NCBI RefSeq assembly: GCF_033063295.1
Contig: NZ_JAWJZH010000001.1
Coordinates: 2,604,001 to 2,668,000, forward strand
Reading direction: 5' to 3'
Source of the DNA: Nitrosomonas sp. Is35
Lineage (GTDB): Bacteria; Pseudomonadota; Gammaproteobacteria; Burkholderiales; Nitrosomonadaceae
Length of the DNA: 64,000 nucleotides
Shown: piece by piece, positions 1 through 64,000 of the stretch
Position numbering within the stretch: position 1 is the first letter of the stretch
Layout of the letters: the number at the start of each line of letters is the position of its first letter
Made by a program: the position numbers and the translations under genes
Notes under the pieces: generated by a model
The model's input: only the letters and a program-made list of their open reading frames with translations
What the model was told of the DNA's origin: nothing
Database searches by the model: none

Positions 1-1
1 T

Positions 2-685
2 GTACTGAAACGCGCGAGACTGCAGGAATTTACGCCGCGTGACAGCACCAATCAGCGGTTCAAGACGTTGCAATACGGTCTTAAGCGCCTGGCTAAGGTC
101 GAACAAGCCATCCAGGAACGGCTCAAGCGTGAAGCCAAACGCTATAACAAGTCTTACCCAGGTGAGCTTGTTCACTTTGATACCAAGCGGCTTTCCTTGT
201 TGAAAGGGCAATCCGCCAATGAACCTCGCGAGTACCTGTTTGTGGCCATCGATGATTTTTCCAGGGAGCTGTATGCCGATATTTTTCCCGATAAAACTCA
301 ACACAGCGCAGCTCGCTTTCTCATAGACACTGTCATTGCCCAATGTCCGTATCAGATCGACTGCGCTTATTCCGATAACGGCAAGGAATTTAAAGGAACT
401 GACGGCCATGCTTTCGGCAAAGCTTGCACACAACACGGTATCGGACAGAAGTTTACCCGCATCAATCGTCCGCAAACCAATGGCAAAGCCGAACGAGTCA
501 TCCGCACCCTGATGGATATGTGGCACAGCCAGATTTCCTTTAAAGACTGCGCCGATCGGCGCATTCTGCTTTCCCGTTTCATTAACTTCTACAATACCGT
601 CAAACCTCATAAGAGTTTGAATAATGCTACCCCTTATGAAATACTTCACGCTTATTTCAATCAACCTCTCTGTAAACAACCCTGA
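2..685 (+). CDS. IS481-family DDE transposase, 5'-truncated by the window edge
   Basis: This is the catalytic integrase core of an IS481-like transposase, which cuts and joins the IS ends. The frame is open to the first bases of the window, so the N-terminal helix-turn-helix lies outside; the TTG at 68 is only the first possible internal start. Counting from that TTG, the DDE triad is visible as D38 (HFDTK), D103 (YSDNGKEF) and E142 (NGKAERVIRTL), followed by the usual FYN...KPHKSL tail. The C-terminus is complete and ends 42 bp before the inferred IS end. No internal stop is seen in the visible part, so the element may be intact. Confidence 0.85.
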   Translation, partial: VLKRARLQEFTPRDSTNQRFKTLQYGLKRLAKVEQAIQERLKREAKRYNKSYPGELVHFDTKRLSLLKGQSANEPREYLFVAIDDFSRELYADIFPDKTQHSAARFLIDTVIAQCPYQIDCAYSDNGKEFKGTDGHAFGKACTQHGIGQKFTRINRPQTNGKAERVIRTLMDMWHSQISFKDCADRRILLSRFINFYNTVKPHKSLNNATPYEILHAYFNQPLCKQP

Positions 686-697
686 GATTTCTTACAA

Positions 698-720
698 ATT
701 AGCTTATCAGTTAAGCTAAT
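698..720. repeat. 9-bp perfect inverted repeat at the IS end
   Basis: ATTAGCTTA and TAAGCTAAT flank a 5-nt loop, TCAGT. The repeat lies between the transposase stop and the inferred IS right end. No T-run follows on either strand, so it looks more like a transposase-binding or end structure than a terminator. Confidence 0.6.
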
Positions 721-1219
721 CTACTACAGCCCCTAAATTTATCGCGAAAGGTGTCACCGAGTGTGAATATGGTTTGAGCAGTAGGAGCCGACTTTGCTGG
801 CTCAGCGATTATTGGCGATCCAGTAGTGGAACCATTCAAATGTACCCGCAACGATTCCAACAATTGAGCCAATCCGGCATGTTCCGTCCGATGATCCCAA
901 CCAATCAAATCCGCAGTTTGAATACGACCAAATCCATACGGACATTCCACGCGCTCGATGAACGCCGGAAAGAGAATGTCTTTGCGTTTACCGTATTCCG
1001 CCTCTTCCAGTACAAAATCGCTATCGCGCGACGTGGCCGACCACAGCACCACTACCGCTTTTGCTGCATGCAATTCGCGTTCGATTTCCTTATGCCAACG
1101 CCGCCCCACATGGGTTTGCTATCGATAAAAACTTCCCAGCCTTCCTGGCGAAAATGTTGCACCAAACGCTCCGCAATTGCAGCATCGCTTCTCGAATACG
1201 CAATAAAAATATCACTCAT
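711..1219 (-). pseudogene. TIR-domain gene, frameshifted and cut off by the IS
   Basis: The start codon at 1219 overlaps the glgB stop (ATGA), so the gene was probably translationally coupled to glgB. The first frame reads a TIR N-terminus ([12 protein letters not shown], then GWEVFIDS). At about 1120 the homologous reading jumps frame and continues as QTHVGRRWHKEIERELHA, KAVVVLWSATSRDSDFVLEE and ADLIGWD. One base appears missing near 1119-1121. After the TIR domain the sequence reads GDTFRDKFRG, which resembles the linker before a formylglycine-generating-enzyme (SUMF1/FGE) domain in TIR-FGE fusion proteins. There it runs into the IS end and stops at 711. The protein is therefore broken twice. 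The TIR assignment is firm; the lost FGE domain is inferred. Confidence 0.8.
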
Positions 1220-3378
1220 GATTGCAACGCAAACACCACCCCCGCCAGCGGCGGCAACGTAATCGCAATCGAGTCGGCGAATCCCATCCATGGCATTTGC
1301 ACGCTGGCGATGTTGCCGAGGTTGCCCATGTTACTGCCGCCGTAATACGCCGAATCGCTGTTGAAGATTTCGCGGTACATGCCCCCGGCGGGAACGCCGA
1401 TGCGGTAGCCGTTGCGCGGGACCGGGGTGAAGTTGAGGATGACCAGCACGAACGCGCCGTCTTTGCCGCGCCGCAGGTAGCTGATGGTGGATTGATCGGC
1501 ATCCTGGCAGTCAATCCATTGAAAGCCTTCGGCGGCGAAGTCGAGTTGATGCAGGGCCGGGGTGTTTTGATAGCAGCGATTCAAATCGCGCAGCGCGGCT
1601 TGCACACCAGCATGCAAGGGTTGTTGCAGCAAACCCCAGTCCAGCTCGGCGCTTACACGCCATTCCAGGCGCTGCGCGAATTCATTGCCCATGAAAGTGA
1701 GTTTTTTGCCCGGACAAGTCATTTGGTACGTCAATAACAGGCGCATATTGGCGAATTTCTGCCAATCGTCGCCGGGCATTTTGTTGAGTAGCGAGCCTTT
1801 GCCGTGCACGACTTCATCGTGTGAAAACGGCAGGACAAAGTTTTCGCTGTACGCATAGAGCTGGCTGAACGTAAGTTGATCCTGGTGATAGCGCCGGTAA
1901 ATGGGATCTTGGCACATGTACGACAATGTGTCGTGCATCCAGCCCATGTTCCATTTCATCGAAAACCCCAGGCCGCCGACGTAGGTCGGGCGCGACACCG
2001 CGGGCCAGGCGGTGGATTCTTCCGCCAGTGTCAGCGCGCCGGGAAATTCACCGTGCACCATGACGTTCAGATCGCGCAGAAAATCGATCGCTTCCAGGTT
2101 CTCCCGGCCGCCGTATTTGTTCGGCAGCCATTCGCCTTCCTTGCGCGAGTAATCGAGGTACAACATCGAAGCGACCGCATCGACGCGCAATCCGTCCAGA
2201 TGAAATTCGGACAGCCAATAATGCGCGCTGGACAGCAGAAACGATTTCACTTCGTTGCGTCCGTAATTGAAAATGTACGTACCCCAATCCTGGTGAAATC
2301 CCAAGCGCGGGTCTTCATGCTCGTACAACGCCGTGCCGTCGAAGCGCGCCAGCGCGAATGCATCCTGCGGAAAATGCGCAGGCACCCAGTCGAGAATCAC
2401 ACCGATTCCCGCTTGGTGGCAGGCATCGACAAAAAAGCGGAAATCATCGGGTGAGCCATAACGGCTGGTGACGGCAAAATAGCCGGTGGTCTGGTAACCC
2501 CACGATTCGTCCAGCGGATGTTCCGAAACCGGCATCAGTTCGATATGCGTGTAGCCCATGTCCACTACATAAGGCAACAGGTGCTGCGCCAGCTCGCGGT
2601 AATTATAAAAACGCCCATCGGGATGGCGCTTCCACGAACCGGCGTGCATTTCAAAGATGTTCAGCGGCGCGTGCAGCCAGTCCCAGTTCTCGCGATGAGT
2701 CATCCATGCCGTATCTTGCCAGTCAAAACCGCTATCCGCGGGCGCCAATGCCGCCGTCTGAGGGCGCAGTTCAAAGCGCTGGGCATACGGGTCTGTTTTG
2801 ATCAGAATCTCGCCGCTGGCGCGGTTGCGAATCTCGAATTTGTACAGCGAACCGGGCGGCAATTCCGGAATGAACAATTCCCAGACACCGCTGGCATGAT
2901 GCACGCGCATGGGATGCATACGGCCGTCCCAGCGGTTGAAATCACCGACCACACTGACCCGTTCAGCATTCGGCGCCCACACCGCGAAACGCATGCCATT
3001 CACCCCGGCATTGCTGACAGAATGTGCGCCGAGGGTACGATACGTCTGCCATAACTTGCCTTCGTTGAACAAGTACAAATCGTGATCGGAAATTTGCGGC
3101 GCAAAAGCATACGGATCGAATAGCTCATAAACGATATGCCGCTCCCCTTTTTTCTCGATGCGCAAACGGTAGGGCATAGCAGGGGCAGTGTCTCCACGCC
3201 ATTCGAAAATTCCATCCGGATGGATGCGTTGCATCGGCTCAAAACCGGTTGCCGTCCTGATCCACACCTGTACGTCGTAGGGACGGAATACCCGTACCAG
3301 CGTTTGACCCTGCTCACGGTGCAGCCCGAGGTAGGCATAGGGATCGTGCAGGCGCGCATCGAGCAGCGCATTTTGCAT
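1216..3378 (-). CDS. glgB: 1,4-alpha-glucan branching enzyme
   Basis: GlgB makes alpha-1,6 branches in glycogen by cutting and transferring alpha-1,4 chains in the cytoplasm. The 720-residue length from the ATG at 3378 fits the GH13 GlgB family; the frame is open further upstream but that extension has no family look. The order is a CBM48 N-domain ([12 protein letters not shown]), then the GH13 barrel with the region-2 motif [19 protein letters not shown] (nucleophile Asp), the region-3 Glu in LAEESTAWP and region 4 in [14 protein letters not shown]-terminal beta domain follows. It is transcribed away from glgC, and its stop overlaps the start of the TIR gene. Glycogen storage is consistent with the rest of the block to 11922. 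Confidence 0.96.
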
Positions 3379-3544
3379 GGCGTTAGTTTTTCTGACTGTA
3401 ATCACATTATTTGACCGGTTGGCTGATATCTCGTGAATTATAACGTGTCTGCTCTTTGACTTAAGACAATTGAACTGAGAGCTTAATGTGAGAAAGTGCC
3501 ATAATACGATACTATATCGACATGCATTAAAAAGGGACATCGCG
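3379..3544. promoter_or_regulatory. Divergent glgB/glgC intergenic region
   Basis: These 166 bp must hold the promoters for both glgB (minus) and the glgC-glgA genes (plus). The stretch is AT-richer than its flanks. A -10-like TAATAC at 3502-3507 and TACTAT at 3510-3515 precede glgC, but neither has a well-spaced -35. The glgC start is set by AAGGGA just upstream of 3545. No riboswitch or clear operator was recognised. Confidence 0.45.
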
Positions 3545-4870
3545 ATGGACAATCATAATGAACCGCACTATGCCGGTGAATCCCAGGCGCAAAACAAAAC
3601 CGGCAGTCACTTCCACAGCAACATTTCGCACGACACACTGGCGCTGATTCTGGCCGGAGGACGCGGCAGCCGCTTGCATCAACTGACCGATTGGCGCGCC
3701 AAACCGGCGGTTCCCTTTGGCGGCAAATTCCGTATCATCGACTTCCCGCTTTCCAACTGCGTCAACTCGGGTTTCCGGCGCATCGGCGTGGTCACGCAAT
3801 ACAAGGCCCAAAGCCTGATCCGCCATATCCAGCACGGCTGGAGTTTTCTCGATGGGCGTTTCAAGGAATTTATCGAACTGCTGCCCGCGCAGCAGCGCAC
3901 GGCCGATGAAACCTGGTATCAAGGCACAGCCGACGCGATTTTTCAGAATATCGACATTATGCAGCGCCACGCAGCTAAATACGTGATGATTCTGGGCGGC
4001 GATCACATTTACAAAATGGATTACAGCAAACTGCTGGCCGAGCATATCCAGAAAGGCGCGGATATGACGGTGGCTTGCCTCGAAGTTCCATTGGAAGAAG
4101 CCACTGCTTTCGGGGTGATGGGCGTCAATGAAGCCTGGCAGGTCACCAGCTTTACCGAAAAACCGGCACATCCTGCGCCGATACCGGGTCAACCGGAAAA
4201 AGCGCTGGCGAGCATGGGAATCTATGTGTTCAACGCCGCATTTCTTTACCAGCAATTAATCCGCGACCATCAAACCCAGGACTCATCGCACGATTTCGGC
4301 AAAGACCTGATTCCTTACCTGGTGCCGCGCTACCGCGTCTTCGCGCACCGTTTCCAGAACAGTTGCGTCAACATGGCATCGGATACAGTACCGTACTGGC
4401 GCGATGTGGGAACGATCGACGCGTATTGGGAAGCCAACGTCGATCTCGTCAGCGTCACCCCGCAGCTCAATTTGTACGATGCCGACTGGCCGATCTGGAC
4501 GCATCAGGAACAATTGCCCCCCGCCAAGTTCGTTTTCGACGACGACGACCGCCGCGGCCAGGCTTTGGATTCTTCGGTATCGGGCGGTTGCATTATCAGT
4601 GGCGCGACGGTGCGCCGTTCCTTGCTGTTCTCCAATGTCAAAGTGAATAGTTTCAGCAGTGTGGAAGATTCGGTCATCCTGCCCGATGTGGTGGTCGGCC
4701 GGCATGCGCGCCTGCGCCGTGTGGTGGTGGAAAAAAAATGCATCATTCCCGAAGGATTGGTGGTGGGCTATGATCCCGATGAAGATCGCAAGCGGTTCTA
4801 TGTAACAGATAGAGGTATTACCTTGATCACACCCGAAATGCTGGGACAGGAAATCCACAAGGCCTGCTGA
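3545..4870 (+). CDS. glgC: Glucose-1-phosphate adenylyltransferase
   Basis: GlgC makes ADP-glucose from glucose-1-phosphate and ATP, the committed step of bacterial glycogen synthesis. The 441-residue protein has the nucleotidyltransferase signature [13 protein letters not shown] near residue 35, then [19 protein letters not shown], the substrate loop [12 protein letters not shown] and [12 protein letters not shown]-terminal left-handed beta-helix follows ([23 protein letters not shown]). The start at 3545 was preferred over an upstream in-frame ATG at 3488 because AAGGGA lies at proper spacing and the family N-terminus fits. It heads a same-strand run with two GH57 genes, pgi and glgA. Confidence 0.96.
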
Positions 4871-4943
4871 CCTGGTCATGGCGAACGTAACCTATGAGAA
4901 GCCTCTCTAATAACAATAATTCAGCGGGTATCACCATTTTTAA

Positions 4944-6647
4944 ATGAAGCAATTAAATCTAGTTTTACTGTGGCACATGCATCAGCCGGACTACCGGGAT
5001 TATGTCACCAACGAATTTGTGTTGCCGTGGGTATATCTCCATGCCATCAAGGACTATACCGACATGGCGTATCATCTGGAAATGCACCCGCGCACCAAAG
5101 CAGTCATTAATTTTGTGCCGGTGCTGCTGGATCAGCTGGAGGATTTCTCCATGCAATTTTCCACCGGGCAAATCCGCAGCCCCTTGCTGCGTCTGTTAGC
5201 AACACCCGACCTGGAACACATCTCCATCCAGGATCGCTTATACGTGTTCGACAGTTGCTTTCTCAGCAATCACACCACCATGCTGCAACCGTATCCGGCC
5301 TATAAGCGTTTGCACGAGCTCTACCAGATGTTCAACAAACGCAGCGAAAGCGAACTGACTTATTTCTCCGGGCAGTATTTAGCCGATTTGCTGGTGTGGT
5401 ATCACTTGGCGTGGATGGGCGAAAGCGTGCGCCGCAATAACGAGTTTGTGATGAAATTGATGGCGCAAAGCCAGGAATTCAGCTATGAAAACCGCTTGCA
5501 ACTGTTCAACCTGATCGGTGAATTGATCCGGGAACTGATCCCGCGTTACCGCAAACTCGCCGAATCCGGCCAGATTGAGTTATCCACCACGCCGCATTAT
5601 CATCCGCTCGCACCGCTGCTGATCGATTTCACTTCCGCCCGCGACAGTCAACCCGGCGTAACATTACCGGAGCACCAACTGTATCCGGGCGGCCGCAGCC
5701 GCGTTGCGTTTCATCTTTCTTCGGCCATCTCCAGCCACACCCAGCGTTTCAATGAACAACCCACCGGGATATGGCCAGCCGAAGGCGCTTTGTCGTCAGC
5801 GTTACTGAAAATCTTTGCCGAGCAAAATTGCCAATGGAGCGCGAGCGGCGAAGGCGTACTGGCCAATAGCCTGCGGGCTTCTTATCCGGACGCGCCGTTA
5901 CCGGACCGCAACGAGTATTTGTACCGCCCCTACCAAATCGATGGAGAATCCGGACAAGTCATCTGCTTTTTCCGTGACGACCAATTGTCCGACTTGATCG
6001 GCTTTGAATACGCCAAATGGTTTGGCCGCGATGCCGCGGAAAATTTTATCCAATCGCTGGAGCGGATCTACCATGGCACCCCTGCCGGTGAGAATCCGGT
6101 AGTCAGTGTGATTCTGGATGGAGAAAATGCCTGGGAGTCGTATCCCTACAATGGCTTTTATTTTCTCGATGATCTCTATGGTTTGCTCGAGAACCACCCG
6201 TTTATCCGCACCACGACGTACCGGAACTATATCGCCGGCACGGAGAAGACTAATATTACTAGAACATTGCCAACACTGGCGGCCGGTAGCTGGGTGTATG
6301 GCACCTTCTCAACCTGGATCGGCGACAAGGAAAAGAATCATGCCTGGGATATGCTCTGCGCCGCAAAACAGAGTTTTGACCTGGTCATGCAAAGCGATCG
6401 CTTGAGCGACGAAAGAAAGGTTGAAGCCAGCCGTCAATTGGCCTCCTGCGAAAGCTCCGACTGGTTCTGGTGGTTTGGCGATTACAACCCGGCGCACTCG
6501 GTCGCCAGTTTCGATCATCTATTCCGGTTGAACCTGATGAATCTGTATCGCTTACTTAAACTGCCGGTACCACCGGCATTACAGGAATCGATTAGCAAAG
6601 GCAATGAGCAAAACGAAGCAAGCAGTGCCATGCGGCGGTCTTCATAG
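4944..6647 (+). CDS. GH57 family alpha-glucan hydrolase/transferase
   Basis: This 567-residue enzyme belongs to glycoside hydrolase family 57, whose members cleave or transfer alpha-glucans with a Glu nucleophile and Asp acid. The GH57 N-terminus is clear (LWHMHQPDYRD). The likely nucleophile is the Glu near residue 280 in GIWPAEGALS, and the likely acid is Asp near 392 in VILDGENAWESY. A WIGDKEKNHAW motif and a helical C-terminus follow. It lacks the DUF1925/DUF1926 architecture of the next gene. No signal peptide is seen, so it is cytoplasmic. Its position between glgC and glgA points to glycogen or maltodextrin processing; whether it is an amylase, debranching or branching-like enzyme cannot be read from the sequence. 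Confidence 0.88.
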   Translation: MKQLNLVLLWHMHQPDYRDYVTNEFVLPWVYLHAIKDYTDMAYHLEMHPRTKAVINFVPVLLDQLEDFSMQFSTGQIRSPLLRLLATPDLEHISIQDRLYVFDSCFLSNHTTMLQPYPAYKRLHELYQMFNKRSESELTYFSGQYLADLLVWYHLAWMGESVRRNNEFVMKLMAQSQEFSYENRLQLFNLIGELIRELIPRYRKLAESGQIELSTTPHYHPLAPLLIDFTSARDSQPGVTLPEHQLYPGGRSRVAFHLSSAISSHTQRFNEQPTGIWPAEGALSSALLKIFAEQNCQWSASGEGVLANSLRASYPDAPLPDRNEYLYRPYQIDGESGQVICFFRDDQLSDLIGFEYAKWFGRDAAENFIQSLERIYHGTPAGENPVVSVILDGENAWESYPYNGFYFLDDLYGLLENHPFIRTTTYRNYIAGTEKTNITRTLPTLAAGSWVYGTFSTWIGDKEKNHAWDMLCAAKQSFDLVMQSDRLSDERKVEASRQLASCESSDWFWWFGDYNPAHSVASFDHLFRLNLMNLYRLLKLPVPPALQESISKGNEQNEASSAMRRSS

Positions 6648-6735
6648 CACCTGATCAGCTCCAACTGCATCGCGCAGTTGTATAATCGGGTGTGCGGTCG
6701 CGCTGGTTTTTAAAAACGACTACCAGGATCATTGA

Positions 6736-8745
6736 ATGTCACAACGTGTATCGCTACTTTTCGGTGTGCATGCGCACCAGCCCGTCGGTAATTTTCCCGA
6801 AGTGCTCGAAGACGCGCATCTGCGCTGTTACAAACCGTTTCTGCAGGTGCTGTACCGCTATCCGGATTTCCGCTTTTCCGTGCATTTCTCCGGCTGGCTG
6901 CTCGATTACCTGTTGCAGCGTTTTCCCGATGATATGGCATTACTGCACGAAATGGTCGCACGGCGGCAAGTGGAGTTATTCGGCGCTGGCGATACCGAAC
7001 CGGTGCTGGCAGTCATTCCCAACCGCGACCGCACCGGGCAGATTGACGCCTTCTCCAATAAATTAGCGGCAAAATTCGGTCAACGCCCGCAAGGCGCATG
7101 GCTCACCGAACGCGTGTGGGAATCCACCGTCGTTCCGTCGCTGGCGGATTGCGGTATCCGCTATGTCACCGTGGACGACTACCATTTTCTCTGCGCGGGC
7201 AAAACACCGGAGGAATTAAACGGTTACTTCACCACCGAAGAAGATTCCCATAAGCTCGACTTATTCCCGATTTCCGAATCGCTGCGCTACAAAATTCCTT
7301 TTTCTCCCGTCGAGGAAACCATCGCCTATCTGGAATCACTCGCCGGTCAGCATGCGCAAAATACCCGCGCGGCGGCGATTTACTTTGATGACATCGAGAA
7401 ATTCGGCATCTGGCCGGAAACTTACCAGTGGGTATACGAAAAAGGCTGGCTCGAACGTTTTATTCAAGGCGTACTCGCTTCGAACAAAATCAGCACGCAG
7501 CACTACAGCGAATATCACGCCAGCGAAAAAACCCGTGGCATCGTCTACCTGCCCACGGTATCGTACATTGAGATGAACGAATGGACCTTGCCCGCGCAAT
7601 CCGCCAATACCTACGCGGACTTGGTGCAGCAAGCCAAAACCAGCGGCTGGTACGAGCACAAAAAAGCGTTTTTACGCGGTGGTATCTGGAAAAACTTCTT
7701 CTCGCGTTACCCGGAATCCAACTGGATGCATAAGCGCATGCTGAGTCTATCCGCACGGCTGAATGCGCTGCCGCAAAAGTATCGCAGCGCGCTGATGCAG
7801 CAAAAGCTTTACGAATCGCAAGCCAACGATGCTTACTGGCACGGCCTGTTCGGCGGGCTGTACTTGCCGCATCTGCGCCGCGCCGTGTACAACGCGCTGG
7901 TTGAACTGGAAGCGTTGCTCGACGCGCGCGCGCCACGCGCGGCGTATTTCACCGAAGACACCGATCTGGACGGCGTGGAAGAAACTTACTTGCACAATGG
8001 CGTTCTGCAAGCCGTGCTGAAACTGGATCAGTTTGCCAGCATTTGCGAGCTGGATGCCTATCCGCTCCGGCATAATTTTGGCGATACCCTGCGCTGCCAG
8101 GTCGAACATTATTATCAGAAAATTCAACCGGGCGCAGGCGCGCCATCCAGCCACACAACTAGCGGCATCGCCTCCGCGCATGACCGAATCAGCTACAAGC
8201 ATGAAATCAGCGCCGAAGACATTGTGCCGGACGATCATCCGCGTAATCTGTTCGTCGACCGCCTGGACGGCATGTTCATCACCTACCGGTCTCTGGCTTC
8301 AGCGCTTGAAAACAACCATTTCCAGTCGGAAAACACGGCGTATCCGGTGCATAAACTGATTATGCTGGACGGCAACCGGCTGCAAGTCACTTATCATTTC
8401 ACCGCCAAACTGGCGCACAGCTTCAGCACCGAAATCAACTTGGCGATGCCGAGCTGCGACGGTGTCGGCGGACGCTATATTTATCAAGGTAAAATTCCCG
8501 GCGGCTTCGGCCAGTGGCTCGAATTAACCGGTCTATCCGAACTCACCCTGGACGATGACACCTTGGGCGGCAGTGTCACACTGACGACATCTCATCCGGT
8601 TACATTACGTGCACACCCGCATTTCTCGGTATCGCAATCCGAAAGCGGGTTTGAAAAAATTATGCAGGCAACGACGCTTATCCTGGAATGGCCGGTCACA
8701 GCACCGGAGTTGATCGTCACCTTGCAGATCAATACCAGGAAATAG
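6736..8745 (+). CDS. GH57 4-alpha-glucanotransferase/alpha-amylase-like
   Basis: A second, distinct GH57 enzyme of 669 residues with the layout of Thermococcus-type 4-alpha-glucanotransferases: a GH57 barrel (FGVHAHQPVGNF), then DUF1925-like and DUF1926-like beta domains. The nucleophile is the Glu near residue 124 in AWLTERVWES and the acid is the Asp near 218 in AIYFDDIEKFGIWPET, close to the E123/D214 pair of the T. litoralis enzyme. These enzymes disproportionate maltooligosaccharides in the cytoplasm. An AGGA lies upstream of the ATG. Two GH57 genes in one glycogen locus, with no glgX or glgP seen here, suggest a GH57-based turnover route (inference). Confidence 0.9.
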   Translation: MSQRVSLLFGVHAHQPVGNFPEVLEDAHLRCYKPFLQVLYRYPDFRFSVHFSGWLLDYLLQRFPDDMALLHEMVARRQVELFGAGDTEPVLAVIPNRDRTGQIDAFSNKLAAKFGQRPQGAWLTERVWESTVVPSLADCGIRYVTVDDYHFLCAGKTPEELNGYFTTEEDSHKLDLFPISESLRYKIPFSPVEETIAYLESLAGQHAQNTRAAAIYFDDIEKFGIWPETYQWVYEKGWLERFIQGVLASNKISTQHYSEYHASEKTRGIVYLPTVSYIEMNEWTLPAQSANTYADLVQQAKTSGWYEHKKAFLRGGIWKNFFSRYPESNWMHKRMLSLSARLNALPQKYRSALMQQKLYESQANDAYWHGLFGGLYLPHLRRAVYNALVELEALLDARAPRAAYFTEDTDLDGVEETYLHNGVLQAVLKLDQFASICELDAYPLRHNFGDTLRCQVEHYYQKIQPGAGAPSSHTTSGIASAHDRISYKHEISAEDIVPDDHPRNLFVDRLDGMFITYRSLASALENNHFQSENTAYPVHKLIMLDGNRLQVTYHFTAKLAHSFSTEINLAMPSCDGVGGRYIYQGKIPGGFGQWLELTGLSELTLDDDTLGGSVTLTTSHPVTLRAHPHFSVSQSESGFEKIMQATTLILEWPVTAPELIVTLQINTRK

Positions 8746-8799
8746 CAGAGAACCGGCTAATCGTCAGCATGATCCATAATCTCAGCAGTTAACACAAAT

Positions 8800-10437
8800 A
8801 TGATGCCATCCCTTACGCAATCACCGGCCTGGCTTGCGCTGCAAGCTCATCAACCCGTCATGGCGCAACAGCATTTGCGCAGTTTATTCCAGCAAGATCC
8901 GCAGCGTTTTGAGAAATTCTCGCTGCTGTTCAACGATATTCTGCTCGATTATTCAAAGCAACCGGTCAATCAGGACACGGTCGATCTGTTGCTGGCACTG
9001 GCGCGGCAGCAAAAACTGAGCGATTGGATCGAGCGCATGTTTGCCGGTGAAAAAATCAATTCCACCGAGCAGCGCGCCGCATTGCATATCGCGTTGCGCA
9101 GCGAGCAGCCGGTCCATGTGGGTGGCATCGACGTGTTGCCGGAAGTCAAACGCGTGTTGAAACAAATGGAGCGTTTCACCATCGCGGTGCACAGCGGCGC
9201 GCGCAAAGGCTACAGCGGCAAAATGTTCACCGACATCGTCAACATCGGCATCGGCGGCTCGGATCTCGGCCCGGTAATGGTGACCGAAGCGCTCAAGCCT
9301 TACCAGCTCAGCAGCATCACGGCGCATTTCATTTCCAACATCGACGGCGCGCAATTATCCGCCACGTTGTGTCATCTCAATCCTGAGACAACCTTGTTCA
9401 TCATCGCTTCGAAAACCTTCACCACGCAGGAAACGCTCACCAACGCGCACACCGCGCGCACCTGGTTTCTGGCGCACGGCGGCAGCGAGCAAGACATCGC
9501 GCAGCACTTTGTCGCGGTATCGACTAATCGCTCCGCGGTGGAAAAATTCGGCATCGATCCTGACAACATGTTTGAATTCTGGGATTGGGTCGGCGGGCGT
9601 TATTCGTTATGGTCGGCAATCGGCTTGCCGATTGCGCTCGCCGCCGGCATGGACAACTTTTATGCCCTGCTCGCCGGTGCGCGCGGCATGGACCGGCACT
9701 TCGCCACCGCGCCGCTGGAAAAAAACCTGCCAGTGATACTGGGCTTGATCGGTATCTGGCAAATCAATTTTTTCGATACATCATCGCATGCCGTATTGCC
9801 GTACGATCAATCGCTGCATCGCTTTCCCGCTTATTTGCAGCAACTGGAAATGGAAAGCAACGGCAAGCGCATCACCCGTAACGGCGAGGCGGTCGATTAC
9901 GCCACCGGCGCGGTCGTTTGGGGCGAACCCGGCACCAATGGGCAACATGCGTTCTATCAATTATTGCATCAGGGCACGCAAACCGTTTCCGCCGATTTTC
10001 TGGCGCCTTGCCAGAGTCATTATCCGGTCGGCGATCACCATCGCATGTTGTTGGCGAATTTCTTCGCCCAGACGGAAGCATTGATGACCGGCAAGAATGA
10101 ACAGGAAGTCCGCGCCGAGCTAACTGCACAGGGCATGAGCGCGAATGCCGTGGAACAATTGCTGCCGCACAAAATTTTTCCCGGTAACCGTCCGACCACG
10201 TCGATTCTATTCAAAAAACTCGATCCCGAAACACTGGGGGCGTTGATTGCCCTGTACGAACATAAAGTGTTCGTGCAAAGCGTGATCTGGAATATCAATC
10301 CGTTCGACCAATGGGGCGTGGAGCTGGGCAAGCAGCTGGCGGGAAAAATCCTGACCGAACTGGAACACACAGGTACCGTCACTTCTCACGACGCATCCAC
10401 CAACGGCTTGATCGGTTACTTCAAGGCCAACCAGTAG
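8800..10437 (+). CDS. pgi: Glucose-6-phosphate isomerase
   Basis: Pgi interconverts glucose-6-phosphate and fructose-6-phosphate. The 545-residue protein has the family motifs [41 protein letters not shown], the catalytic Glu in [18 protein letters not shown], and the C-terminal Lys region in [11 protein letters not shown]. The ATG at 8800 has no strong Shine-Dalgarno, and a second ATG follows at once. It ends 9 bp before glgA, so the two are probably co-transcribed. In an autotroph this enzyme links Calvin-cycle fructose-6-P to glycogen storage (inference from context). Confidence 0.97.
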
Positions 10438-10446
10438 ACAATCCTC

Positions 10447-11922
10447 ATGCCGTCACCGCAAGAACTGCGTGTTCTATTCATCACGCCGGAAGTTTTTCCA
10501 CTCTGTAAAACCGGCGGTTTGGGCGATGTCAGCGCGGCATTGCCCGCCGCATTACGCGCATTGCATACCGATGTGCGGCTGCTGCTGCCGGGTTACCCGC
10601 AAGTGCTGGCCGGGGTTAAATACAAATCCAAAGTGGCCGAGTTCACCGCGCTGCCGCAATTCCCCCCCGCCACCTTGCTGTCGGCACGGCTTTCGCTGAG
10701 CAAAACCGAACACATTCCGGTCTTTGTCATCGACTGTCCGGGGTTGTACCGCCGCGATGGCGGGCCTTACATGGATGAATTCGGGCGCGACTGGCCGGAC
10801 AATGCGCTGCGTTTCGGTTTGCTGTCGAGAATCGGCGCAATTCTGGCCAGCGACGACAGTCCGATCGCTTGGCGTCCGCACATTGCGCACTGTAATGACT
10901 GGCAAAGCGGTCTCACGCCCGCTTACCTGCATTTTCACCCCGGTAAAAAAGCCGCCACGGTCATGACGATCCACAACCTCGCATTCCAGGGTGTTTTCCC
11001 GCCCGGCAGCGTGGTGCAACTGGGATTGCCGCCGCACAGTTTCGCTATCAACGGCGTAGAATATTACGGCAATCTGTCGTTCCTCAAAGCGGGACTCTAT
11101 TACGCGAACCATATCACCACGGTCAGCCCCAACTACGCGGAAGAAATTCAAGCGCAACCGTTGGGATTCGGCTTGCAAGGACTACTGGCGACGCGCCGCA
11201 GCCACTTGTCCGGGATCGTCAACGGCATTGATGTCAACGAGTGGGATCCCGCGGCCGACAGGCATCTAGTCAAACATTACAGCAGCAAAAAACTCGCCGA
11301 TAAAGCGCTCAACAAAAGCGCATTGCAACAGCAGATGGAACTGACGGTAAACGCCGAGATTCCGCTATTCGGTGTAATCAGCCGCTTGAGCCACCAAAAA
11401 GGAATCGATGTGCTGATCCAAATCGCACCGCAACTGGTAAAAATCCCCGCACAACTGATCGTGCTCGGCAGCGACCAAGCGCAATTGGAACACCAGCTGT
11501 CGATGCTGGCGCAAGCCCACCCCGGCGCTATCGCCGTGCGCATCGGCTTCAACGAGGCGTTATCGCATCTGATCGAAGCCGGCGCGGATTGCTTCCTGAT
11601 GCCGTCGCGTTTTGAACCGTGCGGCCTGAATCAAATGTACAGCCAGCGCTACGGCACTCCGCCGGTAGTACATGCAACCGGCGGCCTGCTCGACACCGTG
11701 GTTGATTGCACACCGCAAACCCTGGCCAATGGCAGCGCCAGCGGGTTTGTATTCGACACGATGAGCGCGGATCACTTGCTCGCCACGATCAAACGCGCGG
11801 CAGCGGCTTATCACGACAAAAAAATCTGGCATCGCTTGCAGAAAAACGGTATGGCGAAGGATTTCAGCTGGCATGCCAGCGCGGCGGCTTACCGGGAAAT
11901 CTATTTGTCGTTGTTATCCTGA
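10447..11922 (+). CDS. glgA: Glycogen synthase (ADP-glucose)
   Basis: GlgA adds glucose from ADP-glucose to the growing alpha-1,4 chain. It is a 491-residue GT5 enzyme with a GT-B fold. The ADP-binding KTGGLGDV motif lies near residue 20, HNLAFQG and the GIVNGIDVNEWDP hinge motif are in the middle, and the C-terminal SRFEPCGLNQMYSQRYGTPP carries the catalytic Glu. The start is 9 bp after pgi. Together with glgC and glgB it completes the classical bacterial glycogen pathway in this window. No terminator-like hairpin was seen between it and the convergent gene at 11980. Confidence 0.97.
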   Translation: MPSPQELRVLFITPEVFPLCKTGGLGDVSAALPAALRALHTDVRLLLPGYPQVLAGVKYKSKVAEFTALPQFPPATLLSARLSLSKTEHIPVFVIDCPGLYRRDGGPYMDEFGRDWPDNALRFGLLSRIGAILASDDSPIAWRPHIAHCNDWQSGLTPAYLHFHPGKKAATVMTIHNLAFQGVFPPGSVVQLGLPPHSFAINGVEYYGNLSFLKAGLYYANHITTVSPNYAEEIQAQPLGFGLQGLLATRRSHLSGIVNGIDVNEWDPAADRHLVKHYSSKKLADKALNKSALQQQMELTVNAEIPLFGVISRLSHQKGIDVLIQIAPQLVKIPAQLIVLGSDQAQLEHQLSMLAQAHPGAIAVRIGFNEALSHLIEAGADCFLMPSRFEPCGLNQMYSQRYGTPPVVHATGGLLDTVVDCTPQTLANGSASGFVFDTMSADHLLATIKRAAAAYHDKKIWHRLQKNGMAKDFSWHASAAAYREIYLSLLS

Positions 11923-11979
11923 TCCCGCATTCTGGCTGCTCGTCATAGCGCCATTAGCGCATGCAGCGCAAGACAGCTA

Positions 11980-13392
11980 TCAATCAAGCGCTTCCGTATT
12001 ATAAGCGCCGCACATGGACAAATCGGATTCGTTGACGGACGGCAGCTGCACCGCCAGCGCGCGCAGTGCCGTGCGCAGACCCTCTTCCAGAACCGGATGG
12101 TAAAACGGCAGACGCAGCAATTGCTGCACTGTAAGCGAGCGATCGATAGCCAGTGCCAGCAGATGTGCCATATGTTCGCCAGCAGGCGCGCACATTTCCG
12201 CACCCAATAACTTGCCGCTTACTGCGTCGGCATAAAGACGCTGAATACCCTTGTTGCGCTGACCGGCGCGCGCCCGTCCCTGACGGTCAAAATGTACTTC
12301 TCCTACCACAATCTTTGCCGGATCGAGCGCCTCAAAGCGGCTGCCTACGACTGCGATGTCCGGATCAGTAAAAACGATGGCCAAGGGTGTCCGGCGTGTA
12401 AAGCAAATTGGATGAGAACGCATGGCATTCAGCCCGGCGATATATCCTTCATCGGCCGCCTCATGTAGCAGCGGCGCTTGGTCATTCGCGTCACCCGCCA
12501 TGAATACGGGCAGATCAGCCACTTGCATGGTACCTGGGTTTACAGGCGGCATGCCGTGTTCATCCAGCGAGACGCCCAATGTCTCGAGACCCAGATTGCC
12601 GATATTCGGACGTCGCCCCAACGCCGCAAGCACACAATCGACTACCACTTCTATACTCCCGGCACGTACCTGCACGCCATCTTTCACAAGGCTCAATTCG
12701 GCTTTCTCGCCCATATGCAGAGGAAATTCTTTCTTAAACAGATCAGCCGCCACTGCAATCACCTGCGGGTCTGTTAATCCGGCAATCGCTTTACCGCCAA
12801 ATGCCGCCACTTGAATACCCAGCCGAGAAAGCGCCTGCGCCATCTCAGCGCCAATGGGCCCCATGCCCACAACAGCCATGCGTGCGGGCAGCGTTTCCTG
12901 TTCAAATAAGGTATCTGTCGTGAGCAACCGGTTTCCCAATGCATTCCAGGGCGCAGGTACAACCGGACGCGATCCGGTCGCAATAATAATTTTATGCGCA
13001 CGCAATTCCGTACCATTGACTTCCAATCTATCCGGCGCAAGCAGACGCACACGCCCGGAAATGGCGCGTTCACCGAGTTCTTCCGTCGTTTTTACCGTGC
13101 TGGCAACAAAATCATCGCGTAACCGCCGCACACGCCGCAGCACCGCCGGTATATCCAGCGTAAGCTGATCCCCGCCGCGGATACCGAATTCTTCAAAGGT
13201 ACCGCGGCGATGAAAGGCATTGGCGGCTTCAATCAGCGTCTTGGATGGCATACAACCCACCCGCGCGCAGACAGTCCCCCAGGGTCCGTCATTGATAATC
13301 ACAAAGTGTTGCGTATATTTTCTCACTTCCCGCAGCGCGGACAAGCCTGCGCTACCCGCTCCGACGATAATCACATCCAGTATTTCATTCAT
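11980..13392 (-). CDS. Dihydrolipoamide dehydrogenase-like flavoprotein
   Basis: A 470-residue FAD/NAD-dependent disulfide oxidoreductase. It has the FAD-binding VIIVGAGSAGLSAL near residue 7, a redox CX4C written CARVGC, the NAD-binding VVGMGPIGAEMAQALS, and the second FAD motif VFMAGDAN. The C-terminal FYHPVLEEGLRTAL keeps the His-Glu catalytic dyad, but not the HPTLSE of standard E3 proteins. The start at 13392 was chosen for GGAGG nine bases upstream. It has no lipoyl domain, and a canonical lipoyl-E3 is encoded at 23916, so this copy may reduce another disulfide. It lies next to copper- and peroxide-related genes. Substrate unknown. Confidence 0.85.
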   Translation of the reverse strand: MNEILDVIIVGAGSAGLSALREVRKYTQHFVIINDGPWGTVCARVGCMPSKTLIEAANAFHRRGTFEEFGIRGGDQLTLDIPAVLRRVRRLRDDFVASTVKTTEELGERAISGRVRLLAPDRLEVNGTELRAHKIIIATGSRPVVPAPWNALGNRLLTTDTLFEQETLPARMAVVGMGPIGAEMAQALSRLGIQVAAFGGKAIAGLTDPQVIAVAADLFKKEFPLHMGEKAELSLVKDGVQVRAGSIEVVVDCVLAALGRRPNIGNLGLETLGVSLDEHGMPPVNPGTMQVADLPVFMAGDANDQAPLLHEAADEGYIAGLNAMRSHPICFTRRTPLAIVFTDPDIAVVGSRFEALDPAKIVVGEVHFDRQGRARAGQRNKGIQRLYADAVSGKLLGAEMCAPAGEHMAHLLALAIDRSLTVQQLLRLPFYHPVLEEGLRTALRALAVQLPSVNESDLSMCGAYNTEALD

Positions 13393-13638
13393 GGCAATTT
13401 CCTCCAATGAAGGCGGCAATTCAGTATTGTGCCTATTTGTAATTCAGGGTTCCGGTGTTCCCGTATCCCGATTTCCCAGATTTAACTCAGAGCGCACCCT
13501 GAGTTGCACGGATCAACGCATCCGGTTTTACTTGGATCATTGCAGCTCATTGGAGTTGATGCGGGTAATCCATCGCTTTAACTGGTTACAGTATCAAAAC
13601 TGGAGAAACTGAGGATTACCGCCGGATTTCACCACTAT

Positions 13639-13983
13639 TCAGTCTGGTAAGACGCTGGTGGCGGCCATTTTACGGCAGCTCTCCGCGCAGTCGCGGCAGG
13701 CCTTGACACAATCCTCCATGCCGCCGATCTGTTCGCAACTCTTGGCGCAAGCCTCGCAGATTTCTGCACAGGTAGCACAAACCCTGTGATGAAAGATCGA
13801 ACCGCTTAACATTAAGTCAGCTGAAAACTGACAGATTTCGACGCAATCGATCATGAGGCGGAAATGACTGGCTTCGACATGTTTGCCACCCACTACAAGA
13901 CAATGATTCATCGCAGTATGCAAACAGGTTTCGTGGCAGCGGCTACACGCATCTATGCACGCCTGCATGTTGATATCGTTCAT
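13639..13983 (-). CDS. Cys-rich four-helix-bundle copper-binding protein (Csp-like)
   Basis: A 114-residue protein packed with CXXXC-type spacings (CIDACSRCHETC, CVEIC, CATCAEICEACAKSC, CVKACRDCAESC), as in the four-helix-bundle copper storage proteins (DUF326/Csp). These bind many Cu(I) ions through Cys lining the bundle core. No signal peptide is present, so it is expected in the cytoplasm. The ATG at 13983 has GGAG upstream. It is divergent from a Crp-type regulator at 14243, which could control it (inference). Ammonia oxidisers have a high copper demand, which makes a copper buffer plausible. Confidence 0.9.
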   Translation of the reverse strand: MNDINMQACIDACSRCHETCLHTAMNHCLVVGGKHVEASHFRLMIDCVEICQFSADLMLSGSIFHHRVCATCAEICEACAKSCEQIGGMEDCVKACRDCAESCRKMAATSVLPD

Positions 13984-14242
13984 ATCATATTCTCCAGCAA
14001 GGTAAAAGGCGCTAAGCGATTGGCACTCATTGCAGTTCGTCTAAAAGAAAAAGCGGCAGATATGAATTGCAATTACGCAAAAGATACGAGGCGCGAAAAG
14101 AAGCGTCTGTACGGTATCACACAGAGCGATCACTCAAAATTATGCTAATATTCGGACTGCAAAACACTTCTCTTAAAAAGATCAACGAGTTCCAGACGAA
14201 CTGACGATTCAGGTCAAGGCCGGAATAATTTGGATAGCCATT

Positions 14243-14980
14243 ATGCCCACGGCCAAAAAAACCCCCTCCCAAATACAGAATCTGCTTCTGGCAGCCTTGC
14301 CGGAAAAGATATTCGACAAGATTGAACCTTCGTTAAAACTGGTCGACCTGAAACTGGATGAAGTCCTGTGGGAAATGAACGAAAAGCGCAAACATATCTA
14401 TTTTCCCACGAGTGCCATGATCTGCTTGCTCTACGAAACAGAAGACGGCGAATCGATTGAGGTTGGAATGACCGGCAGGCAGGGACTGGTTGGTGTCGTC
14501 ACTTTTATCGGCGATGCCCGAATGGCTAAACGGGCTGTAGTCATGAATCCTGGCCAGGCCTATGTGATGCAAGCCAAAGATGTTGAGCAATATTTTGAAG
14601 AGATATCCGGCTTTCAGGAAATCTGCATGCTGTATACACAGACGCTGCTTGCCCAGATTTCTCAGAATGTGATCTGTAATCGCCTGCATTCTATCGAACA
14701 GCAGCTATGCCGGTTCTTGCTGATCATCAGCGACAATCTGCAAACGACAACCATCCATATGACCCACAGCCGTATCTCCAGCGTGCTGGGTGTGCGCCGC
14801 GAAAGCGTTTCCGCCGCAGCCGCGCAGCTTCAGGACAATGGGTTCATCAAATATACGCGCGGCAAAATCGAATTACTTGACCGGAAGGGTCTGCTGGGCG
14901 CCGCGTGCGAGTGTTACGAGGTTGTTAAGGATCAATACGAAAGGATACTGGGAAAATATATCTCCCAGCACGATTCGTAA
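14243..14980 (+). CDS. Crp/Fnr-family transcriptional regulator
   Basis: A 245-residue regulator with an N-terminal cyclic-nucleotide-binding-like beta barrel (about residues 20-150; IYFPTSAMICLL, EVGMTGRQGLVGV) and a C-terminal winged helix-turn-helix (MTHSRISSVLGVRRESVSAA). It lacks the Cys cluster of FNR and a recognisable cAMP pocket, and resembles the Crp subgroup in which the ligand is unknown. It is divergent from the Csp gene and convergent with a peroxiredoxin. A weak dyad TTGC-N6-GCAA at 14067-14080 lies in the shared upstream region, but its role is not supported further. Confidence 0.85.
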   Translation: MPTAKKTPSQIQNLLLAALPEKIFDKIEPSLKLVDLKLDEVLWEMNEKRKHIYFPTSAMICLLYETEDGESIEVGMTGRQGLVGVVTFIGDARMAKRAVVMNPGQAYVMQAKDVEQYFEEISGFQEICMLYTQTLLAQISQNVICNRLHSIEQQLCRFLLIISDNLQTTTIHMTHSRISSVLGVRRESVSAAAAQLQDNGFIKYTRGKIELLDRKGLLGAACECYEVVKDQYERILGKYISQHDS

Positions 14981-15007
14981 TGACACTTATAGTTTTTCAA
15001 CGGCCTG

Positions 15008-15538
15008 TTAGCGAGATCTTAGGTACTTCAGCATAGCGTCAGCGCTTGAAATCTCAAAAGGATCGGTAGAGCAATGGTCCGCAAAACCTGGCTCCACAAA
15101 TATTTTCTCGATCTGCTTATCCTGAACAACCATGGAATACCGCCAGGAACGCATGCCGAATCCTAAGTTCGATTTGTCTACCAGCATTCCCATCTTGCGC
15201 GTGAACTCGGCATTGCCATCGGGCAGCATGAACATGTGCTCGACCCCGAGATGTTTACGCCATTGATACATAACAAATGCATCGTTCACCGACAAGCAAA
15301 TCACCTCATCGACACCCAGCGTTTTGAAATCGTCATAGCGCTGCTCGTAACCAGGCAAATGCGCGGTAGTACAGGTCGGCGTGTAGGCGCCGGGTAATGC
15401 GAATAATACAATCCGCTTATTCTTAAAAATATCGTCCGTCGTTACATCCTGCCAGCGAAATGGATTATCGCCGCCTATCGATTCATCGCGCACGCGCGTT
15501 TTAAATGTTGCACTGGGGACTTGCCATTGCTCGATCAT
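15008..15538 (-). CDS. Peroxiredoxin (Prx5-like)
   Basis: A thiol peroxidase of 176 residues that reduces hydrogen peroxide and organic hydroperoxides. The peroxidatic Cys sits in PGAYTPTCTTAHLPGY near residue 57, the expected P-x3-T-x2-C arrangement. A further Cys in FADHCSTDPFE could be the resolving residue, and the conserved Arg is in RSWRYSMVVQD. No signal peptide, so cytoplasmic. The start is supported by AGGAGG. No glutaredoxin domain is fused, so the reductant is not evident. It lies among other redox and stress genes. Confidence 0.92.
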   Translation of the reverse strand: MIEQWQVPSATFKTRVRDESIGGDNPFRWQDVTTDDIFKNKRIVLFALPGAYTPTCTTAHLPGYEQRYDDFKTLGVDEVICLSVNDAFVMYQWRKHLGVEHMFMLPDGNAEFTRKMGMLVDKSNLGFGMRSWRYSMVVQDKQIEKIFVEPGFADHCSTDPFEISSADAMLKYLRSR

Positions 15539-15721
15539 GATTGCCTCCTGAAATGATTGCGCTATTTTTCAATTGCTATACCCGAATGGGCAGATAACCG
15601 GGAACGCTATCCCGCATTAGACTTCCCCTTTACTGCGCTCTTACAACTCAAGGGTTAAATTGGCCACTTCGTAACCAGGCTAAAATCTCGAACAATGGAT
15701 GCCCATTGATTAATCCCGGGG

Positions 15722-16036
15722 CTATTGAGATTTAGCGCCCCCCAGGCATGGCGGCGAATCGTTGCGTGTTCCACTCTTTTCAAACCATTCTTCCATCGTC
15801 ATGGTGTGTAGAACAAGCGCATGAATCGATTGCGCCAGCTCATCAGCCAGGATTTGATTCACCATCCGGTGACGCGCCACAAGTATTTTTCCCTGAAATG
15901 CATCGGAAACGATCGTCACCTTGAAATGGGATTCGGATCCTGCCGGTACATTGTGCTGGTGGCTTTCATTAACCACTTCCAGAAATTGCGGTTGCAGTGA
16001 TTGCAGTTTGGTTTCGATCGAATTCTTAATGTTCAC
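15722..16036 (-). CDS. BolA family protein
   Basis: A 104-residue BolA/IbaG-like protein with the class II KH-like fold ([14 protein letters not shown], then [11 protein letters not shown] and [14 protein letters not shown]). BolA proteins pair with monothiol glutaredoxins in iron-sulfur cluster trafficking and affect cell shape and stress response. The C-terminal 15 residues extend past the domain and look unstructured. The start is a GTG at 16036 with AGGAG upstream. It lies between peroxiredoxin and a CsbD-like gene, all on the minus strand but with wide gaps. Confidence 0.92.
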
Positions 16037-16130
16037 AGTACGTTCACTCTCCTATCGCGCAGCGCGGATTCCAACAGACAAAGCCCGTCAGTCTACCGTG
16101 ATTCGCCCGTCCTGTTGAGCTTTGCTCGTG

Positions 16131-16409
16131 TCATTTACCTTGTTCAATATCTTGCTTGAGATCACCATAACCCTTCTGGGCTTTGCCGACATTTTTTTGC
16201 ACATTGCCTTCCGTTTGCATTTTTTTATCGTCCAGTATCACGCCAGTGGCTTCCTTAACTTTACCTTCGGCTTCACCGATTCTGCCGTCTACTTGGTCTT
16301 TATTCATCGGCGCGGGCACATGGCTTTTTTGCGCATTAACGCCAAAGGCGCAAAACGTCAATGCGATGACGGTCACTAACTGAGTACATTTCATTTTATT
16401 GAATTGCAT
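16131..16409 (-). CDS. Secreted CsbD-like stress protein
   Basis: A 92-residue protein with an N-terminal signal peptide (MKCTQLVTVIALTFCAFGVNA, cut after VNA) and a CsbD-like core (VDGRIGEAEGKVKEATGVIL, then KNVGKAQKGYGDLKQD). CsbD-type proteins are small, charged and stress-induced; their molecular role is unknown. Most are cytoplasmic, so the signal peptide is notable. The ATG at 16409 has AGGGAG upstream and is preferred over a longer reading. Confidence 0.85.
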   Translation of the reverse strand: MQFNKMKCTQLVTVIALTFCAFGVNAQKSHVPAPMNKDQVDGRIGEAEGKVKEATGVILDDKKMQTEGNVQKNVGKAQKGYGDLKQDIEQGK

Positions 16410-16700
16410 GTTTTTTCTCCCTGAGAAAATAATTGAAATCAGGAATTCCTCCTGAAAACTTTTCAGCCGCAACCGGATAGTTGCAGCCCGGGCGTGAATT
16501 ACTTATTCCACTGCCCGGAAGTTACATTACAATCATCTTTGAATTGGATCTGTACAGTAACGCACATATACACAGGATAAAATCAAAAAACCGGTTAATC
16601 CGCTCCCGATGCGCTACCAAAGCCAAGCGGCAACCGGCCCGCGCTGAGAAATGCCGCACAGCCTGGAGCCTTCTATTCAACTTCACGATAAGGAATGTCC
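16410..16700. other. Intergenic region between csbD-like and dihaem genes
   Basis: About 290 bp of divergent upstream sequence. AAGGA at 16690-16694 serves the gene at 16701. No clear promoter pair, operator or RNA was recognised. Confidence 0.4.
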
Positions 16701-18509
16701 ATGAAAACCCGGATCGCTGTTCTGTTTGCCCTATCCGCCATCACCCTCGCAGCTTGTAGTTCGCATCCCTTGGAAGCCCCATCGCCTCCGGCTTATGTCA
16801 GCCCGGTGCCGGATGATTGGCCGCAGGCGCAAGCCAAAATAGTGCAGAAAAAAGCAGACTATCTCCAATCGCATCAGGTCGCTTACGACTGGTTCGGCAA
16901 TTTTGCCTTCAGCGAAGCCGACGGCATTCCCTATCTCGTTTTGAAACTGCTGCCGAAACTCGCGCCGGAACTGTGGGGCAGCGAGGACAACTTTCTCGAC
17001 GCGATCGGCCTGTTCATCGACGAGCGGCAAAAAACTTTCCCGGTCGCGCGCGGTATCGGTTTCAGCGGCTTATCGCGAGCCGAAGCGCAAGGCAACATCG
17101 ACTACGCTTCGTTTACCTGCGGCGCCTGCCACATTGGCCGCGTGCGGCTGGAAAACGGGCAAATGGATTACCTCGACGGCGGGGTGAACGGTTCGTTCAA
17201 CATTGTGCAGTTCCGCGTCAAAGCATACCAAACCCTCCAAAAAGCCTACGCGGGCAAAACCGGCGATGAGCGCTACGCAGTGCTAACGCAAAAGCTGCTG
17301 AACGCATTGGATGCCACGCACCAGCAAAACCCGAATTACTTTTACAACAATTACCAATCCGCGGGCAGAAAATTCGATGCGGATTACGAAGCGGCGCAGA
17401 TCGCGCTGTTCAAGAAAACCGCCGGGCAAACGGTGAAAAAATACGCGCAACGCGTCGAAGCCGAATACGAAGGCTTTGGCGCTCTGGTCGCCAAAAACTA
17501 CCCTGGTCTTGAATCCGCGATGATCGCCGGTTTTCCCGGCATGGCCGACGCCACCGGTTTGAGCGCGATCAACGGCTATATCGGTTTGCGCAGTAAACCC
17601 ATATTGAAATGGTTCGCCGGTATCGTCCTGCCGCCCGAACCGGGCATTACCGATTTCATGTCGGTCTGGGAACAAGACAAGCGCCTCGCCAACTGGGATG
17701 AAAGCCATAAACGGCTGATCAATGGCGGCGGGCAATGGAACGGCAATATACCGATGCCGATCTACCGCAACCTGGTCGCTATGCTCACGCTGGGCTTGGA
17801 ACAGACCGACGTGCGCGTCGCCGCGTTTGCCGAAGAATTGCTCGATGGCCTGCCCGCCAGCCCTTATCCGTTTGCAGTCGATGTTGCATTAGCCAAAAAG
17901 GGACAGGACTTATTCGCCGAACACTGCGCCGATTGCCATCAACCGAAAAACGGCAAGGTCTACGACAACCTCGGCACCAGCATGAAACGGGCTTACGTGG
18001 TCGGCGCGGTGCTGAACTACGCTGCACGCAAGGGGTTGTACGACAACTGTTCCCCGGATACCACCATCCGGCTGTACAACAAAGACATCAAGCCTTGCGC
18101 CGAGTTTGACGGCGTCTCGCTGGCCGGTAAAAAAGACTTGCTGATGTCACCCAATAGCGAACACCACGGCTACAACGCCCGGCCGTTGAGCGGTGTGTGG
18201 GCGCAAGCGCCGTATTTGCACAACGGCACGGTGCCGACGGTTTATCATCTGCTGGTACCGGACGAACGCCCAGCCAGTTTCGTCAAAAGCCGCCTCGATT
18301 ACGACCAGAAACTGCTCGGTTTCTCCTGGAGCCCGCAACAGACAAGCGATAAGGAAGAAGGTTATGTGTTCCAGACCAATGCGGTACCCGCACTGAGCAA
18401 CAAAGGTCATGACAAGGATATCGTCGAAGGCAAGAAAACCTACCGTCTCAACTGGTCAAACGACAAGGACGGTGCGTTTGCGATCATTGAGTATTTAAAA
18501 ACTTTGTAA
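16701..18509 (+). CDS. RoxA-like dihaem cytochrome c lipoprotein
   Basis: A 602-residue secreted protein with a lipobox (ITLAACSS) and two CXXCH haem c sites: CGACH near residue 140 and CADCH near residue 408. The second is followed by the stretch RPLSGVWAQAPYLHNGTVPT, typical of the RoxA/dihaem oxidoreductase group. RoxA itself is an extracellular rubber oxygenase, while relatives include cytochrome c peroxidases. The long region between haems fits the larger RoxA layout. The natural substrate cannot be inferred, and rubber degradation is unlikely here. The start at 16701 is preferred over 16695 for spacing to AAGGA. It is probably anchored to a periplasmic membrane face. Confidence 0.85.
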   Translation: MKTRIAVLFALSAITLAACSSHPLEAPSPPAYVSPVPDDWPQAQAKIVQKKADYLQSHQVAYDWFGNFAFSEADGIPYLVLKLLPKLAPELWGSEDNFLDAIGLFIDERQKTFPVARGIGFSGLSRAEAQGNIDYASFTCGACHIGRVRLENGQMDYLDGGVNGSFNIVQFRVKAYQTLQKAYAGKTGDERYAVLTQKLLNALDATHQQNPNYFYNNYQSAGRKFDADYEAAQIALFKKTAGQTVKKYAQRVEAEYEGFGALVAKNYPGLESAMIAGFPGMADATGLSAINGYIGLRSKPILKWFAGIVLPPEPGITDFMSVWEQDKRLANWDESHKRLINGGGQWNGNIPMPIYRNLVAMLTLGLEQTDVRVAAFAEELLDGLPASPYPFAVDVALAKKGQDLFAEHCADCHQPKNGKVYDNLGTSMKRAYVVGAVLNYAARKGLYDNCSPDTTIRLYNKDIKPCAEFDGVSLAGKKDLLMSPNSEHHGYNARPLSGVWAQAPYLHNGTVPTVYHLLVPDERPASFVKSRLDYDQKLLGFSWSPQQTSDKEEGYVFQTNAVPALSNKGHDKDIVEGKKTYRLNWSNDKDGAFAIIEYLKTL

Positions 18510-18533
18510 CGCTCTGCAAAAGGAGGAATCATC

Positions 18534-18968
18534 ATGGCCAACCCTTTAATTCAACCGTATTTGATGTTCGGCGGGCGCTGCGAAGAAGCGCTCGAATTCT
18601 ACCGCACCGCGCTCGGCGCGCAGGTCGACATGCTGATGCGCTTCAGCGAAAGCCCCGATCCCACGCCGCCCGGCATGCTGCCACCGGGATTTGAAAACAA
18701 AGTCATGCACGCCAGCTTCCGCGTCGCCGGCAATGTGATAATGGCTTCGGATGGTTGCGAAGTAGGAACGCAATTCAAAGGCTTTTCGCTGTCGATTTCG
18801 GTCGCCACAGAAGCCGAAGCGGATCGCTATTTCGCCGCGCTGTCCGATGGCGGCCAGGTGCAAATGCCGCTGACCAAAACCTTCTGGTCGCCGCGCTTCG
18901 GCATGCTCACCGACCGCTTCGGTATCGCCTGGATGATCAACGTCATCGGCGACGAACACGTCGCATGA
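18534..18968 (+). CDS. VOC-superfamily protein (PhnB-like)
   Basis: A 144-residue glyoxalase/bleomycin-resistance-fold protein of the PhnB (3-demethylubiquinone methyltransferase-like) type: PYLMFGGRCEEALEFYRTAL, then VMHASFRVAGNVIMASD and the ending DRFGIAWMIN. Members are dimeric and often metal-binding, with mostly unknown substrates. AGGAGG precedes the ATG. Its stop overlaps the next gene's start (ATGA), which suggests coupled translation. Confidence 0.88.
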   Translation: MANPLIQPYLMFGGRCEEALEFYRTALGAQVDMLMRFSESPDPTPPGMLPPGFENKVMHASFRVAGNVIMASDGCEVGTQFKGFSLSISVATEAEADRYFAALSDGGQVQMPLTKTFWSPRFGMLTDRFGIAWMINVIGDEHVA

Positions 18969-19183
18969 GCTCCCGCATTCTGGCTATCATTGCCGCCATC
19001 GCTATATTGACGGCAACCGGTTGCACCACGCAGCAACTCCACAATACCGGGCAGGCATGGCAACGCAACCAATGCACCCAGCTGGTGGATCAACAGGAAC
19101 GCGAGCGCTGCCTGGCCAATGCCGGTGCTTCTTATGAAACTTACAAGAAACAGTCCGATCTGGAAAACACGCCAGGAAAGTAA
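18965..19183 (+). CDS. Small lipoprotein, unknown function
   Basis: A 72-residue predicted lipoprotein (hydrophobic IAAIAILTATGC lipobox). The rest has two Cys (NQCTQLVD, RERCLANAG) and a polar tail. It overlaps the end of the VOC gene by four bases. The short conserved-looking QCTQLVD...ERCL pattern is common in small outer-membrane lipoproteins, but no function is known to me. Confidence 0.75.
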   Translation: MSSRILAIIAAIAILTATGCTTQQLHNTGQAWQRNQCTQLVDQQERERCLANAGASYETYKKQSDLENTPGK

Positions 19184-19238
19184 CGATCCGACAGCCGGAC
19201 ACTTCCTGTTCATAGACGAAACCATCAAGGAGATTTCC

Positions 19239-19670
19239 ATGGATCAAAAGGTATACAAGGGCCATTGTTTTTGTGGCGCGGTTGAGTTTACGGTAACCGG
19301 TGAGCCGGATGCGATGGGTTATTGTCATTGCGAATCCTGCCGGCATTGGTCTGCCGGTCCGGTCAATGCTTTTACGCTATGGAAGCCCGCAGCGCTGCAA
19401 ATTACGCGCGGCGCGGACAACATCGGCACCTACAACAAAACGCCGCAAAGTGCCCGCAAATGGTGCAAAACATGCGGCGGTCATATTTACTCCGAGCATC
19501 CCGGCTGGAATCTCATCGATGTATTTGCCCCCATCCTGCAGAATTTCTCGTTCCAACCAGCCATTCACGTGCATTATCAGGAATCCGTGTTGCGCATCGC
19601 GGACGGACTGCCCAAGATGAAAGATGTTCCGAAGGAAATGGGCGGTTCGGGTATCAGCATCGCGGAATAA
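19239..19670 (+). CDS. GFA/CENP-V family zinc protein
   Basis: A 143-residue member of the glutathione-dependent formaldehyde-activating (GFA)/CENP-V fold. Zinc-binding Cys pairs are seen in GHCFCGAVEF, YCHCESCRHW and WCKTCGGHIY. Family members include S-hydroxymethyl-glutathione synthases, but most have unproven activity. The start at 19239 has AAGGAG upstream; the longer reading from 19119 overlaps the lipoprotein gene and is less likely. Confidence 0.88.
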   Translation: MDQKVYKGHCFCGAVEFTVTGEPDAMGYCHCESCRHWSAGPVNAFTLWKPAALQITRGADNIGTYNKTPQSARKWCKTCGGHIYSEHPGWNLIDVFAPILQNFSFQPAIHVHYQESVLRIADGLPKMKDVPKEMGGSGISIAE

Positions 19671-19695
19671 AAAACCGGTATTCGCGTTAAAGGAA

Positions 19696-20052
19696 ATGAC
19701 CCTGAACTTTGAAATCATGAGCGAACAGCAGATTCTGGCGATCGCCGATCCAATCATGGATAACTTGATGGATGCCTCCACCCAGCTCGACCACGCCCGG
19801 CATGTGCGCGATTTCACCGAGCGGCTGAAAACCATCGTCACGCTGGATTATTTTCAATGCATCTGCCAGCAATACCAGACGGAAAAAGGCTACTTCACTA
19901 CGCGAATCCCTGTCTCCGTCTTCCGCCGCTCGGACTCGGCAGCGCTTGTTTGGAAGCAAGCGTTCACGAAAGCACCGGGCGAGTTTGTTGCGGAAATGGT
20001 GCTGGTGCATCGGGATGGAAGGTATTTAGTGGATCATGTGATGGTGTTTTGA
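19696..20052 (+). CDS. Conserved-looking hypothetical protein
   Basis: A protein of about 118 residues I do not recognise. It is soluble-looking with an alpha-plus-beta pattern: a helical N-half (DPIMDNLMDAS, HVRDFTERLK) and a beta-rich end (EMVLVHRDGRYLVDHVMVF) that resembles NTF2-like cone proteins, though not enough for a call. The start is uncertain: ATG 19696 sits right after AAAGGAA with no spacer, and ATG 19717 is the alternative. Confidence 0.6.
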   Translation: MTLNFEIMSEQQILAIADPIMDNLMDASTQLDHARHVRDFTERLKTIVTLDYFQCICQQYQTEKGYFTTRIPVSVFRRSDSAALVWKQAFTKAPGEFVAEMVLVHRDGRYLVDHVMVF

Positions 20053-20230
20053 ATTGTCGCGATCTCCAATCAAGATCGAGCTGCTGTAGATAAAGAAAAA
20101 TTTATTATGAAAAAACTCCAGTTGATCCAGTCTCATGAAAAAAAGCAAATTGCATGCAACATGCCATGATAGATTTTATCTTTGATGTAATAGATTACGT
20201 TATCTCAGGTACTTAATTCTAGTTAAAGCC

Positions 20231-20701
20231 ATGGAACAATTGCTTATCGCACTCAAGGATTACGCAGCAATTATTGTTGCCTGTGTCGCCGCAGCAGTCT
20301 CAATCGTTAATCTCTTCTGGAGCGCACATCTCAATGAAGGGCGAGAGCGGCGGAAAGTTCTTTGGGAGAGGGAACTCAATCGATTCTCTGAGCTTGAAGA
20401 CACCGCAGGCCGCCTTGTCGAAGATTTGCTCTCTTACAATATTCGATCTGATGAAGAACGAGCTGCCGCACGGGAAAAATTACAGCTCTTGCGTGCTGCA
20501 ACGGGTCGCTTTCTTCGCTACCCGAGCATTGCTTCCGCTCTTCGTGATGTTACGCACTCTGCCGGTTGGTACATATCGCAAGACATGAAACATGAGACAA
20601 GAGCCGAGTCTGAGGAGGCTCGAAATGATGTAACAACAAGTTTTGGAAAACTCATTGCTGCTATTGATGAAACGCTCAAGAGCGCCCCGAGAAGGCTCTA
20701 A
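20231..20701 (+). CDS. Membrane-anchored hypothetical protein
   Basis: A 156-residue protein with one N-terminal transmembrane helix (about residues 11-31, AAIIVACVAAAVSIVNLFW), then a long charged helical region (about 35-95) and a shorter C-terminal helix. The pattern is like small membrane-tethered coiled proteins of accessory regions. I do not recognise a family. Codon use looks ordinary. Confidence 0.65.
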   Translation: MEQLLIALKDYAAIIVACVAAAVSIVNLFWSAHLNEGRERRKVLWERELNRFSELEDTAGRLVEDLLSYNIRSDEERAAAREKLQLLRAATGRFLRYPSIASALRDVTHSAGWYISQDMKHETRAESEEARNDVTTSFGKLIAAIDETLKSAPRRL

Positions 20702-20939
20702 CTCACCAATCAAAAGGAACGATGCAAAAACACGCCGTTCCTTACTTTTACTTTAGGCTCCGCAAGACAACTATCAGCTCGTACAGCCGAACGAGAATCC
20801 CGGAAGCAGCTAGTGAAGCATCAACAAAGCCGCGTTTTCATTTCGTTTTCAAGACGGAACCGCTCAGTCGCAAAACACTAACGGGATCAGGTCTCGAACA
20901 AAGAAAATGCATAGTTGACTTGAGACTGATGATCGTTAT

Positions 20940-21743
20940 CTACCGATGCCGAGGAAAACCATGGCTATGCCCACTCCCGCCACGGCCCTTACCAAATAAT
21001 ATCGCAGCAGCGACAAGTGCAACGATAGCAACACCGGAGACTACTTTTCTCCAGTCAACGACGGTTTTATAGAGCTGAAAATCCTCGCGCCAGCGCATGC
21101 GTTGCCAGATTTCATCCGGGGCCAGTGCATGGGGTTGGCCGATGGCATCCGGCGTGACGGTAATTTTTTGATCCGCCCGGACAACCACGAATTGCCCTGT
21201 ATCCTCCCGCGTCATCACTTCAATTGTGCCGCTGAGCACCATAATGCTGGTTTGCTGTTGCGATACGTTGATTTGCAGCACTGCGTTTTGGGCTTGTATC
21301 CTGGCATGCAGTGTTTCGATATCGTGCAGACAACTCGATGTGTCCGCGTACGCTTTGCCGGCATTGAACTGGTCGACGCGTATCGAGCAGGTTGAATCCG
21401 ATGCTTTGAATTCAATGCGTGCGCCGCTTTGCATCCCCGAGCTTATGAACGCGTTATTCTTTACCGGCGCAGAAACTTTTACTTGCTCGCCGTTCAATAA
21501 CACGTTTTTGCCCGACGCATAGAGCGTTCCGATGACGGCATCGCTCGCTCCGGCGTTGCGATGAAGGCGGAACCCCATATTCTCGTCTTGCTCCCAGAAA
21601 CCACCGTTTCCGGCAAAATTCCTGTCCTGGATGGGCACGGTTTTACAGCCGGAAAGCAGCATAACGGCCAGCACAAGGAACAGAATGTGTACGCCCGGCT
21701 CGCCTTGTTTGCGAGAGAATAATTCGATTCTTGTGATGCTCAT
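20940..21743 (-). CDS. FecR-domain lipoprotein with C-terminal TM helix
   Basis: A 267-residue predicted lipoprotein (VMLLSGCKTV). Its middle shows a FecR-like beta pattern (VLLNGEQVKV, SGARIEFKA, TSIMVLSGTIEVMTR). A transmembrane helix near residues 235-252 (VVSGVAIVALVAAAILF) precedes a Gly/His-rich tail ending GHSHGFPRHR. FecR proteins usually relay TonB-receptor signals to an ECF sigma factor, but no sigma factor or receptor lies beside it. It may instead be the free-standing FecR type found with cell-surface proteins. The ATG at 21743 has AAAGGAG. Confidence 0.75.
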   Translation of the reverse strand: MSITRIELFSRKQGEPGVHILFLVLAVMLLSGCKTVPIQDRNFAGNGGFWEQDENMGFRLHRNAGASDAVIGTLYASGKNVLLNGEQVKVSAPVKNNAFISSGMQSGARIEFKASDSTCSIRVDQFNAGKAYADTSSCLHDIETLHARIQAQNAVLQINVSQQQTSIMVLSGTIEVMTREDTGQFVVVRADQKITVTPDAIGQPHALAPDEIWQRMRWREDFQLYKTVVDWRKVVSGVAIVALVAAAILFGKGRGGSGHSHGFPRHR

Positions 21744-21914
21744 TTTACCTCTCCTTTCAGTCGTACTTTCCGCACAAATTGCCGCTGGGGTCACTGTAAT
21801 GCGATCTGTCTGAATCGGGACTGAATGAAGCGCGAAGCCCGATAGCGCGCAATTGGAGTTGCGCCGGGTATTGCTCCAATCAATCGCACCATTTCCAGGT
21901 GATTACTTTTCTCT

Positions 21915-21943
21915 TTGACACCACGTACGCCACAGCGTACGCT
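21915..21943 (+). promoter_or_regulatory. yefM-yoeB promoter with paired operator hexamers
   Basis: A consensus -35 TTGACA (21915-21920) is followed 17 bp later by TACGCT (21938-21943), a weak -10. Between and over them lie two CGTACG hexamers (21924-21929 and 21936-21941) with centres 12 bp apart. In E. coli YefM binds TGTACA hexamers at this same 12-bp spacing to autorepress the operon, so this is a good operator candidate (inference). Confidence 0.65.
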
Positions 21944-21963
21944 TCTATTTTTTGGAGGTGACT

Positions 21964-22206
21964 ATGACCATACTCAACGCCACGGAAGCCAGAGCAAAAC
22001 TGTACAGTTTGATTGACGAAACGGCTCAGACTCACCAGCCGATCATGATCAAAGGAAAACGAGCCAACGCCGTGCTGCTGTCCGAGGAAGATTGGAATGC
22101 GATCAATGAGACGCTGTATTTGTTATCGATTCCCGGCATGCGTGAGTCGATTATTGAGGGACTCGCTACCGGCGTCAGTCAATGCAGCAAAGACTTGGAT
22201 TGGTGA
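21964..22206 (+). CDS. yefM: Antitoxin, YefM/Phd family
   Basis: An 80-residue antitoxin with the Phd/YefM DNA-binding N-domain (NATEARAKLYSLIDE, then IMIKGKRANAVLLSEEDW) and a C-terminal toxin-binding tail (LSIPGMRESIIEG). It neutralises the downstream YoeB and autorepresses the operon. GGAGG stands just upstream of the ATG. Its stop overlaps the toxin start by one base. The paired CGTACG hexamers upstream fit YefM operators. Confidence 0.93.
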   Translation: MTILNATEARAKLYSLIDETAQTHQPIMIKGKRANAVLLSEEDWNAINETLYLLSIPGMRESIIEGLATGVSQCSKDLDW

Positions 22207-22466
22207 TGTGGTCGCTCGTTTACACCAGCCAAGCCAGAAAAGATGCAAAGAAGCTATCATCCGCCGGTTTAAAACAAACGGCGCAGGCACTGCTCGACAT
22301 TATCCGGCAAAATCCGTATCAAAATCCCCCGCCGTATGAAAAATTAGTGGGTGATTTATCCGGTGCCTACTCTCGGCGCATCAACATTCAACATAGGTTG
22401 GTTTATCAAGTTCTCGAACAAGAAAAAATCGTAAAAATTCTGCGCCTGTGGACGCACTACGAATAA
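22206..22466 (+). CDS. yoeB: Toxin, YoeB/Txe family mRNA interferase
   Basis: An 86-residue RelE-superfamily toxin that cleaves mRNA on the ribosome at the A site. The family pattern is intact: LVYTSQARKDAKKL, then KLVGDLSGAYSRRIN, INIQHRLVYQV and a C-terminal LWTHYE, where the His-Tyr corresponds to the catalytic end of YoeB. The ATG overlaps the yefM stop (TGATG), the usual order of antitoxin first. The longer reading from 22182 lies inside yefM and is not needed. Confidence 0.93.
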   Translation: MWSLVYTSQARKDAKKLSSAGLKQTAQALLDIIRQNPYQNPPPYEKLVGDLSGAYSRRINIQHRLVYQVLEQEKIVKILRLWTHYE

Positions 22467-22583
22467 CCGCACCCCTCCGGCTTTTGTGAATCACCGCGGC
22501 CGTTGCCGCTTATCCTATCGCTTCCATCTTGTACTATAATGCCCCACTACCCGGAAATTCATATCCTTATCAAAACGAAATCC

Positions 22584-23849
22584 ATGAATACCACAGATAT
22601 CAAAAGTTACATGCAAGCCGTCGGACAGGAAGCGCGTACAGCGTCACGGCTGGTTGCCAAAGCGGATACGGCGGCGAAGAATCGCGCGCTGACGGCGATG
22701 GCGGATGCTATCCGGCGCGACGAAGCGCTCTTACTGGCAGCCAACGCCAAGGATCTGGACAATGCGCGCGCCAAGGGCTTGGAGGCGTCGATGATCGACC
22801 GTTTGACGTTGTCGGCCAAAGGCGTGGCAACGATGGCGGAAGGCTTGCTGCAGATCGCCGCACTGGCCGATCCGGTGGGCGAGATCAGCGGGTTGAATTA
22901 CCGTCCGTCCGGCATTCAGGTCGGCAAAATGCGCGTGCCTTTGGGTGTGATCGGCATCATTTACGAGGCGCGCCCGAATGTGACCGCCGATGCCGCCGGT
23001 TTATGCCTGAAAGCGGGCAATGCGGCGATTCTGCGCGGCGGTTCGGAAGCGATTCACAGCAATCAGGCGATTGCCGCGTGCGTCAAGGAAGGTTTGCGCG
23101 TGGCCGGTTTGCCGGAAAGCGCGGTGCAAGTGATTGAAACCACCGACCGCGCGGCGGTAGGTGAGCTGATCACGATGAAGGACTTCGTCGATGTCATCGT
23201 GCCGCGCGGCGGGAAGGGGTTGATCGAGCGCATCGCCAACGAGGCGCGCATCCCGGTGATCAAGCATCTGGACGGCGTTTGCCATGTGTACATCGACGAT
23301 CAGGCGGATTTCGACAAGGCGATCCGCATCGCCGACAACGCCAAAACGCAGCGCTACGGCACTTGCAACACGATGGAAACGCTGCTGATCCATGCCGGTA
23401 TCGCAGCAAAAATTCTGCCTGCGCTGAGCAAGATTTACTTCGATAAAAATGTTGAACTGCGCGGCGATGCGGCAGCACGCGGCATCATTCCGCAAATCAA
23501 GGAAGCCACCGAACAGGATTGGTACGAGGAATATCTCGCGCCAATTCTCAGCATCCGCATTGTCGACGGGTTGGACCAAGCGATCGATCACATCACGAAG
23601 TACGGCTCGCAACACACCGACGCGATTGTCACGGAAAACTACACACGCGCACGCCGTTTTCTGCGCGAAGTCGATTCCAGCTCGGTGATGGTCAATACCA
23701 CGACGCGTTTTGCCGACGGATTTGAATACGGTCTGGGGGCTGAAATCGGTATTTCGACCGACAAAATCCATGCGCGCGGCCCAGTCGGACTGGAAGGATT
23801 GACCAGCCAGAAATTCATCGTGCTGGGCGACGGCCAATTGCGGCAATAA
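22584..23849 (+). CDS. proA: Gamma-glutamyl phosphate reductase
   Basis: ProA reduces gamma-glutamyl phosphate to glutamate semialdehyde with NADPH, the second step of proline synthesis. The 421-residue length is standard. It belongs to the aldehyde dehydrogenase superfamily; the nucleophilic Cys is in [16 protein letters not shown], and the family stretches [15 protein letters not shown] and [12 protein letters not shown] are clear. The start at 22584 gives the family N-terminus; a further in-frame TTG lies upstream. A perfect -10 hexamer TATAAT at 22535-22540 is present, but no good -35. proB is not adjacent. Confidence 0.97.
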
Positions 23850-23915
23850 TCCGCCGCACACGTACTTTTTCGCATCAAACCGAGTGCATGGCACTCACTT
23901 ATCAACCAGGGTGTT

Positions 23916-25676
23916 ATGACGCAAACTGTTGAAATAAAAATTCCCGATATCGGTGATTTCAAGGATGTTCCGGTCATCGAAGTGCTCGTTGCACCCGGCG
24001 ATAAAGTTGAAAAAGAAACTTCGCTGATCACGCTGGAAACCGACAAAGCTTCGCTGGAAGTACCCGCGCCGCAAGCCGGGGTGGTGCAAGATCTCAAGGT
24101 TAAGGTCGGCGATAAAGTGTCGGAAGGCACCGTCATTCTCACTCTGGCAGTCACGGAGCAATCTGCCGCACCGGTGCACCCGGAAGTAACTACTCAAGAA
24201 CACGAACAAGCACCTGCTCAACCAGCTGCGCCAGCACCCGCCGCATCTTCGCAATCCATCGTTCCGGGCGATATGCACGCGGATGTCGTGGTATTGGGCG
24301 CGGGTCCCGGCGGCTATACCGCCGCTTTCCGCGCGGCCGATCTGGGCAAGAAAGTCATTCTGATCGAACGCTATTCGTCGCTCGGCGGCGTGTGCCTGAA
24401 TGTCGGCTGCATTCCGTCCAAAGCGTTGCTGCACGCGGCCAAAGTCATCACCGAAGCGGAGGAAGTGGCGTCGCATGGAATTGTATTCGGCAAACCGCAA
24501 GTCGACCTCGATAAACTGCGCGGCTGGAAGGAATCGGTCATTGTCAAACTAACGAAGGGGCTGAAAGCGTTAGCCAAACAGCGCAAGGTCGAAGTCGTGC
24601 ACGGCAGCGGAAAATTTGCCACAGCACACAGCATTCAAGTCGAAACGGCGGAAGGATTGAAAACGGTTTCGTTCGAGCACTGCATTATCGCCGCCGGTTC
24701 CAGCGTCACGCGCATTCCCGGTTTTCCGTACGACGATCCGCGTCTGATCGATTCTACCGGCGCGCTGGCGCTGAGCGATGTGCCGCAACGCATGCTGATC
24801 ATCGGCGGCGGCATTATCGGCCTGGAAATGGCCACGGTTTATGCCGCGCTGGGCAGTAAAATCAGCGTGGTGGAATGGATGGATCAATTGATTCCGGGCG
24901 CCGATGCAGACCTGGTCAAACCGCTGCAGCGCCGCATCGGCAAACGCTACGAAGCGATCTATCTGAAAACCAAAGTCACGAAAATAGAAGCTACCGAAGC
25001 CGGATTGACCGCCACCTTCGACGGTGACAACGCACCGCAACCGCAAACGTACGACCGCATTCTGATGGCGGTTGGACGCCGTCCGAATGGACGCGAGATC
25101 GGCGCCGAAGCAATCGGCATTCAGGTCAACGAACGTGGTTTTATCCTGGTCGATCCGCAAATGCGCACGAACGTGCCGCATATTTTCGCTATCGGCGATA
25201 TCGTGGGCGAACCGATGCTGGCGCATAAAGCCAGCCACGAAGGCAAACTGGCCGCCGAAGTGATCGCCGGGCACAAAGCCATCTTCGACGCGCGCACGAT
25301 TCCGTCGGTCGCCTACACCGATCCTGAAATCGCTTGGATGGGCCTGACCGAAAAAGAGGCGATCAAGCAAGGTATCGATTACGAAAAAGCCGTCTTCCCG
25401 TGGGCTGCCAGCGGCCGCGCGATCTCGATGGCGCGGGAAGAAGGCTTGACGCAACTGCTGCTGGATAAAACCACGCGCCGCATACTCGGCGCTGGCATGA
25501 CCGGTGTCAACGCCGGTGAGTTGATTGCCGAGACGGTGCTGGCGCTGGAAATGGGTGCGGACATGCAGGATCTCAGCCTAACCATCCATCCGCATCCGAC
25601 ACTTTCGGAAACCGTGCTGTTTGCCGCGGAGATAGCGGAAGGAACTATTACCGATCTTTTCCTGCCCAAGAAATAG
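23916..25676 (+). CDS. lpdA: Dihydrolipoyl dehydrogenase with N-terminal lipoyl domain
   Basis: A 586-residue E3 subunit of the pyruvate or 2-oxoglutarate dehydrogenase complex. Residues 1-80 form a lipoyl domain with the lipoylated Lys44 in LETDKASLEVP. An Ala/Pro linker follows to about residue 115, then the flavoprotein with VVLGAGPGGYTAAFRAAD, the redox pair in GVCLNVGCIPSK, the NAD motif IIGGGIIGLEMATVYAALG, and the C-terminal HPHPTLSETV. The lipoyl-E3 fusion is typical of beta-proteobacterial PDH loci, where it follows aceE-aceF. Neither is next to it here, so the gene is detached from its complex partners. Confidence 0.95.
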   Translation: MTQTVEIKIPDIGDFKDVPVIEVLVAPGDKVEKETSLITLETDKASLEVPAPQAGVVQDLKVKVGDKVSEGTVILTLAVTEQSAAPVHPEVTTQEHEQAPAQPAAPAPAASSQSIVPGDMHADVVVLGAGPGGYTAAFRAADLGKKVILIERYSSLGGVCLNVGCIPSKALLHAAKVITEAEEVASHGIVFGKPQVDLDKLRGWKESVIVKLTKGLKALAKQRKVEVVHGSGKFATAHSIQVETAEGLKTVSFEHCIIAAGSSVTRIPGFPYDDPRLIDSTGALALSDVPQRMLIIGGGIIGLEMATVYAALGSKISVVEWMDQLIPGADADLVKPLQRRIGKRYEAIYLKTKVTKIEATEAGLTATFDGDNAPQPQTYDRILMAVGRRPNGREIGAEAIGIQVNERGFILVDPQMRTNVPHIFAIGDIVGEPMLAHKASHEGKLAAEVIAGHKAIFDARTIPSVAYTDPEIAWMGLTEKEAIKQGIDYEKAVFPWAASGRAISMAREEGLTQLLLDKTTRRILGAGMTGVNAGELIAETVLALEMGADMQDLSLTIHPHPTLSETVLFAAEIAEGTITDLFLPKK

Positions 25677-25744
25677 CCTTCTGCACCGGCATTGACTTCC
25701 CGCTCCGCTCCCTTAATGAATTCCAACTTGTTACCGCATTGATC

Positions 25745-26143
25745 ATGATCTCAAAAAAAACCTTTTTGCTTTTATCCGCATGGCTGATAGTCTTAACCGG
25801 ATTCACCGGTCAGGCATGGGCAACGCATATATCCCAGCCAATTCTGATCGATCCCAAGACGCAGTACACCATCGGAGAAACCATTGTTTTGCATGGCAGA
25901 GTGGATTACAACGAACAACCGGCACCCGATGTTTTGCTCAACTTTAAGTTGACCCGCTCGGACGGATCGGTAGCTGCCGATCAATCCTATCCGAGCGATC
26001 AGAACGGGCTGTTTGAATTCAAGTTCGATACCCGCAATGAAAAAACAGGGAGCTTTCAATTTACCGTGACGTCGCACTGCCTGGAAATTCACCGCTACGC
26101 CTGCACGTACAAAAACCAGACCTTATCGATTCATCTACAATAA
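25745..26143 (+). CDS. Secreted Ig-like-fold hypothetical protein
   Basis: A 132-residue protein with a clear signal peptide (AWLIVLTGFTGQAWA). The mature part reads as one beta-sandwich domain of the macroglobulin/Ig-like kind (YTIGETIVLHGRVDYNEQPA, VLLNFKLTRSDGSV, GLFEFKFDT, GSFQFTVTSH). It has two Cys (SHCLEIHRYACTY) that could form a disulfide. I do not recognise a named family. The ATG at 25745 is preferred over the TTG at 25739. It lies 148 bp before the three-gene unit and may or may not belong to it. Confidence 0.7.
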   Translation: MISKKTFLLLSAWLIVLTGFTGQAWATHISQPILIDPKTQYTIGETIVLHGRVDYNEQPAPDVLLNFKLTRSDGSVAADQSYPSDQNGLFEFKFDTRNEKTGSFQFTVTSHCLEIHRYACTYKNQTLSIHLQ

Positions 26144-26291
26144 CAACGCACACAATTATCTTGCCGGATGAACCGCTGTATCGCCCTATTGGCGGACATT
26201 GCGATGAAGCATCGGGCACAACCGGCCCATTTTACGGGTACCATTTATCCGGCAGTAATGCCATACTCTCAAAGAATTAGAAAACACGGTC

Positions 26292-27053
26292 ATGAGAATC
26301 ACTCATTCATACTACTCCACTAAAATTTCCGGCCATTGCTTAATCCTACTGCTCGTGTGCTTCATGCTCTCCGCTTGCAATCCGCAGTCCGATCCATTAT
26401 CCGAGCGCGAAGCCCGCGTCAATGCACGGGAATCCGAGCTGGTCACGTTGTTCGCCGAACTGGTCGAGCTGAAAAAATCGCTGGAAAAAGATCAGACGGA
26501 CAAACCTTCCACTGGCGATGACAATGCCGGCGCTCCCAAAGCGGATGGATGCGTTTGCGAGAATACGGAAGCATCCGCCGCGCTGAAAGACGCCGGGAAA
26601 ATCGACGCAAAAACCGTGCTGGGTGGTATAGAGATCGTGCATCTTGATCCGCCGGGCCTTGAATTCAGCGCACGCATCGATACCGGCGCGCAAACGTCGT
26701 CGTTGAATGCACTGGACATTGTCGAATTCGAGCGGGATGGAAAACCCTTTGTGAAATTCAATTTAATTCACCCGCAAACCGGGGAGAAAATAGAACTCAC
26801 CCGGCGTCTGCGCCGCTACGCGCGCGTCAAGGAGCTGGGAAACCGGGAATCGCAACGCCGCCCGGTGGTTAGAATGCGCGTGATACTGGCCGATATCGAT
26901 GAGCAGATCAACTTCACCTTGGAAAATCGCAGCCGGTTTAAGCACCAGGTGCTGATCGGACGCAACTTGCTGCAAGACCTGGCCATTGTCGATGTCAGTA
27001 AAAAACCCGCTCCGGTTACAGCCGATAATCCCGCAGCCGCCACGACAAAATAA
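26292..27053 (+). CDS. Retropepsin-like aspartic protease lipoprotein (RimK-associated)
   Basis: A 253-residue lipoprotein (LLVCFMLSACNP). A short charged helix near residues 35-60 is followed by a retropepsin-like domain of the kind once annotated ATP-dependent zinc protease (PF05618). The active-site motif is FSARIDTGAQTSSLNA, and VLIGRNLLQDLAIVD is the second family motif. This family is consistently found with ATP-grasp peptide ligases. Its stop overlaps the next start by one base (TAATG), so it is translationally coupled to the transglutaminase-7TM gene. It should act on the periplasmic side; the substrate is unknown. Confidence 0.85.
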   Translation: MRITHSYYSTKISGHCLILLLVCFMLSACNPQSDPLSEREARVNARESELVTLFAELVELKKSLEKDQTDKPSTGDDNAGAPKADGCVCENTEASAALKDAGKIDAKTVLGGIEIVHLDPPGLEFSARIDTGAQTSSLNALDIVEFERDGKPFVKFNLIHPQTGEKIELTRRLRRYARVKELGNRESQRRPVVRMRVILADIDEQINFTLENRSRFKHQVLIGRNLLQDLAIVDVSKKPAPVTADNPAAATTK

Positions 27054-28603
27054 TGTATGCCAAATTAAGACTCTATATTGTAGTCATCCTGCTCCTGGGA
27101 TTGGGAATCGGCTTGACCTTGTACAAGCATTTCGCTTTGGGGTTTCCGTTATCGCCGGATGACAAAAAATCAGTGTGGACCATCGAAGCCAGAATCGATT
27201 TTGTTGCACGTGGCGATCCCGTTATCGTTTCCTTCGCGCTACCACCCGAAACCCCCAATACTGTTTTTATGGAAGAAGATTTTGCCTCTTCCGATTACAG
27301 CTTCAGCGAATTGACTTCCCCGTCGGGACGCCGCGCGCAGTGGAGTAAAAGGGCGGCATCCGGCTTGCAGACAGCTTATTATCGCCTGAGTATGTACGAA
27401 ACCGGCCAGCTCACCCAGCCACCCGATACGCCAGACCTGCCCCCGGAACCGGAGAAACCGGAATTTGATGAAGTCATTAAAACCGCAGCAACCACATTGC
27501 TGGATCAGGTGCGCAGTAGATCCGCCAACACCGAAATTTTTACCCGGGAACTGATCACGACGTTAAATTCCAAAGCACCCAGCCAGAACTTGAGTTTGCT
27601 GATTAATGATCAGTCCAGTGAAGATTACAAAACCCACCTGATCATCAACTTGCTGGCGTTGGAAGGCATCAGCGCGCGCATCGTGCGTGGTTTGTACTTG
27701 GAAGATGGCCGCCGCAGACAGTCGCTGACCAATTTTGTGGAAGTGTATATCGGTAACGAATGGTTGCTGTTCAACCAAAACTCGGGAAAAAGCGGAAAAC
27801 CGAAAAAATTCCTGGTCTGGCAACGTGGCGACCAATCCCTGCTGGATGTGGTCGGCGGTAAAAACTCGCAGATATCCTTTTCCATTATCCGCAATATTCA
27901 TTCCACCCGGGATTTGGTGGTGCGCGACAGTATGAACAAGCAAGCCGGCATCATCGACTTTTCCATTTACAGCTTGCCGATCGAGCAACAGAATGCGTTC
28001 AAAATGATTTTGCTGTTGCCGATCGGCGCATTGATTGTGGTGATCATGCGCTTGCTGGTCGGTCTCCGCACGTCCGGCACGTTCATGCCGATCCTGATTG
28101 CACTGGCGCTGATACAGACCACATTGCTCACCGGCCTCATCATTTTTCTCACCGTGGTGGGCACGGGGCTGCTGATCCGATCCTATTTGTCGCGACTGAA
28201 CTTATTGTTTGTCGCGCGCATCTCGGCGGTGATCATTGTGGTCATCGCCATTATTGCGAGTATCAGCATCCTCAGTAACAAACTCGGCCTCGATCAGGCC
28301 ATGACCGTGACTTTCTTCCCGATGATCATTCTGTCCTGGACCATTGAGCGCATGTCGGTGCTGTGGGAGGAAGACGGCCCCCGGGAAGTTTTCATCCAGG
28401 GTGGCGGCAGTTTGTTGACTGCGGTGATTGCGTATTTATTTATGACCAACCGCACGATTGAATATTTAACCTTTAATTTTCCCGAGCTGATGCTGGTCAA
28501 TCTGGCACTGATCCTGATTCTTGGACAATATACCGGTTACCGTTTATCCGAGCTGTACCGTTTTCACGCCCTGGAACGACGCAATGTTGCTGGCAAGCGC
28601 TAA
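27053..28603 (+). CDS. Inactive transglutaminase-like protein fused to 7 TM helices
   Basis: A 516-residue membrane protein. An N-terminal TM helix (about 7-27) leads to a periplasmic region of about 280 residues with transglutaminase-like character (HLIINLLALEGISARIVRGL, FVEVYIGNEWLLFNQNSG) but without a Cys at the catalytic place. Several TM helices follow from about residue 317 (MILLLPIGALIVVIMRLLVG onwards to ALILILGQYTGY). This matches the family called inactive transglutaminase fused to 7 TM helices, which sits between a retropepsin-like protease and a RimK-type ligase in many proteobacteria. It overlaps both neighbours, so the three genes form one unit. Confidence 0.88.
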   Translation: MYAKLRLYIVVILLLGLGIGLTLYKHFALGFPLSPDDKKSVWTIEARIDFVARGDPVIVSFALPPETPNTVFMEEDFASSDYSFSELTSPSGRRAQWSKRAASGLQTAYYRLSMYETGQLTQPPDTPDLPPEPEKPEFDEVIKTAATTLLDQVRSRSANTEIFTRELITTLNSKAPSQNLSLLINDQSSEDYKTHLIINLLALEGISARIVRGLYLEDGRRRQSLTNFVEVYIGNEWLLFNQNSGKSGKPKKFLVWQRGDQSLLDVVGGKNSQISFSIIRNIHSTRDLVVRDSMNKQAGIIDFSIYSLPIEQQNAFKMILLLPIGALIVVIMRLLVGLRTSGTFMPILIALALIQTTLLTGLIIFLTVVGTGLLIRSYLSRLNLLFVARISAVIIVVIAIIASISILSNKLGLDQAMTVTFFPMIILSWTIERMSVLWEEDGPREVFIQGGGSLLTAVIAYLFMTNRTIEYLTFNFPELMLVNLALILILGQYTGYRLSELYRFHALERRNVAGKR

Positions 28604-29579
28604 GAAGCTGCGGAGTTTCGGCATTATCGGCATGAACCAAAGAAATTTTGGTTTGATCTCGCGCTATAATCCGCGCCACTTATATCCGCTGGTCGATGAC
28701 AAGTTAAAAACCAAACTGCTGGCGCAGCAAGCCGGGGTCACCGTGCCCAAATTGCTCGGTACCGTGCAGTATCAGCATGATGTGAAGTCGCTGAAGGAAA
28801 TATTGCATCCATACAGCCAGTTTGTCATCAAACCGGTCAAGGGCAGCGGCGGCAAAGGTATTCTGGTGATTACCGAACATGACCATAATCTTTACTTCAA
28901 ACCCAGCGGCGATGCGATACAACTGGCCGACATCGAACGGCATGTATCGAATATTCTGAGCGGATTGCATAGCTTGGGCGGCAAACCGGATACCGTGATG
29001 ATCGAATCGCTGATCCAGCTTGACCCGGTTTTCTCCGATTACAGTTATGAAGGTATTCCCGATATCCGCATCATCGTGTTGCGCGGTTATCCCATCATGT
29101 CTATGCTGCGGCTGACCACGCACGCTTCCGATGGCAAGGCGAATCTGCATCAGGGCGCGGTCGGCGTTGGCATCGACATCGGAACAGGCCGGGCGTTACA
29201 TGCGGTGCAGTACGGCGAATCCGTCACGCACCACCCGGATACACGCAAGACTTTTGCCGAATTGACCGTACCGCATTGGGATAAGCTATTGCAGCTGGCT
29301 GCCGCTTGTTATGAGATGACTGGTTTGGGTTATTTGGGTGCGGACTTGGTGTTGGATAGGGATCAAGGGCCGATGATCATCGAGCTCAACGCCCGCCCCG
29401 GGCTTGCCATTCAGGTGGCTAATCGCGCCGGTCTGGCGCCGCGCGTTGCGGTCATCGAAGCGATCGAAACTATTGATTCCGATCCACAATCCCGCGCCGC
29501 TTTCAGTAAGCGGCAATTCGCTTTCGATACGGATATCCATCCGCCCCGCTTGCTGCGTACCCGCAGCGATGACCGGTAA
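28584..29579 (+). CDS. RimK-related ATP-grasp alpha-L-glutamate ligase-like protein
   Basis: A 331-residue ATP-grasp enzyme of the alpha-L-glutamate-ligase-like family (TIGR02291 type). Visible features are RYNPRHLYPLVDDKLKTK, the ATP-binding FVIKPVKGSGGKGILVI, IPDIRIIVLRG and the Mg-binding IIELNARPGLAIQ. Such enzymes join an amino acid, often glutamate, to a peptide or protein carboxylate using ATP; the target of this subgroup is not known. The ATG at 28584 lies 20 bases inside the previous gene; a later ATG at about 28632 is possible. It is cytoplasmic while its two partners face the periplasm. The next gene converges 10 bp away. Confidence 0.88.
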   Translation: MLLASAKKLRSFGIIGMNQRNFGLISRYNPRHLYPLVDDKLKTKLLAQQAGVTVPKLLGTVQYQHDVKSLKEILHPYSQFVIKPVKGSGGKGILVITEHDHNLYFKPSGDAIQLADIERHVSNILSGLHSLGGKPDTVMIESLIQLDPVFSDYSYEGIPDIRIIVLRGYPIMSMLRLTTHASDGKANLHQGAVGVGIDIGTGRALHAVQYGESVTHHPDTRKTFAELTVPHWDKLLQLAAACYEMTGLGYLGADLVLDRDQGPMIIELNARPGLAIQVANRAGLAPRVAVIEAIETIDSDPQSRAAFSKRQFAFDTDIHPPRLLRTRSDDR

Positions 29580-29589
29580 CTACGCGGAT

Positions 29590-31254
29590 TCAATCCCCGG
29601 CATTCACGATCACCTTGTTGCGCCCTCTTTGTTTCGCTTGATAAAGCGCTTTATCAGCTGCTTCGCTCAGGCTCACGGCATCGGAAAAATGCGCGAGATC
29701 GGCAATCCCGCAGCTGAAGTTGACTGAAAACTCTTCATCGTGGCTCAGATGCAGCAAGCGCGAGAAAACCGTGCGTATCTCATCAATCACTTTGGCCGCC
29801 GACGCCGCATCGGTATCGTTCATGATCACGGCGAATTCCTCGCCGCCGTAACGTCCGACGATATCCGTTTCGCGCAAACGCTGTTTCAGTAGCCGCGCCA
29901 GGCTCTTGAGCACACGATCGCCTGCGGCGTGTCCGTAGGTGTCATTCACTTTCTTGAAGAAGTCGATATCCACCATCGCCAGCGAGAGCGGCGAGCTCAA
30001 ACGGCTGGATCGTATCACTTCGCGCGCCAATTCTTCCTTGATCGCGGTGTGATTGAGCAAACCGGTTAAACCGTCATGAATCATCATCGAACGCAAAAAG
30101 CGCGCGCGCGTCGCCCGTGTCGTCACGGCCGAAACCAAATGCCCGGCCCCGATCGGTTTGACCAGAAAATCATCGCCGCACAAGCTCATGGCTTCCGCTT
30201 GTGTATTGAAATCATTTTCCGAAGAAAGATATACGATTGGGGTGCTCAGAAAACCATCGATTTGCCGGATGACTCGCGCCAGTTCAACGCCGTTACACCC
30301 TGGCATATACAGATCCATCAGAATCAGATCGGGATTGAAATCGTTCAATGCGCCCAGCAGCTTCAGCGGTTCGCCCACGGTTTTCACCAGCATCCCGGCT
30401 TGTTCCAGTATCGTGGCGTGGTACGCCAATATGGTTTGACTATCGTCCACAATCAATACCCGGAACGGCTCCTGAATTTGCGAGGCGGTAATCAAATCGA
30501 GTTGATCAATCAATTCGGTGGAGTTGATCGGCTTGGTGAAATACGCCACGCCGCCGGCACGCACGGCACCGAGCCGGTAAGCCATCGCATCGTGCGTTGA
30601 GATAAAGATCACCCGGGCCGGTTGCGCCAGCTCTTTCTGAATCTGTTCCATGACCAGAATCCCGCCCATTTCATCTTCCGGAAACTCAACATCCATCAGG
30701 ATAATGGCATCGGGCCTGTGCTGCACGGCGGCGCGGAATTTATCCAGGTGGTTGAATACCTCCACTTCGTAACCGTAATAGCGCAGTTGCAGTGCAAGCT
30801 CCTGCGCGGCTTCGGCATCCGCTTCCACGACATATATCAGGCTGGATGTTTGCGCGTTCGGCAACAATGCATTTTCGTCATGAACCGTCGCAGCGGCATC
30901 CTGTGCTTGCTTGGATTCCTGCTCGATAGAAATCCGCTTCAAGGCGTCGATCTGCTGCAAAATCCGGCTCGATTGCGAATCGTCTACCGGAGTCGTAACC
31001 TGCAACATGCTTTTCAGGATTTTTTCCAGCGCACGTGCTTCAACACTCAGTTCCGGGTAACCGAACGTTTTACCATTGCTGACCAAATGGTGCACGGAAC
31101 GATGCATTTCCTGCAAAGCTTTGCTATCCCATTCCGACCGCAGCTTTTGCCATAGAGACTCAATCTCACTGATCCGGTGCGGCAGCTCTTGCGCAAATGC
31201 AGCCAACACCAAACGCATCCTTTCCTGAAATTCTTTGTGCTCTTTAGTAATCAT
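29590..31254 (-). CDS. Hpt-REC-REC-GGDEF diguanylate cyclase
   Basis: A 554-residue soluble signalling protein. An Hpt-like N-domain carries a likely phospho-His near 55 (HRSVHHLVSNGKTFG). A first receiver (about 138-255, with ILMDVEFPE) and a second receiver (about 265-385, LIVDDSQTIL and LILMDLYMPG) follow. The output is a GGDEF domain with an intact GRYGGEEFAVIM active site; an RETD I-site lies five residues before it, so the enzyme should make c-di-GMP and be product-inhibited. The first receiver has weaker acidic residues (VVEADAEAA) and may be degenerate. No kinase gene is adjacent. The PilZ protein at 39233 is a possible effector in the same window. Confidence 0.9.
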   Translation of the reverse strand: MITKEHKEFQERMRLVLAAFAQELPHRISEIESLWQKLRSEWDSKALQEMHRSVHHLVSNGKTFGYPELSVEARALEKILKSMLQVTTPVDDSQSSRILQQIDALKRISIEQESKQAQDAAATVHDENALLPNAQTSSLIYVVEADAEAAQELALQLRYYGYEVEVFNHLDKFRAAVQHRPDAIILMDVEFPEDEMGGILVMEQIQKELAQPARVIFISTHDAMAYRLGAVRAGGVAYFTKPINSTELIDQLDLITASQIQEPFRVLIVDDSQTILAYHATILEQAGMLVKTVGEPLKLLGALNDFNPDLILMDLYMPGCNGVELARVIRQIDGFLSTPIVYLSSENDFNTQAEAMSLCGDDFLVKPIGAGHLVSAVTTRATRARFLRSMMIHDGLTGLLNHTAIKEELAREVIRSSRLSSPLSLAMVDIDFFKKVNDTYGHAAGDRVLKSLARLLKQRLRETDIVGRYGGEEFAVIMNDTDAASAAKVIDEIRTVFSRLLHLSHDEEFSVNFSCGIADLAHFSDAVSLSEAADKALYQAKQRGRNKVIVNAGD

Positions 31255-31677
31255 GATAAGGTATCCAATCCTGCCTAAGCTTTGCAGTTTAATGCATAGG
31301 ATTTATGTCTCTGTGATAAAACCTGCCTTGCCGCGGCAGTCAGAGCAAAAGCATCCATTGCGGGTTAACGTTTCTTACGATCTGTATATCTTTTGCAGCC
31401 AGTGTATTCAAAAAAAGGAAATTCAATTTCACAATCTAACCCCTAAAAGTCGATCACTAAATTAATTTACTTTTAAATTTCATTAGCATCATATAGAGAA
31501 CTGAAAGTGAAATGTCAAAATCATCTCTATCCGGGCTTGTTTATCATCAGTTAAAGTACTCATTAATGTTTTTACCCGATTCCCTGCACTCCAGGTATTA
31601 CGCCCTATTCAGCAATATTGGCTGGATTAGAAGATAAACAAACATTCCCCGACAACGCTTATCACTCATTTGCAATT
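31255..31677. other. 423-bp intergenic region
   Basis: AT-rich spacer between divergent genes. A 76-residue reading at 31235-31465 overlaps the start of the GGDEF gene and has no coding character. I see no RNA gene, hairpin with a T-run, or clear operator. Promoters for both flanking genes must lie here. Confidence 0.4.
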
Positions 31678-32559
31678 ATGCAACACACAACTCGCTTCCG
31701 GATCCTGCTCATCACCATCGCAACCACCGCCATCACACTCATGCTGTTTTCCCTCGGCCCGCTTCTGACCGCTCCGGCACCCACGGCAGTGAGTACACTG
31801 TCAGCGGATTTTCCGGTGGAGTCCGTGGAAATTCCCTCGCAACAAGGAGTCACCGTGCATGGTTGGCTGGCTCGCGGAAAACCCGGTGGCGGTGTGCTGC
31901 TGCTGGTGCATTCGATGCGTAGCAACCGGATGGAAATGCTGAGCCGGGCGCGATTTCTGAAGGATCAAGGATACAGTGTGCTGTTTATCGATCTGCAAGC
32001 GCATGGGGAAACTGCCGGAGATCACATTACGTTCGGTTTGCGCGAAGCGGAAAATGTCGAAGCGTCCGTCGCCTTTCTGCGCAAGACCTTTCCGTCCGAG
32101 CGGATTGGCGCGATCGGCGCTTCCCTGGGAGCGGCCGCGATTGTGCTCGCGCAGCAGAATCTGAAACTGGACGCTGTCATTCTGGAGTCGCTTCACCCCA
32201 CCATCGAAGAAGCGGTTGATAACCGGTTAAAGCTGCATTTTGGCGATCATGGCTCGATCCTGTTGCCGCTCATGCTGTGGCAACTATCATTCTACTTGGA
32301 TGTTTCCCTGGATGCACTGAGTCCGATCACGCGGATCAATAACCTCAGCGCGCCCGTATTGTTCATTTCCGGGACGCATGATGTGCACACAACGCAAACG
32401 GAAACCGAACGCTTGTTCGATGCGGCAAGATTTCCCAAGGAATTATGGATTGTCCCCGGCGCGCGGCATTTCAATATGCACAGCTATGCCGGCAGAGAAT
32501 ACGAGCAGCGCGTCAGTGATTTTTTGTCCTATTATCTGCGCCCGCAGGATGACGGATAA
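31678..32559 (+). CDS. Alpha/beta hydrolase, membrane-anchored
   Basis: A 293-residue alpha/beta-hydrolase with one N-terminal hydrophobic segment (ILLITIATTAITLMLFSLGP) that could be an anchor or uncleaved signal. The nucleophile elbow is GAIGASLGAAAIV (Ser in G-A-S-L-G). The acid is the Asp in FISGTHDVHT and the His is in VPGARHFNMHS, so the triad is complete. The lid region is short. The closest look is to esterase/lipase-like or acyl-peptidase-like proteins; the substrate is not apparent. The start at 31678 was chosen because the upstream reading from 31618 lacks character. Confidence 0.8.
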   Translation: MQHTTRFRILLITIATTAITLMLFSLGPLLTAPAPTAVSTLSADFPVESVEIPSQQGVTVHGWLARGKPGGGVLLLVHSMRSNRMEMLSRARFLKDQGYSVLFIDLQAHGETAGDHITFGLREAENVEASVAFLRKTFPSERIGAIGASLGAAAIVLAQQNLKLDAVILESLHPTIEEAVDNRLKLHFGDHGSILLPLMLWQLSFYLDVSLDALSPITRINNLSAPVLFISGTHDVHTTQTETERLFDAARFPKELWIVPGARHFNMHSYAGREYEQRVSDFLSYYLRPQDDG

Positions 32560-32663
32560 CACAGTATCATTGCGGCTCTCACGAGCACAGCTATGATAAA
32601 GTGCCTGCCTGTTTTAGAATGCGTATTGCCGCTTTTGCATCCACTCAACAAAAAGAACTCAAC

Positions 32664-33098
32664 ATGAATCAATATCAGAATATTTTGCTCGCTGTCGATT
32701 TTTCCGATCATGGCCAGGCTGTCGCACAAAAAGCGCAATCGCTGGCAGAGCAGTTTAATGCGCAGCTTCACATCATTCATGTGCTGGATAATATTCCCAT
32801 GCCTGACACACCCTATGGCACGGTGATTTCACTCGATGAAGATTCATCGGATGATTTGCTGGAAGCGGAAAAAAACAAATTAATCCGGATGAGCGATCAA
32901 CTCGGTATTGCAGCGCAACGGCGCTGGCTGATCTGGGGTGAACCGCAACAGGAAATTATCCGGCTGGCCGCGCAAGAACGGATCGATTTGATTGTCGCCG
33001 GTTCCCACGGACGGCACGGATTGGCGGTGCTGATGGGTTCGACGGCGTCAGGCATTCTCTATCACGCGCAATGCGATGTGCTGGCCGTTCATCTGTAA
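32664..33098 (+). CDS. Universal stress protein (UspA family)
   Basis: A 144-residue single-domain Usp protein. The N-terminal ILLAVDFSDHGQAV and the C-terminal ATP-loop IVAGSHGRHGLAVLMGSTAS (G-x2-G-x9-G-S/T pattern) are present, so it is probably an ATP-binding member. These cytoplasmic dimers help cells endure starvation and oxidative or energy stress. The ATG at 32664 is the family start; the longer frame from 32601 has no conservation look. Confidence 0.9.
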   Translation: MNQYQNILLAVDFSDHGQAVAQKAQSLAEQFNAQLHIIHVLDNIPMPDTPYGTVISLDEDSSDDLLEAEKNKLIRMSDQLGIAAQRRWLIWGEPQQEIIRLAAQERIDLIVAGSHGRHGLAVLMGSTASGILYHAQCDVLAVHL

Positions 33099-33135
33099 GT
33101 GGGTCAGGAAATAACCCAGGTGTGATCGGGCAGCG

Positions 33136-33942
33136 TCAGTTTCTCCAGAATTGCCACCAGTTTTTTCCGCCCACTTCGGGCAACTCGGTCAAAAAGTAAC
33201 TTTGCGGAAAATTGATTCGCATCACGCGTTCCGCATCCTCGCGCAAATCGTACATTCCCAGCGCTTCATAGGCTTTGATCATAATATACAAGGCTTCTTC
33301 GGTAGCCGGTGTGCGGGGATATTCCTTCACCACGTTTTGCGCCCGGTTGGCTGCGGCGACATAGGCTTTGCGCTTCATATAGTAACGCGCGACGTGAATA
33401 TCGCTCATGGCGATGGAATTCAGCAAATACGCCATCCGCTGCCTGGAATCAGCCGCATATTTGCTCTCCGGATAACGCGTCACCAGCTCCTTGAAATTCT
33501 CAAACGACTCGTACGAAGCTTTTGAATCGCGCTCGCTCATGTCCTGCTTCAGCGGGCCTCTCAGCAAGAACCCCATCATGCCCCAATTATCGTTAAAGTT
33601 TGATAATGCCTTAATATAATAAGCATAATCTACATTCTGATGATTCGGATGCAATTTGATAAACCGGTCCGTTGCTGCGATCGCGGAAGCATGCTCTTCG
33701 TTTTTATAATGCGCATAAGCAATTTCAAGCTGCGCCTGCTGTGCAATCCGGCCGTAGGGATAACGTGCTTCCAATGATTCATACAGCTTGATAGCCGCAG
33801 TATAATTGCCCTCATTAAGTTTTTCTTTCGCCTCCGAATAAAACCTATTGGCCGACCAATCCTGCTGATCTTCCGTGCGATCCTGCAATAATTTGCACGC
33901 GGATAACGTTAACAACAGAATAAAAGCTAAACTACGTAACAT
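33136..33942 (-). CDS. bamD: Outer membrane assembly lipoprotein BamD
   Basis: BamD (ComL) is the essential lipoprotein of the BAM complex that inserts beta-barrel proteins in the outer membrane. The 268-residue reading has a lipobox (LLLTLSACKLL) and TPR repeats (YSEAKEKLNEGNYTAAI, YPYGRIAQQAQLEIAYAHYK, FIKLHPNHQNVDYAYYIKAL). Start: the ATG at 33942 overlaps the divergent rluD ATG in one CATG; in-frame ATGs at 33954 and slightly further upstream remain possible and would lie inside the rluD frame. Confidence 0.93.
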   Translation of the reverse strand: MLRSLAFILLLTLSACKLLQDRTEDQQDWSANRFYSEAKEKLNEGNYTAAIKLYESLEARYPYGRIAQQAQLEIAYAHYKNEEHASAIAATDRFIKLHPNHQNVDYAYYIKALSNFNDNWGMMGFLLRGPLKQDMSERDSKASYESFENFKELVTRYPESKYAADSRQRMAYLLNSIAMSDIHVARYYMKRKAYVAAANRAQNVVKEYPRTPATEEALYIMIKAYEALGMYDLREDAERVMRINFPQSYFLTELPEVGGKNWWQFWRN

Positions 33943-34996
33943 GACGAATTCCATAAAAAACAAAGATGCAGCCGGAGATTATAGCGTAAAGCCGCCAGCG
34001 CAAGCACGCAATGAACTTACCACGCCTGCCATTGAATTAACGATTCCCGCAGATTACGCCGGCTTACGACTTGATCAAGCGTTGGCGAAGCTGCTGCCCG
34101 ATTGGTCGCGCAGCCGGTTGCAAACTTGGATTAGCGAGGACAGGGTCACGCTGGACGGTGTGAAAGCCAGTGTAAAACAGAAAGTGTGGGGGAATGAACA
34201 TATCAGGATCTTGCCTCAGGACAGCGCTGCGGAATCGGTGTACACGGCGGAAGCGATCAGCTTGACCATTGTGTACGAAGATGAAGCGCTTATCGTCGTT
34301 AACAAGCCCGCCGGTCTCGTTACCCATCCGGGCAATGGCAACTGGCAGGGCACTTTGCTGAATGCCTTGCTGTACCACGCGCCGCAATTGGAAAACGTAC
34401 CGCGGGCCGGTATCGTTCATCGTTTGGACAAAGACACCAGTGGACTATTGGTCGTGGCCAAAACGCTCGAAGCGCAAACAAACTTGGTGCGCCAGTTGCA
34501 GCAACGCACGGTGAAACGCGATTATCTGGCGCTGGTTTTAGGTGAAATGACACAATCGGGTAGTGTCGATGCGCCGGTCGGACGCCACCCCGTTCACCGC
34601 ACGAAAATGGCGGTAACCCACACAGGAAAACCGGCAGTTACGCATTATCAGGTGCTCGAGAATTTTTCCGGGTGCACTTTGCTTCAATGCAGTCTTGAAA
34701 CGGGCCGCACACATCAAATACGGGTGCATATGCACTCCATCGGGCACCCGCTGGCGGGCGATCCTGTTTACGGCGGCCATCCCAAGAATATCCAGCAAGC
34801 CATCGGACAACGATTAGCTGATTTCCCCCGGCAGGCGCTGCATGCTCAGAAACTGGCGCTCACTCACCCGCAAACACAACAAATGCTGACATGGGAAGCT
34901 GAGGTGCCAGCCGATATGGATAATCTATTGCACACAGTGCGGCAATACAGCCAGCCGGATGCTACAGAATTTAATCCAGTTCTTGGATTGGAATGA
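33941..34996 (+). CDS. rluD: 23S rRNA pseudouridine synthase RluD
   Basis: RluD modifies uridines in helix 69 of 23S rRNA (positions 1911, 1915 and 1917 in E. coli numbering). The 351-residue protein has an S4-like N-domain (LRLDQALAKLLPDWSRSRLQ) and the catalytic motif GIVHRLDKDTSGLLVVAK with its Asp. Further motifs are TGRTHQIRVHM and GDPVYGG. The N-terminus starts with a 35-residue polar extension. Only the ATG at 33941, or ones inside bamD, are available as starts. The divergent bamD pair is a common beta-proteobacterial arrangement, but here no bases separate the two genes. Confidence 0.94.
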   Translation: MTNSIKNKDAAGDYSVKPPAQARNELTTPAIELTIPADYAGLRLDQALAKLLPDWSRSRLQTWISEDRVTLDGVKASVKQKVWGNEHIRILPQDSAAESVYTAEAISLTIVYEDEALIVVNKPAGLVTHPGNGNWQGTLLNALLYHAPQLENVPRAGIVHRLDKDTSGLLVVAKTLEAQTNLVRQLQQRTVKRDYLALVLGEMTQSGSVDAPVGRHPVHRTKMAVTHTGKPAVTHYQVLENFSGCTLLQCSLETGRTHQIRVHMHSIGHPLAGDPVYGGHPKNIQQAIGQRLADFPRQALHAQKLALTHPQTQQMLTWEAEVPADMDNLLHTVRQYSQPDATEFNPVLGLE

Positions 34997-35592
34997 AACT
35001 AGCTTTTTATTCGATCAGCCCGTCTTTAGTCCACTCCAATTCAAAGAAATAACGCCTTATCTTTCATCTCCCGCAAACACTATCTCCCTCATCCATTAAG
35101 TTGCCGCAGATTGAATGCACCGGCAACAGCCCAAATCCATGTTGGCCTTACTCCCGTCTCTTCAAGCGGCAATGTCAATCACTCCTATATACATAATTAT
35201 TATAGATAGATGAATTAATATTGTTTGTCATTATAAATAACGATCGATAAAGTAAGCAGCCATCGGAGTTCGCATCTGATCTGACAGATCGTTTGAAAAC
35301 GCATTCAAACCAGCATTAAACCTATTCTTCACAGGGTAGCGGCGGCACAGTTAGTTTCTCAACAACCTGTAAGGTGATCGTGCGTTTTCTCCGGCATGCC
35401 ATTGAAATCTCTTAACTCATCAATCAATTAAATGCAGGAGAGCGCATGAAGAAGATTACAGAAACCGCTATATTGGCTGAGATTGGAACACTGACTAGCT
35501 TATCGTCGCTATTGAGCAAAACCTTGGAACACGCAAACCATTCCCAATGGATAGCCGGACGGACACATCTCTATTTAATTTTAGAGGGCATC
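34997..35592. other. Intergenic region upstream of the haloperoxidase-like gene
   Basis: AT-rich stretch with a plausible promoter (35225-35253). From 35446 the haloperoxidase frame is already open, with AGGAG before an ATG at 35446, so the last 147 bp may be coding (see that gene). I found no RNA gene or terminator for rluD in 34997-35200. Confidence 0.45.
35225..35253 (+). promoter_or_regulatory. Candidate sigma-70 promoter
   Basis: TTGTCA (35225-35230), a 17-bp spacer, then TAAAGT (35248-35253). The flanks are very AT-rich. It would drive the haloperoxidase-like gene with a leader of about 190 nt to the 35446 start. Confidence 0.4.
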
Positions 35593-37158
35593 ATGAAAAT
35601 CTCAATCCATTTATTCTCATTGCCGCATGCCATTATCACCCTTGCTGCAACCATTATTTTATCCGCACCTCCAGCGCACGCTGATGTAATTACCGACTGG
35701 AATCAGCATATCGCCAAAGCCACCAAAGGTTTTGATGGCACCACCGGCAGCGGTGTCACGCTGAATTCCAATCTGTCCACCCGCATCTCCGCTATTGCGG
35801 CGCGCGCAGTATTCGATGCGGTAAATTCCATCAACCACTTCAGCAGCGGTTATTACTATTACCATCAGAGCAATGCCGGTTCCGCTCAAGCCGCAGCAGC
35901 GCAAGCCGCGCACGATGTGATCGTGAGTCAGCTCCCTGCGGCAGATGCTTGGGGACCGACCAGAATCTGGCTGGATACACAGCTCGCCGCTGATTTGGCC
36001 GCTTTGGGCGTAACAGCATCAGATCCGGGTATCCAGGCGGGCAAAGAGGCGGCAGCCGCCGCTATTGCCGCGCGGCAGCTTGACAATGCCAGTCCAGCCA
36101 CAACTTATGGCGCCGCGCTATCGCCAACAACCAATCCCGGCATCGGCCTGTGGCGTCAAAGCAATGCCGGAGCCGGAGTTACCAATCCCAGCACCGGCGC
36201 GCCAACCGGGTTTGATGCCAGCGGCGTGATCCAAGGCAGACCGGCCATCGATCTGAACTGGCGGGATGTCACGCCATTCAGCCTGAGTAACTCGGAGAAA
36301 GCCAGATTGGTGGCGCTGGTACCCATTTCTCCCGAAGTTGGCAGCCAGGAATATGAGCTGGAGCTGGATTATGTCCAAGCCTATGGCCAGGATACATCCA
36401 GCGTTCGCAGCGCCGACCAGACCGCGCAAGCCCTGTACTACAAAATCGATGCCGAGCTCTTCGTCAATGAAGCCGCGCACATCGCCTCCACAGCCAGAGG
36501 GTTAACACTGGACCAAAACGCCAAACTATTCGCACTGCTGCACAGCGCTGTCGCCGATGCCCGCATTGCCGCATTCGCTTCCAAATACGAGCAGAAATTT
36601 TGGCGGCCGATTACGGCATTGAATGCCGGAACGGATGGCACGGTAACCAATGGCTATAGCGATTGGCGCCCGCTGGCTGCAACCCCATCCCATCCTTCCA
36701 ACACCTCCGGGCACAGCGCAACCGGCGCCGCAGCGTTTGAAATCTTGCGTGCATTCTTTGGCGATAAGATCAGACCCGATGGAGGAGCTGTCAGTTTGGG
36801 CACCCTCCCTTGGCTTACCGGAACTAACAGCGGTACAGGCAACATCACCAGCCGCTCAGTCAAGACGTTCTCGCAAGCACAACTGGAGAATGGCGCCAGC
36901 AGGCTTTATCTGGGGGTTCATTTCGGTTTTGACAACTTGCAGGGACAATTGCTGGGATTGGCGGTAGCCAACGCAATCATCAATTCGGATGATCCTGCAG
37001 CTGCTAACTTGACGGCAAGAGAGTCGCCCGCTTCCCTCAAACGCATCCGGCATACGCTACTCAAATCTCCCGAGCTTTATGGCTACTACGGGCGGGAATC
37101 GCACGATCAATCCGGACTCGATACGATTGATTTTTCGCATCGCCGTCACCACCGGTAA
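35593..37158 (+). CDS. Vanadium haloperoxidase-like PAP2-fold secreted protein
   Basis: A 521-residue secreted protein of the vanadium-dependent haloperoxidase/PAP2 superfamily. From the ATG at 35593 it begins with a signal peptide (TLAATIILSAPPAHA). The oxyanion/vanadate-binding set is visible: Lys near 335 and Arg in KFWRPITA, SHPSNTSGHS with His near 367 and 374, and RLYLGVHFGFD. Family relatives include true haloperoxidases and phosphatases, and the two cannot be told apart here. Oddity: the same frame is open to an ATG at 35446 with a better Shine-Dalgarno, adding 49 residues (MKKITETAILAEIG...) before the signal peptide. The later start is preferred for export. Confidence 0.85.
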   Translation: MKISIHLFSLPHAIITLAATIILSAPPAHADVITDWNQHIAKATKGFDGTTGSGVTLNSNLSTRISAIAARAVFDAVNSINHFSSGYYYYHQSNAGSAQAAAAQAAHDVIVSQLPAADAWGPTRIWLDTQLAADLAALGVTASDPGIQAGKEAAAAAIAARQLDNASPATTYGAALSPTTNPGIGLWRQSNAGAGVTNPSTGAPTGFDASGVIQGRPAIDLNWRDVTPFSLSNSEKARLVALVPISPEVGSQEYELELDYVQAYGQDTSSVRSADQTAQALYYKIDAELFVNEAAHIASTARGLTLDQNAKLFALLHSAVADARIAAFASKYEQKFWRPITALNAGTDGTVTNGYSDWRPLAATPSHPSNTSGHSATGAAAFEILRAFFGDKIRPDGGAVSLGTLPWLTGTNSGTGNITSRSVKTFSQAQLENGASRLYLGVHFGFDNLQGQLLGLAVANAIINSDDPAAANLTARESPASLKRIRHTLLKSPELYGYYGRESHDQSGLDTIDFSHRRHHR

Positions 37159-37323
37159 GAATGCAATTCCTCAATGAAGAACTTCGCTTCAAGGCGTAGC
37201 GGAGCTCTTCGACAGATCCTCCGAAGCCTACGATGCAGTCATTCCGGGTCGCCGGAGTATTGGGAAGGTATGGATAATCTAATGTACCTGATACAGCAAT
37301 ATCGTATCAATTCACTGCAGAAT

Positions 37324-37353
37324 AAAAAAATGCGCCCAAGGGCGCATTTTTTT
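37324..37353. terminator. Bidirectional Rho-independent terminator
   Basis: A 14-bp perfect stem (seven A/T pairs plus TGCGCCC/GGGCGCA) with a 2-nt AA gap and T-runs on both strands. It lies between the convergent haloperoxidase-like and porin genes and can end both transcripts. Confidence 0.92.
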
Positions 37354-37397
37354 GTTTCATATTTCATAACTCTCGTCACATGTATCAAACTATTAAC

Positions 37398-38795
37398 TTA
37401 GAAAGGCAAAATCGCATCCAGTGAAAATACGATCTGATCCTTGTTGCCGCCAAAAGGCCGGTAAGCCGAAGCTTGCAGCGATTCGTGCAATGCATCCACA
37501 CGGTCATAACGGATATTCGGACGGATGTTCAATTGTTTCAATCCTTGCCAGCCGATTTTTAATGTTTTAGCGGCTTTCCAGTTCGCGCCGAGGGTCACTG
37601 CATAATAATCGGCGGGAGTACTGGTACCCAACAAGCCGATGTTACTCGCAAAGCTTCTTCCCGTGTAATCGGTTGCCGCGGTCACCCTGCCCGGTGCAAA
37701 CACACGGAAGCCGTCACGGTCACGAAACCATTCAGCCCGCACACCGACCGATACATCCGGCGTCACATCATAGTAAAAGTGTGAATTAACACCGTACCAT
37801 TCCGCATCCTTGACAACACCGGAATATATGTTATTAAATAACATAACGTTATCCGCAAAACCGTGATCATGTTGCAGAATCAGATGCGTTTTGTCTGTGA
37901 ATTTATGTTTCAGGACGATGCTGTACATTCCCCAAAAACTGCTGTTGCGTGTTGAAGTCGTACTACCGGTACCGCTGACATTGAGAGAAGTGTTGTGATC
38001 ATCACTGCTCCATGTGACACCACCGATCCCGCCCCAATTTTCCATCTGTTTGTCAAAATTACCATCCCAGCCGCCTGTTCCGCTACCGCCGATAGTACCA
38101 AACATCGCCACGACGTTTTTATTCACATTGTAGTTACCCAATACGCCGGTATGCGTGAAAGGCTCGCCGTACTGCATCGTATAGGCATGGGTATAGAAAA
38201 AGTTATTGGGTGCTGGAACCGTTTCATACCCGATTGGTGTATAGAAATGGCCCACTTTAATATTCAAGCCATTACCAACTGGCGCATATATCTCGGCAAA
38301 AGCTTGCGGAATTGCAATGCCATACGTACGGCTGGAATTACAGCATATCTCCAGGTCCCAGTTACCCCTATCCGCCAAGGGCCTGCCGTTATTCACATCA
38401 AAAGCGGGATTACCATAAGCTTGGGTGAAAATAGCATCAGTACCGAACATAAAATCAGCCCGGAAACCAAAATCCCAACCTTTGCCTTCTGTTTTTACCC
38501 CGCGTTGTATAAAGAAATTTAATTGATTCAATTGAAACCTGTTCGCTTGATCCGCGAAAGTAACCGGTCCCATGAAACCATGTGTCTGGCTTGGGTTAAA
38601 CGTTGCACCACCTTGCACCCAGCCACCAAATTCAATGCCGCTATTTTTAATTGCTTTGGCAAAAGGATTATTATTTAAACTGTCGGTACTCATCACGCTG
38701 TTTGCATGAACACCAGATGAACTCATACCAAGCAGCAACAACCCTCCTGCCACAGCATGCGTCATCTGTTTTTTGTCGATCGCTTTATACGCCAT
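37398..38795 (-). CDS. Outer membrane beta-barrel porin (BBP2-like)
   Basis: A 465-residue outer-membrane protein: signal peptide (AVAGGLLLLGMSSSGVHA) and alternating beta-strands rich in aromatic ends, closing with SLDAILPF (C-terminal Phe, the BAM signal). The pattern (GGWVQGGATFNPSQ, FFIQRGV, FGFRADFMFGTDA, VKVGHFYTPIGYE-type strands) matches the putative beta-barrel porin-2 family. It probably lets small solutes cross the outer membrane; the substrate is unknown. AGGGGG lies upstream of the ATG. Confidence 0.85.
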   Translation of the reverse strand: MAYKAIDKKQMTHAVAGGLLLLGMSSSGVHANSVMSTDSLNNNPFAKAIKNSGIEFGGWVQGGATFNPSQTHGFMGPVTFADQANRFQLNQLNFFIQRGVKTEGKGWDFGFRADFMFGTDAIFTQAYGNPAFDVNNGRPLADRGNWDLEICCNSSRTYGIAIPQAFAEIYAPVGNGLNIKVGHFYTPIGYETVPAPNNFFYTHAYTMQYGEPFTHTGVLGNYNVNKNVVAMFGTIGGSGTGGWDGNFDKQMENWGGIGGVTWSSDDHNTSLNVSGTGSTTSTRNSSFWGMYSIVLKHKFTDKTHLILQHDHGFADNVMLFNNIYSGVVKDAEWYGVNSHFYYDVTPDVSVGVRAEWFRDRDGFRVFAPGRVTAATDYTGRSFASNIGLLGTSTPADYYAVTLGANWKAAKTLKIGWQGLKQLNIRPNIRYDRVDALHESLQASAYRPFGGNKDQIVFSLDAILPF

Positions 38796-39232
38796 TCTTC
38801 CCCCTCTTTAAAAAAGACTATAAAAAATAAACACATAATAGAGCCACAAAAACCATAACTAGCACATGGATTGAACTCTAACACCGAATTGCTTGAAGGG
38901 TCAACGCAAACCTTCGGGATATTTGACTGATTAGAAAAAAATATAACACGGAAAATTGTGTTGTGCGCCTTCGTCACTGATACTTGATTCATCACCAGAG
39001 TATTAGCGGGAACACACCTTTAATATTTAATTTTTCCTACAATCCGTAGGCAAAATCCTTGCGTTTATTCTATATCTTAACCCTGTAATACACCCACCGC
39101 TGTTAAAGTTTTAAAACAACCGCTCCGTTAAAAGCAAATCTGATACTGACAGTTTAAATGCAGGTTCGCGTCCCGTGATCCGATTGACTAGTCCGTTGAG
39201 CAAATTTCACGATTAACTTTAAGCAAACGACT
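38796..39232. other. 437-bp divergent intergenic region
   Basis: Separates the porin (minus) from the PilZ gene (plus). It is AT-rich. The one structured element seen is the dyad CCTAC-N5-GTAGG at 39036-39050, preceded by a T-run. No coding frame or RNA was recognised. Confidence 0.45.
39036..39050. promoter_or_regulatory. CCTAC-N5-GTAGG dyad
   Basis: A 5+5+5 inverted repeat, CCTACAATCCGTAGG, in the porin/PilZ intergenic region. A related dyad, TTCCTA-N7-TAGGAA, lies upstream of the PEP-CTERM gene at 47464-47482. Possible operator; unproven. Confidence 0.35.
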
Positions 39233-40105
39233 ATGGATTTGATACCCATACAAACAACAGACTTGATGGTTGGCCAACCGCTGCCGTGGGATTTATTCGA
39301 TCAGGGTCGTCAACCCATACAAAAGCGCGGTTACATTTTCAAGACGGAAGATGAGTTAAAACAACTGGAAGAATTACCGGTCTTCCGCATGGAAAAGCAA
39401 GATCCAGAACAAACGGAACCCGTTACTCAAGCACCGGAAAAAACCGGCTTTGAAGATATGCATCTGAAAGTAGGCCATAAAATGCATCTCACTTTGGCCA
39501 CTTATTCAAAAAATGCCAGCGAAAACAACTCATGCGCGGTTTCCATGATCGGCTATGTGCCGGACAGCACTTTGATTGTCTCCATGCCTGCATCCGATCA
39601 ATTAATCGGCGAGCCTTTTATTGAAGGTGAGCAAATTCACGTGCGCTTAATTACCGGGCAATATGCGTATAAATTTACCGTTTTTGTCGACAAGATTATT
39701 CGAGTGCCTTTTAAATACTTACACTTGTCTTTCCCCAAAGACATACAAGGTCAAAGTATCCGGAAGTCACGCCGAATCAAATGCAATTTCCCCGCAACAG
39801 TTGCTGAGAAATCAATTCCGATCAGCATCACGGATCTCAGTATCTGCGGCGCCGGAATCACGTCAAGCCTGCCATTGGGAACATTAGGTTCGGAAGTCAC
39901 GCTATCTTTTGCTATCGCTTTACATGACAGGGAAATACCTTTATCCATCAAAGCGACCATCAGATCCGCCAAGCAAAGCGCCAAGAAAAATCAGAAAATA
40001 ATCTGCACGGGCGTTGAATATACCGGCATCAAACCGGATCAAGTATTCGCGCTACGTCACTTGATTTATCAGGAAATAGTTGAACACCCTGAAAATGTAA
40101 TTTAA
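39233..40105 (+). CDS. PilZ-domain c-di-GMP receptor (YcgR-like)
   Basis: A 290-residue protein. The middle (about 75-170) resembles the YcgR N-terminal barrel (LKVGHKMHLTLA, LIVSMPASDQLIGEPFIEGE). The C-terminal PilZ domain begins at the RKSRRIKCNFPA motif (RxxxR) and has DLSICGAGI for the (D/N)xSxxG signature, so c-di-GMP binding should be intact. YcgR proteins act as c-di-GMP-dependent flagellar brakes or affect surface attachment. The N-terminal 70 residues are unlike YcgR. The stop codon is part of a strong terminator stem. Confidence 0.88.
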   Translation: MDLIPIQTTDLMVGQPLPWDLFDQGRQPIQKRGYIFKTEDELKQLEELPVFRMEKQDPEQTEPVTQAPEKTGFEDMHLKVGHKMHLTLATYSKNASENNSCAVSMIGYVPDSTLIVSMPASDQLIGEPFIEGEQIHVRLITGQYAYKFTVFVDKIIRVPFKYLHLSFPKDIQGQSIRKSRRIKCNFPATVAEKSIPISITDLSICGAGITSSLPLGTLGSEVTLSFAIALHDREIPLSIKATIRSAKQSAKKNQKIICTGVEYTGIKPDQVFALRHLIYQEIVEHPENVI

Positions 40106-40137
40106 ACGATGGCGGGAAGGAATTCCCGCCATCGTTT
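40104..40137. terminator. Bidirectional Rho-independent terminator overlapping the stop codon
   Basis: A 15-bp perfect stem with GGAA loop, AAACGATGGCGGGAA pairing with TTCCCGCCATCGTTT. It starts within the PilZ stop codon and ends six bases before the stop of the convergent CPBP gene at 40143, so it serves both. Confidence 0.9.
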
Positions 40138-40142
40138 TCCCT

Positions 40143-40808
40143 CTACCAGAAACCCCAATTCCCTGTCAGCACGATCCATATACCCAATACCGCATTGGTA
40201 ACCGCATGCGCGAGAATCGGCAACCACAGCGTTCTGCTACGCGTGTATAACAGACCGTAAACAATACCGGCAAATAACCCCGCCAGCCATAAGCTGTGCG
40301 CGAGCGCAAATAAGGCAGCAGCGATGCCGAAGGCTTTAATTCCAACCTGCGCCGGATTGACGGTCAGAAAATTGGGATGCTCAATCCAGCGCATCAGAAA
40401 TGACCGCCAGAAAAGCTCCTCCATCACCGGAACCACCAGCGCTGCGCCGATGATTCGCACTGTCACAAGAAACCAGTCGATTTCACCGTTATCGCGCGGA
40501 TCAAATCCCACCGCGTCACCCATCACCATCCAATCGGCCGTCAGATTAATCCACGCGATAAAGACCACAATACCGGCGACCAGCGCAGCCCCCCAAATCC
40601 GGAAGCCTGCACCGCTGGGCCAGCGCAATTCACTGTAAGCGCTTCGCATCACCCACAACAAACCGGCCACGACTGCGATTTTCACCACATAGAGCAGACG
40701 CAATTCATCAACTTGCCAGCCAAACTTCAACAACACATCTTCCAATATCATGAAAAAAACATAGGCAGCAAAAGGCGCAATCCGGTACAGATTCGTGCGA
40801 TCAATCAT
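40143..40808 (-). CDS. CPBP-family intramembrane protease (PEP-CTERM-associated CAAX type)
   Basis: A 221-residue integral membrane protein with about six to seven TM helices and all CPBP/Abi metalloprotease motifs: EELFWR (EExxxR) in PVMEELFWRSFLMRW, FALAH (FxxxH) and HAVTN (HxxxN). It resembles the CAAX protease-related proteins that travel with exosortase/PEP-CTERM systems, and a PEP-CTERM protein is encoded at 46691, so a link to protein sorting or envelope maturation is reasonable (inference). No exosortase is in the window. Confidence 0.85.
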   Translation of the reverse strand: MIDRTNLYRIAPFAAYVFFMILEDVLLKFGWQVDELRLLYVVKIAVVAGLLWVMRSAYSELRWPSGAGFRIWGAALVAGIVVFIAWINLTADWMVMGDAVGFDPRDNGEIDWFLVTVRIIGAALVVPVMEELFWRSFLMRWIEHPNFLTVNPAQVGIKAFGIAAALFALAHSLWLAGLFAGIVYGLLYTRSRTLWLPILAHAVTNAVLGIWIVLTGNWGFW

Positions 40809-40976
40809 TGATCAATTCCTTATTAAATTTTTGTGATGGGCAACGAACAACAGCGGGTATTCAATCCATGGATCTCATTCCAGCCAGTGTATAAGAGCGG
40901 GTAAAAATCAAAATAGCAATAACAACCAGTTACCTGTCCTTTATCGAATATTAACGTCAACCGCGTTGCGATGAAA

Positions 40977-42134
40977 TCACAACACCAGTGGCAATTCCCA
41001 TTGACGGGAAGCGTCGGCCGCCGGCACGGCAGTCTCGGCGCACAGCGCGCTGACTTTCACACCCAATAACCGGATCTTCTTCTGCAACGGCACCCGGCGT
41101 AAACACTCCCCGGCAGCCCTGCGTATCCGGACCGGATCGTTGGTATAGCCAGGCAGAGAAAAATCGCGCGTGATAGTGCGAAAATCCTCGAAACGCAGCT
41201 TGATACTGATGGTACGCCCGGCATAGCCCTTGCGTTTCAAATCACCGGCAACCTGCACACACAATGCGGTAAATGCCTCGGATAAGCCGGGGCGATCCTG
41301 GCGCGGGTGCAGATCGCGCTCAAACGTGGTTTCCCGGCTGATGGACTTAGGCTCTGCATTCGTAATCACCGGACGATGATCGATCCCGCGCGACACCTCA
41401 TACAACCAGGCTGAGTAACTGCGCCCGAAGTGAGTCTGAAGCAAACTCAGTTCGGCCTGCGCCAATTCGGCAATCGTCGTGATACCCAGTGACGCGAGCT
41501 TACTGGCCGCTTTGGGGCCGATACCGTTGATTTTTCGCACCGGCAGCGGCCAAATCCGCTCCGCGATGTCATCAAACGCCAGGATGGTCAAACCATCGGG
41601 CTTCTCCAGATCGGAGCAGATTTTTGCCAACAGTTTATTCGGCGTGATACCAATCGAACACGAAAGCCCGGTCGCGTCTTTCACCGCCTGCTTAATCCGC
41701 CGCGCCAGCGGCAGCGTATCTTCCGGCAGACCGGTCAAATCGATATAGATTTCATCGATACCGGAATCTTCAATCTGCGCGGCAATACCGGCAACCGCGC
41801 TTTTGAACAAACGCGAATAATGCCGGTAAACAGGAAAATCAACCGGCAGCAGAATCGCATCCGGCGCCAGCTGTGCAGCCTTCATCACCCCCATAGCGGA
41901 ATGCACACCCAGCGCACGCGCCTCATACGTAGCGGTGGTAATGACACCGCGCCCGGCATAATCGCGCAAACGGTAAAAATGCCGTTTGCCATCGGCTTGC
42001 AGCACCGGCTGGTGCTCGTCCCTTCCGCCGATCACGACCGGCAAGCCGCGCAATTCTGGATAACGCAACAGCTCGACCGAGGCGTAAAAAGCATCCATAT
42101 CCAGATGCGCGATGCGGCGTTGCGGGGTATCCAT
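40977..42134 (-). CDS. dinB: DNA polymerase IV (Y-family)
   Basis: A 385-residue error-prone translesion polymerase. Catalytic acids are in HLDMDAFYASVE at the N-terminus and in GIDEIYIDLTG. The helix-hairpin-helix region (INGIGPKAASKLASLGI) and little-finger domain follow. The C-terminus ends QWELPLVL, which may serve as a beta-clamp contact. No LexA-type CTGT-N8-ACAG box was found in the 130 bp upstream, so SOS control is not supported from the sequence. Confidence 0.94.
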   Translation of the reverse strand: MDTPQRRIAHLDMDAFYASVELLRYPELRGLPVVIGGRDEHQPVLQADGKRHFYRLRDYAGRGVITTATYEARALGVHSAMGVMKAAQLAPDAILLPVDFPVYRHYSRLFKSAVAGIAAQIEDSGIDEIYIDLTGLPEDTLPLARRIKQAVKDATGLSCSIGITPNKLLAKICSDLEKPDGLTILAFDDIAERIWPLPVRKINGIGPKAASKLASLGITTIAELAQAELSLLQTHFGRSYSAWLYEVSRGIDHRPVITNAEPKSISRETTFERDLHPRQDRPGLSEAFTALCVQVAGDLKRKGYAGRTISIKLRFEDFRTITRDFSLPGYTNDPVRIRRAAGECLRRVPLQKKIRLLGVKVSALCAETAVPAADASRQWELPLVL

Positions 42135-42267
42135 TGTTTACACGATAGCAAAATGAGGATTGTGATAAATTACACCATAAAACCAATATCAGTGAGCACG
42201 GCCTCTTCTTTGGCCACAAGCTTTTTACTTTATGTTTGAGATTGAACGATCAACAAAGAAAATTGAT

Positions 42268-42522
42268 ATGCATTGGACAGTCTATATCCTAAGATGCGCC
42301 GATGGAAGTCTGTATACCGGAATCACAACCAATCTGACGCGCCGAGTCAAAGCGCACGACGCAGGCAAAGGCGCGCGCTACACCCAAGGCCGTGGGCCAT
42401 TCCAGCTTGTACACCAAGAATTCCATAAAAACCGCGCAGAAGCGACAAAAAGAGAGCTATCGATAAAATCCCTATCGCGCAGCCAAAAGCTGGAATTAAT
42501 TTCCGCATACTCAGCATCTTGA
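42268..42522 (+). CDS. GIY-YIG nuclease-superfamily small protein
   Basis: An 84-residue UPF0213/YhbQ-like GIY-YIG domain: WTVYILRCADGSLYTGIT with the Arg-containing helix TNLTRRVKAHDAGKGARYT and the Glu in RAEATKRELSIK. YhbQ-type proteins have been linked to DNA end or repair processing, but the role is open. The ATG at 42268 gives the family start. It lies 8 bp before the YchJ gene. Confidence 0.9.
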   Translation: MHWTVYILRCADGSLYTGITTNLTRRVKAHDAGKGARYTQGRGPFQLVHQEFHKNRAEATKRELSIKSLSRSQKLELISAYSAS

Positions 42523-42530
42523 GTACCAGC

Positions 42531-42923
42531 ATGAAAAGCACACAAGAATCATCCTGCCCGTGCGGCAGCGGCAAGCCATACAACAGCTGTTGCGGCCGTT
42601 ATCTGGATCAAAACGAAATTGCCATCACGGCGGAAAACCTGATGCGCTCACGCTACAGCGCCTATACATTGATGCGTGAAGACTATCTGCTGGCCACCTG
42701 GCATTCCAATACACGCCCGGCCTCCCTGAATTTGACCGGACAACCGGCGCAGCATTGGCTTAGCTTAACCGTCAAACGGCATGAACAAACTGCTGCGGAT
42801 CAGGCCATCGTGGAATTTACCGCACGTTACAAAATCAACGGCCGGGCGCACCGCTTGCACGAAATCAGCCGCTTCGTGCGGGAAAATGGCCGGTGGTTTT
42901 ATGTGGATGGCGAGATTCTGTGA
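42531..42923 (+). CDS. YchJ-family SEC-C motif protein
   Basis: A 130-residue UPF0225/YchJ protein. It starts with a SEC-C zinc motif (SCPCGSGKPYNSCCGRYL) and continues with the conserved LMRSRYSAYTLMREDYLLATWH and the C-terminal FVRENGRWFYVDGEIL with an NTF2-like fold. Function is unknown in the family. It is co-directional with the GIY-YIG gene, with a very short spacer. Confidence 0.92.
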   Translation: MKSTQESSCPCGSGKPYNSCCGRYLDQNEIAITAENLMRSRYSAYTLMREDYLLATWHSNTRPASLNLTGQPAQHWLSLTVKRHEQTAADQAIVEFTARYKINGRAHRLHEISRFVRENGRWFYVDGEIL

Positions 42924-42987
42924 ATTTTGCGGGATTGCGCTCCAACACACCCGGCTCTCTGAATCGTAAAAGATGTTCCGCGAGCGC

Positions 42988-43956
42988 TTAAAACGATGTT
43001 TTATTCCCCGTACCGAAAAATTGCGCGATCAAAGCTATAAGATCAACGATTGATTGAATATTCCGCGCACCGGTAAAAAACCGGCCATCTTCGATCATAT
43101 CGCTCCATAAGAACACACCCAGCCCGCCAATTTCTTTCGATTGATCCAATAAATAGGCATATCGGTATAGTTGATCCATTAGCGTTTCGACATCGTCAAA
43201 GAGTTTGTCGGCTAAGAACCCTCCAGGCACTAAAAATAATTTACGGCCTATCGGATTCGCTGATTCGAGCGCCTGCATGGTGCTCCACACCCCTGTTCCA
43301 TAATCAACGTGTGAGTTATAACCCAGTTCCGGCGAGCCGCAGAAATTAAAATCGCCATAACAATCAAAACCCAAATACTCGGCATCATCCAGCATAATCA
43401 CGAGTTCATCGGGGTAAGCTTGCTTTTGCAGGACTAACTCAGCCCAAGCTTCAATATGTATCACACCAGCCCCCGGAAATTGCTGTCTAAGCAATCGCCC
43501 TACCGATCTCAATGCAGACAAAGTGCCTGCATAGCGATTTTCGATATCATGGCATGCCTTGGGTTTTCCTTCGCTACACGCCTTTCGTATCATCCACAAC
43601 GGTTCATCGAATAAAAATAAAATTTCTCTATGGTGCACGGCAGACATCTCAATTGCATCAATAATCCCATACGGATCGTTCCGGTACATGCCGGTTTCCG
43701 GATCAAACAGAAGCTTGCCTATCGAAATCACCGGAAGCATCTTGTACACATTAGCATCAAGATAGCGTGTAATTTCATCGACACTCTTTGGTATAAATCC
43801 AAACGCATTACTGAATTCTGCTATTTCATCGATGTGTTCGACCTCATTCAAAAATGATCCAATGATTTTTTGAGGCCGGTCGGTATTGAAATATGATGCT
43901 TGCACATCAACCGGAGATAACAAAACAACCAGCATAAAAGCAATATACTTATCCAT
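42988..43956 (-). CDS. Secreted TIM-barrel-like hypothetical protein
   Basis: A 322-residue protein with a signal peptide (FMLVVLLSPVDVQA). The body has an alternating strand-helix pattern with Asp/Glu at strand ends (ILFLFDEPLW, VIHIEAWAELVL, LVIMLDDAEYLG, GLGVFLWSDMI), like a TIM-barrel glycosidase-type fold. No family is recognised, and a catalytic pair can only be guessed (DEPLW, DDAEY). Four Cys in mid-protein (SEGKPKACHDIE, FDCYGDFNFCGSPE) may form disulfides. GGAGG precedes the ATG. Confidence 0.65.
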   Translation of the reverse strand: MDKYIAFMLVVLLSPVDVQASYFNTDRPQKIIGSFLNEVEHIDEIAEFSNAFGFIPKSVDEITRYLDANVYKMLPVISIGKLLFDPETGMYRNDPYGIIDAIEMSAVHHREILFLFDEPLWMIRKACSEGKPKACHDIENRYAGTLSALRSVGRLLRQQFPGAGVIHIEAWAELVLQKQAYPDELVIMLDDAEYLGFDCYGDFNFCGSPELGYNSHVDYGTGVWSTMQALESANPIGRKLFLVPGGFLADKLFDDVETLMDQLYRYAYLLDQSKEIGGLGVFLWSDMIEDGRFFTGARNIQSIVDLIALIAQFFGTGNKTSF

Positions 43957-44088
43957 ACGTCCTCCACTTTTTCACCACGGATTCAGTATAAGGCTATGAT
44001 TAATATTGTTCTGTGCGAAAAATCACGGAGTTACTACTATTCAGCACAAACTGCTTATCCGGATAAATTGCTGATAAGGAATTGAATC

Positions 44089-44637
44089 TCACAACGCTTC
44101 GTAACGAATTTCCACCACCTCCAGTTCTTCCAATCCACCCGGCGTATGCAGCTTCACCACGTCGCCTTCATGCGCCTTGAGCAGCGCTTTGGCGAGCGGG
44201 GAAATCCAGCTGATACGGCCGCGCCCGGGATCGGCTTCGTCCATGCCGACGATGCTGTAGGTGTTTTCCTCGCCTTGGCTATTGCAAATGGTCACGGTAG
44301 CGCCGAAAAACACTTGATCGCATTCGCCGCGTTGCGCGGGGTCGACCACTTCGGCGTTATCCAGGCGCTTGGATAAAAACCGCAAGCGCCGGTCGATTTC
44401 GCGCAGCCGACGCTTGCCGTAGATATAATCGCCATTTTCCGATCGATCACCATTGGAAGCCGCCCAGGTAATCGTTTTAACCAATTCCGGCCGTTCCACT
44501 TTCCACAACTGATCGAATTCATCCTTCAGCCGCTGATGGCCCGCCGGGGTAATGTAGTTTTTCAAGCCCTGCGGCAACTTCGGCGTATCGTCCGGTTCGT
44601 CGTCGTCTTCGTTTTCCTTGGTAAAGGCTTTATTCAT
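44089..44637 (-). CDS. greB: Transcription elongation factor GreB
   Basis: GreB rescues backtracked RNA polymerase by stimulating transcript cleavage. The 182-residue protein has the coiled-coil N-domain (YITPAGHQRLKDEFDQLW, then WAASNGDRSENGDYIYGKRR with the acidic tip) and the C-terminal FKBP-like domain (GRISWISPLAKALLKAHEGD). A 25-residue acidic N-terminal extension (MNKAFTKENEDDDEPDD) is typical of the longer GreB forms. The start at 44637 is preferred over the upstream ATGs. Confidence 0.93.
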   Translation of the reverse strand: MNKAFTKENEDDDEPDDTPKLPQGLKNYITPAGHQRLKDEFDQLWKVERPELVKTITWAASNGDRSENGDYIYGKRRLREIDRRLRFLSKRLDNAEVVDPAQRGECDQVFFGATVTICNSQGEENTYSIVGMDEADPGRGRISWISPLAKALLKAHEGDVVKLHTPGGLEELEVVEIRYEAL

Positions 44638-44795
44638 GATCACCATTATTATCAGCAAAAGGGAACCGCTAAGATAGCGGTCTTCCCTGTTCTATTCAAG
44701 ATCATTCACCGCAACGCCTCTCCCATCTTGCAAAATAGGGAAGAAACCTTACGTTCAGCACAGTATCTAATGATCGTACTTAACAGGAGGTCATC

Positions 44796-46112
44796 ATGCT
44801 AATGAACCGGCGCCAATTTTTGAGCATATCCGGCGCAACAGCCTGTATGGCTGCATGCTCACCTCAGGTTCTCGCAACACAACCGCTGACGCGAGTTCCG
44901 CAACAAAATGGTTCGGCTGCATTGAAAGCCATGCGGAACCTGTCGCAACAACGCAGCCGGTTGCTCGGCTATCCCATCAATATGACCACTCCGCCGGATG
45001 AGTTTTTCGCCTGGCGCAATGAACTCGCGGCCGTGGGTTTCAATCAATTCGCTTTCAACAATGTCGGCAATCCTTACGACCATAGCCATATCCCGTTTAA
45101 TTGCCATCCGTTTGAAAAGGAATTGATCGATCGTTTCGGCGCAGTGTATGGCTTCGCACCGGATAATATCTGGGGATTCCTTACCAACAGCGGCACCGAC
45201 AGCAATATGCACGGGCTGTATATGGGCCGTACGATTCTTAAAAGCCGCACCGGCGTCACGCCGAAAATTTATTTCACGCGCGAAGCGCACTATTCGATTC
45301 AGATTCTGCGCGATCTCTTGCATCTCGACTGGGTGGTGGTAGGCACGCGGCCCGACGGCAGCATGGACGCCAATGATCTGGAACGGCAGTTGAACGCCAA
45401 TCCCAACCACCCCGCCTTGGTGGTCGCAACCATCGGCACCACGTTTAAAGGCGCGATTGATCCGGTTGATGCTATTCAAGCCAAGCTAAAACACCGCACC
45501 GCTTATCTGCATTTGGACGCCGCGTTATTCGGCGGCTATTTGCCGCACACCGCGTTTGCCGCTGACTTGCGGCACAACGTCAGCCATCCGGTTTCCAAAG
45601 CAGGACTGAAACGCTACGATTCCATCGCCGTTTCCTGTCACAAATTTTTTGGCTTCCCCTCGCCCGCCGGATTGTTCATCACCACGCGCACGAACTTTGA
45701 AGCGTTCCGCACCCCGTTCAGCGAAATTCACGACCCGGAATACATCCAGCAAGTACCCGGCACGATCAGCTGTTCGCGCGATGCCGTCAAACCGGCCGAA
45801 TTTTACTTTTTCAGTTCGGAATCGGCGTTTGCCCGGCAAGCTGCCGATGCCAAAGCAATGCTGGATAACACCGCTTATTTACTGAAAGAAATGAACAATC
45901 ACTATAGTTACCTGCGGCCGGTGCGCGCCAATGACCGTTCGAATACGATTTACTTCATCACCCCGAGTAAAGCCATCGTCGATCATTACTCGTTAGCGAC
46001 CATGCAACTTGATATTGACGGAGAACGGACGCCCTGTGCGCATGTCGTGATCATGCCCCATGCCAAGAAAGAGATTCTCGACCGGTTTCTAACCGACTTG
46101 CGCAAATCCTGA
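44796..46112 (+). CDS. Tat-signal PLP-dependent decarboxylase (histidine decarboxylase-like)
   Basis: A 438-residue group II PLP decarboxylase most like Gram-negative histidine/serine decarboxylases: GFLTNSGTDSNMHGLYMGRT, FTREAHYSI, VVATIGTTFKGAIDPVD, the PLP-ring Asp241 in YLHLDAALFGG and the Schiff-base Lys283 in AVSCHKFFGFPSP. The N-terminus carries a twin-arginine signal (NRRQFLSISGATACMAACS) with a lipobox, so a folded, cofactor-loaded enzyme would be exported to the periplasm as a lipoprotein. That is rare for PLP enzymes. AGGAGG supports the start at 44796. The substrate is not proven; amine production in the periplasm is an inference. Confidence 0.85.
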   Translation: MLMNRRQFLSISGATACMAACSPQVLATQPLTRVPQQNGSAALKAMRNLSQQRSRLLGYPINMTTPPDEFFAWRNELAAVGFNQFAFNNVGNPYDHSHIPFNCHPFEKELIDRFGAVYGFAPDNIWGFLTNSGTDSNMHGLYMGRTILKSRTGVTPKIYFTREAHYSIQILRDLLHLDWVVVGTRPDGSMDANDLERQLNANPNHPALVVATIGTTFKGAIDPVDAIQAKLKHRTAYLHLDAALFGGYLPHTAFAADLRHNVSHPVSKAGLKRYDSIAVSCHKFFGFPSPAGLFITTRTNFEAFRTPFSEIHDPEYIQQVPGTISCSRDAVKPAEFYFFSSESAFARQAADAKAMLDNTAYLLKEMNNHYSYLRPVRANDRSNTIYFITPSKAIVDHYSLATMQLDIDGERTPCAHVVIMPHAKKEILDRFLTDLRKS

Positions 46113-46120
46113 CGGCGGTT

Positions 46121-46453
46121 TCAATGCACCACGCTGCGGGAAAACACATTGATCACGGCCACGCCCGCGATGATCAGAACCAAACCGATCAGCGCGGGTG
46201 TATCCAGCGATTGCCCCAGAAAAAGCCAGCCGCTCAGGGCGATCAATACGATGCCAACGCCCGACCAGATCGCGTACGCCACACCGACCGGAATGGTTTT
46301 CAGCGTCAACGATAGCAAATAAAAAGCCAGCAAATAACCGGCGACAACGATCAACGATGGCCACAAACGGGTAAACCCTTCGGCGGCTTTGAGGAACGAT
46401 GTCGCGATCACTTCGCTGACAATCGCGACGGCAAGATAAATCCATGGCTGCAT
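46121..46453 (-). CDS. Small multidrug resistance transporter (EmrE-like)
   Basis: A 110-residue SMR-family proton antiporter with four TM helices. The essential Glu lies in AVAIVSEVIATSFLK, and VAYAIWSGVGIVLI matches the family signature; similarity to EmrE runs through the whole length. It exports lipophilic cations or guanidinium-like compounds. AAGGAGT precedes the ATG at 46453, which is chosen over the upstream frame to 46630. It converges with the PLP enzyme gene, 8 bp apart. Confidence 0.93.
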   Translation of the reverse strand: MQPWIYLAVAIVSEVIATSFLKAAEGFTRLWPSLIVVAGYLLAFYLLSLTLKTIPVGVAYAIWSGVGIVLIALSGWLFLGQSLDTPALIGLVLIIAGVAVINVFSRSVVH

Positions 46454-46614
46454 GGGTATCACTCCTTGTGTTGGGATGGTCACAGGCACCGGTTTCAGCC
46501 GGATGCATGAAATAGCTTCGGCTATGTTACCAAAACACGATGGAGTAAACGCAAACCACAGCATGGACGCTGCATGATGATAAACGTGACGATCGAATAT
46601 CGTCAGCGATGGTC

Positions 46615-46652
46615 CAAAAAAAACCGGCACTGCGTTTACCGCAGCGCCGGTT
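46615..46652 (-). terminator. Rho-independent terminator of the PEP-CTERM gene
   Basis: Minus strand: AACCGGC/GCCGGTT plus CGCAG/CTGCG arms with one mismatch and a 5-nt loop, followed by eight T residues. It lies 38 bp after the PEP-CTERM stop at 46691. Confidence 0.88.
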
Positions 46653-46690
46653 CTTCTAAAACAATTTACTACAATCCTACGATCAAGCGA

Positions 46691-47329
46691 TTAAACTGCG
46701 GCCGCTTGTTTACGACGGTAGCCAGCAAAACCGATCAGGCCAAGACCTGCCAGCAACATCGCATAGGTTTCAGGTTCTGGAACGGGAACCAGGTTAGCGG
46801 CAACGTCATGTCCAACAATGCCCATCGTGCCTGAGTAGGTGAGAACCTCATCAGCAGAAAAACGAACCGATGCGGTGATCACGGTTCCAGCCAGTTCGGC
46901 TACGATTGCACCGTAACCGCCGTTACTGGCGACATCCGGATCCCAGGAAAATACGAATACATTCAGTGGATCGAAACCGGTGAAATCAAAACCGAATACC
47001 GTTGAGCCCACCGCGCCAAATAATGACGATGTGCCATTGGCTTCCGGATCATAGGCAAAAGATCCGCCGCCCGAACCACCGAATACCAGCGACTCACCCA
47101 GGATGCAACTTCCGCCATCGATACAATGTGTACCGGACAGATTGAACGTGAGTTTCTCGATTTGACCGCTGGTGCCGTCAAAAGCGGCGGTATTGATGCT
47201 GAAAGAACCTAATGGGCCTGGGTTGGTTACGGTGATTGAGCCAGCTGGTGATGCATAGCTGACGCCGCTCAATAGGACAGAGAGTCCAAGCGCGGCAGCA
47301 ACTTGCGTAGTGCCTTTAATAAATTTCAT
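46691..47329 (-). CDS. PEP-CTERM sorting-signal exported protein
   Basis: A 212-residue exported protein. It has an N-terminal signal (TTQVAAALGLSVLLSGVSYA) and a C-terminal PEP-CTERM tail: VPVPEPETYAMLLAGLGLIG followed by FAGYRRKQ, the substrate signal of exosortase. The middle is Gly-rich and beta-type, with one Cys pair (HCIDGGSCILGE). Such proteins are tied to extracellular polysaccharide and floc formation. GGAGA precedes the ATG at 47329. Two dyads lie upstream (see regulatory entries). Confidence 0.95.
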   Translation of the reverse strand: MKFIKGTTQVAAALGLSVLLSGVSYASPAGSITVTNPGPLGSFSINTAAFDGTSGQIEKLTFNLSGTHCIDGGSCILGESLVFGGSGGGSFAYDPEANGTSSLFGAVGSTVFGFDFTGFDPLNVFVFSWDPDVASNGGYGAIVAELAGTVITASVRFSADEVLTYSGTMGIVGHDVAANLVPVPEPETYAMLLAGLGLIGFAGYRRKQAAAV

Positions 47330-47416
47330 TATTTTTCTCCTTAAATTATAAAAACCACATTGATACTTTATCAACGCATGTTCGTTTAACTGCACGTTCG
47401 CTTTCTAATCGCTTAC

Positions 47417-47438
47417 GGCAGTAAACTGCCAAATGGCA
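47417..47438 (-). promoter_or_regulatory. Overlapping dyads upstream of the PEP-CTERM gene
   Basis: GGCAGT-TT-ACTGCC and TGCCA-TT-TGGCA overlap by four bases (minus-strand reading). The TGGCAG...TGCC layout resembles a sigma-54 -24/-12 element but with GG-to-GC spacing one base short, so it is more safely called a possible operator about 90-110 bp upstream of the start codon. Confidence 0.35.
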
Positions 47439-47463
47439 TTAACGAGCCCTTCTCGCAAAAGAT

Positions 47464-47482
47464 TCCTATTCTTTGTAGGAAT
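47464..47482 (-). promoter_or_regulatory. TTCCTA-N7-TAGGAA dyad upstream of the PEP-CTERM gene
   Basis: An inverted repeat TTCCTACAAAGAATAGGAA on the minus strand. It shares the CCTACAA half with the dyad at 39036. A possible shared regulator site; unproven. Confidence 0.35.
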
Positions 47483-47532
47483 TTTCTTTCTGATTTTACC
47501 TTCTTTTTATTTCTTTTAGTGCCAATTTTGTA

Positions 47533-48510
47533 CTAATTTCGGGTACCCCCTAGTGCATCAGTAACCTGATTGAATGGTTTATTTTGGAAAAAATGCGCGA
47601 TATTCCCAGCCAGTTGATCCAGCAGCCGCTGCCGCGATTCGTGGCTGGCCCAGGCGATGTGCGGCGTGACAATCAGATTCGGTGGCAATTCGCGCAGAAT
47701 CCGGTTATCCGCACTAGGCGGTTCGCCCTGGATCACGTCGATAGCCGCTCCGGCGATCTGTCCGTTCGATAAGCTTGATAACAAATCGGCTTCGTTGACC
47801 AGTCCGCCACGCGCGGTGTTGATCAGATACGCCGTCGGCTTCATCAAGGCCAATTCGCGCTGACTCATCAAATGCTGCGTTTCCGCCGACAATGGGCAAT
47901 GCAAGGTGATGAAATCCGCCTGCCGCAACACCTCGTCGAACGCGGTTCTACCCGCCCGAGGCGGCTTGCCTTTGTGATCCGCGATCAGCACTTGCATACC
48001 GAATGCCTGCGCAACGTGCGCCACCGCATGCCCGAGTTCGCCGTGGCCGATGATGCCGAGCGTTTTGCCGGACAATTCCATAACCGGATAATCGAGCGGA
48101 CAGAAAAACTGGCTCTGCTGCCAGCCGCCGCGCTTCACCAGCGCCTGATAACCGGAAAATTGACGCGCCTGATTCAGCATCAGCATGAACACATGTTCGA
48201 CCACTGACGGCGTGGCGTAGCCGCGCACATTGCACACCGGCACGCCATATTCGGCTGCCGCCGCCAAGTCGACATTGTTGTACCCGGTCGCAGCGATGCA
48301 AATCAGCTTGAGCGATTGCGCCGTTGCAATGGCGTCACGGCTGATATAAACCTTGTTGCTGACGATCACCTCAGCGGCGCGAATGCGTTCCGCCACTTCC
48401 GTCTCGGAGGAATCGTGATAAAACTGCCACGGCGATATCGCCCGCTCCATCGCCGCGCAATCCATATCGCCGCGGGTGACAGAACCAAAATCCAAAAATA
48501 CAGCACGCAT
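47533..48510 (-). CDS. D-2-hydroxyacid dehydrogenase (glycerate/hydroxypyruvate type)
   Basis: A 325-residue NAD(P)-dependent dehydrogenase of the D-isomer 2-hydroxyacid family. The Rossmann motif is LGIIGHGELGHAVAHVA. Active-site parts are the Arg in INTARGGLVNEADLL, a Glu near IQGEPPSADN and the His in VTPHIAWASHESR. It is most like hydroxypyruvate/glycerate dehydrogenases (HprA-like), which would fit photorespiratory-type salvage in a Calvin-cycle organism (inference). No operon partner is evident. Confidence 0.88.
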   Translation of the reverse strand: MRAVFLDFGSVTRGDMDCAAMERAISPWQFYHDSSETEVAERIRAAEVIVSNKVYISRDAIATAQSLKLICIAATGYNNVDLAAAAEYGVPVCNVRGYATPSVVEHVFMLMLNQARQFSGYQALVKRGGWQQSQFFCPLDYPVMELSGKTLGIIGHGELGHAVAHVAQAFGMQVLIADHKGKPPRAGRTAFDEVLRQADFITLHCPLSAETQHLMSQRELALMKPTAYLINTARGGLVNEADLLSSLSNGQIAGAAIDVIQGEPPSADNRILRELPPNLIVTPHIAWASHESRQRLLDQLAGNIAHFFQNKPFNQVTDALGGTRN

Positions 48511-48603
48511 ATTCTTCTCCCTGATGATGGAAAATCATACCACAGGCTAATCTTGGAATTTCCCGGCGCGATCACGTAGAATCGGGCGGGTCAAAATAAA
48601 TAA

Positions 48604-48650
48604 GGAAGCTCTGAAAAAGGTAGCGAGCATAGTAGTTTTTCAGAGCTTCC
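48604..48650. repeat. 15-bp perfect inverted repeat upstream of the MmeI-like gene
   Basis: GGAAGCTCTGAAAAA (48604-48618) and TTTTTCAGAGCTTCC (48636-48650), with a 17-nt spacer. It sits 21 bp before the restriction-modification gene start. It could be a dispersed genomic repeat, a hairpin in the leader, or an operator. Confidence 0.75.
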
Positions 48651-48671
48651 CAAGAATAAACCGGAGACCGC

Positions 48672-51461
48672 ATGGCCCTAGCCTGGAACGAAATCAAAGA
48701 CCGCGCGCTGGCGTTTTCCCGCGAATGGGCCAAAGCGGAATCGGAAGACGCCGACGCCAAACCGTTCTGGATCGAATTTTTCAATGTGTTTGGCATCACC
48801 TCGCGGCGCATCGGCAGCTTTGAGCAGAAAGTCAAAAAACTCGGCGACCGCGACGGCTACATCGACTGGCTGTGGAAAGGCAATCTACTGATCGAGCACA
48901 AATCGCGCGGGCGCGACCTGGATCGCGCTTATCAGCAAGCCATCGACTATTTTCCCGGACTGAAGGAACACGAGCTGCCGCGTTTCGTGCTGGTCAGCGA
49001 CTTCGCGCGCTTCCGCCTGTACGACATGGTGGAAGGCACGCAGACCGAGTTTCTGCTCAAGGAACTGTACAAAAACGTCAAGCTGTTCTGGTTCATCGCC
49101 GGTTACCAGCCGCAAAAAATTTCACCGGAAAGCCCGGTCAACGCCAAGGCGGTGCAGCGCATGGCGAAGCTGCACGACCAATTGAAACAAATCGGTTATG
49201 GCAAGGCCAAGCCGCGCGACTTGGAAGTCTATCTGGTGCGCCTGCTGTTTTGCCTGTTCGCCGAGGACACCGGCATTTTCGAGCGCACCCAGTTCACCGA
49301 ATTCATCAGTCAGCAAACGCGCGAAGACGGCAGCGACCTGGCGCCGCAACTGGCACAACTGTTCGACGTGCTCAACACACCGGAACACGCGCGGCTGAAA
49401 AACCTCGACGACACGCTGGCCCGGTTTCCGTACGTCAACGGGAAACTGTTTGAAGAGCGCCTGCCGTTCGCCAGCTTCGACCGCGACATGCGCGCCGCGC
49501 TGCTGGTTTGCTGCGCGCTCGACTGGAGCGGCATCTCCCCGGCGATTTTCGGCTCGCTGTTCCAGAACATCATGGACGAAACGCCGAACGCGCGGCGCAA
49601 CCTCGGCGCGCATTACACCACCGAGGAAAACATCCTCAAGCTGATCCGCCCGCTGTTTCTCGATGAACTGCACGCCGAATTTGAAAAAATCCGCCAGACT
49701 GTCAAAGGCCGCACGCAAAACCTGCAAGCCTTTCACAGCAAACTCGCCGGTCTCAGATTTTTAGACCCGGCGTGCGGCTGCGGCAATTTCCTGGTGATCG
49801 CGTACCGCGAACTGCGCCGCCTCGAATTGGAGGTATTGCGCACACTCCATGGGGGCGGGCAGTTAGTACTCGATATATCGAATATTGTCCGGGTTAATGT
49901 CGACCAATTCCACGGCATCGAAATCGAAGAATTCCCGGTGCAAATCGCGCAAGTCGCCTTATGGCTCACCGACCACCAGATGAATGCGCAAGTGTCGGAA
50001 GAATTCGGCCAAAACTTCACCCGCCTGCCGCTGACCAAATCCGCGCATATCGTGCACGGCAACGCGCTGCGACTGGATTGGAATGCAGTGATTCCTGCGG
50101 AGCAATGCCATTACGTGATGGGGAATCCGCCGTTCATTGGCAAAACCTATTTAAACGACGAGCAACGCGCCGATGTCGCCGCGATTTTTCACGATACCAA
50201 GAATGCCGGATTGCTTGATTACGTCAGTTGCTGGTACCGCAAAGCTACCGATTATATCGCTGCTCATCCGGCGATCCGGGTGGCATTCGTGTCGACCAAC
50301 TCGATCACGCAAGGCGAACAGACCGGCGTATTGTGGCCGGATTTATTGCGCCGTGGCGTGCATCTGCATTTCGCCCACCGCACCTTTCAATGGACAAGCG
50401 AAGCCAGCGGCAAAGCGGCGGTGCATTGCGTCATCATTGGTTTTGGCTTGCAAGAAGCAGCGCAGAAAACCATTTTTGAGTACGCCGACATTCAAGGTGA
50501 ACCGCATGCCGTAGCGGCCAAAAACATCAATCCCTATTTAGTGGATGCTACCGATGCGGTTCTGGAAAACCGCACCCATCCAATTTGCAATGTACCTGAA
50601 ATGCTTTATGGCAATAAGCCAGTTGATGGAGGCAATCTTCTGTTATCACCAGAAGAAAAAATTGAATTGTTAAGTAAAGAACCTCAAGCAGAAAAATGGC
50701 TACAGCCTCTACTTGGTGCAGAGGAGTTTATCAATGGAAAAACACGTTGGTGCCTGTGGTTGATTAACATTGCTCCCAATGAGTTACGGGGCATGCCTGA
50801 AGTAATGAAACGAGTTGAAGCTGTACGAATTTTTCGACTTAAAAGTACAAAAGCGCAAACCCGGCAACATGCTGCAACAGCGACCTTGTTTGTCGAAAAT
50901 CGCCAACCTGAAAGCAACTATATTCTAGTTCCACGTGTTTCATCTGAGCGCAGATTATTTGTACCAATAGGATTTTTCGATAGTCATACTATCAGCACAG
51001 ATCTGAATAATATGATTCCCAATGCCACCCTCTACCACTTCGGTGTCCTCACTTCCACGATGCACAACGCCTGGATGCGCACCGTATGCGGGCGCTTGAA
51101 AAGCGATTATCGCTATTCCGTTGGGATCGTCTACAACAATTTCCCGTGGCCGGAACCCAGCGATACCCAGCGCCGAACCATCGAAACCGCAGCACGGGCT
51201 GTGCTCAACGCCCGCGCGTTGTTCCCCAATGCCACGCTGGCCGATTTGTACGACCCGCTGGCGATGCCGCCGGAGCTGGTGCGCGCGCATCAGCGGCTGG
51301 ACCGCGCCGTCGACGCCGCATACGGCAAAAAATCATTCGTTTCCGAAGCCGAACGCGTGGCGTTTTTGTTCGAGCGCTACCAAACGATCACCAGCCTGCT
51401 GCCCGCCGCCGCAACCCGGAAACCCGGCAAGAAAACAACGAAGCAACCCGACCTTACCTGA
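48672..51461 (+). CDS. MmeI-like type IIL restriction-modification enzyme
   Basis: A 929-residue single-chain endonuclease-methyltransferase close to MmeI in length and order. The N-terminal nuclease has D65-X9-E75-x-K77 (IDWLWKGNLLIEHKSRG), the same spacing as MmeI's D70-X9-E80-x-K82. A helical linker follows, then an N6-adenine methyltransferase with motif I LDPACGCGNFLVIA near 364 and motif IV NPPF near 485. The target-recognition region (about 640-780) and a C-terminal domain follow. Such enzymes methylate one strand for protection and cut at a distance. The recognition segment (about 50590-51015) is visibly AT-richer than its flanks, a sign of domain exchange. No separate methylase is needed or seen. 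Confidence 0.9.
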   Translation: MALAWNEIKDRALAFSREWAKAESEDADAKPFWIEFFNVFGITSRRIGSFEQKVKKLGDRDGYIDWLWKGNLLIEHKSRGRDLDRAYQQAIDYFPGLKEHELPRFVLVSDFARFRLYDMVEGTQTEFLLKELYKNVKLFWFIAGYQPQKISPESPVNAKAVQRMAKLHDQLKQIGYGKAKPRDLEVYLVRLLFCLFAEDTGIFERTQFTEFISQQTREDGSDLAPQLAQLFDVLNTPEHARLKNLDDTLARFPYVNGKLFEERLPFASFDRDMRAALLVCCALDWSGISPAIFGSLFQNIMDETPNARRNLGAHYTTEENILKLIRPLFLDELHAEFEKIRQTVKGRTQNLQAFHSKLAGLRFLDPACGCGNFLVIAYRELRRLELEVLRTLHGGGQLVLDISNIVRVNVDQFHGIEIEEFPVQIAQVALWLTDHQMNAQVSEEFGQNFTRLPLTKSAHIVHGNALRLDWNAVIPAEQCHYVMGNPPFIGKTYLNDEQRADVAAIFHDTKNAGLLDYVSCWYRKATDYIAAHPAIRVAFVSTNSITQGEQTGVLWPDLLRRGVHLHFAHRTFQWTSEASGKAAVHCVIIGFGLQEAAQKTIFEYADIQGEPHAVAAKNINPYLVDATDAVLENRTHPICNVPEMLYGNKPVDGGNLLLSPEEKIELLSKEPQAEKWLQPLLGAEEFINGKTRWCLWLINIAPNELRGMPEVMKRVEAVRIFRLKSTKAQTRQHAATATLFVENRQPESNYILVPRVSSERRLFVPIGFFDSHTISTDLNNMIPNATLYHFGVLTSTMHNAWMRTVCGRLKSDYRYSVGIVYNNFPWPEPSDTQRRTIETAARAVLNARALFPNATLADLYDPLAMPPELVRAHQRLDRAVDAAYGKKSFVSEAERVAFLFERYQTITSLLPAAATRKPGKKTTKQPDLT

Positions 51462-51637
51462 CGATGAAACCCGCACCGAGCATTACGGTACGCTACTACA
51501 CGCATTTTCTGCATGCCGCCGGTCATTGAAAACGGTCACCCGGCCGATCTCGATGTTTTAATTGAGTCAATCACATCCAGCCTTGTAGGGTTTGCCGTCA
51601 TTGATAACCGGTAAACTGAGCTGAAAATCAGCAGCCG

Positions 51638-52057
51638 TTATTTTTCCGAAGGATCTGTAATGAATCCGATGCGGGTCATACCAGCCTTGGCGGCAATGCT
51701 CATTATCCGTGCGACATGCTCATAATGCGCCAGTTTGTCCGCACGGATATGCAACTCAGTATTGGGCGCTTGAGCGGCTGTTTCGCCAAAGCGAGGCGCC
51801 AATTGCTCCAATGCCACCGGCTCGCCATTCCAAAAGAAACTCCCTTCTGCCCGGATGGCCAGTTCAACGTGCTCGGGCTGGGTGATATTGGGCGTGCTTT
51901 CGGCCTTTGGTAAATCAATTTTGACGGAATGTGTCAGCAACGGTGCTGTGATAATAAAAATGATCAACAATACCAGCATGACATCGACCAATGGCACCAC
52001 ATTGATTTCCGCCATCGGCGCTTGACGGCCGCTATCATGCATACTACCGAACGCCAT
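51638..52057 (-). CDS. exbD: Biopolymer transport protein ExbD
   Basis: A 139-residue ExbD/TolR protein: one TM helix near residues 19-39 (VVPLVDVMLVLLIIFIITAPL) with the conserved proton-path Asp in VPLVDVMLV, then a periplasmic domain. It works with ExbB and TonB to energise outer-membrane receptors with the proton motive force. Its ATG overlaps the exbB stop by one base (TAATG). It is the last gene of the operon. Confidence 0.93.
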   Translation of the reverse strand: MAFGSMHDSGRQAPMAEINVVPLVDVMLVLLIIFIITAPLLTHSVKIDLPKAESTPNITQPEHVELAIRAEGSFFWNGEPVALEQLAPRFGETAAQAPNTELHIRADKLAHYEHVARIMSIAAKAGMTRIGFITDPSEK

Positions 52058-52830
52058 TATTGCCGCCTCCTTTCATAGGCTGTATCCAGTGTTTCTGCAA
52101 CAACGGATGTGGCGGAGGATTGCGCCGGAGAATTTTTTTCATCGCCATCCCCGACTGTAATCAGGATAAAAAGATCATGCGCAAAAGCTTCCAGGCGCGC
52201 CAGCCAAATGCGATTCCGGCGCACAAAGGCGTTATAGGCAAGCACTGCGGGGATAGCCACCGCCAATCCCAGTGCTGTCATGATCAGCGCTTCTCCGACA
52301 GGGCCGGCCACTTTATCCAATGTGCCCTGCCCCGAAAGCCCGATCTGAATCAAGGCATGATAGATTCCCCAAACTGTACCAAACAAACCGATATAAGGCG
52401 CTGCCGAACCTGCTGTTGCAATCAGCGTGAGCCCATTCTCAACCCGGGTAGCTTCCTGATCGATGCCATTACGCAAAGTGCGCGTCAGGAATTCACTGGT
52501 GCCGCCTGCTGCCGCTAATTTATGCGAACTGTGAATTTTGGAATCAGCCGCGGCATCGATTCCCAGCCTGGCAATCGCTGCGAAAGCATTATTGGGGAGA
52601 TTATCCGGGTCGTTCTTTTTAAACTCGGTACTGACTGCCTGGAGAGAATCAAAGCTCCAGAAATGTTTAATAAATGCTTCGGCGCGGCGCTTGGCCATAT
52701 AGTTGGCGATACTTTTTGTGATAATCAGATACCAGCTCGCTATTGAGAGTAATACCAGTAGCGCCAGCACACTGATACCGACTTCATCAATTTGCGCGAG
52801 AAAGTGAGAAAAACCAAGTCCTGTTTCCAT
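52057..52830 (-). CDS. exbB: Biopolymer transport protein ExbB
   Basis: A 257-residue MotA/TolQ/ExbB proton-channel protein with three TM helices: VLALLVLLSIASWYLIITKS, LIATAGSAAPYIGLFGTVWG and ALGLAVAIPAVLAYNAFVRR. It forms the pentameric inner-membrane channel with ExbD. Its ATG directly follows the tonB stop (TAAATG). The neighbouring tonB and receptor genes mark it as ExbB rather than TolQ. Confidence 0.93.
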   Translation of the reverse strand: METGLGFSHFLAQIDEVGISVLALLVLLSIASWYLIITKSIANYMAKRRAEAFIKHFWSFDSLQAVSTEFKKNDPDNLPNNAFAAIARLGIDAAADSKIHSSHKLAAAGGTSEFLTRTLRNGIDQEATRVENGLTLIATAGSAAPYIGLFGTVWGIYHALIQIGLSGQGTLDKVAGPVGEALIMTALGLAVAIPAVLAYNAFVRRNRIWLARLEAFAHDLFILITVGDGDEKNSPAQSSATSVVAETLDTAYERRRQ

Positions 52831-53523
52831 TTATTCATTTCCTTGCAATACAAAATTAAAAGGTTGTAAGGCGACTGCCCGAACGGGCTGGCCATTGCGC
52901 AGCGATGGATTGCATTGCCAGCTTTTCACCGCGGCCAATGCCGCTGCATCAAGCCGCTGATAGCCGCTGCTATTGATGATACTGATTGTGTCGACGCGCC
53001 CGTTTTCATCCAGCTCCACACGCAGCTCCACCTTACCTTCCTCACCCATGCGGCGGGAAATCGCGGGGTAAACTGGCGCCGTCAATTTTGAGCAGGAAAC
53101 GGACAATTCCGCAGATAGCGCAACGGGGCCAGTTTGCATTGGTGCAGGCGGCGCAACCACGGGGGCAGCGGCTTTAGTTTGTTCTGCTGCCGGAGGCGCC
53201 GGTGACGGCTCGACAGACACATCCTGCTTGGACGTTACCGGTGCTTTCGCGGCAAGACGCTCTTGTTTTGGCTTGACTACTGCGTTTTTTTTGACAGGCT
53301 GAGGCTTGGCAACCGGAGGTTCCGTCACGCTGACCGGGGGCGGCAACGTAATGAGATCGGCAAATAATGCCACCATTTGCTCAGGCGGTGGCGTCAGGCG
53401 CTGATTCCACAAAAAATAAAACAGGCCCGCATGTATTATCAGTACACACAACAATCCTGGTAAGGTAATAGCCCGCTGTTGTGATCCCAGATAGCCAATA
53501 TTGTTTCGCGATAATGATTGCAT
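52831..53523 (-). CDS. tonB: Energy transducer TonB
   Basis: A 230-residue TonB: N-terminal membrane anchor (LPGLLCVLIIHAGLFYFLW), a Pro/Lys/Ala-rich periplasm-spanning region (PPPVSVTEPPVAKPQPVKK), and the C-terminal TonB fold (PAISRRMGEEGKVELRVELD, then VKSWQCNPSLRNGQPVRAVA). The conserved anchor Ser-His is replaced by an IIHAG stretch that keeps the His. Being in one operon with a receptor, it is likely dedicated to it (inference). Confidence 0.93.
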   Translation of the reverse strand: MQSLSRNNIGYLGSQQRAITLPGLLCVLIIHAGLFYFLWNQRLTPPPEQMVALFADLITLPPPVSVTEPPVAKPQPVKKNAVVKPKQERLAAKAPVTSKQDVSVEPSPAPPAAEQTKAAAPVVAPPAPMQTGPVALSAELSVSCSKLTAPVYPAISRRMGEEGKVELRVELDENGRVDTISIINSSGYQRLDAAALAAVKSWQCNPSLRNGQPVRAVALQPFNFVLQGNE

Positions 53524-53546
53524 TGCGAAATTGAAATATCGAAAGA

Positions 53547-54587
53547 TTAAAGACCGGCTTGGGCAACGAGTACGTTAAATTCACCTAACGTAACAATATT
53601 GGCGCCAAATTCACCACCCACCGCAAAGATATGATTATCTTTTATACCGACACAAACGTTGTTTCGATAACAGCGCGCGTAATATCCAAGCGCTATGATT
53701 GATGCCGTTGTGTGTGGAAACAGAGCGGGATAATTGGATTCGGCCCAATTAAATAATTTATCGGCTAGCGCGGTATCGGTATTCGGTTGCAGCACACGTC
53801 CCGCCACGGCTTGTTGAAAATCCGCTAATGGCAAACCGTTATTGAACATGATCCACAGCGAGTCGGAAGGTACAGGGTAAGACTCGGTGACCAACTGTAA
53901 TTCAACCATGTAAGCACCCGCAGGCGCATTCGAAGCACCCCGGTCTGACTCAACAATCCAGTCGAGATGCGTGTGTAAGGAGCCATTGGCACGCACTTCA
54001 CCGACAATGAGTGATGTTGCGCTGCTTACGCCGTGCCGGTTAAATAGCGTAAATCCTTCGACAGTTTTGGGAAGACAGAATACCTGGCCGCAATCTTGAT
54101 TCGGCTGCAAATCCAAACCACCAGCCAAGCGGATTTGTATTCCTTCCGGCGCTAGTGTCCATTGGCGCTTATCGGTACTCCAATAACTCAAGTGTCCGCT
54201 GGCACGGTAGCGCACCCGGTCTCCGGCCGTCATATCGCCAGCAATGCTCTCGAAGCCTGGACTATCAATCGCGGTACGGTCGGGGAAGATGCTGAACTCC
54301 GATACATAAATCGGGGTGCCGGTCAGTTGGTCAATCGGCATCTGCCCGGCGGGTAAACCGAGGGTTTCCGGCTTCACCAAGCTGCATCCTTTTTCTGGGT
54401 TACAAAAGCTGGCTTGTACACGTTCAGCCACAACTTTAACCTCGATATGCTGATGCAATTCACCGGCATTCAGCGTCAGCGGATGCGATAAATACAGTCC
54501 CAGCAAGATGCTAGAGATTACATGGCGTGAATTAGCACCCAGTGCAGGAAGAGAATTTTTGATTACGTTTCTAAATAGATTAGGCAT
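53547..54587 (-). CDS. Secreted protein with paired-Cys C-terminal domain (receptor-downstream)
   Basis: A 346-residue exported protein with an N-terminal hydrophobic segment (VISSILLGLYLSHPLTLNAG). Its body is beta-rich and unrecognised. The last 70 residues (LFNWAESNYPALFPH, GYYARCYRNNVCVGIKD, then GG and a terminal AGL) share a domain with the first gene of the operon. The RCY-N-x-V-CVG Cys pair suggests a disulfide or metal site. Similar WAE...LFP...YY tails occur in other secreted beta-/gamma-proteobacterial proteins. Placed between receptor and tonB, it may handle the imported ligand (inference). Confidence 0.75.
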   Translation of the reverse strand: MPNLFRNVIKNSLPALGANSRHVISSILLGLYLSHPLTLNAGELHQHIEVKVVAERVQASFCNPEKGCSLVKPETLGLPAGQMPIDQLTGTPIYVSEFSIFPDRTAIDSPGFESIAGDMTAGDRVRYRASGHLSYWSTDKRQWTLAPEGIQIRLAGGLDLQPNQDCGQVFCLPKTVEGFTLFNRHGVSSATSLIVGEVRANGSLHTHLDWIVESDRGASNAPAGAYMVELQLVTESYPVPSDSLWIMFNNGLPLADFQQAVAGRVLQPNTDTALADKLFNWAESNYPALFPHTTASIIALGYYARCYRNNVCVGIKDNHIFAVGGEFGANIVTLGEFNVLVAQAGL

Positions 54588-54640
54588 ATCTCAGTGTCAG
54601 TAAAGTTGATTAATCTTGCGTTCAGTGCGATTGAACATGG

Positions 54641-56857
54641 CTAAAATGTGGCACTCATGCCAACTTGCGCGCTAAAACCCGGCTCAGGCGCAAAATTCCG
54701 CAAAAAGGAAGTCGAATTCCTGATGGTCATGTTCGTCATATTCGATAGCTTAGCGAAGAACAGGATTTTTCTATGATCGGACATCTTCCAATCGTAGGAT
54801 AAATCCAAGTCCAGCCGATGGTAGCTTGGTGTTTCGGTTTCCAGAATTCCGGGCCTGTTTTGTTCCAGCGCATGGGTATAACGTAGCCCGCTGCGCCATT
54901 GTGTCCATTGGACTCCTATTTCACCACCGAATCGCAAGGGCGGAAGTCTTGGCACATCGCCAAAGGCATCGTTCTGAAACCAGCCCCGCACATAATCAGA
55001 AAATAGCGTTAAACGGGGTTGGACGGGTATGCCCAAGCGCGGATGAGCGGTAATCTCAGCTTCGTAACCGGCAAAGTTTGCGGTATTAGCCTGATACCCG
55101 AAAACCGGCAAACAATTTCTTAAGTTCGCGCAAGTCAGTTGGAAACGCGGTGGATCAGGTGCGAAATTAAAGAAGAAACCTTGGTTTTCCAGATAGATAA
55201 AGTCTTGTATCGATTTGTAATAACCATTGGTATGAAAGGAAACATGCCTGCCGGTATAGCGTAAACCTAATTCGTAGTGATTGGTTTGCTCAGCGCTGAG
55301 ATTAAGGCGGCCGATTTCATAACTGCGGGTAGCGAAATGCGGCCCTGCTGCAAATAATTCTTGCACATCGGGCGCCCGCTGCGCTCGCTGCCAACTCAAA
55401 TACAATGAAGTTTGCGGCAGGATTTCGTAATTCAAGCTCGCCGCCAGCGAGTAAGTCAGATAATTCAATTCATTGGGCAAGGGCAATGCACCCGAAATGC
55501 CCGCTAATTTAATTTGATCACTCTTCGGCGTGGTGGTTTGATTTTCGATACGTGCGCCCATTTCAAGATTGAGACGATCGGTAATAAAGACCGTTTCAGT
55601 GATGAAGAATCCTAAGGAATCAATAGTGGCGGCCGGGGTGAATGTTTCGATTCCTGCCGCGGCAAAATTGCGATTCTGCCATTGCATGCCAAATGTGCCA
55701 TCGAGCCAGCCTCCGCGCTGATGATTCATTTCTAAGCGCGACTCCCATACTGAATTCTTAAACTGGGTCAGCGATGAACTTCTATCGGTCACACTTTTAT
55801 CATAATCCTTATGATTGTAATCAACGTAGCTCAGTTTTGCCTTGATTCTGGGTAATGCTGGCCAATAGGTTTTCCACAGCCCATCTAAATCATAACGGCG
55901 TTGTGACATATCAATCCGGATGGCTTCTTGCTGCACTCTGCCCGCTTCGGTGTGACCTGGAACGCCGGGTGGAATTCCATAATTTCTGGTCATCTCATGA
56001 TAACTTCCGCCCAAATGGCCATGTTTACCGATCATCGATATGCCGGCCGAGCCGCCCTGACTGCTGGAATGGCTATTTTGGATGACGTTCTTGCTATTGC
56101 TACTCGGATCAACTTGGAATTGTTGCCGGATTGCTGCTTCGTCTAAAGCAGTTCCCGGAATGTGTGTGTTATTGGAAGAGCGCTGAAAATAGTCGACATG
56201 AATCGCAAACATTCCCTTGCCCACATCCAGTGCGAACATCCCGGCCTTATCGGCGGAGTTATGGTCGTAACGGAAATCCATCCGGCCAGCAACGCCTTTC
56301 AGCGGAACCTTTTCCGGTATGCGTTGATGCTTAATATCAACCATACCGCCAATTGCATTGCCGCCATAGCGCAGCGTGGCAGGTCCTCTTAGCACCGTAA
56401 TGCTGTCCGCCAGCATGGTTTCAAAAGCGACCGCAAGATCGGGACTTAAAGCGGAAAGATCATGTGCGCCTATCCCATTTTGCATGATTCTGACGCGCGG
56501 GCCGCTCATGCCACGAATGACCGGTTGACCCACACCCGGCCCATAGGACAGATTGCTGACTCCCAATTCACGCTCCAGTGTTTTACCGAGCGTTTCACCT
56601 GTGCGAATGCGTAATTCCCGGCTCTCCAGCTTTTGGATAGGGTCAGCCGATGTAGAGCTCGCTTCAATGGTCATTGTTTCAAATTTGACCGGCTCTGGCG
56701 GAATAGTAGCACTGGGCTTGGGTTGCACAGGATTCGGCTGATTTTCCGCTGGTGACTTTTTTTGCGCATTCTGATCATCCGCGAAGGCGGGATTCAAAAA
56801 ACAAATCATCAACGCAGGCAAAAAAATACAGCGGAAACCCATATACAAAACCTGCAT
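54641..56857 (-). CDS. ZnuD-like TonB-dependent receptor
   Basis: A 738-residue outer-membrane receptor. Signal peptide (ALMICFLNPAFA), a Pro-rich linker, a plug domain (GVGQPVIRGMSGPRVRIMQN, VLRGPATLRYGGNAIGGMVD) and a 22-strand barrel ending SATF. The plug region, IPEKVPLKGVAGRM and the loop YGIPPGVPGHTEAG recall ZnuD zinc receptors, but ZnuD's long His/Cys-rich loop is missing here, so the metal could differ. The ATG overlaps the previous stop (TAATG). The operon brings its own TonB-ExbB-ExbD. Confidence 0.85.
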   Translation of the reverse strand: MQVLYMGFRCIFLPALMICFLNPAFADDQNAQKKSPAENQPNPVQPKPSATIPPEPVKFETMTIEASSTSADPIQKLESRELRIRTGETLGKTLERELGVSNLSYGPGVGQPVIRGMSGPRVRIMQNGIGAHDLSALSPDLAVAFETMLADSITVLRGPATLRYGGNAIGGMVDIKHQRIPEKVPLKGVAGRMDFRYDHNSADKAGMFALDVGKGMFAIHVDYFQRSSNNTHIPGTALDEAAIRQQFQVDPSSNSKNVIQNSHSSSQGGSAGISMIGKHGHLGGSYHEMTRNYGIPPGVPGHTEAGRVQQEAIRIDMSQRRYDLDGLWKTYWPALPRIKAKLSYVDYNHKDYDKSVTDRSSSLTQFKNSVWESRLEMNHQRGGWLDGTFGMQWQNRNFAAAGIETFTPAATIDSLGFFITETVFITDRLNLEMGARIENQTTTPKSDQIKLAGISGALPLPNELNYLTYSLAASLNYEILPQTSLYLSWQRAQRAPDVQELFAAGPHFATRSYEIGRLNLSAEQTNHYELGLRYTGRHVSFHTNGYYKSIQDFIYLENQGFFFNFAPDPPRFQLTCANLRNCLPVFGYQANTANFAGYEAEITAHPRLGIPVQPRLTLFSDYVRGWFQNDAFGDVPRLPPLRFGGEIGVQWTQWRSGLRYTHALEQNRPGILETETPSYHRLDLDLSYDWKMSDHRKILFFAKLSNMTNMTIRNSTSFLRNFAPEPGFSAQVGMSATF

Positions 56858-57732
56858 TAAAGCCCTGCCGCGTCATAAAAAGTTTCTATCGAACCCTGTT
56901 CAGCGATGTCGCCCAGAATTCCGCCAGCCGTGTAAATCTTGCCGTCTTTGCTGCCCACGCACACGGAATTGTCATAACAGCGGGCATAGTAGCCGAAGAC
57001 AAAACGGCTTTCGGCAGCATGCGGGAATAATTCTTTCATCTCTGCTTCCGCCCAATCAAACAGTGCATCCATGCGCTGGTAATCGTTCAATCGGACTTCC
57101 GGCGGCACTTTCAACGCTTCGGAAAGCGCCAATGGATCGAACTTGGCTTGGGCATTGATATGAAAAACCAATGCAAATGGAACAGAGGGTTTATAGAGTA
57201 TGCGCTCGCCTGATTCATCGACGCCTGCAATACTGATGAAGACCATATAAGCGCCATCATCCGGTAACGATCCGTCCGCTTTCTGGATCTTGAAAATCGC
57301 ATGGGCTTCGAAATTACTCTTGTTCGTTAAACTATCGATGATTCCTTGTAATCCATTCCCTTCTTTATCAGTGACTACGTTATCATCCGCTAAACGGCTG
57401 ATCACGAGTTGCTCGGCAAAGCCTTCTTTCAACCATTGTGATTGCTCACTTGACCATTTCAACAAGGTGCTTTCGGTTTGATAGCCGACTATGCCGCCTT
57501 GGTCAAAACCTAAGCCCGTAAATCCGGAATCTCCCATGCGATAAGGCGTTAATGAATCGGCAAATGAGATGACGAATGCTTTGTGGTCACCCAGCGCCCT
57601 TCCCTGACGCTGGATATCGACTTCAATTTTTCCATCGCGCCATGCAAATGCCATGTTCGGTTCACCTTCATGCGCCATCGCCATGGTGCTGAAAAAAAGT
57701 AAAAGCGATCCCATACAAATAGTTTTAATCAA
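56857..57732 (-). CDS. Secreted protein with paired-Cys C-terminal domain (receptor-upstream)
   Basis: A 291-residue exported protein; signal peptide (LLLFFSTMAMA) with mature N-terminus HEGEPN. The middle is unrecognised (FTGLGFDQGGIVGYQTE, GAYMVFISIAGVDESGE). The C-terminal 70 residues (LFDWAEAEMKELFPH, GYYARCYDNSVCVGSKD) match those of the gene at 53547. The start is a TTG at 57732 with GGAG seven bases away; an ATG at 57714 is an alternative. It is the first gene of the six-gene operon, so it is probably a periplasmic or surface partner of the receptor (inference). Confidence 0.75.
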   Translation of the reverse strand: MIKTICMGSLLLFFSTMAMAHEGEPNMAFAWRDGKIEVDIQRQGRALGDHKAFVISFADSLTPYRMGDSGFTGLGFDQGGIVGYQTESTLLKWSSEQSQWLKEGFAEQLVISRLADDNVVTDKEGNGLQGIIDSLTNKSNFEAHAIFKIQKADGSLPDDGAYMVFISIAGVDESGERILYKPSVPFALVFHINAQAKFDPLALSEALKVPPEVRLNDYQRMDALFDWAEAEMKELFPHAAESRFVFGYYARCYDNSVCVGSKDGKIYTAGGILGDIAEQGSIETFYDAAGL

Positions 57733-57760
57733 AAGATACTCCGGTAATTTTTCAAAAAAG

Positions 57761-57777
57761 GATTCGTAATACGAATC
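57761..57777. promoter_or_regulatory. 17-bp palindrome, candidate metal-regulator operator
   Basis: GATTCGTA-A-TACGAATC, a perfect 8+1+8 dyad, 28 bp before the first start codon of the uptake operon. On the minus strand a TATAGA directly precedes it and could be a -10. The sequence does not match the classical Zur (TGTTATA-type) or Fur boxes. Confidence 0.6.
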
Positions 57778-58274
57778 TATAAAAGCGTTGCTACCCTTGA
57801 GGGAGGAATTCCGATTTCCATAAGAACTCCCAATTGACGTAATTCAGAATTCATTTATTGTTGTCATGCGTTGCAACAAACCTATTTCCTGATAGAGGAG
57901 AACCTTCAAATCAATTCTAGATTGCCACAACTATTGAACCGATTTTATTAAAATAGGAAATGAAGATCAATGCGGCAAAATGCCGCACAGGCCGTACTTA
58001 TCAAGCACGGTGACTGGGCCGGATGAATCAAGACACAATCTCGTAAAGATAAAATAGTGCTCACTTCAGCGTTGGACCGGCTGTTGATGGAAACCGTATT
58101 GCGGTTCGATGCATTAAGAAAGTCCTGACACTACGGCTTCCCTTGGCCCGAAGTTATCAACCAGCCTGATGCCCGCTATTACAATTAGAAAATCCGGTAG
58201 AAAACGATGCAAACCGTTGATAGTGAATACATGGCTGGTACTGATGTCCGCATGGAAGAATGGACAGATAAAAA

Positions 58275-58299
58275 TACGGTGAACCGGTCATTCACCGTA
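58275..58299 (-). terminator. Terminator of smbP
   Basis: TACGGTGAA/TTCACCGTA 9-bp stem with a 7-nt loop; on the minus strand it is followed by TTTTT. It begins 17 bp past the smbP stop. Confidence 0.8.
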
Positions 58300-58315
58300 T
58301 GTTAGGGTGCTGAGG

Positions 58316-58690
58316 CTAGTAGGACGATTGCTTTGGTGCGGGGGCGGGTGTGGATACGGCTTGCTTAAAATGGGTTACAGCATCTGTGGCCGCTTTCTTG
58401 GCTGCTTCGGTATTTCCACCCTTGCCTTCTTTGATCGCGTCATCCAGGCACTTAATACCATCATCGATATGTTTGGGGTCGCTTTTGGAGTTTTTATTAT
58501 TTTTCGCATCAATGGCATGCGCTTTCGCATGCTCGGCATGTTCGGCTACTGCTTTGCCATCAGCCGCAGCGGCCGCAGCTTCAGCGTGCTTTATGGCGTG
58601 CACCAGATGGCTTTCCCCGGCTATTGCACTCAGTGAAAAAAGAATCATGATCATGATGCTGGTAAAAAACAGCCGTGTTTTTACGCTCAT
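58316..58690 (-). CDS. smbP: SmbP-like small metal-binding protein
   Basis: A 124-residue exported protein: signal peptide (IMIMILFSLSAIAG), then helical repeats with regularly placed His (HLVHAIKHAEAAAAAA, AEHAEHAKAHA, KHIDDGIKCL, DAVTHFKQA). It matches the layout of SmbP, the periplasmic four-helix metal-binding protein first described from N. europaea, which binds copper and other divalent metals. The C-terminal region ends with a Pro/Ala tail not typical of SmbP, and one Cys is present. AAAGGAG precedes the ATG. Its neighbour is the TonB-linked metal uptake operon. Confidence 0.85.
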   Translation of the reverse strand: MSVKTRLFFTSIMIMILFSLSAIAGESHLVHAIKHAEAAAAAADGKAVAEHAEHAKAHAIDAKNNKNSKSDPKHIDDGIKCLDDAIKEGKGGNTEAAKKAATDAVTHFKQAVSTPAPAPKQSSY

Positions 58691-58966
58691 TTTATAACTC
58701 CTTTCAAATTCATTGATCGACGGGAAATCTTTTGATTACCCTCCGCTTTTCATACTAGAGTGATTGGCTTAATTAATGAATAAGCATTGTGCTTATTTTT
58801 CTTGTAGTTATTCGCCTACAGCTGTCAGGGTATATGCCGTTGGCGATACCAGAAAGAACATCGAGGACTCGGATTATTTAACCACCACGCAGGCAATGTT
58901 CGATGCCCGTTAATGCCGCAGCCGTTAAAAAAACCAGTAAGCGGTCAGCAGCCTAAACTAGCCAAG
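58691..58966. other. Intergenic region upstream of smbP
   Basis: Contains the palindrome at 58781-58799 and a TGTAG-N8-CTACA dyad just after it (58804-58821). No coding frame recognised. Confidence 0.45.
58781..58799. promoter_or_regulatory. 8+3+8 palindrome upstream of smbP
   Basis: AATAAGCA-TTG-TGCTTATT, 91-109 bp before the smbP start. On the plus strand a short T-run follows, so it may be a weak terminator; on the minus strand it could be an operator. Confidence 0.45.
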
Positions 58967-60190
58967 CTATTTTGCGATGGTAATACTCGGCACACCGACG
59001 CGAGGAATGTCGGTGACGGTCATTTGAAACAGCAGGAATAATAACTGGAAGGCATCGCGGTTCCAGCGTGCGTAAGGTCCCGCGGTATTCACCGCGTAAT
59101 AGCGGCCATTCCAGCGGATGGAAAGATCGACATCCTGGGGGCGCCAATCGGAAACGGTGAATTCCATGGTCAGATCGGGATTTTCGTTATTGAGGATCGG
59201 TGGCGTTCTGGGATCTTTCTCGACGTGATAGCCGCGCTCTTCGCCCAGCGCTTTGCCGAGAAAACCGAGAATCGAGTGGAAGCTTCTGAGACGGAACACG
59301 CCGCTCATCGCCCAATCTCCGCCATAATGCCCGGCGCGGATATCAAACGCGATGTCGCTGCTATTACCGTCCCCCACATGCTGGCGCAAGGTTTCACGTT
59401 CTTCGTCGGACAAGATATTGGGGTCGTAGTTGGTGATCAGAATCGGTCCGGCGATGTGTTTCTTCAGCGTGTAGGTATTGTCTTGCGGATTGTAGCGCAC
59501 GCTGAATTCCTTTTGCAGCGACTGAAAACCATCCGCCGTGATGGCGCTGCCCGGGATATGCCAGGTATTAATCAGCGCCAAAGGCTCGGCGTACAACTGG
59601 TTATGATCTTGAATCGACGACAAGTGCAGCACCACGCGGCGGAACATTTCATAACCGGCTTCGTCCGCCGGATTGTTGCGATAAACGCCATTCGATTTCT
59701 TTGCATTCAACAGGTGCACTTCTTGCGCCATCATGCGCAGCAACAGATCGACGTCGAAGCGCTGGCGCAACAACAATGTCAGCTTGTTCTGCGGAAACGG
59801 TGTCAGCAGCCGCTTGGTGAATTCCTCCCCTTCGATCGGTACGATGCTGATGGTCGGGCTTTCCGCCATGCCGCCGCCAAAAACCGGCGATATCACGGCA
59901 CCGGCCAGCCCGCCCGGCGATGGTGTGGCGCCCGCACTCGCCTGAAAATTGAAAGTTGCGGCGATGTTGGATACGCCGGTGAAATGAATCGGCTGACGGT
60001 GATGCGCGCGCACGATATTGATCAGCAACTGCTGCGAAACCGCATCGGTAACGGCGTCATCATACGCAAGCACGGCACGATTCAGCGCCATCGGCGACAG
60101 GCAACCGGTGAGAATGATCTGGATAAACAGGCATGACAACAGTCGCAGCAAACGGTTTTGCCGAATTGGCCGCACGTTCTTATATTTCAC
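58967..60190 (-). CDS. Conserved-type lipoprotein, unknown function
   Basis: A 407-residue predicted lipoprotein (LFIQIILTGCLSP). The N-part reads AVLAYDDAVTDAVSQQLLIN with a Gly-rich low-complexity stretch (ATPSPGGLAGAVISPVFGGG). The remainder is mixed alpha/beta without a motif I know. It starts 15 bp after the CPBP gene stop (60206) on the same strand, so the two are likely co-transcribed. Confidence 0.75.
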   Translation of the reverse strand: MKYKNVRPIRQNRLLRLLSCLFIQIILTGCLSPMALNRAVLAYDDAVTDAVSQQLLINIVRAHHRQPIHFTGVSNIAATFNFQASAGATPSPGGLAGAVISPVFGGGMAESPTISIVPIEGEEFTKRLLTPFPQNKLTLLLRQRFDVDLLLRMMAQEVHLLNAKKSNGVYRNNPADEAGYEMFRRVVLHLSSIQDHNQLYAEPLALINTWHIPGSAITADGFQSLQKEFSVRYNPQDNTYTLKKHIAGPILITNYDPNILSDEERETLRQHVGDGNSSDIAFDIRAGHYGGDWAMSGVFRLRSFHSILGFLGKALGEERGYHVEKDPRTPPILNNENPDLTMEFTVSDWRPQDVDLSIRWNGRYYAVNTAGPYARWNRDAFQLLFLLFQMTVTDIPRVGVPSITIAK

Positions 60191-60205
60191 TCATCATCTC
60201 ACTAT

Positions 60206-61015
60206 CTAAAATAGACCTTTTCGATACAACGCGCACAGATCCATCGTCAGCGCGACACTACAGTGAATCATAACACCCAGCCAGATACTTTTGCTTTTTA
60301 AGCTCAGGAATCCTAAAACGACGCCCGCGATGATCGCCGCGATCGTTTCCGGCATCGGCTTGCCGAAATGGATCATGCAATACGGGATCACCATGACGAA
60401 AATGGCGTAAAACCCGAAACGCTGCTTGGTGCCATGCAGAATAAAACCACGGAAGAAGAATTCCAACGCGAGAAATTGCAGGAAATACACGATTTCCCAG
60501 AGGAAGAAATTGGGGAACAGGCTTTCATTTCGAGCCACGTTATAAAACGGATAGCGCTCGAGAAAGCTCTCGCTGCCGGAAAAATAAAATACCAGCGGCA
60601 TCATGATCGCCAGCATCCCGAGATACAGCGGATAGCCTTGACTGGCGTTCTTCAACTGCAATCCGTATTCCGTCAGGCTTTCCTTGAAAACCAACAGAAT
60701 AATGCCCGCCGGGAAAACGAAGTAAAAGAAAATGATGACCGCTGCCCAGTAAAGCAACTGGTGCAATTGCGCATTGGCATGCTGGAAAAGGAGATGATTC
60801 GCTAGCTGCGCCAACCCGGTCAGATTCAAATCGCGCAAAAAGGCAACCGGAAAGTGCGCATTGTCCAGATAGTATGTGCACGTGAGGGAAAAAGCGACGA
60901 CCAGACATACCAGCACTACTTTCACATCGAGCTGACTGATGTTTTCCTGCAATGACCGTAACGAACTGACTTCCGACTTCAGAAACACAAAAGAAAAAAG
61001 TTTTTTATTGATCAT
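60206..61015 (-). CDS. Atypical CPBP-family membrane protein
   Basis: A 269-residue protein with about seven TM helices and a CPBP/Abi-like core: FLALEFFFRGFIL, then PYCMIHFGKPMPE and GVMIHCSVALTMD. The first Glu of EExxxR is replaced (LEFFFR) and the last motif is HCSVA rather than HxxxN, so it may be an altered or non-proteolytic subgroup. It is upstream of, and probably co-transcribed with, the lipoprotein at 58967. The ATG at 61015 is preferred to a TTG at 61033. Confidence 0.8.
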   Translation of the reverse strand: MINKKLFSFVFLKSEVSSLRSLQENISQLDVKVVLVCLVVAFSLTCTYYLDNAHFPVAFLRDLNLTGLAQLANHLLFQHANAQLHQLLYWAAVIIFFYFVFPAGIILLVFKESLTEYGLQLKNASQGYPLYLGMLAIMMPLVFYFSGSESFLERYPFYNVARNESLFPNFFLWEIVYFLQFLALEFFFRGFILHGTKQRFGFYAIFVMVIPYCMIHFGKPMPETIAAIIAGVVLGFLSLKSKSIWLGVMIHCSVALTMDLCALYRKGLF

Positions 61016-61225
61016 CTTTAATCTATAAACCAAGGAAATAAACCGGAAATAACGCTCAACGCTTGCTCACCCGAGAAACTGAAAAACTGCCAAAAGCTTT
61101 ACCTGGCTTAGTTTTACAATAGAACCGGAGTGAATTATTGGTTAATTTTATGTGAGTGCGGCTGATTAAATGCTTCACATCGATCCATCGTGAAGAATGG
61201 TTTGGAAACACACCAAAAACCCGAG

Positions 61226-62614
61226 CTAGTAATATTCCGGCCTGGCGAGGCTTTCAAAACATGTGTATTGGCCCAGGAAAGCCAAATCGACTTTGCCGAT
61301 CGGACCGTTACGCTGTTTGCCGATGATAATCTCGGCGATGCCTTTGTCGGGTGAATCGGGGTTATACACTTCGTCGCGGTAAATGAACAGAATCACGTCG
61401 GCGTCTTGCTCGATTGCACCCGATTCACGTAAATCCGACATCACCGGGCGTTTGTTGGGGCGTTGCTCCAGGCTGCGGTTCAGCTGCGACAACGCGATCA
61501 CCGGCACTTTCAGTTCCTTCGCCAGCCCCTTCAATGCGCGCGATATTTCCGAAATTTCCGTGGCGCGATTTTCCCCTTGACTGGCGGAAGACATCAGTTG
61601 CAAATAATCGACCACGATCAAACCGAGCTCGCCGTACTGACGGTACAGCCGCCGCGCGCGCGCGCGCAATTCCAAGGCATTCAGCGCGGCGGTCTCATCG
61701 ATGTAAAGCGGTGCTTCGTTCAGTTTTCCCAGCGCATGCGTGAGTTTCGGCCAATCGTCGTCGTCCAGCCGTCCGGTGCGCACTTTGTGCTGATCGAGCT
61801 TGCCGACCGACCCCAGCATCCGCATGGCCAGCTGCGCGCCGCCCATTTCCATACTGAATACCGCCACCGGTTTGTTTAATTCCAGCGCGACATTCTCGGC
61901 GATGTTCAAGGAAAACGCGGTTTTTCCCATCGACGGACGTCCCGCGACGATGATCAGATCGCCGGGCTGGAACCCTGAAGTCTTTTGGTCGAGATCGTGA
62001 AAACCGGAGGCGATGCCAGTGACGTTGCTGGGATTATCCTGGCTGTACAGCAGCTCGATCCGCTCCACTACTTGTTTCAACAGCGGCTGAATGCCGACGA
62101 AACCCTCCTTGCCGCGCGCACCTTCCTCGGCGATTTCAAACACCTTGGCTTCCGCTTCGTCGAGTAAGTCCGCCGCAGAACGCCCCGCCGGGTTGTACGC
62201 GGAATCGGTGATCTGCACCCCGACTTGCGCCAGGTAGCGCATGATGGACCGTTCCCGGACGATTTCGGCGTAGCGCTTGATATTCGCCGCCGATGGCGTG
62301 TTTTGCACGATGGTGCCGATGTATGCGAGACCGCCGACAGTTTGCAGCTCCGCCGATGTTTCCAGGGATTCCGCCACGGTAATGACATCCGCCGGTTTGT
62401 TATGTTCGATCAGTTTACAAATGTGGTGATAAATCAGGCGATGATCGTGGCGGTAAAAATCGCTGTCGGTGATGATGTCAGCGACTTTTTCCCAGGCGTT
62501 ATTATCCAGCATGAGTCCGCCCAGCACCGATTGCTCGCTTTCTATCGAATGCGGCGGTGTTTTATAGGGATCGAGAAACTGCTCTTGATGAAGACTGATC
62601 GGTGATTGTGCCAT
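61226..62614 (-). CDS. dnaB: Replicative DNA helicase
   Basis: DnaB unwinds DNA at the replication fork as a hexamer. The 462-residue protein has the N-terminal primase-interacting domain (PPHSIESEQSVLGGLMLDNN) and the RecA-like core: Walker A AGRPSMGKTAF, H1a, Walker B LIVVDYLQLM, and the C-terminal DVILFIYRDEVYN. The start at 62614 fits better than the ATG at 62632. A terminator separates it from rplI, so it has its own promoter. Confidence 0.97.
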   Translation of the reverse strand: MAQSPISLHQEQFLDPYKTPPHSIESEQSVLGGLMLDNNAWEKVADIITDSDFYRHDHRLIYHHICKLIEHNKPADVITVAESLETSAELQTVGGLAYIGTIVQNTPSAANIKRYAEIVRERSIMRYLAQVGVQITDSAYNPAGRSAADLLDEAEAKVFEIAEEGARGKEGFVGIQPLLKQVVERIELLYSQDNPSNVTGIASGFHDLDQKTSGFQPGDLIIVAGRPSMGKTAFSLNIAENVALELNKPVAVFSMEMGGAQLAMRMLGSVGKLDQHKVRTGRLDDDDWPKLTHALGKLNEAPLYIDETAALNALELRARARRLYRQYGELGLIVVDYLQLMSSASQGENRATEISEISRALKGLAKELKVPVIALSQLNRSLEQRPNKRPVMSDLRESGAIEQDADVILFIYRDEVYNPDSPDKGIAEIIIGKQRNGPIGKVDLAFLGQYTCFESLARPEYY

Positions 62615-62673
62615 AGGATCCGGAAACACCATTGAAGGAGTATTGATTTTATCACTTGCTGACCAGCAAATGA

Positions 62674-62699
62674 AAAAGGACTACCGAAATAGTCCTTTT
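62674..62699 (-). terminator. Rho-independent terminator after rplI
   Basis: AAAAGGACTA/TAGTCCTTTT 10-bp stem with a 6-nt loop; on the minus strand it is followed by a T-rich stretch. It ends the rpsF-priB-rpsR-rplI transcript. Confidence 0.88.
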
Positions 62700-62727
62700 A
62701 AAAATGTAACCACCTGAAAACAGGATA

Positions 62728-63183
62728 TTACATCGCTGCCTCACCCAATACCGATACGGTGATATTGGCGGTCACATCGCTGTTCAGCGCAATGGTCAAC
62801 GGATAATCGCCAACCTGTTTCAATTGGCCATTAGGCATGCGGATCATGGCGCGCTCCACGGTAAAGCCGAGTGCAGCAAGCGCTTCGGCGATATTGGCAT
62901 TGGTTACTGAACCGAACAATTTTCCATCGCTACCGGCTTTTTGCGTAATTTGCACCAGCAATCCTTCGAGTTTCGCAGCAACCGCTTGCGCTGCTGCCAG
63001 AACGGCTGCTTGTTTTTTCTCCAGTTCCGCACGTTTCGATTGGAACTCTGCAATGGATTGCTCGGTTGCACGTCTTGCCTTGCCTTGCGGAATCAGATAA
63101 TTCCGTGCAAAACCGCTTTTGACGTTCACAACATCACCCAATTGCCCTAAATTCGTAATTTTTTCCATCAAAATAATTTGCAT
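62728..63183 (-). CDS. rplI: 50S ribosomal protein L9
   Basis: L9, 151 residues. The family N-domain [19 protein letters not shown] and [15 protein letters not shown] are present, then the long connecting helix and the C-domain ([20 protein letters not shown]). It stabilises the L1-stalk region and helps frame maintenance. It lies 12 bp after rpsR in the ribosomal operon. Confidence 0.98.
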
Positions 63184-63195
63184 CGTAATTACTCC

Positions 63196-63480
63196 TTAGT
63201 GACGATCGGTGTAAGGCAATAACGCCAGAAAACGCGCATGCTCTATCGCGGTGCTCAGCTGACGCTGGTAGAAGGAAGTCGTGCCGGTAATACGCGCCGG
63301 GATGATCTTGCCATTTTCACTGACAAAATCCTTCAGGATTTCAATGTCTTTATAGTCCACATGTTTGATGCCTTCCGCGGTGAAACGGCAGAATTTTTTG
63401 CGTTTGAATAACGGGCGGTTGGCTTTCTTTTCTCTTTCTTTATCTTTGCTGTCTTTGCGTCTACTGGTAAAACGTGCCAT
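63196..63480 (-). CDS. rpsR: 30S ribosomal protein S18
   Basis: S18, 94 residues: a basic N-terminus ([19 protein letters not shown]), then [18 protein letters not shown] and [20 protein letters not shown]. It pairs with S6 on the 30S platform. It sits between priB and rplI, the usual order. Confidence 0.98.
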
Positions 63481-63499
63481 GTTAATTCCTGTTTTCTGA

Positions 63500-63802
63500 T
63501 TAAATAAGTTCGATATGTTCCGCGTGCAAAACCAATTGTTGGCTCATGTGACTCTTTCTGTTGAGAAATCCGCTCAGTTTGACCATGCTGTCAAGCTTAA
63601 ACCCGGCGATCGTCAGAGCTAATTGGCCCAATGCAACAGCCAGAATATCCAATATTATTTGCCGAACTACACCTGCTTCCTTTTGCTTCGACACATGATT
63701 GATCGTAAACTCAATCACGGCCATACCAGCCGGTGTGTAGCGTAAAACGCCCAGTTTGACAATTTTTCCACAAATGATGATGCGATTACATTCCAATTGC
63801 AA
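63500..63802 (-). CDS. priB: Primosomal replication protein PriB
   Basis: A 100-residue OB-fold protein that binds single-stranded DNA with PriA in replication restart: [53 protein letters not shown]. The start appears to be a TTG at 63802, five bases after the rpsF stop, without a clear Shine-Dalgarno, so translation is probably coupled. The rpsF-priB-rpsR-rplI order is typical. Confidence 0.93.
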
Positions 63803-63807
63803 TGCGT

Positions 63808-64000
63808 TTACGCAGGGGTGCTGGATTCATCCGGCACGTCATCGGTTTCCAGTTCGTCAGCCACCGCTTCGGCAGTACTCAAACCTGCGGCGCGCGATCT
63901 TTCCTCTTGACGCATCATCGCCGATGGTTCCGTGATAGGGCCGTCGACCTTAATGGTTAAATGCCGCAGCACAGCGTCGCTGAATTTGAATGCATGATCC
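63808..64000 (-). CDS. rpsF: 30S ribosomal protein S6, 5'-truncated by the window edge
   Basis: The last 63 codons of S6 on the minus strand; the N-terminus is beyond position 64000. Readable residues include TIKVDGPITEPSAMMRQEER, followed by an acidic C-terminal tail (AVADELETDDVPDESSTPA) ending at the TAA at 63808-63810. The acidic extension is known from many S6 proteins. First visible gene of the rpsF-priB-rpsR-rplI operon. Confidence 0.93.
   Translation of the reverse strand, partial: DHAFKFSDAVLRHLTIKVDGPITEPSAMMRQEERSRAAGLSTAEAVADELETDDVPDESSTPA

Follow-up and report, generated by a model that had tools for sequence, protein, structure and literature searches.

The window, which is the whole stretch of 64,000 nucleotides that was analysed, belongs, to judge by named homologues, to a Nitrosomonas-type genome of 3.3 Mb. 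Its open reading frames include six minus-strand genes in the order X1, receptor, X2, TonB, ExbB, and ExbD, with 1-base overlaps or gaps of 0–53 bp between them, and the six-gene operon of the first-pass annotation is thus real (Table 1). The promoter-like elements and two palindromes upstream of X1 are listed with the genes.

Table 1. Genes and upstream elements of the operon (window positions)
Feature	Position	Strand	Remarks
RegR/RegA-like palindrome TGCGGCATTTTGCCGCA, upstream of X1	57971..57987	-	0–2 mismatches in 18/18 operons, 0/19 second loci
Putative -35 box TTGATC, adjoining the palindrome	57965..57970	-	TTGnnn here in 18/18 operons
Putative -10 box TAAAAT, 17 bp spacer	57942..57947	-	best match at 17 bp in 18/18
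Perfect 17-bp palindrome GATTCGTATTACGAATC in the leader	57761..57777	-	single exact copy in the genome
X1, secreted protein, 291 aa, body and Cys-pair end, TTG start	56857..57732	-	model with mean pLDDT 87.7; homologous to X2 body
ZnuD-type TonB-dependent receptor, 738 aa; Leu-141 for H100, Asp-351 for E340	54641..56857	-	PF00593, PF07715
X2, secreted protein, 346 aa, body with HxH and Cys-pair end	53547..54587	-	model with mean pLDDT 82.8
TonB, 230 aa	52831..53523	-	TonB C-terminal domain PF03544, 87.6 bits, above cut-off
ExbB/TolQ-type, 257 aa	52057..52830	-	MotA/ExbB domain PF01618, 114.3 bits, above cut-off
ExbD/TolR-type, 139 aa	51638..52057	-	ExbD domain PF02472, 114.2 bits, above cut-off

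The secreted proteins and the energiser genes

X1 and X2 had no match in Pfam or NCBIfam. They had been described as proteins with different bodies and a common C-terminal end. The common end was confirmed, with 46% identity over the last 76 residues (E 3e-19), whereas the difference of the bodies was not borne out. With the shared end removed, profile–profile comparison aligned the body of X1 with that of X2 at a probability of 96.6% (E 6e-10) and a score of 67.5, in comparison to a top score of 23.4 among 50 column-shuffled control profiles. The two body proteins of a second locus in the same genome were matched as well, at 100% and 99.8% by the X2 body and at 96.7% and 96.5% by the X1 body. 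As the two bodies align with each other and with those of the second locus, they are, by the measure of these profiles, diverged members of a single protein family. All 27 aligned X2-type sequences share an invariant HxH pair, whereas 22 of the 26 X1 sequences have lost it; the four that kept it include the single named Methylobacter sequence (P0110). In the predicted models of X1 and X2, the body is rich in beta structure and leads into a small end of helix and strand.

Four more genes of the window genome matched the shared end at E values up to 0.05, in proteins that show no further relatedness on inspection by eye, and tandem copies of the end module are present in other secreted proteins. 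To judge by these matches, the operon's shared end is a variant of a wider module found on other secreted proteins. As the two cysteines of its RCY-N-VC stretch are replaced by tyrosine or phenylalanine in other module copies (by eye), the Cys pair seems to be a peculiarity of the operon version. A role of the end as the metal-capture part is not supported, given the presence of the module on other secreted proteins and its absence from the Zur-linked homologues of X1 and X2, which lack the Cys-pair end. In some body homologues, a PEP-CTERM-like tail takes the place of the end module, which suggests that the end may be a part for display or anchoring and not one that captures metal.

That the operon is self-contained, with a TonB system of its own, holds for the window genome and not for the operon in general. 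When 21 other operon stretches were searched with tblastn (E up to 1) for TonB, ExbB, ExbD, and SMBP, just two ExbD matches were obtained, near the ends of the stretches L143 and L049, and these genes thus adjoin the X1–receptor–X2 trio in the window only. The genome encodes another set of these proteins, with which TonB, ExbB, and ExbD of the window share 67, 84, and 88% identity, so that the operon's energiser genes are probably a copy of that set and a late addition.

The conserved trio and its zinc-linked relatives

A census of 120 family genomes revealed the window-type operon in 18 genomes, a second locus in 19, and both in seven; one genome (G089) contained an end fragment only. X1, the receptor, and X2 were present in 18 of the 18 operon genomes, split across two contigs in one case (G103, L062 and L063) and not all in the same orientation at L049 and L065. 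On each of the 47 fetched stretches, corresponding to 46 distinct places and including two Methylobacter and five other gammaproteobacterial places, the body genes were accompanied by a ZnuD-like receptor gene; this count is without body matches in G022, G056, and G058 or the end fragment in G089. The proposed co-occurrence with the receptor is thereby borne out, with the trio inherited together and the receptor on the same stretch in 46 of 46 places, and a wide spread of the secreted proteins without a receptor was not found at these places. Of 369 class genomes sampled, 10 matched; five of these had the PEP-CTERM tail as their sole match and were left uncounted, and the five with true body matches have at least two copies each.

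The second locus of the window's own genome (L021, G000:C1:3130000-3147000) encodes a Zur-like regulator (90.5 bits, cut-off 167) and a ZigA zinc chaperone (686.8 bits, cut-off 600), with a divergent ZnuD-like receptor gene that is followed by two body homologues. All 19 fetched second loci contain the receptor and both body genes, and 17 of them a zur-like gene. A Zur box within three mismatches was found at 18 of the 19 second loci, and a box of this type is present in all three operons of the nearest outgroups, exactly as TGTTATAATATAACA in both Methylobacter and with one mismatch in G368. We read TGTTATAATATAACA as the Zur box because of its palindromic form, its position, and the adjoining zur genes. 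Zur boxes are described as palindromes in the review passages available to us, in which TGTTATAATATAACA itself is not printed. In the window genome, TGTTATAATATAACA at two mismatches occurs in nine places, in comparison to one for the control, and the exact sequence solely at the zur–zigA locus. These boxes and the zur/zigA neighbourhood of the relatives favour the metal role that the first-pass annotation had assigned to the operon.

The L021 locus thus resembles the operon in its receptor and its two body homologues. It differs by its Zur box, by zur and zigA beside the receptor gene, by intact zinc ligands, and by the lack of the Cys-pair end, and in the tree the window receptor has closer relatives than the one at L021. 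A described protein that can be compared is ZepA (All3515), according to passages of PMC10957091 a Zur-regulated secreted zinc protein of Anabaena with genes for a receptor, a COG0523 chaperone, and FUR-family proteins nearby. By that description, ZepA is secreted like X1 and X2, and its gene neighbourhood resembles that of their relatives. However, the H-x2-9-H-F/Y-H motif of ZepA was found in none of 231 collected proteins or the window proteins and is thus absent from X1 and X2, which end in the Cys-pair module, without a C-terminal PEP-CTERM. ZepA also had no named relative among the homologue-search matches. Passages of PMC4064962, PMC4263372, PMC6967387, PMC13003922, PMC6769254, and PMC6103462 were consulted as well.

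Exchange of the operator and of metal ligands

The Zur box that is typical for the second loci was not detected within three mismatches upstream of any of the 18 window-type operons. The best Zur-type operator within 400 bp upstream of X1 in the window had 8 mismatches in 18 positions, and one chance-level match lies elsewhere in the window. Instead, all 18 operons have upstream of X1 a palindrome, TGCGACANNNTGTCGCA, that is exact in 10 of them and has one mismatch in six and two mismatches in two, the window being among the last. About 300 control palindromes with shuffled half-sites had 2-mismatch matches in at most one of the 18 operons, with a mean of 0.02; judged by the window alone, TGCGGCATTTTGCCGCA is not significant. 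An activator that touches RNA polymerase would occupy a site abutting the -35 box, as this palindrome does. At the putative -10 box, at least four of the six TATAAT positions were matched in 17 of the 18 operons, as compared to 20% of control positions. Near-matches of the leader palindrome GATTCGTATTACGAATC were no commoner in the genome than those of its control.

In comparison to the RegR consensus GNGRCRTTNNGNCGC, as given in passages of PMC5506826, the palindrome has no mismatch in the window and 0–2 mismatches across the 18 operons. The consensus is called degenerate in the literature. The paper that quotes it reports no usable RegA motif in its own organism, and passages on PrrA ChIP-seq elsewhere report no strong PrrA motif. 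The window genome encodes a RegB-like kinase next to a RegA-like regulator, with best matches below the curated cut-offs (NF033792, 290.6 bits, cut-off 350; NF033791, 197.4 bits, cut-off 250), and a variant of the palindrome lies 68 bp from the regB-like gene. The operon thus resembles the RegBA, PrrBA, and RegSR redox regulons in a fitting site, with candidate kinase and regulator genes in the genome. It differs in that no metal-receptor operon is among the targets named in the literature passages, and the candidate link to these regulons comes from sequence.

The best solved relative of the receptor is ZnuD (PDB 4rdr, 190 bits), which is of the same fold family, followed by OprC (6fom) with 45 bits. 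The curated ZnuD model NF038289 was also the best curated match, at 307.6 bits far under its cut-off of 950, and the Zur-linked receptor of the same genome likewise stayed under this cut-off (315.2 bits). According to passages of PMC4557270, the zinc ligands of the neisserial protein are D99, H100, E340, and H499, and one offset of 14 locates all four in the aligned PDB chain. The window receptor has D, L, D, and H in these columns. In the operon clade, H100 is lost in all 16 resolved receptors (15 Leu, 1 Tyr), E340 is changed to Asp in 14 of 17, and H499 to Asn in one of 17, and most members keep D99 and H499; the split receptor of G103 is absent from this table and from the tree, and L056, which has an in-frame stop, gives no reading at D99 and H100. 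In contrast, each of the 40 other ZnuD-like receptors that were read has the full D/H/E/H set, namely 17 of 17 outside the Nitrosomonas operon clade and 23 of 23 further distinct class receptors, of which the most distant is 28% identical to the window receptor. The latter 23 are from 28 loci, after removal of L197 (a wrong ORF at the same place as L141) and the repeats L195, L196, L221, and L222. Two of the intact receptors, those of L021 and L218, are encoded in the window genome itself. The lack of ZnuD's His-rich loop, to which the first-pass annotation had pointed, was confirmed with a simple pattern, by which the window receptor has no His-rich cluster. This feature is not diagnostic, as 14 of the 17 receptors outside the operon clade also lack such clusters by the same pattern.

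As the 18 operons are related, the counts of 18/18 and 16/16 do not represent independent events, and the changes of box and ligands are one or two events on a single branch. The first-pass annotation had noted neither the changed promoter nor the lost zinc ligand. N. halophila (L064), the deepest operon member in the tree, has the new promoter, a Tyr at position 100, and still Glu-340. It looks like an intermediate state, and the promoter may accordingly have changed before the metal site. The operon receptors join those of Methylobacter and G368 at 100/100, with an unsure deeper order and long branches, and a transfer between ammonia oxidisers and methane oxidisers would be a likely explanation. 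The receptor dN/dS of 0.05–0.12 across five pairs indicates that the receptor is under purifying selection and thus a working gene.

Control and cargo of the operon

The 17-bp element at up to two mismatches has 21 forward and 18 reverse matches in the window genome, in comparison to six and two for the control, with palindrome matches counting on both strands, and 13 of 23 inspected sites in this genome lie inside called ORFs. A longer form of the element, at up to one mismatch, is present in 39 of 41 genus genomes and its reversed control in none; the site in the window deviates from this longer form at more positions and is not matched by it. In 20 fetched regions, such promoters precede genes for TonB receptors, a CobN-type chelatase, PepSY and thioredoxin-like proteins, PEP-CTERM proteins, and a secreted HTRL...GHGC family, and one in the window genome precedes the gene of a protein that matches the copper protein CorA below threshold (23.5 bits, cut-off 27), next to that of a MauG-like enzyme. 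An N-terminal His of the mature protein, which can bind copper in other proteins, was predicted by a crude signal-peptide rule for 13 of 21 secreted first genes, mostly of one family and with one positive (L102) that looks false by eye, versus 12 of 118 in a background that includes members of the same families. This excess hints at copper. The element points to a regulon, of which no description was found in the literature searched, which was mostly without subscription papers.

As the Zur box is lost, a RegR/RegA-type site is present, and H100 is lost, both the signal and the cargo are probably other than zinc, and zinc is probably no longer the main cargo. We rate it about an even chance that a Zur-controlled zinc operon has become part of a RegA-like regulon in Nitrosomonas and now serves, with a changed metal site, a cargo other than zinc, most likely copper. 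What the sequences show is the homology of the parts, the conserved trio, the exchange of the boxes, the loss of the ligand, and the purifying selection; RegA binding, activation, surface location, and substrate are inferred. The operon would then be an outer-membrane uptake unit composed of a ZnuD-type receptor and two secreted metal-handling partners of one family. Its ancestor would have been Zur-repressed and zinc-serving; in the Nitrosomonas lineage, the Zur box would have been lost and a site for a two-component activator of the RegBA type gained immediately before the -35 box, while His-100 of the receptor was lost and Glu-340 mostly exchanged for Asp. A redox- or metal-linked signal, and not zinc shortage, would activate the RegA-like protein bound at about -45, so that the receptor, X1, and X2 are produced. 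X1 and X2, which probably reside on the cell surface, may collect the metal and hand it to the receptor, through which TonB energy would draw a metal or a metal complex other than free zinc inward.

A rival possibility, which we regard as somewhat doubtful, is that the palindrome is read by an undescribed metal sensor, perhaps for copper, in activation or repression, and this would be compatible with either view of the cargo. The TonB receptors, CobN-type chelatase, and PepSY protein behind such promoters and the CorA-like match in the window genome agree with a metal sensor, but the fit to the RegR consensus and the site variant close to the regB-like gene favour a RegA-like protein. It is rather unlikely that the receptor still serves zinc, bound by its remaining ligands and the X proteins, with the new switch providing a second, redox-timed zinc route. 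The remaining D99, Asp-340, and H499 could bind zinc, since most operon receptors still have Asp, Asp/Glu, and His at these three positions, and the HxH pair of X2 and the Zur boxes of orthologues are in agreement with this; however, a histidine that is kept by all 40 other receptors has been lost in the operon clade, as has the Zur box, and the genome has two other ZnuD-like receptors with a full zinc site. A mere display or adhesion function of X1 and X2 at the surface, with no metal role, is very improbable, given the ZnuD-like receptor beside their body genes at every fetched place and the zur-like gene at most second loci.

Returning to the cargo of a retargeted operon, copper is our leading guess. 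The full copper-importer reading remains tentative and is less likely than not: the zinc site would have been rebuilt, X1 and X2 would capture copper, and a redox/copper regulon shared with TonB receptors, CobN-type chelatase, and CorA-like proteins would feed the copper-dependent ammonia monooxygenase. The available literature passages on copper in ammonia oxidisers and beta-proteobacteria name no such receptor, and no published account of the operon was found in a literature mostly without subscription papers. What is new is a ZnuD-type uptake locus with changed control, a changed metal site, and a partner family for which Pfam and NCBIfam have no model.

The locus looks like an example of transporter retargeting with outgroups, in which operator and metal ligand changed along one branch and relatives remained in the old state, and it can be tested in named isolates (N. 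aestuarii Nm36, N. marina Nm22, N. marina Nm71, and N. halophila Nm1). How metals, and copper foremost, enter across the outer membrane of ammonia oxidisers is little known, and the operon is a concrete candidate for this step. If the copper reading is true, it would provide the outer-membrane copper supply for ammonia monooxygenase.

Neighbours and leader of the operon

The gene for the small metal-binding protein SMBP lies 5' of X1, the secreted-protein gene that opens the operon, and is co-directional with it; a search of 21 other operon stretches found no SMBP gene next to the operon. Directly 3' of the operon, on the opposite strand, is an ORF that, judged by eye, looks like a DNA methyltransferase of the restriction-modification type. 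The operon leader contains the perfect 17-bp palindrome GATTCGTATTACGAATC, which occurs exactly only once in the genome, and the closest operon (stretch L049) carries a variant that differs at two bases.

Features of the window and of other fetched genome stretches (L-numbers, local coordinates)
Feature	Location	Coordinates	Strand
SMBP gene (PF16785, 75.3 bits)	window	58316-58690	minus
929-aa ORF	window	48672-51461	plus
Leader palindrome	window	57761-57777	
PEP-CTERM protein (sub-threshold CorA copper-protein match), adjoining MauG-like di-haem enzyme	L102	1427-4686	
Single 931-aa ORF, HupE/UreJ domain fused to TonB receptor	L106	2064-4859	
Third ZnuD-like receptor of the window's genome, adjoining Fur-family-like ORF	L224	3856-6811	

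Genes behind the promoter element elsewhere

A secreted protein family with the signature HTRL...GHGC recurs behind a promoter element of the operon type, the RegR/RegA-like palindrome, in stretches L097, L103, L174, L179, L186, L188, and L191-L193. Searches of several members against Pfam and NCBIfam returned no match, and histidine may be the first residue of the mature proteins. Two of the palindromes also precede the PEP-CTERM protein and its MauG-like neighbour, and one of this kind lies near the HupE/UreJ-TonB receptor fusion.

Related receptor and secreted proteins

The third ZnuD-like receptor has retained all zinc ligands. Among the collected homologues, the predicted 225-aa protein P0054 combines an X1-type body with a Cys-pair end of the type found in X2, the second secreted protein, in one chain, as if the intervening receptor gene had been deleted or the sequence assembly had produced a chimera.
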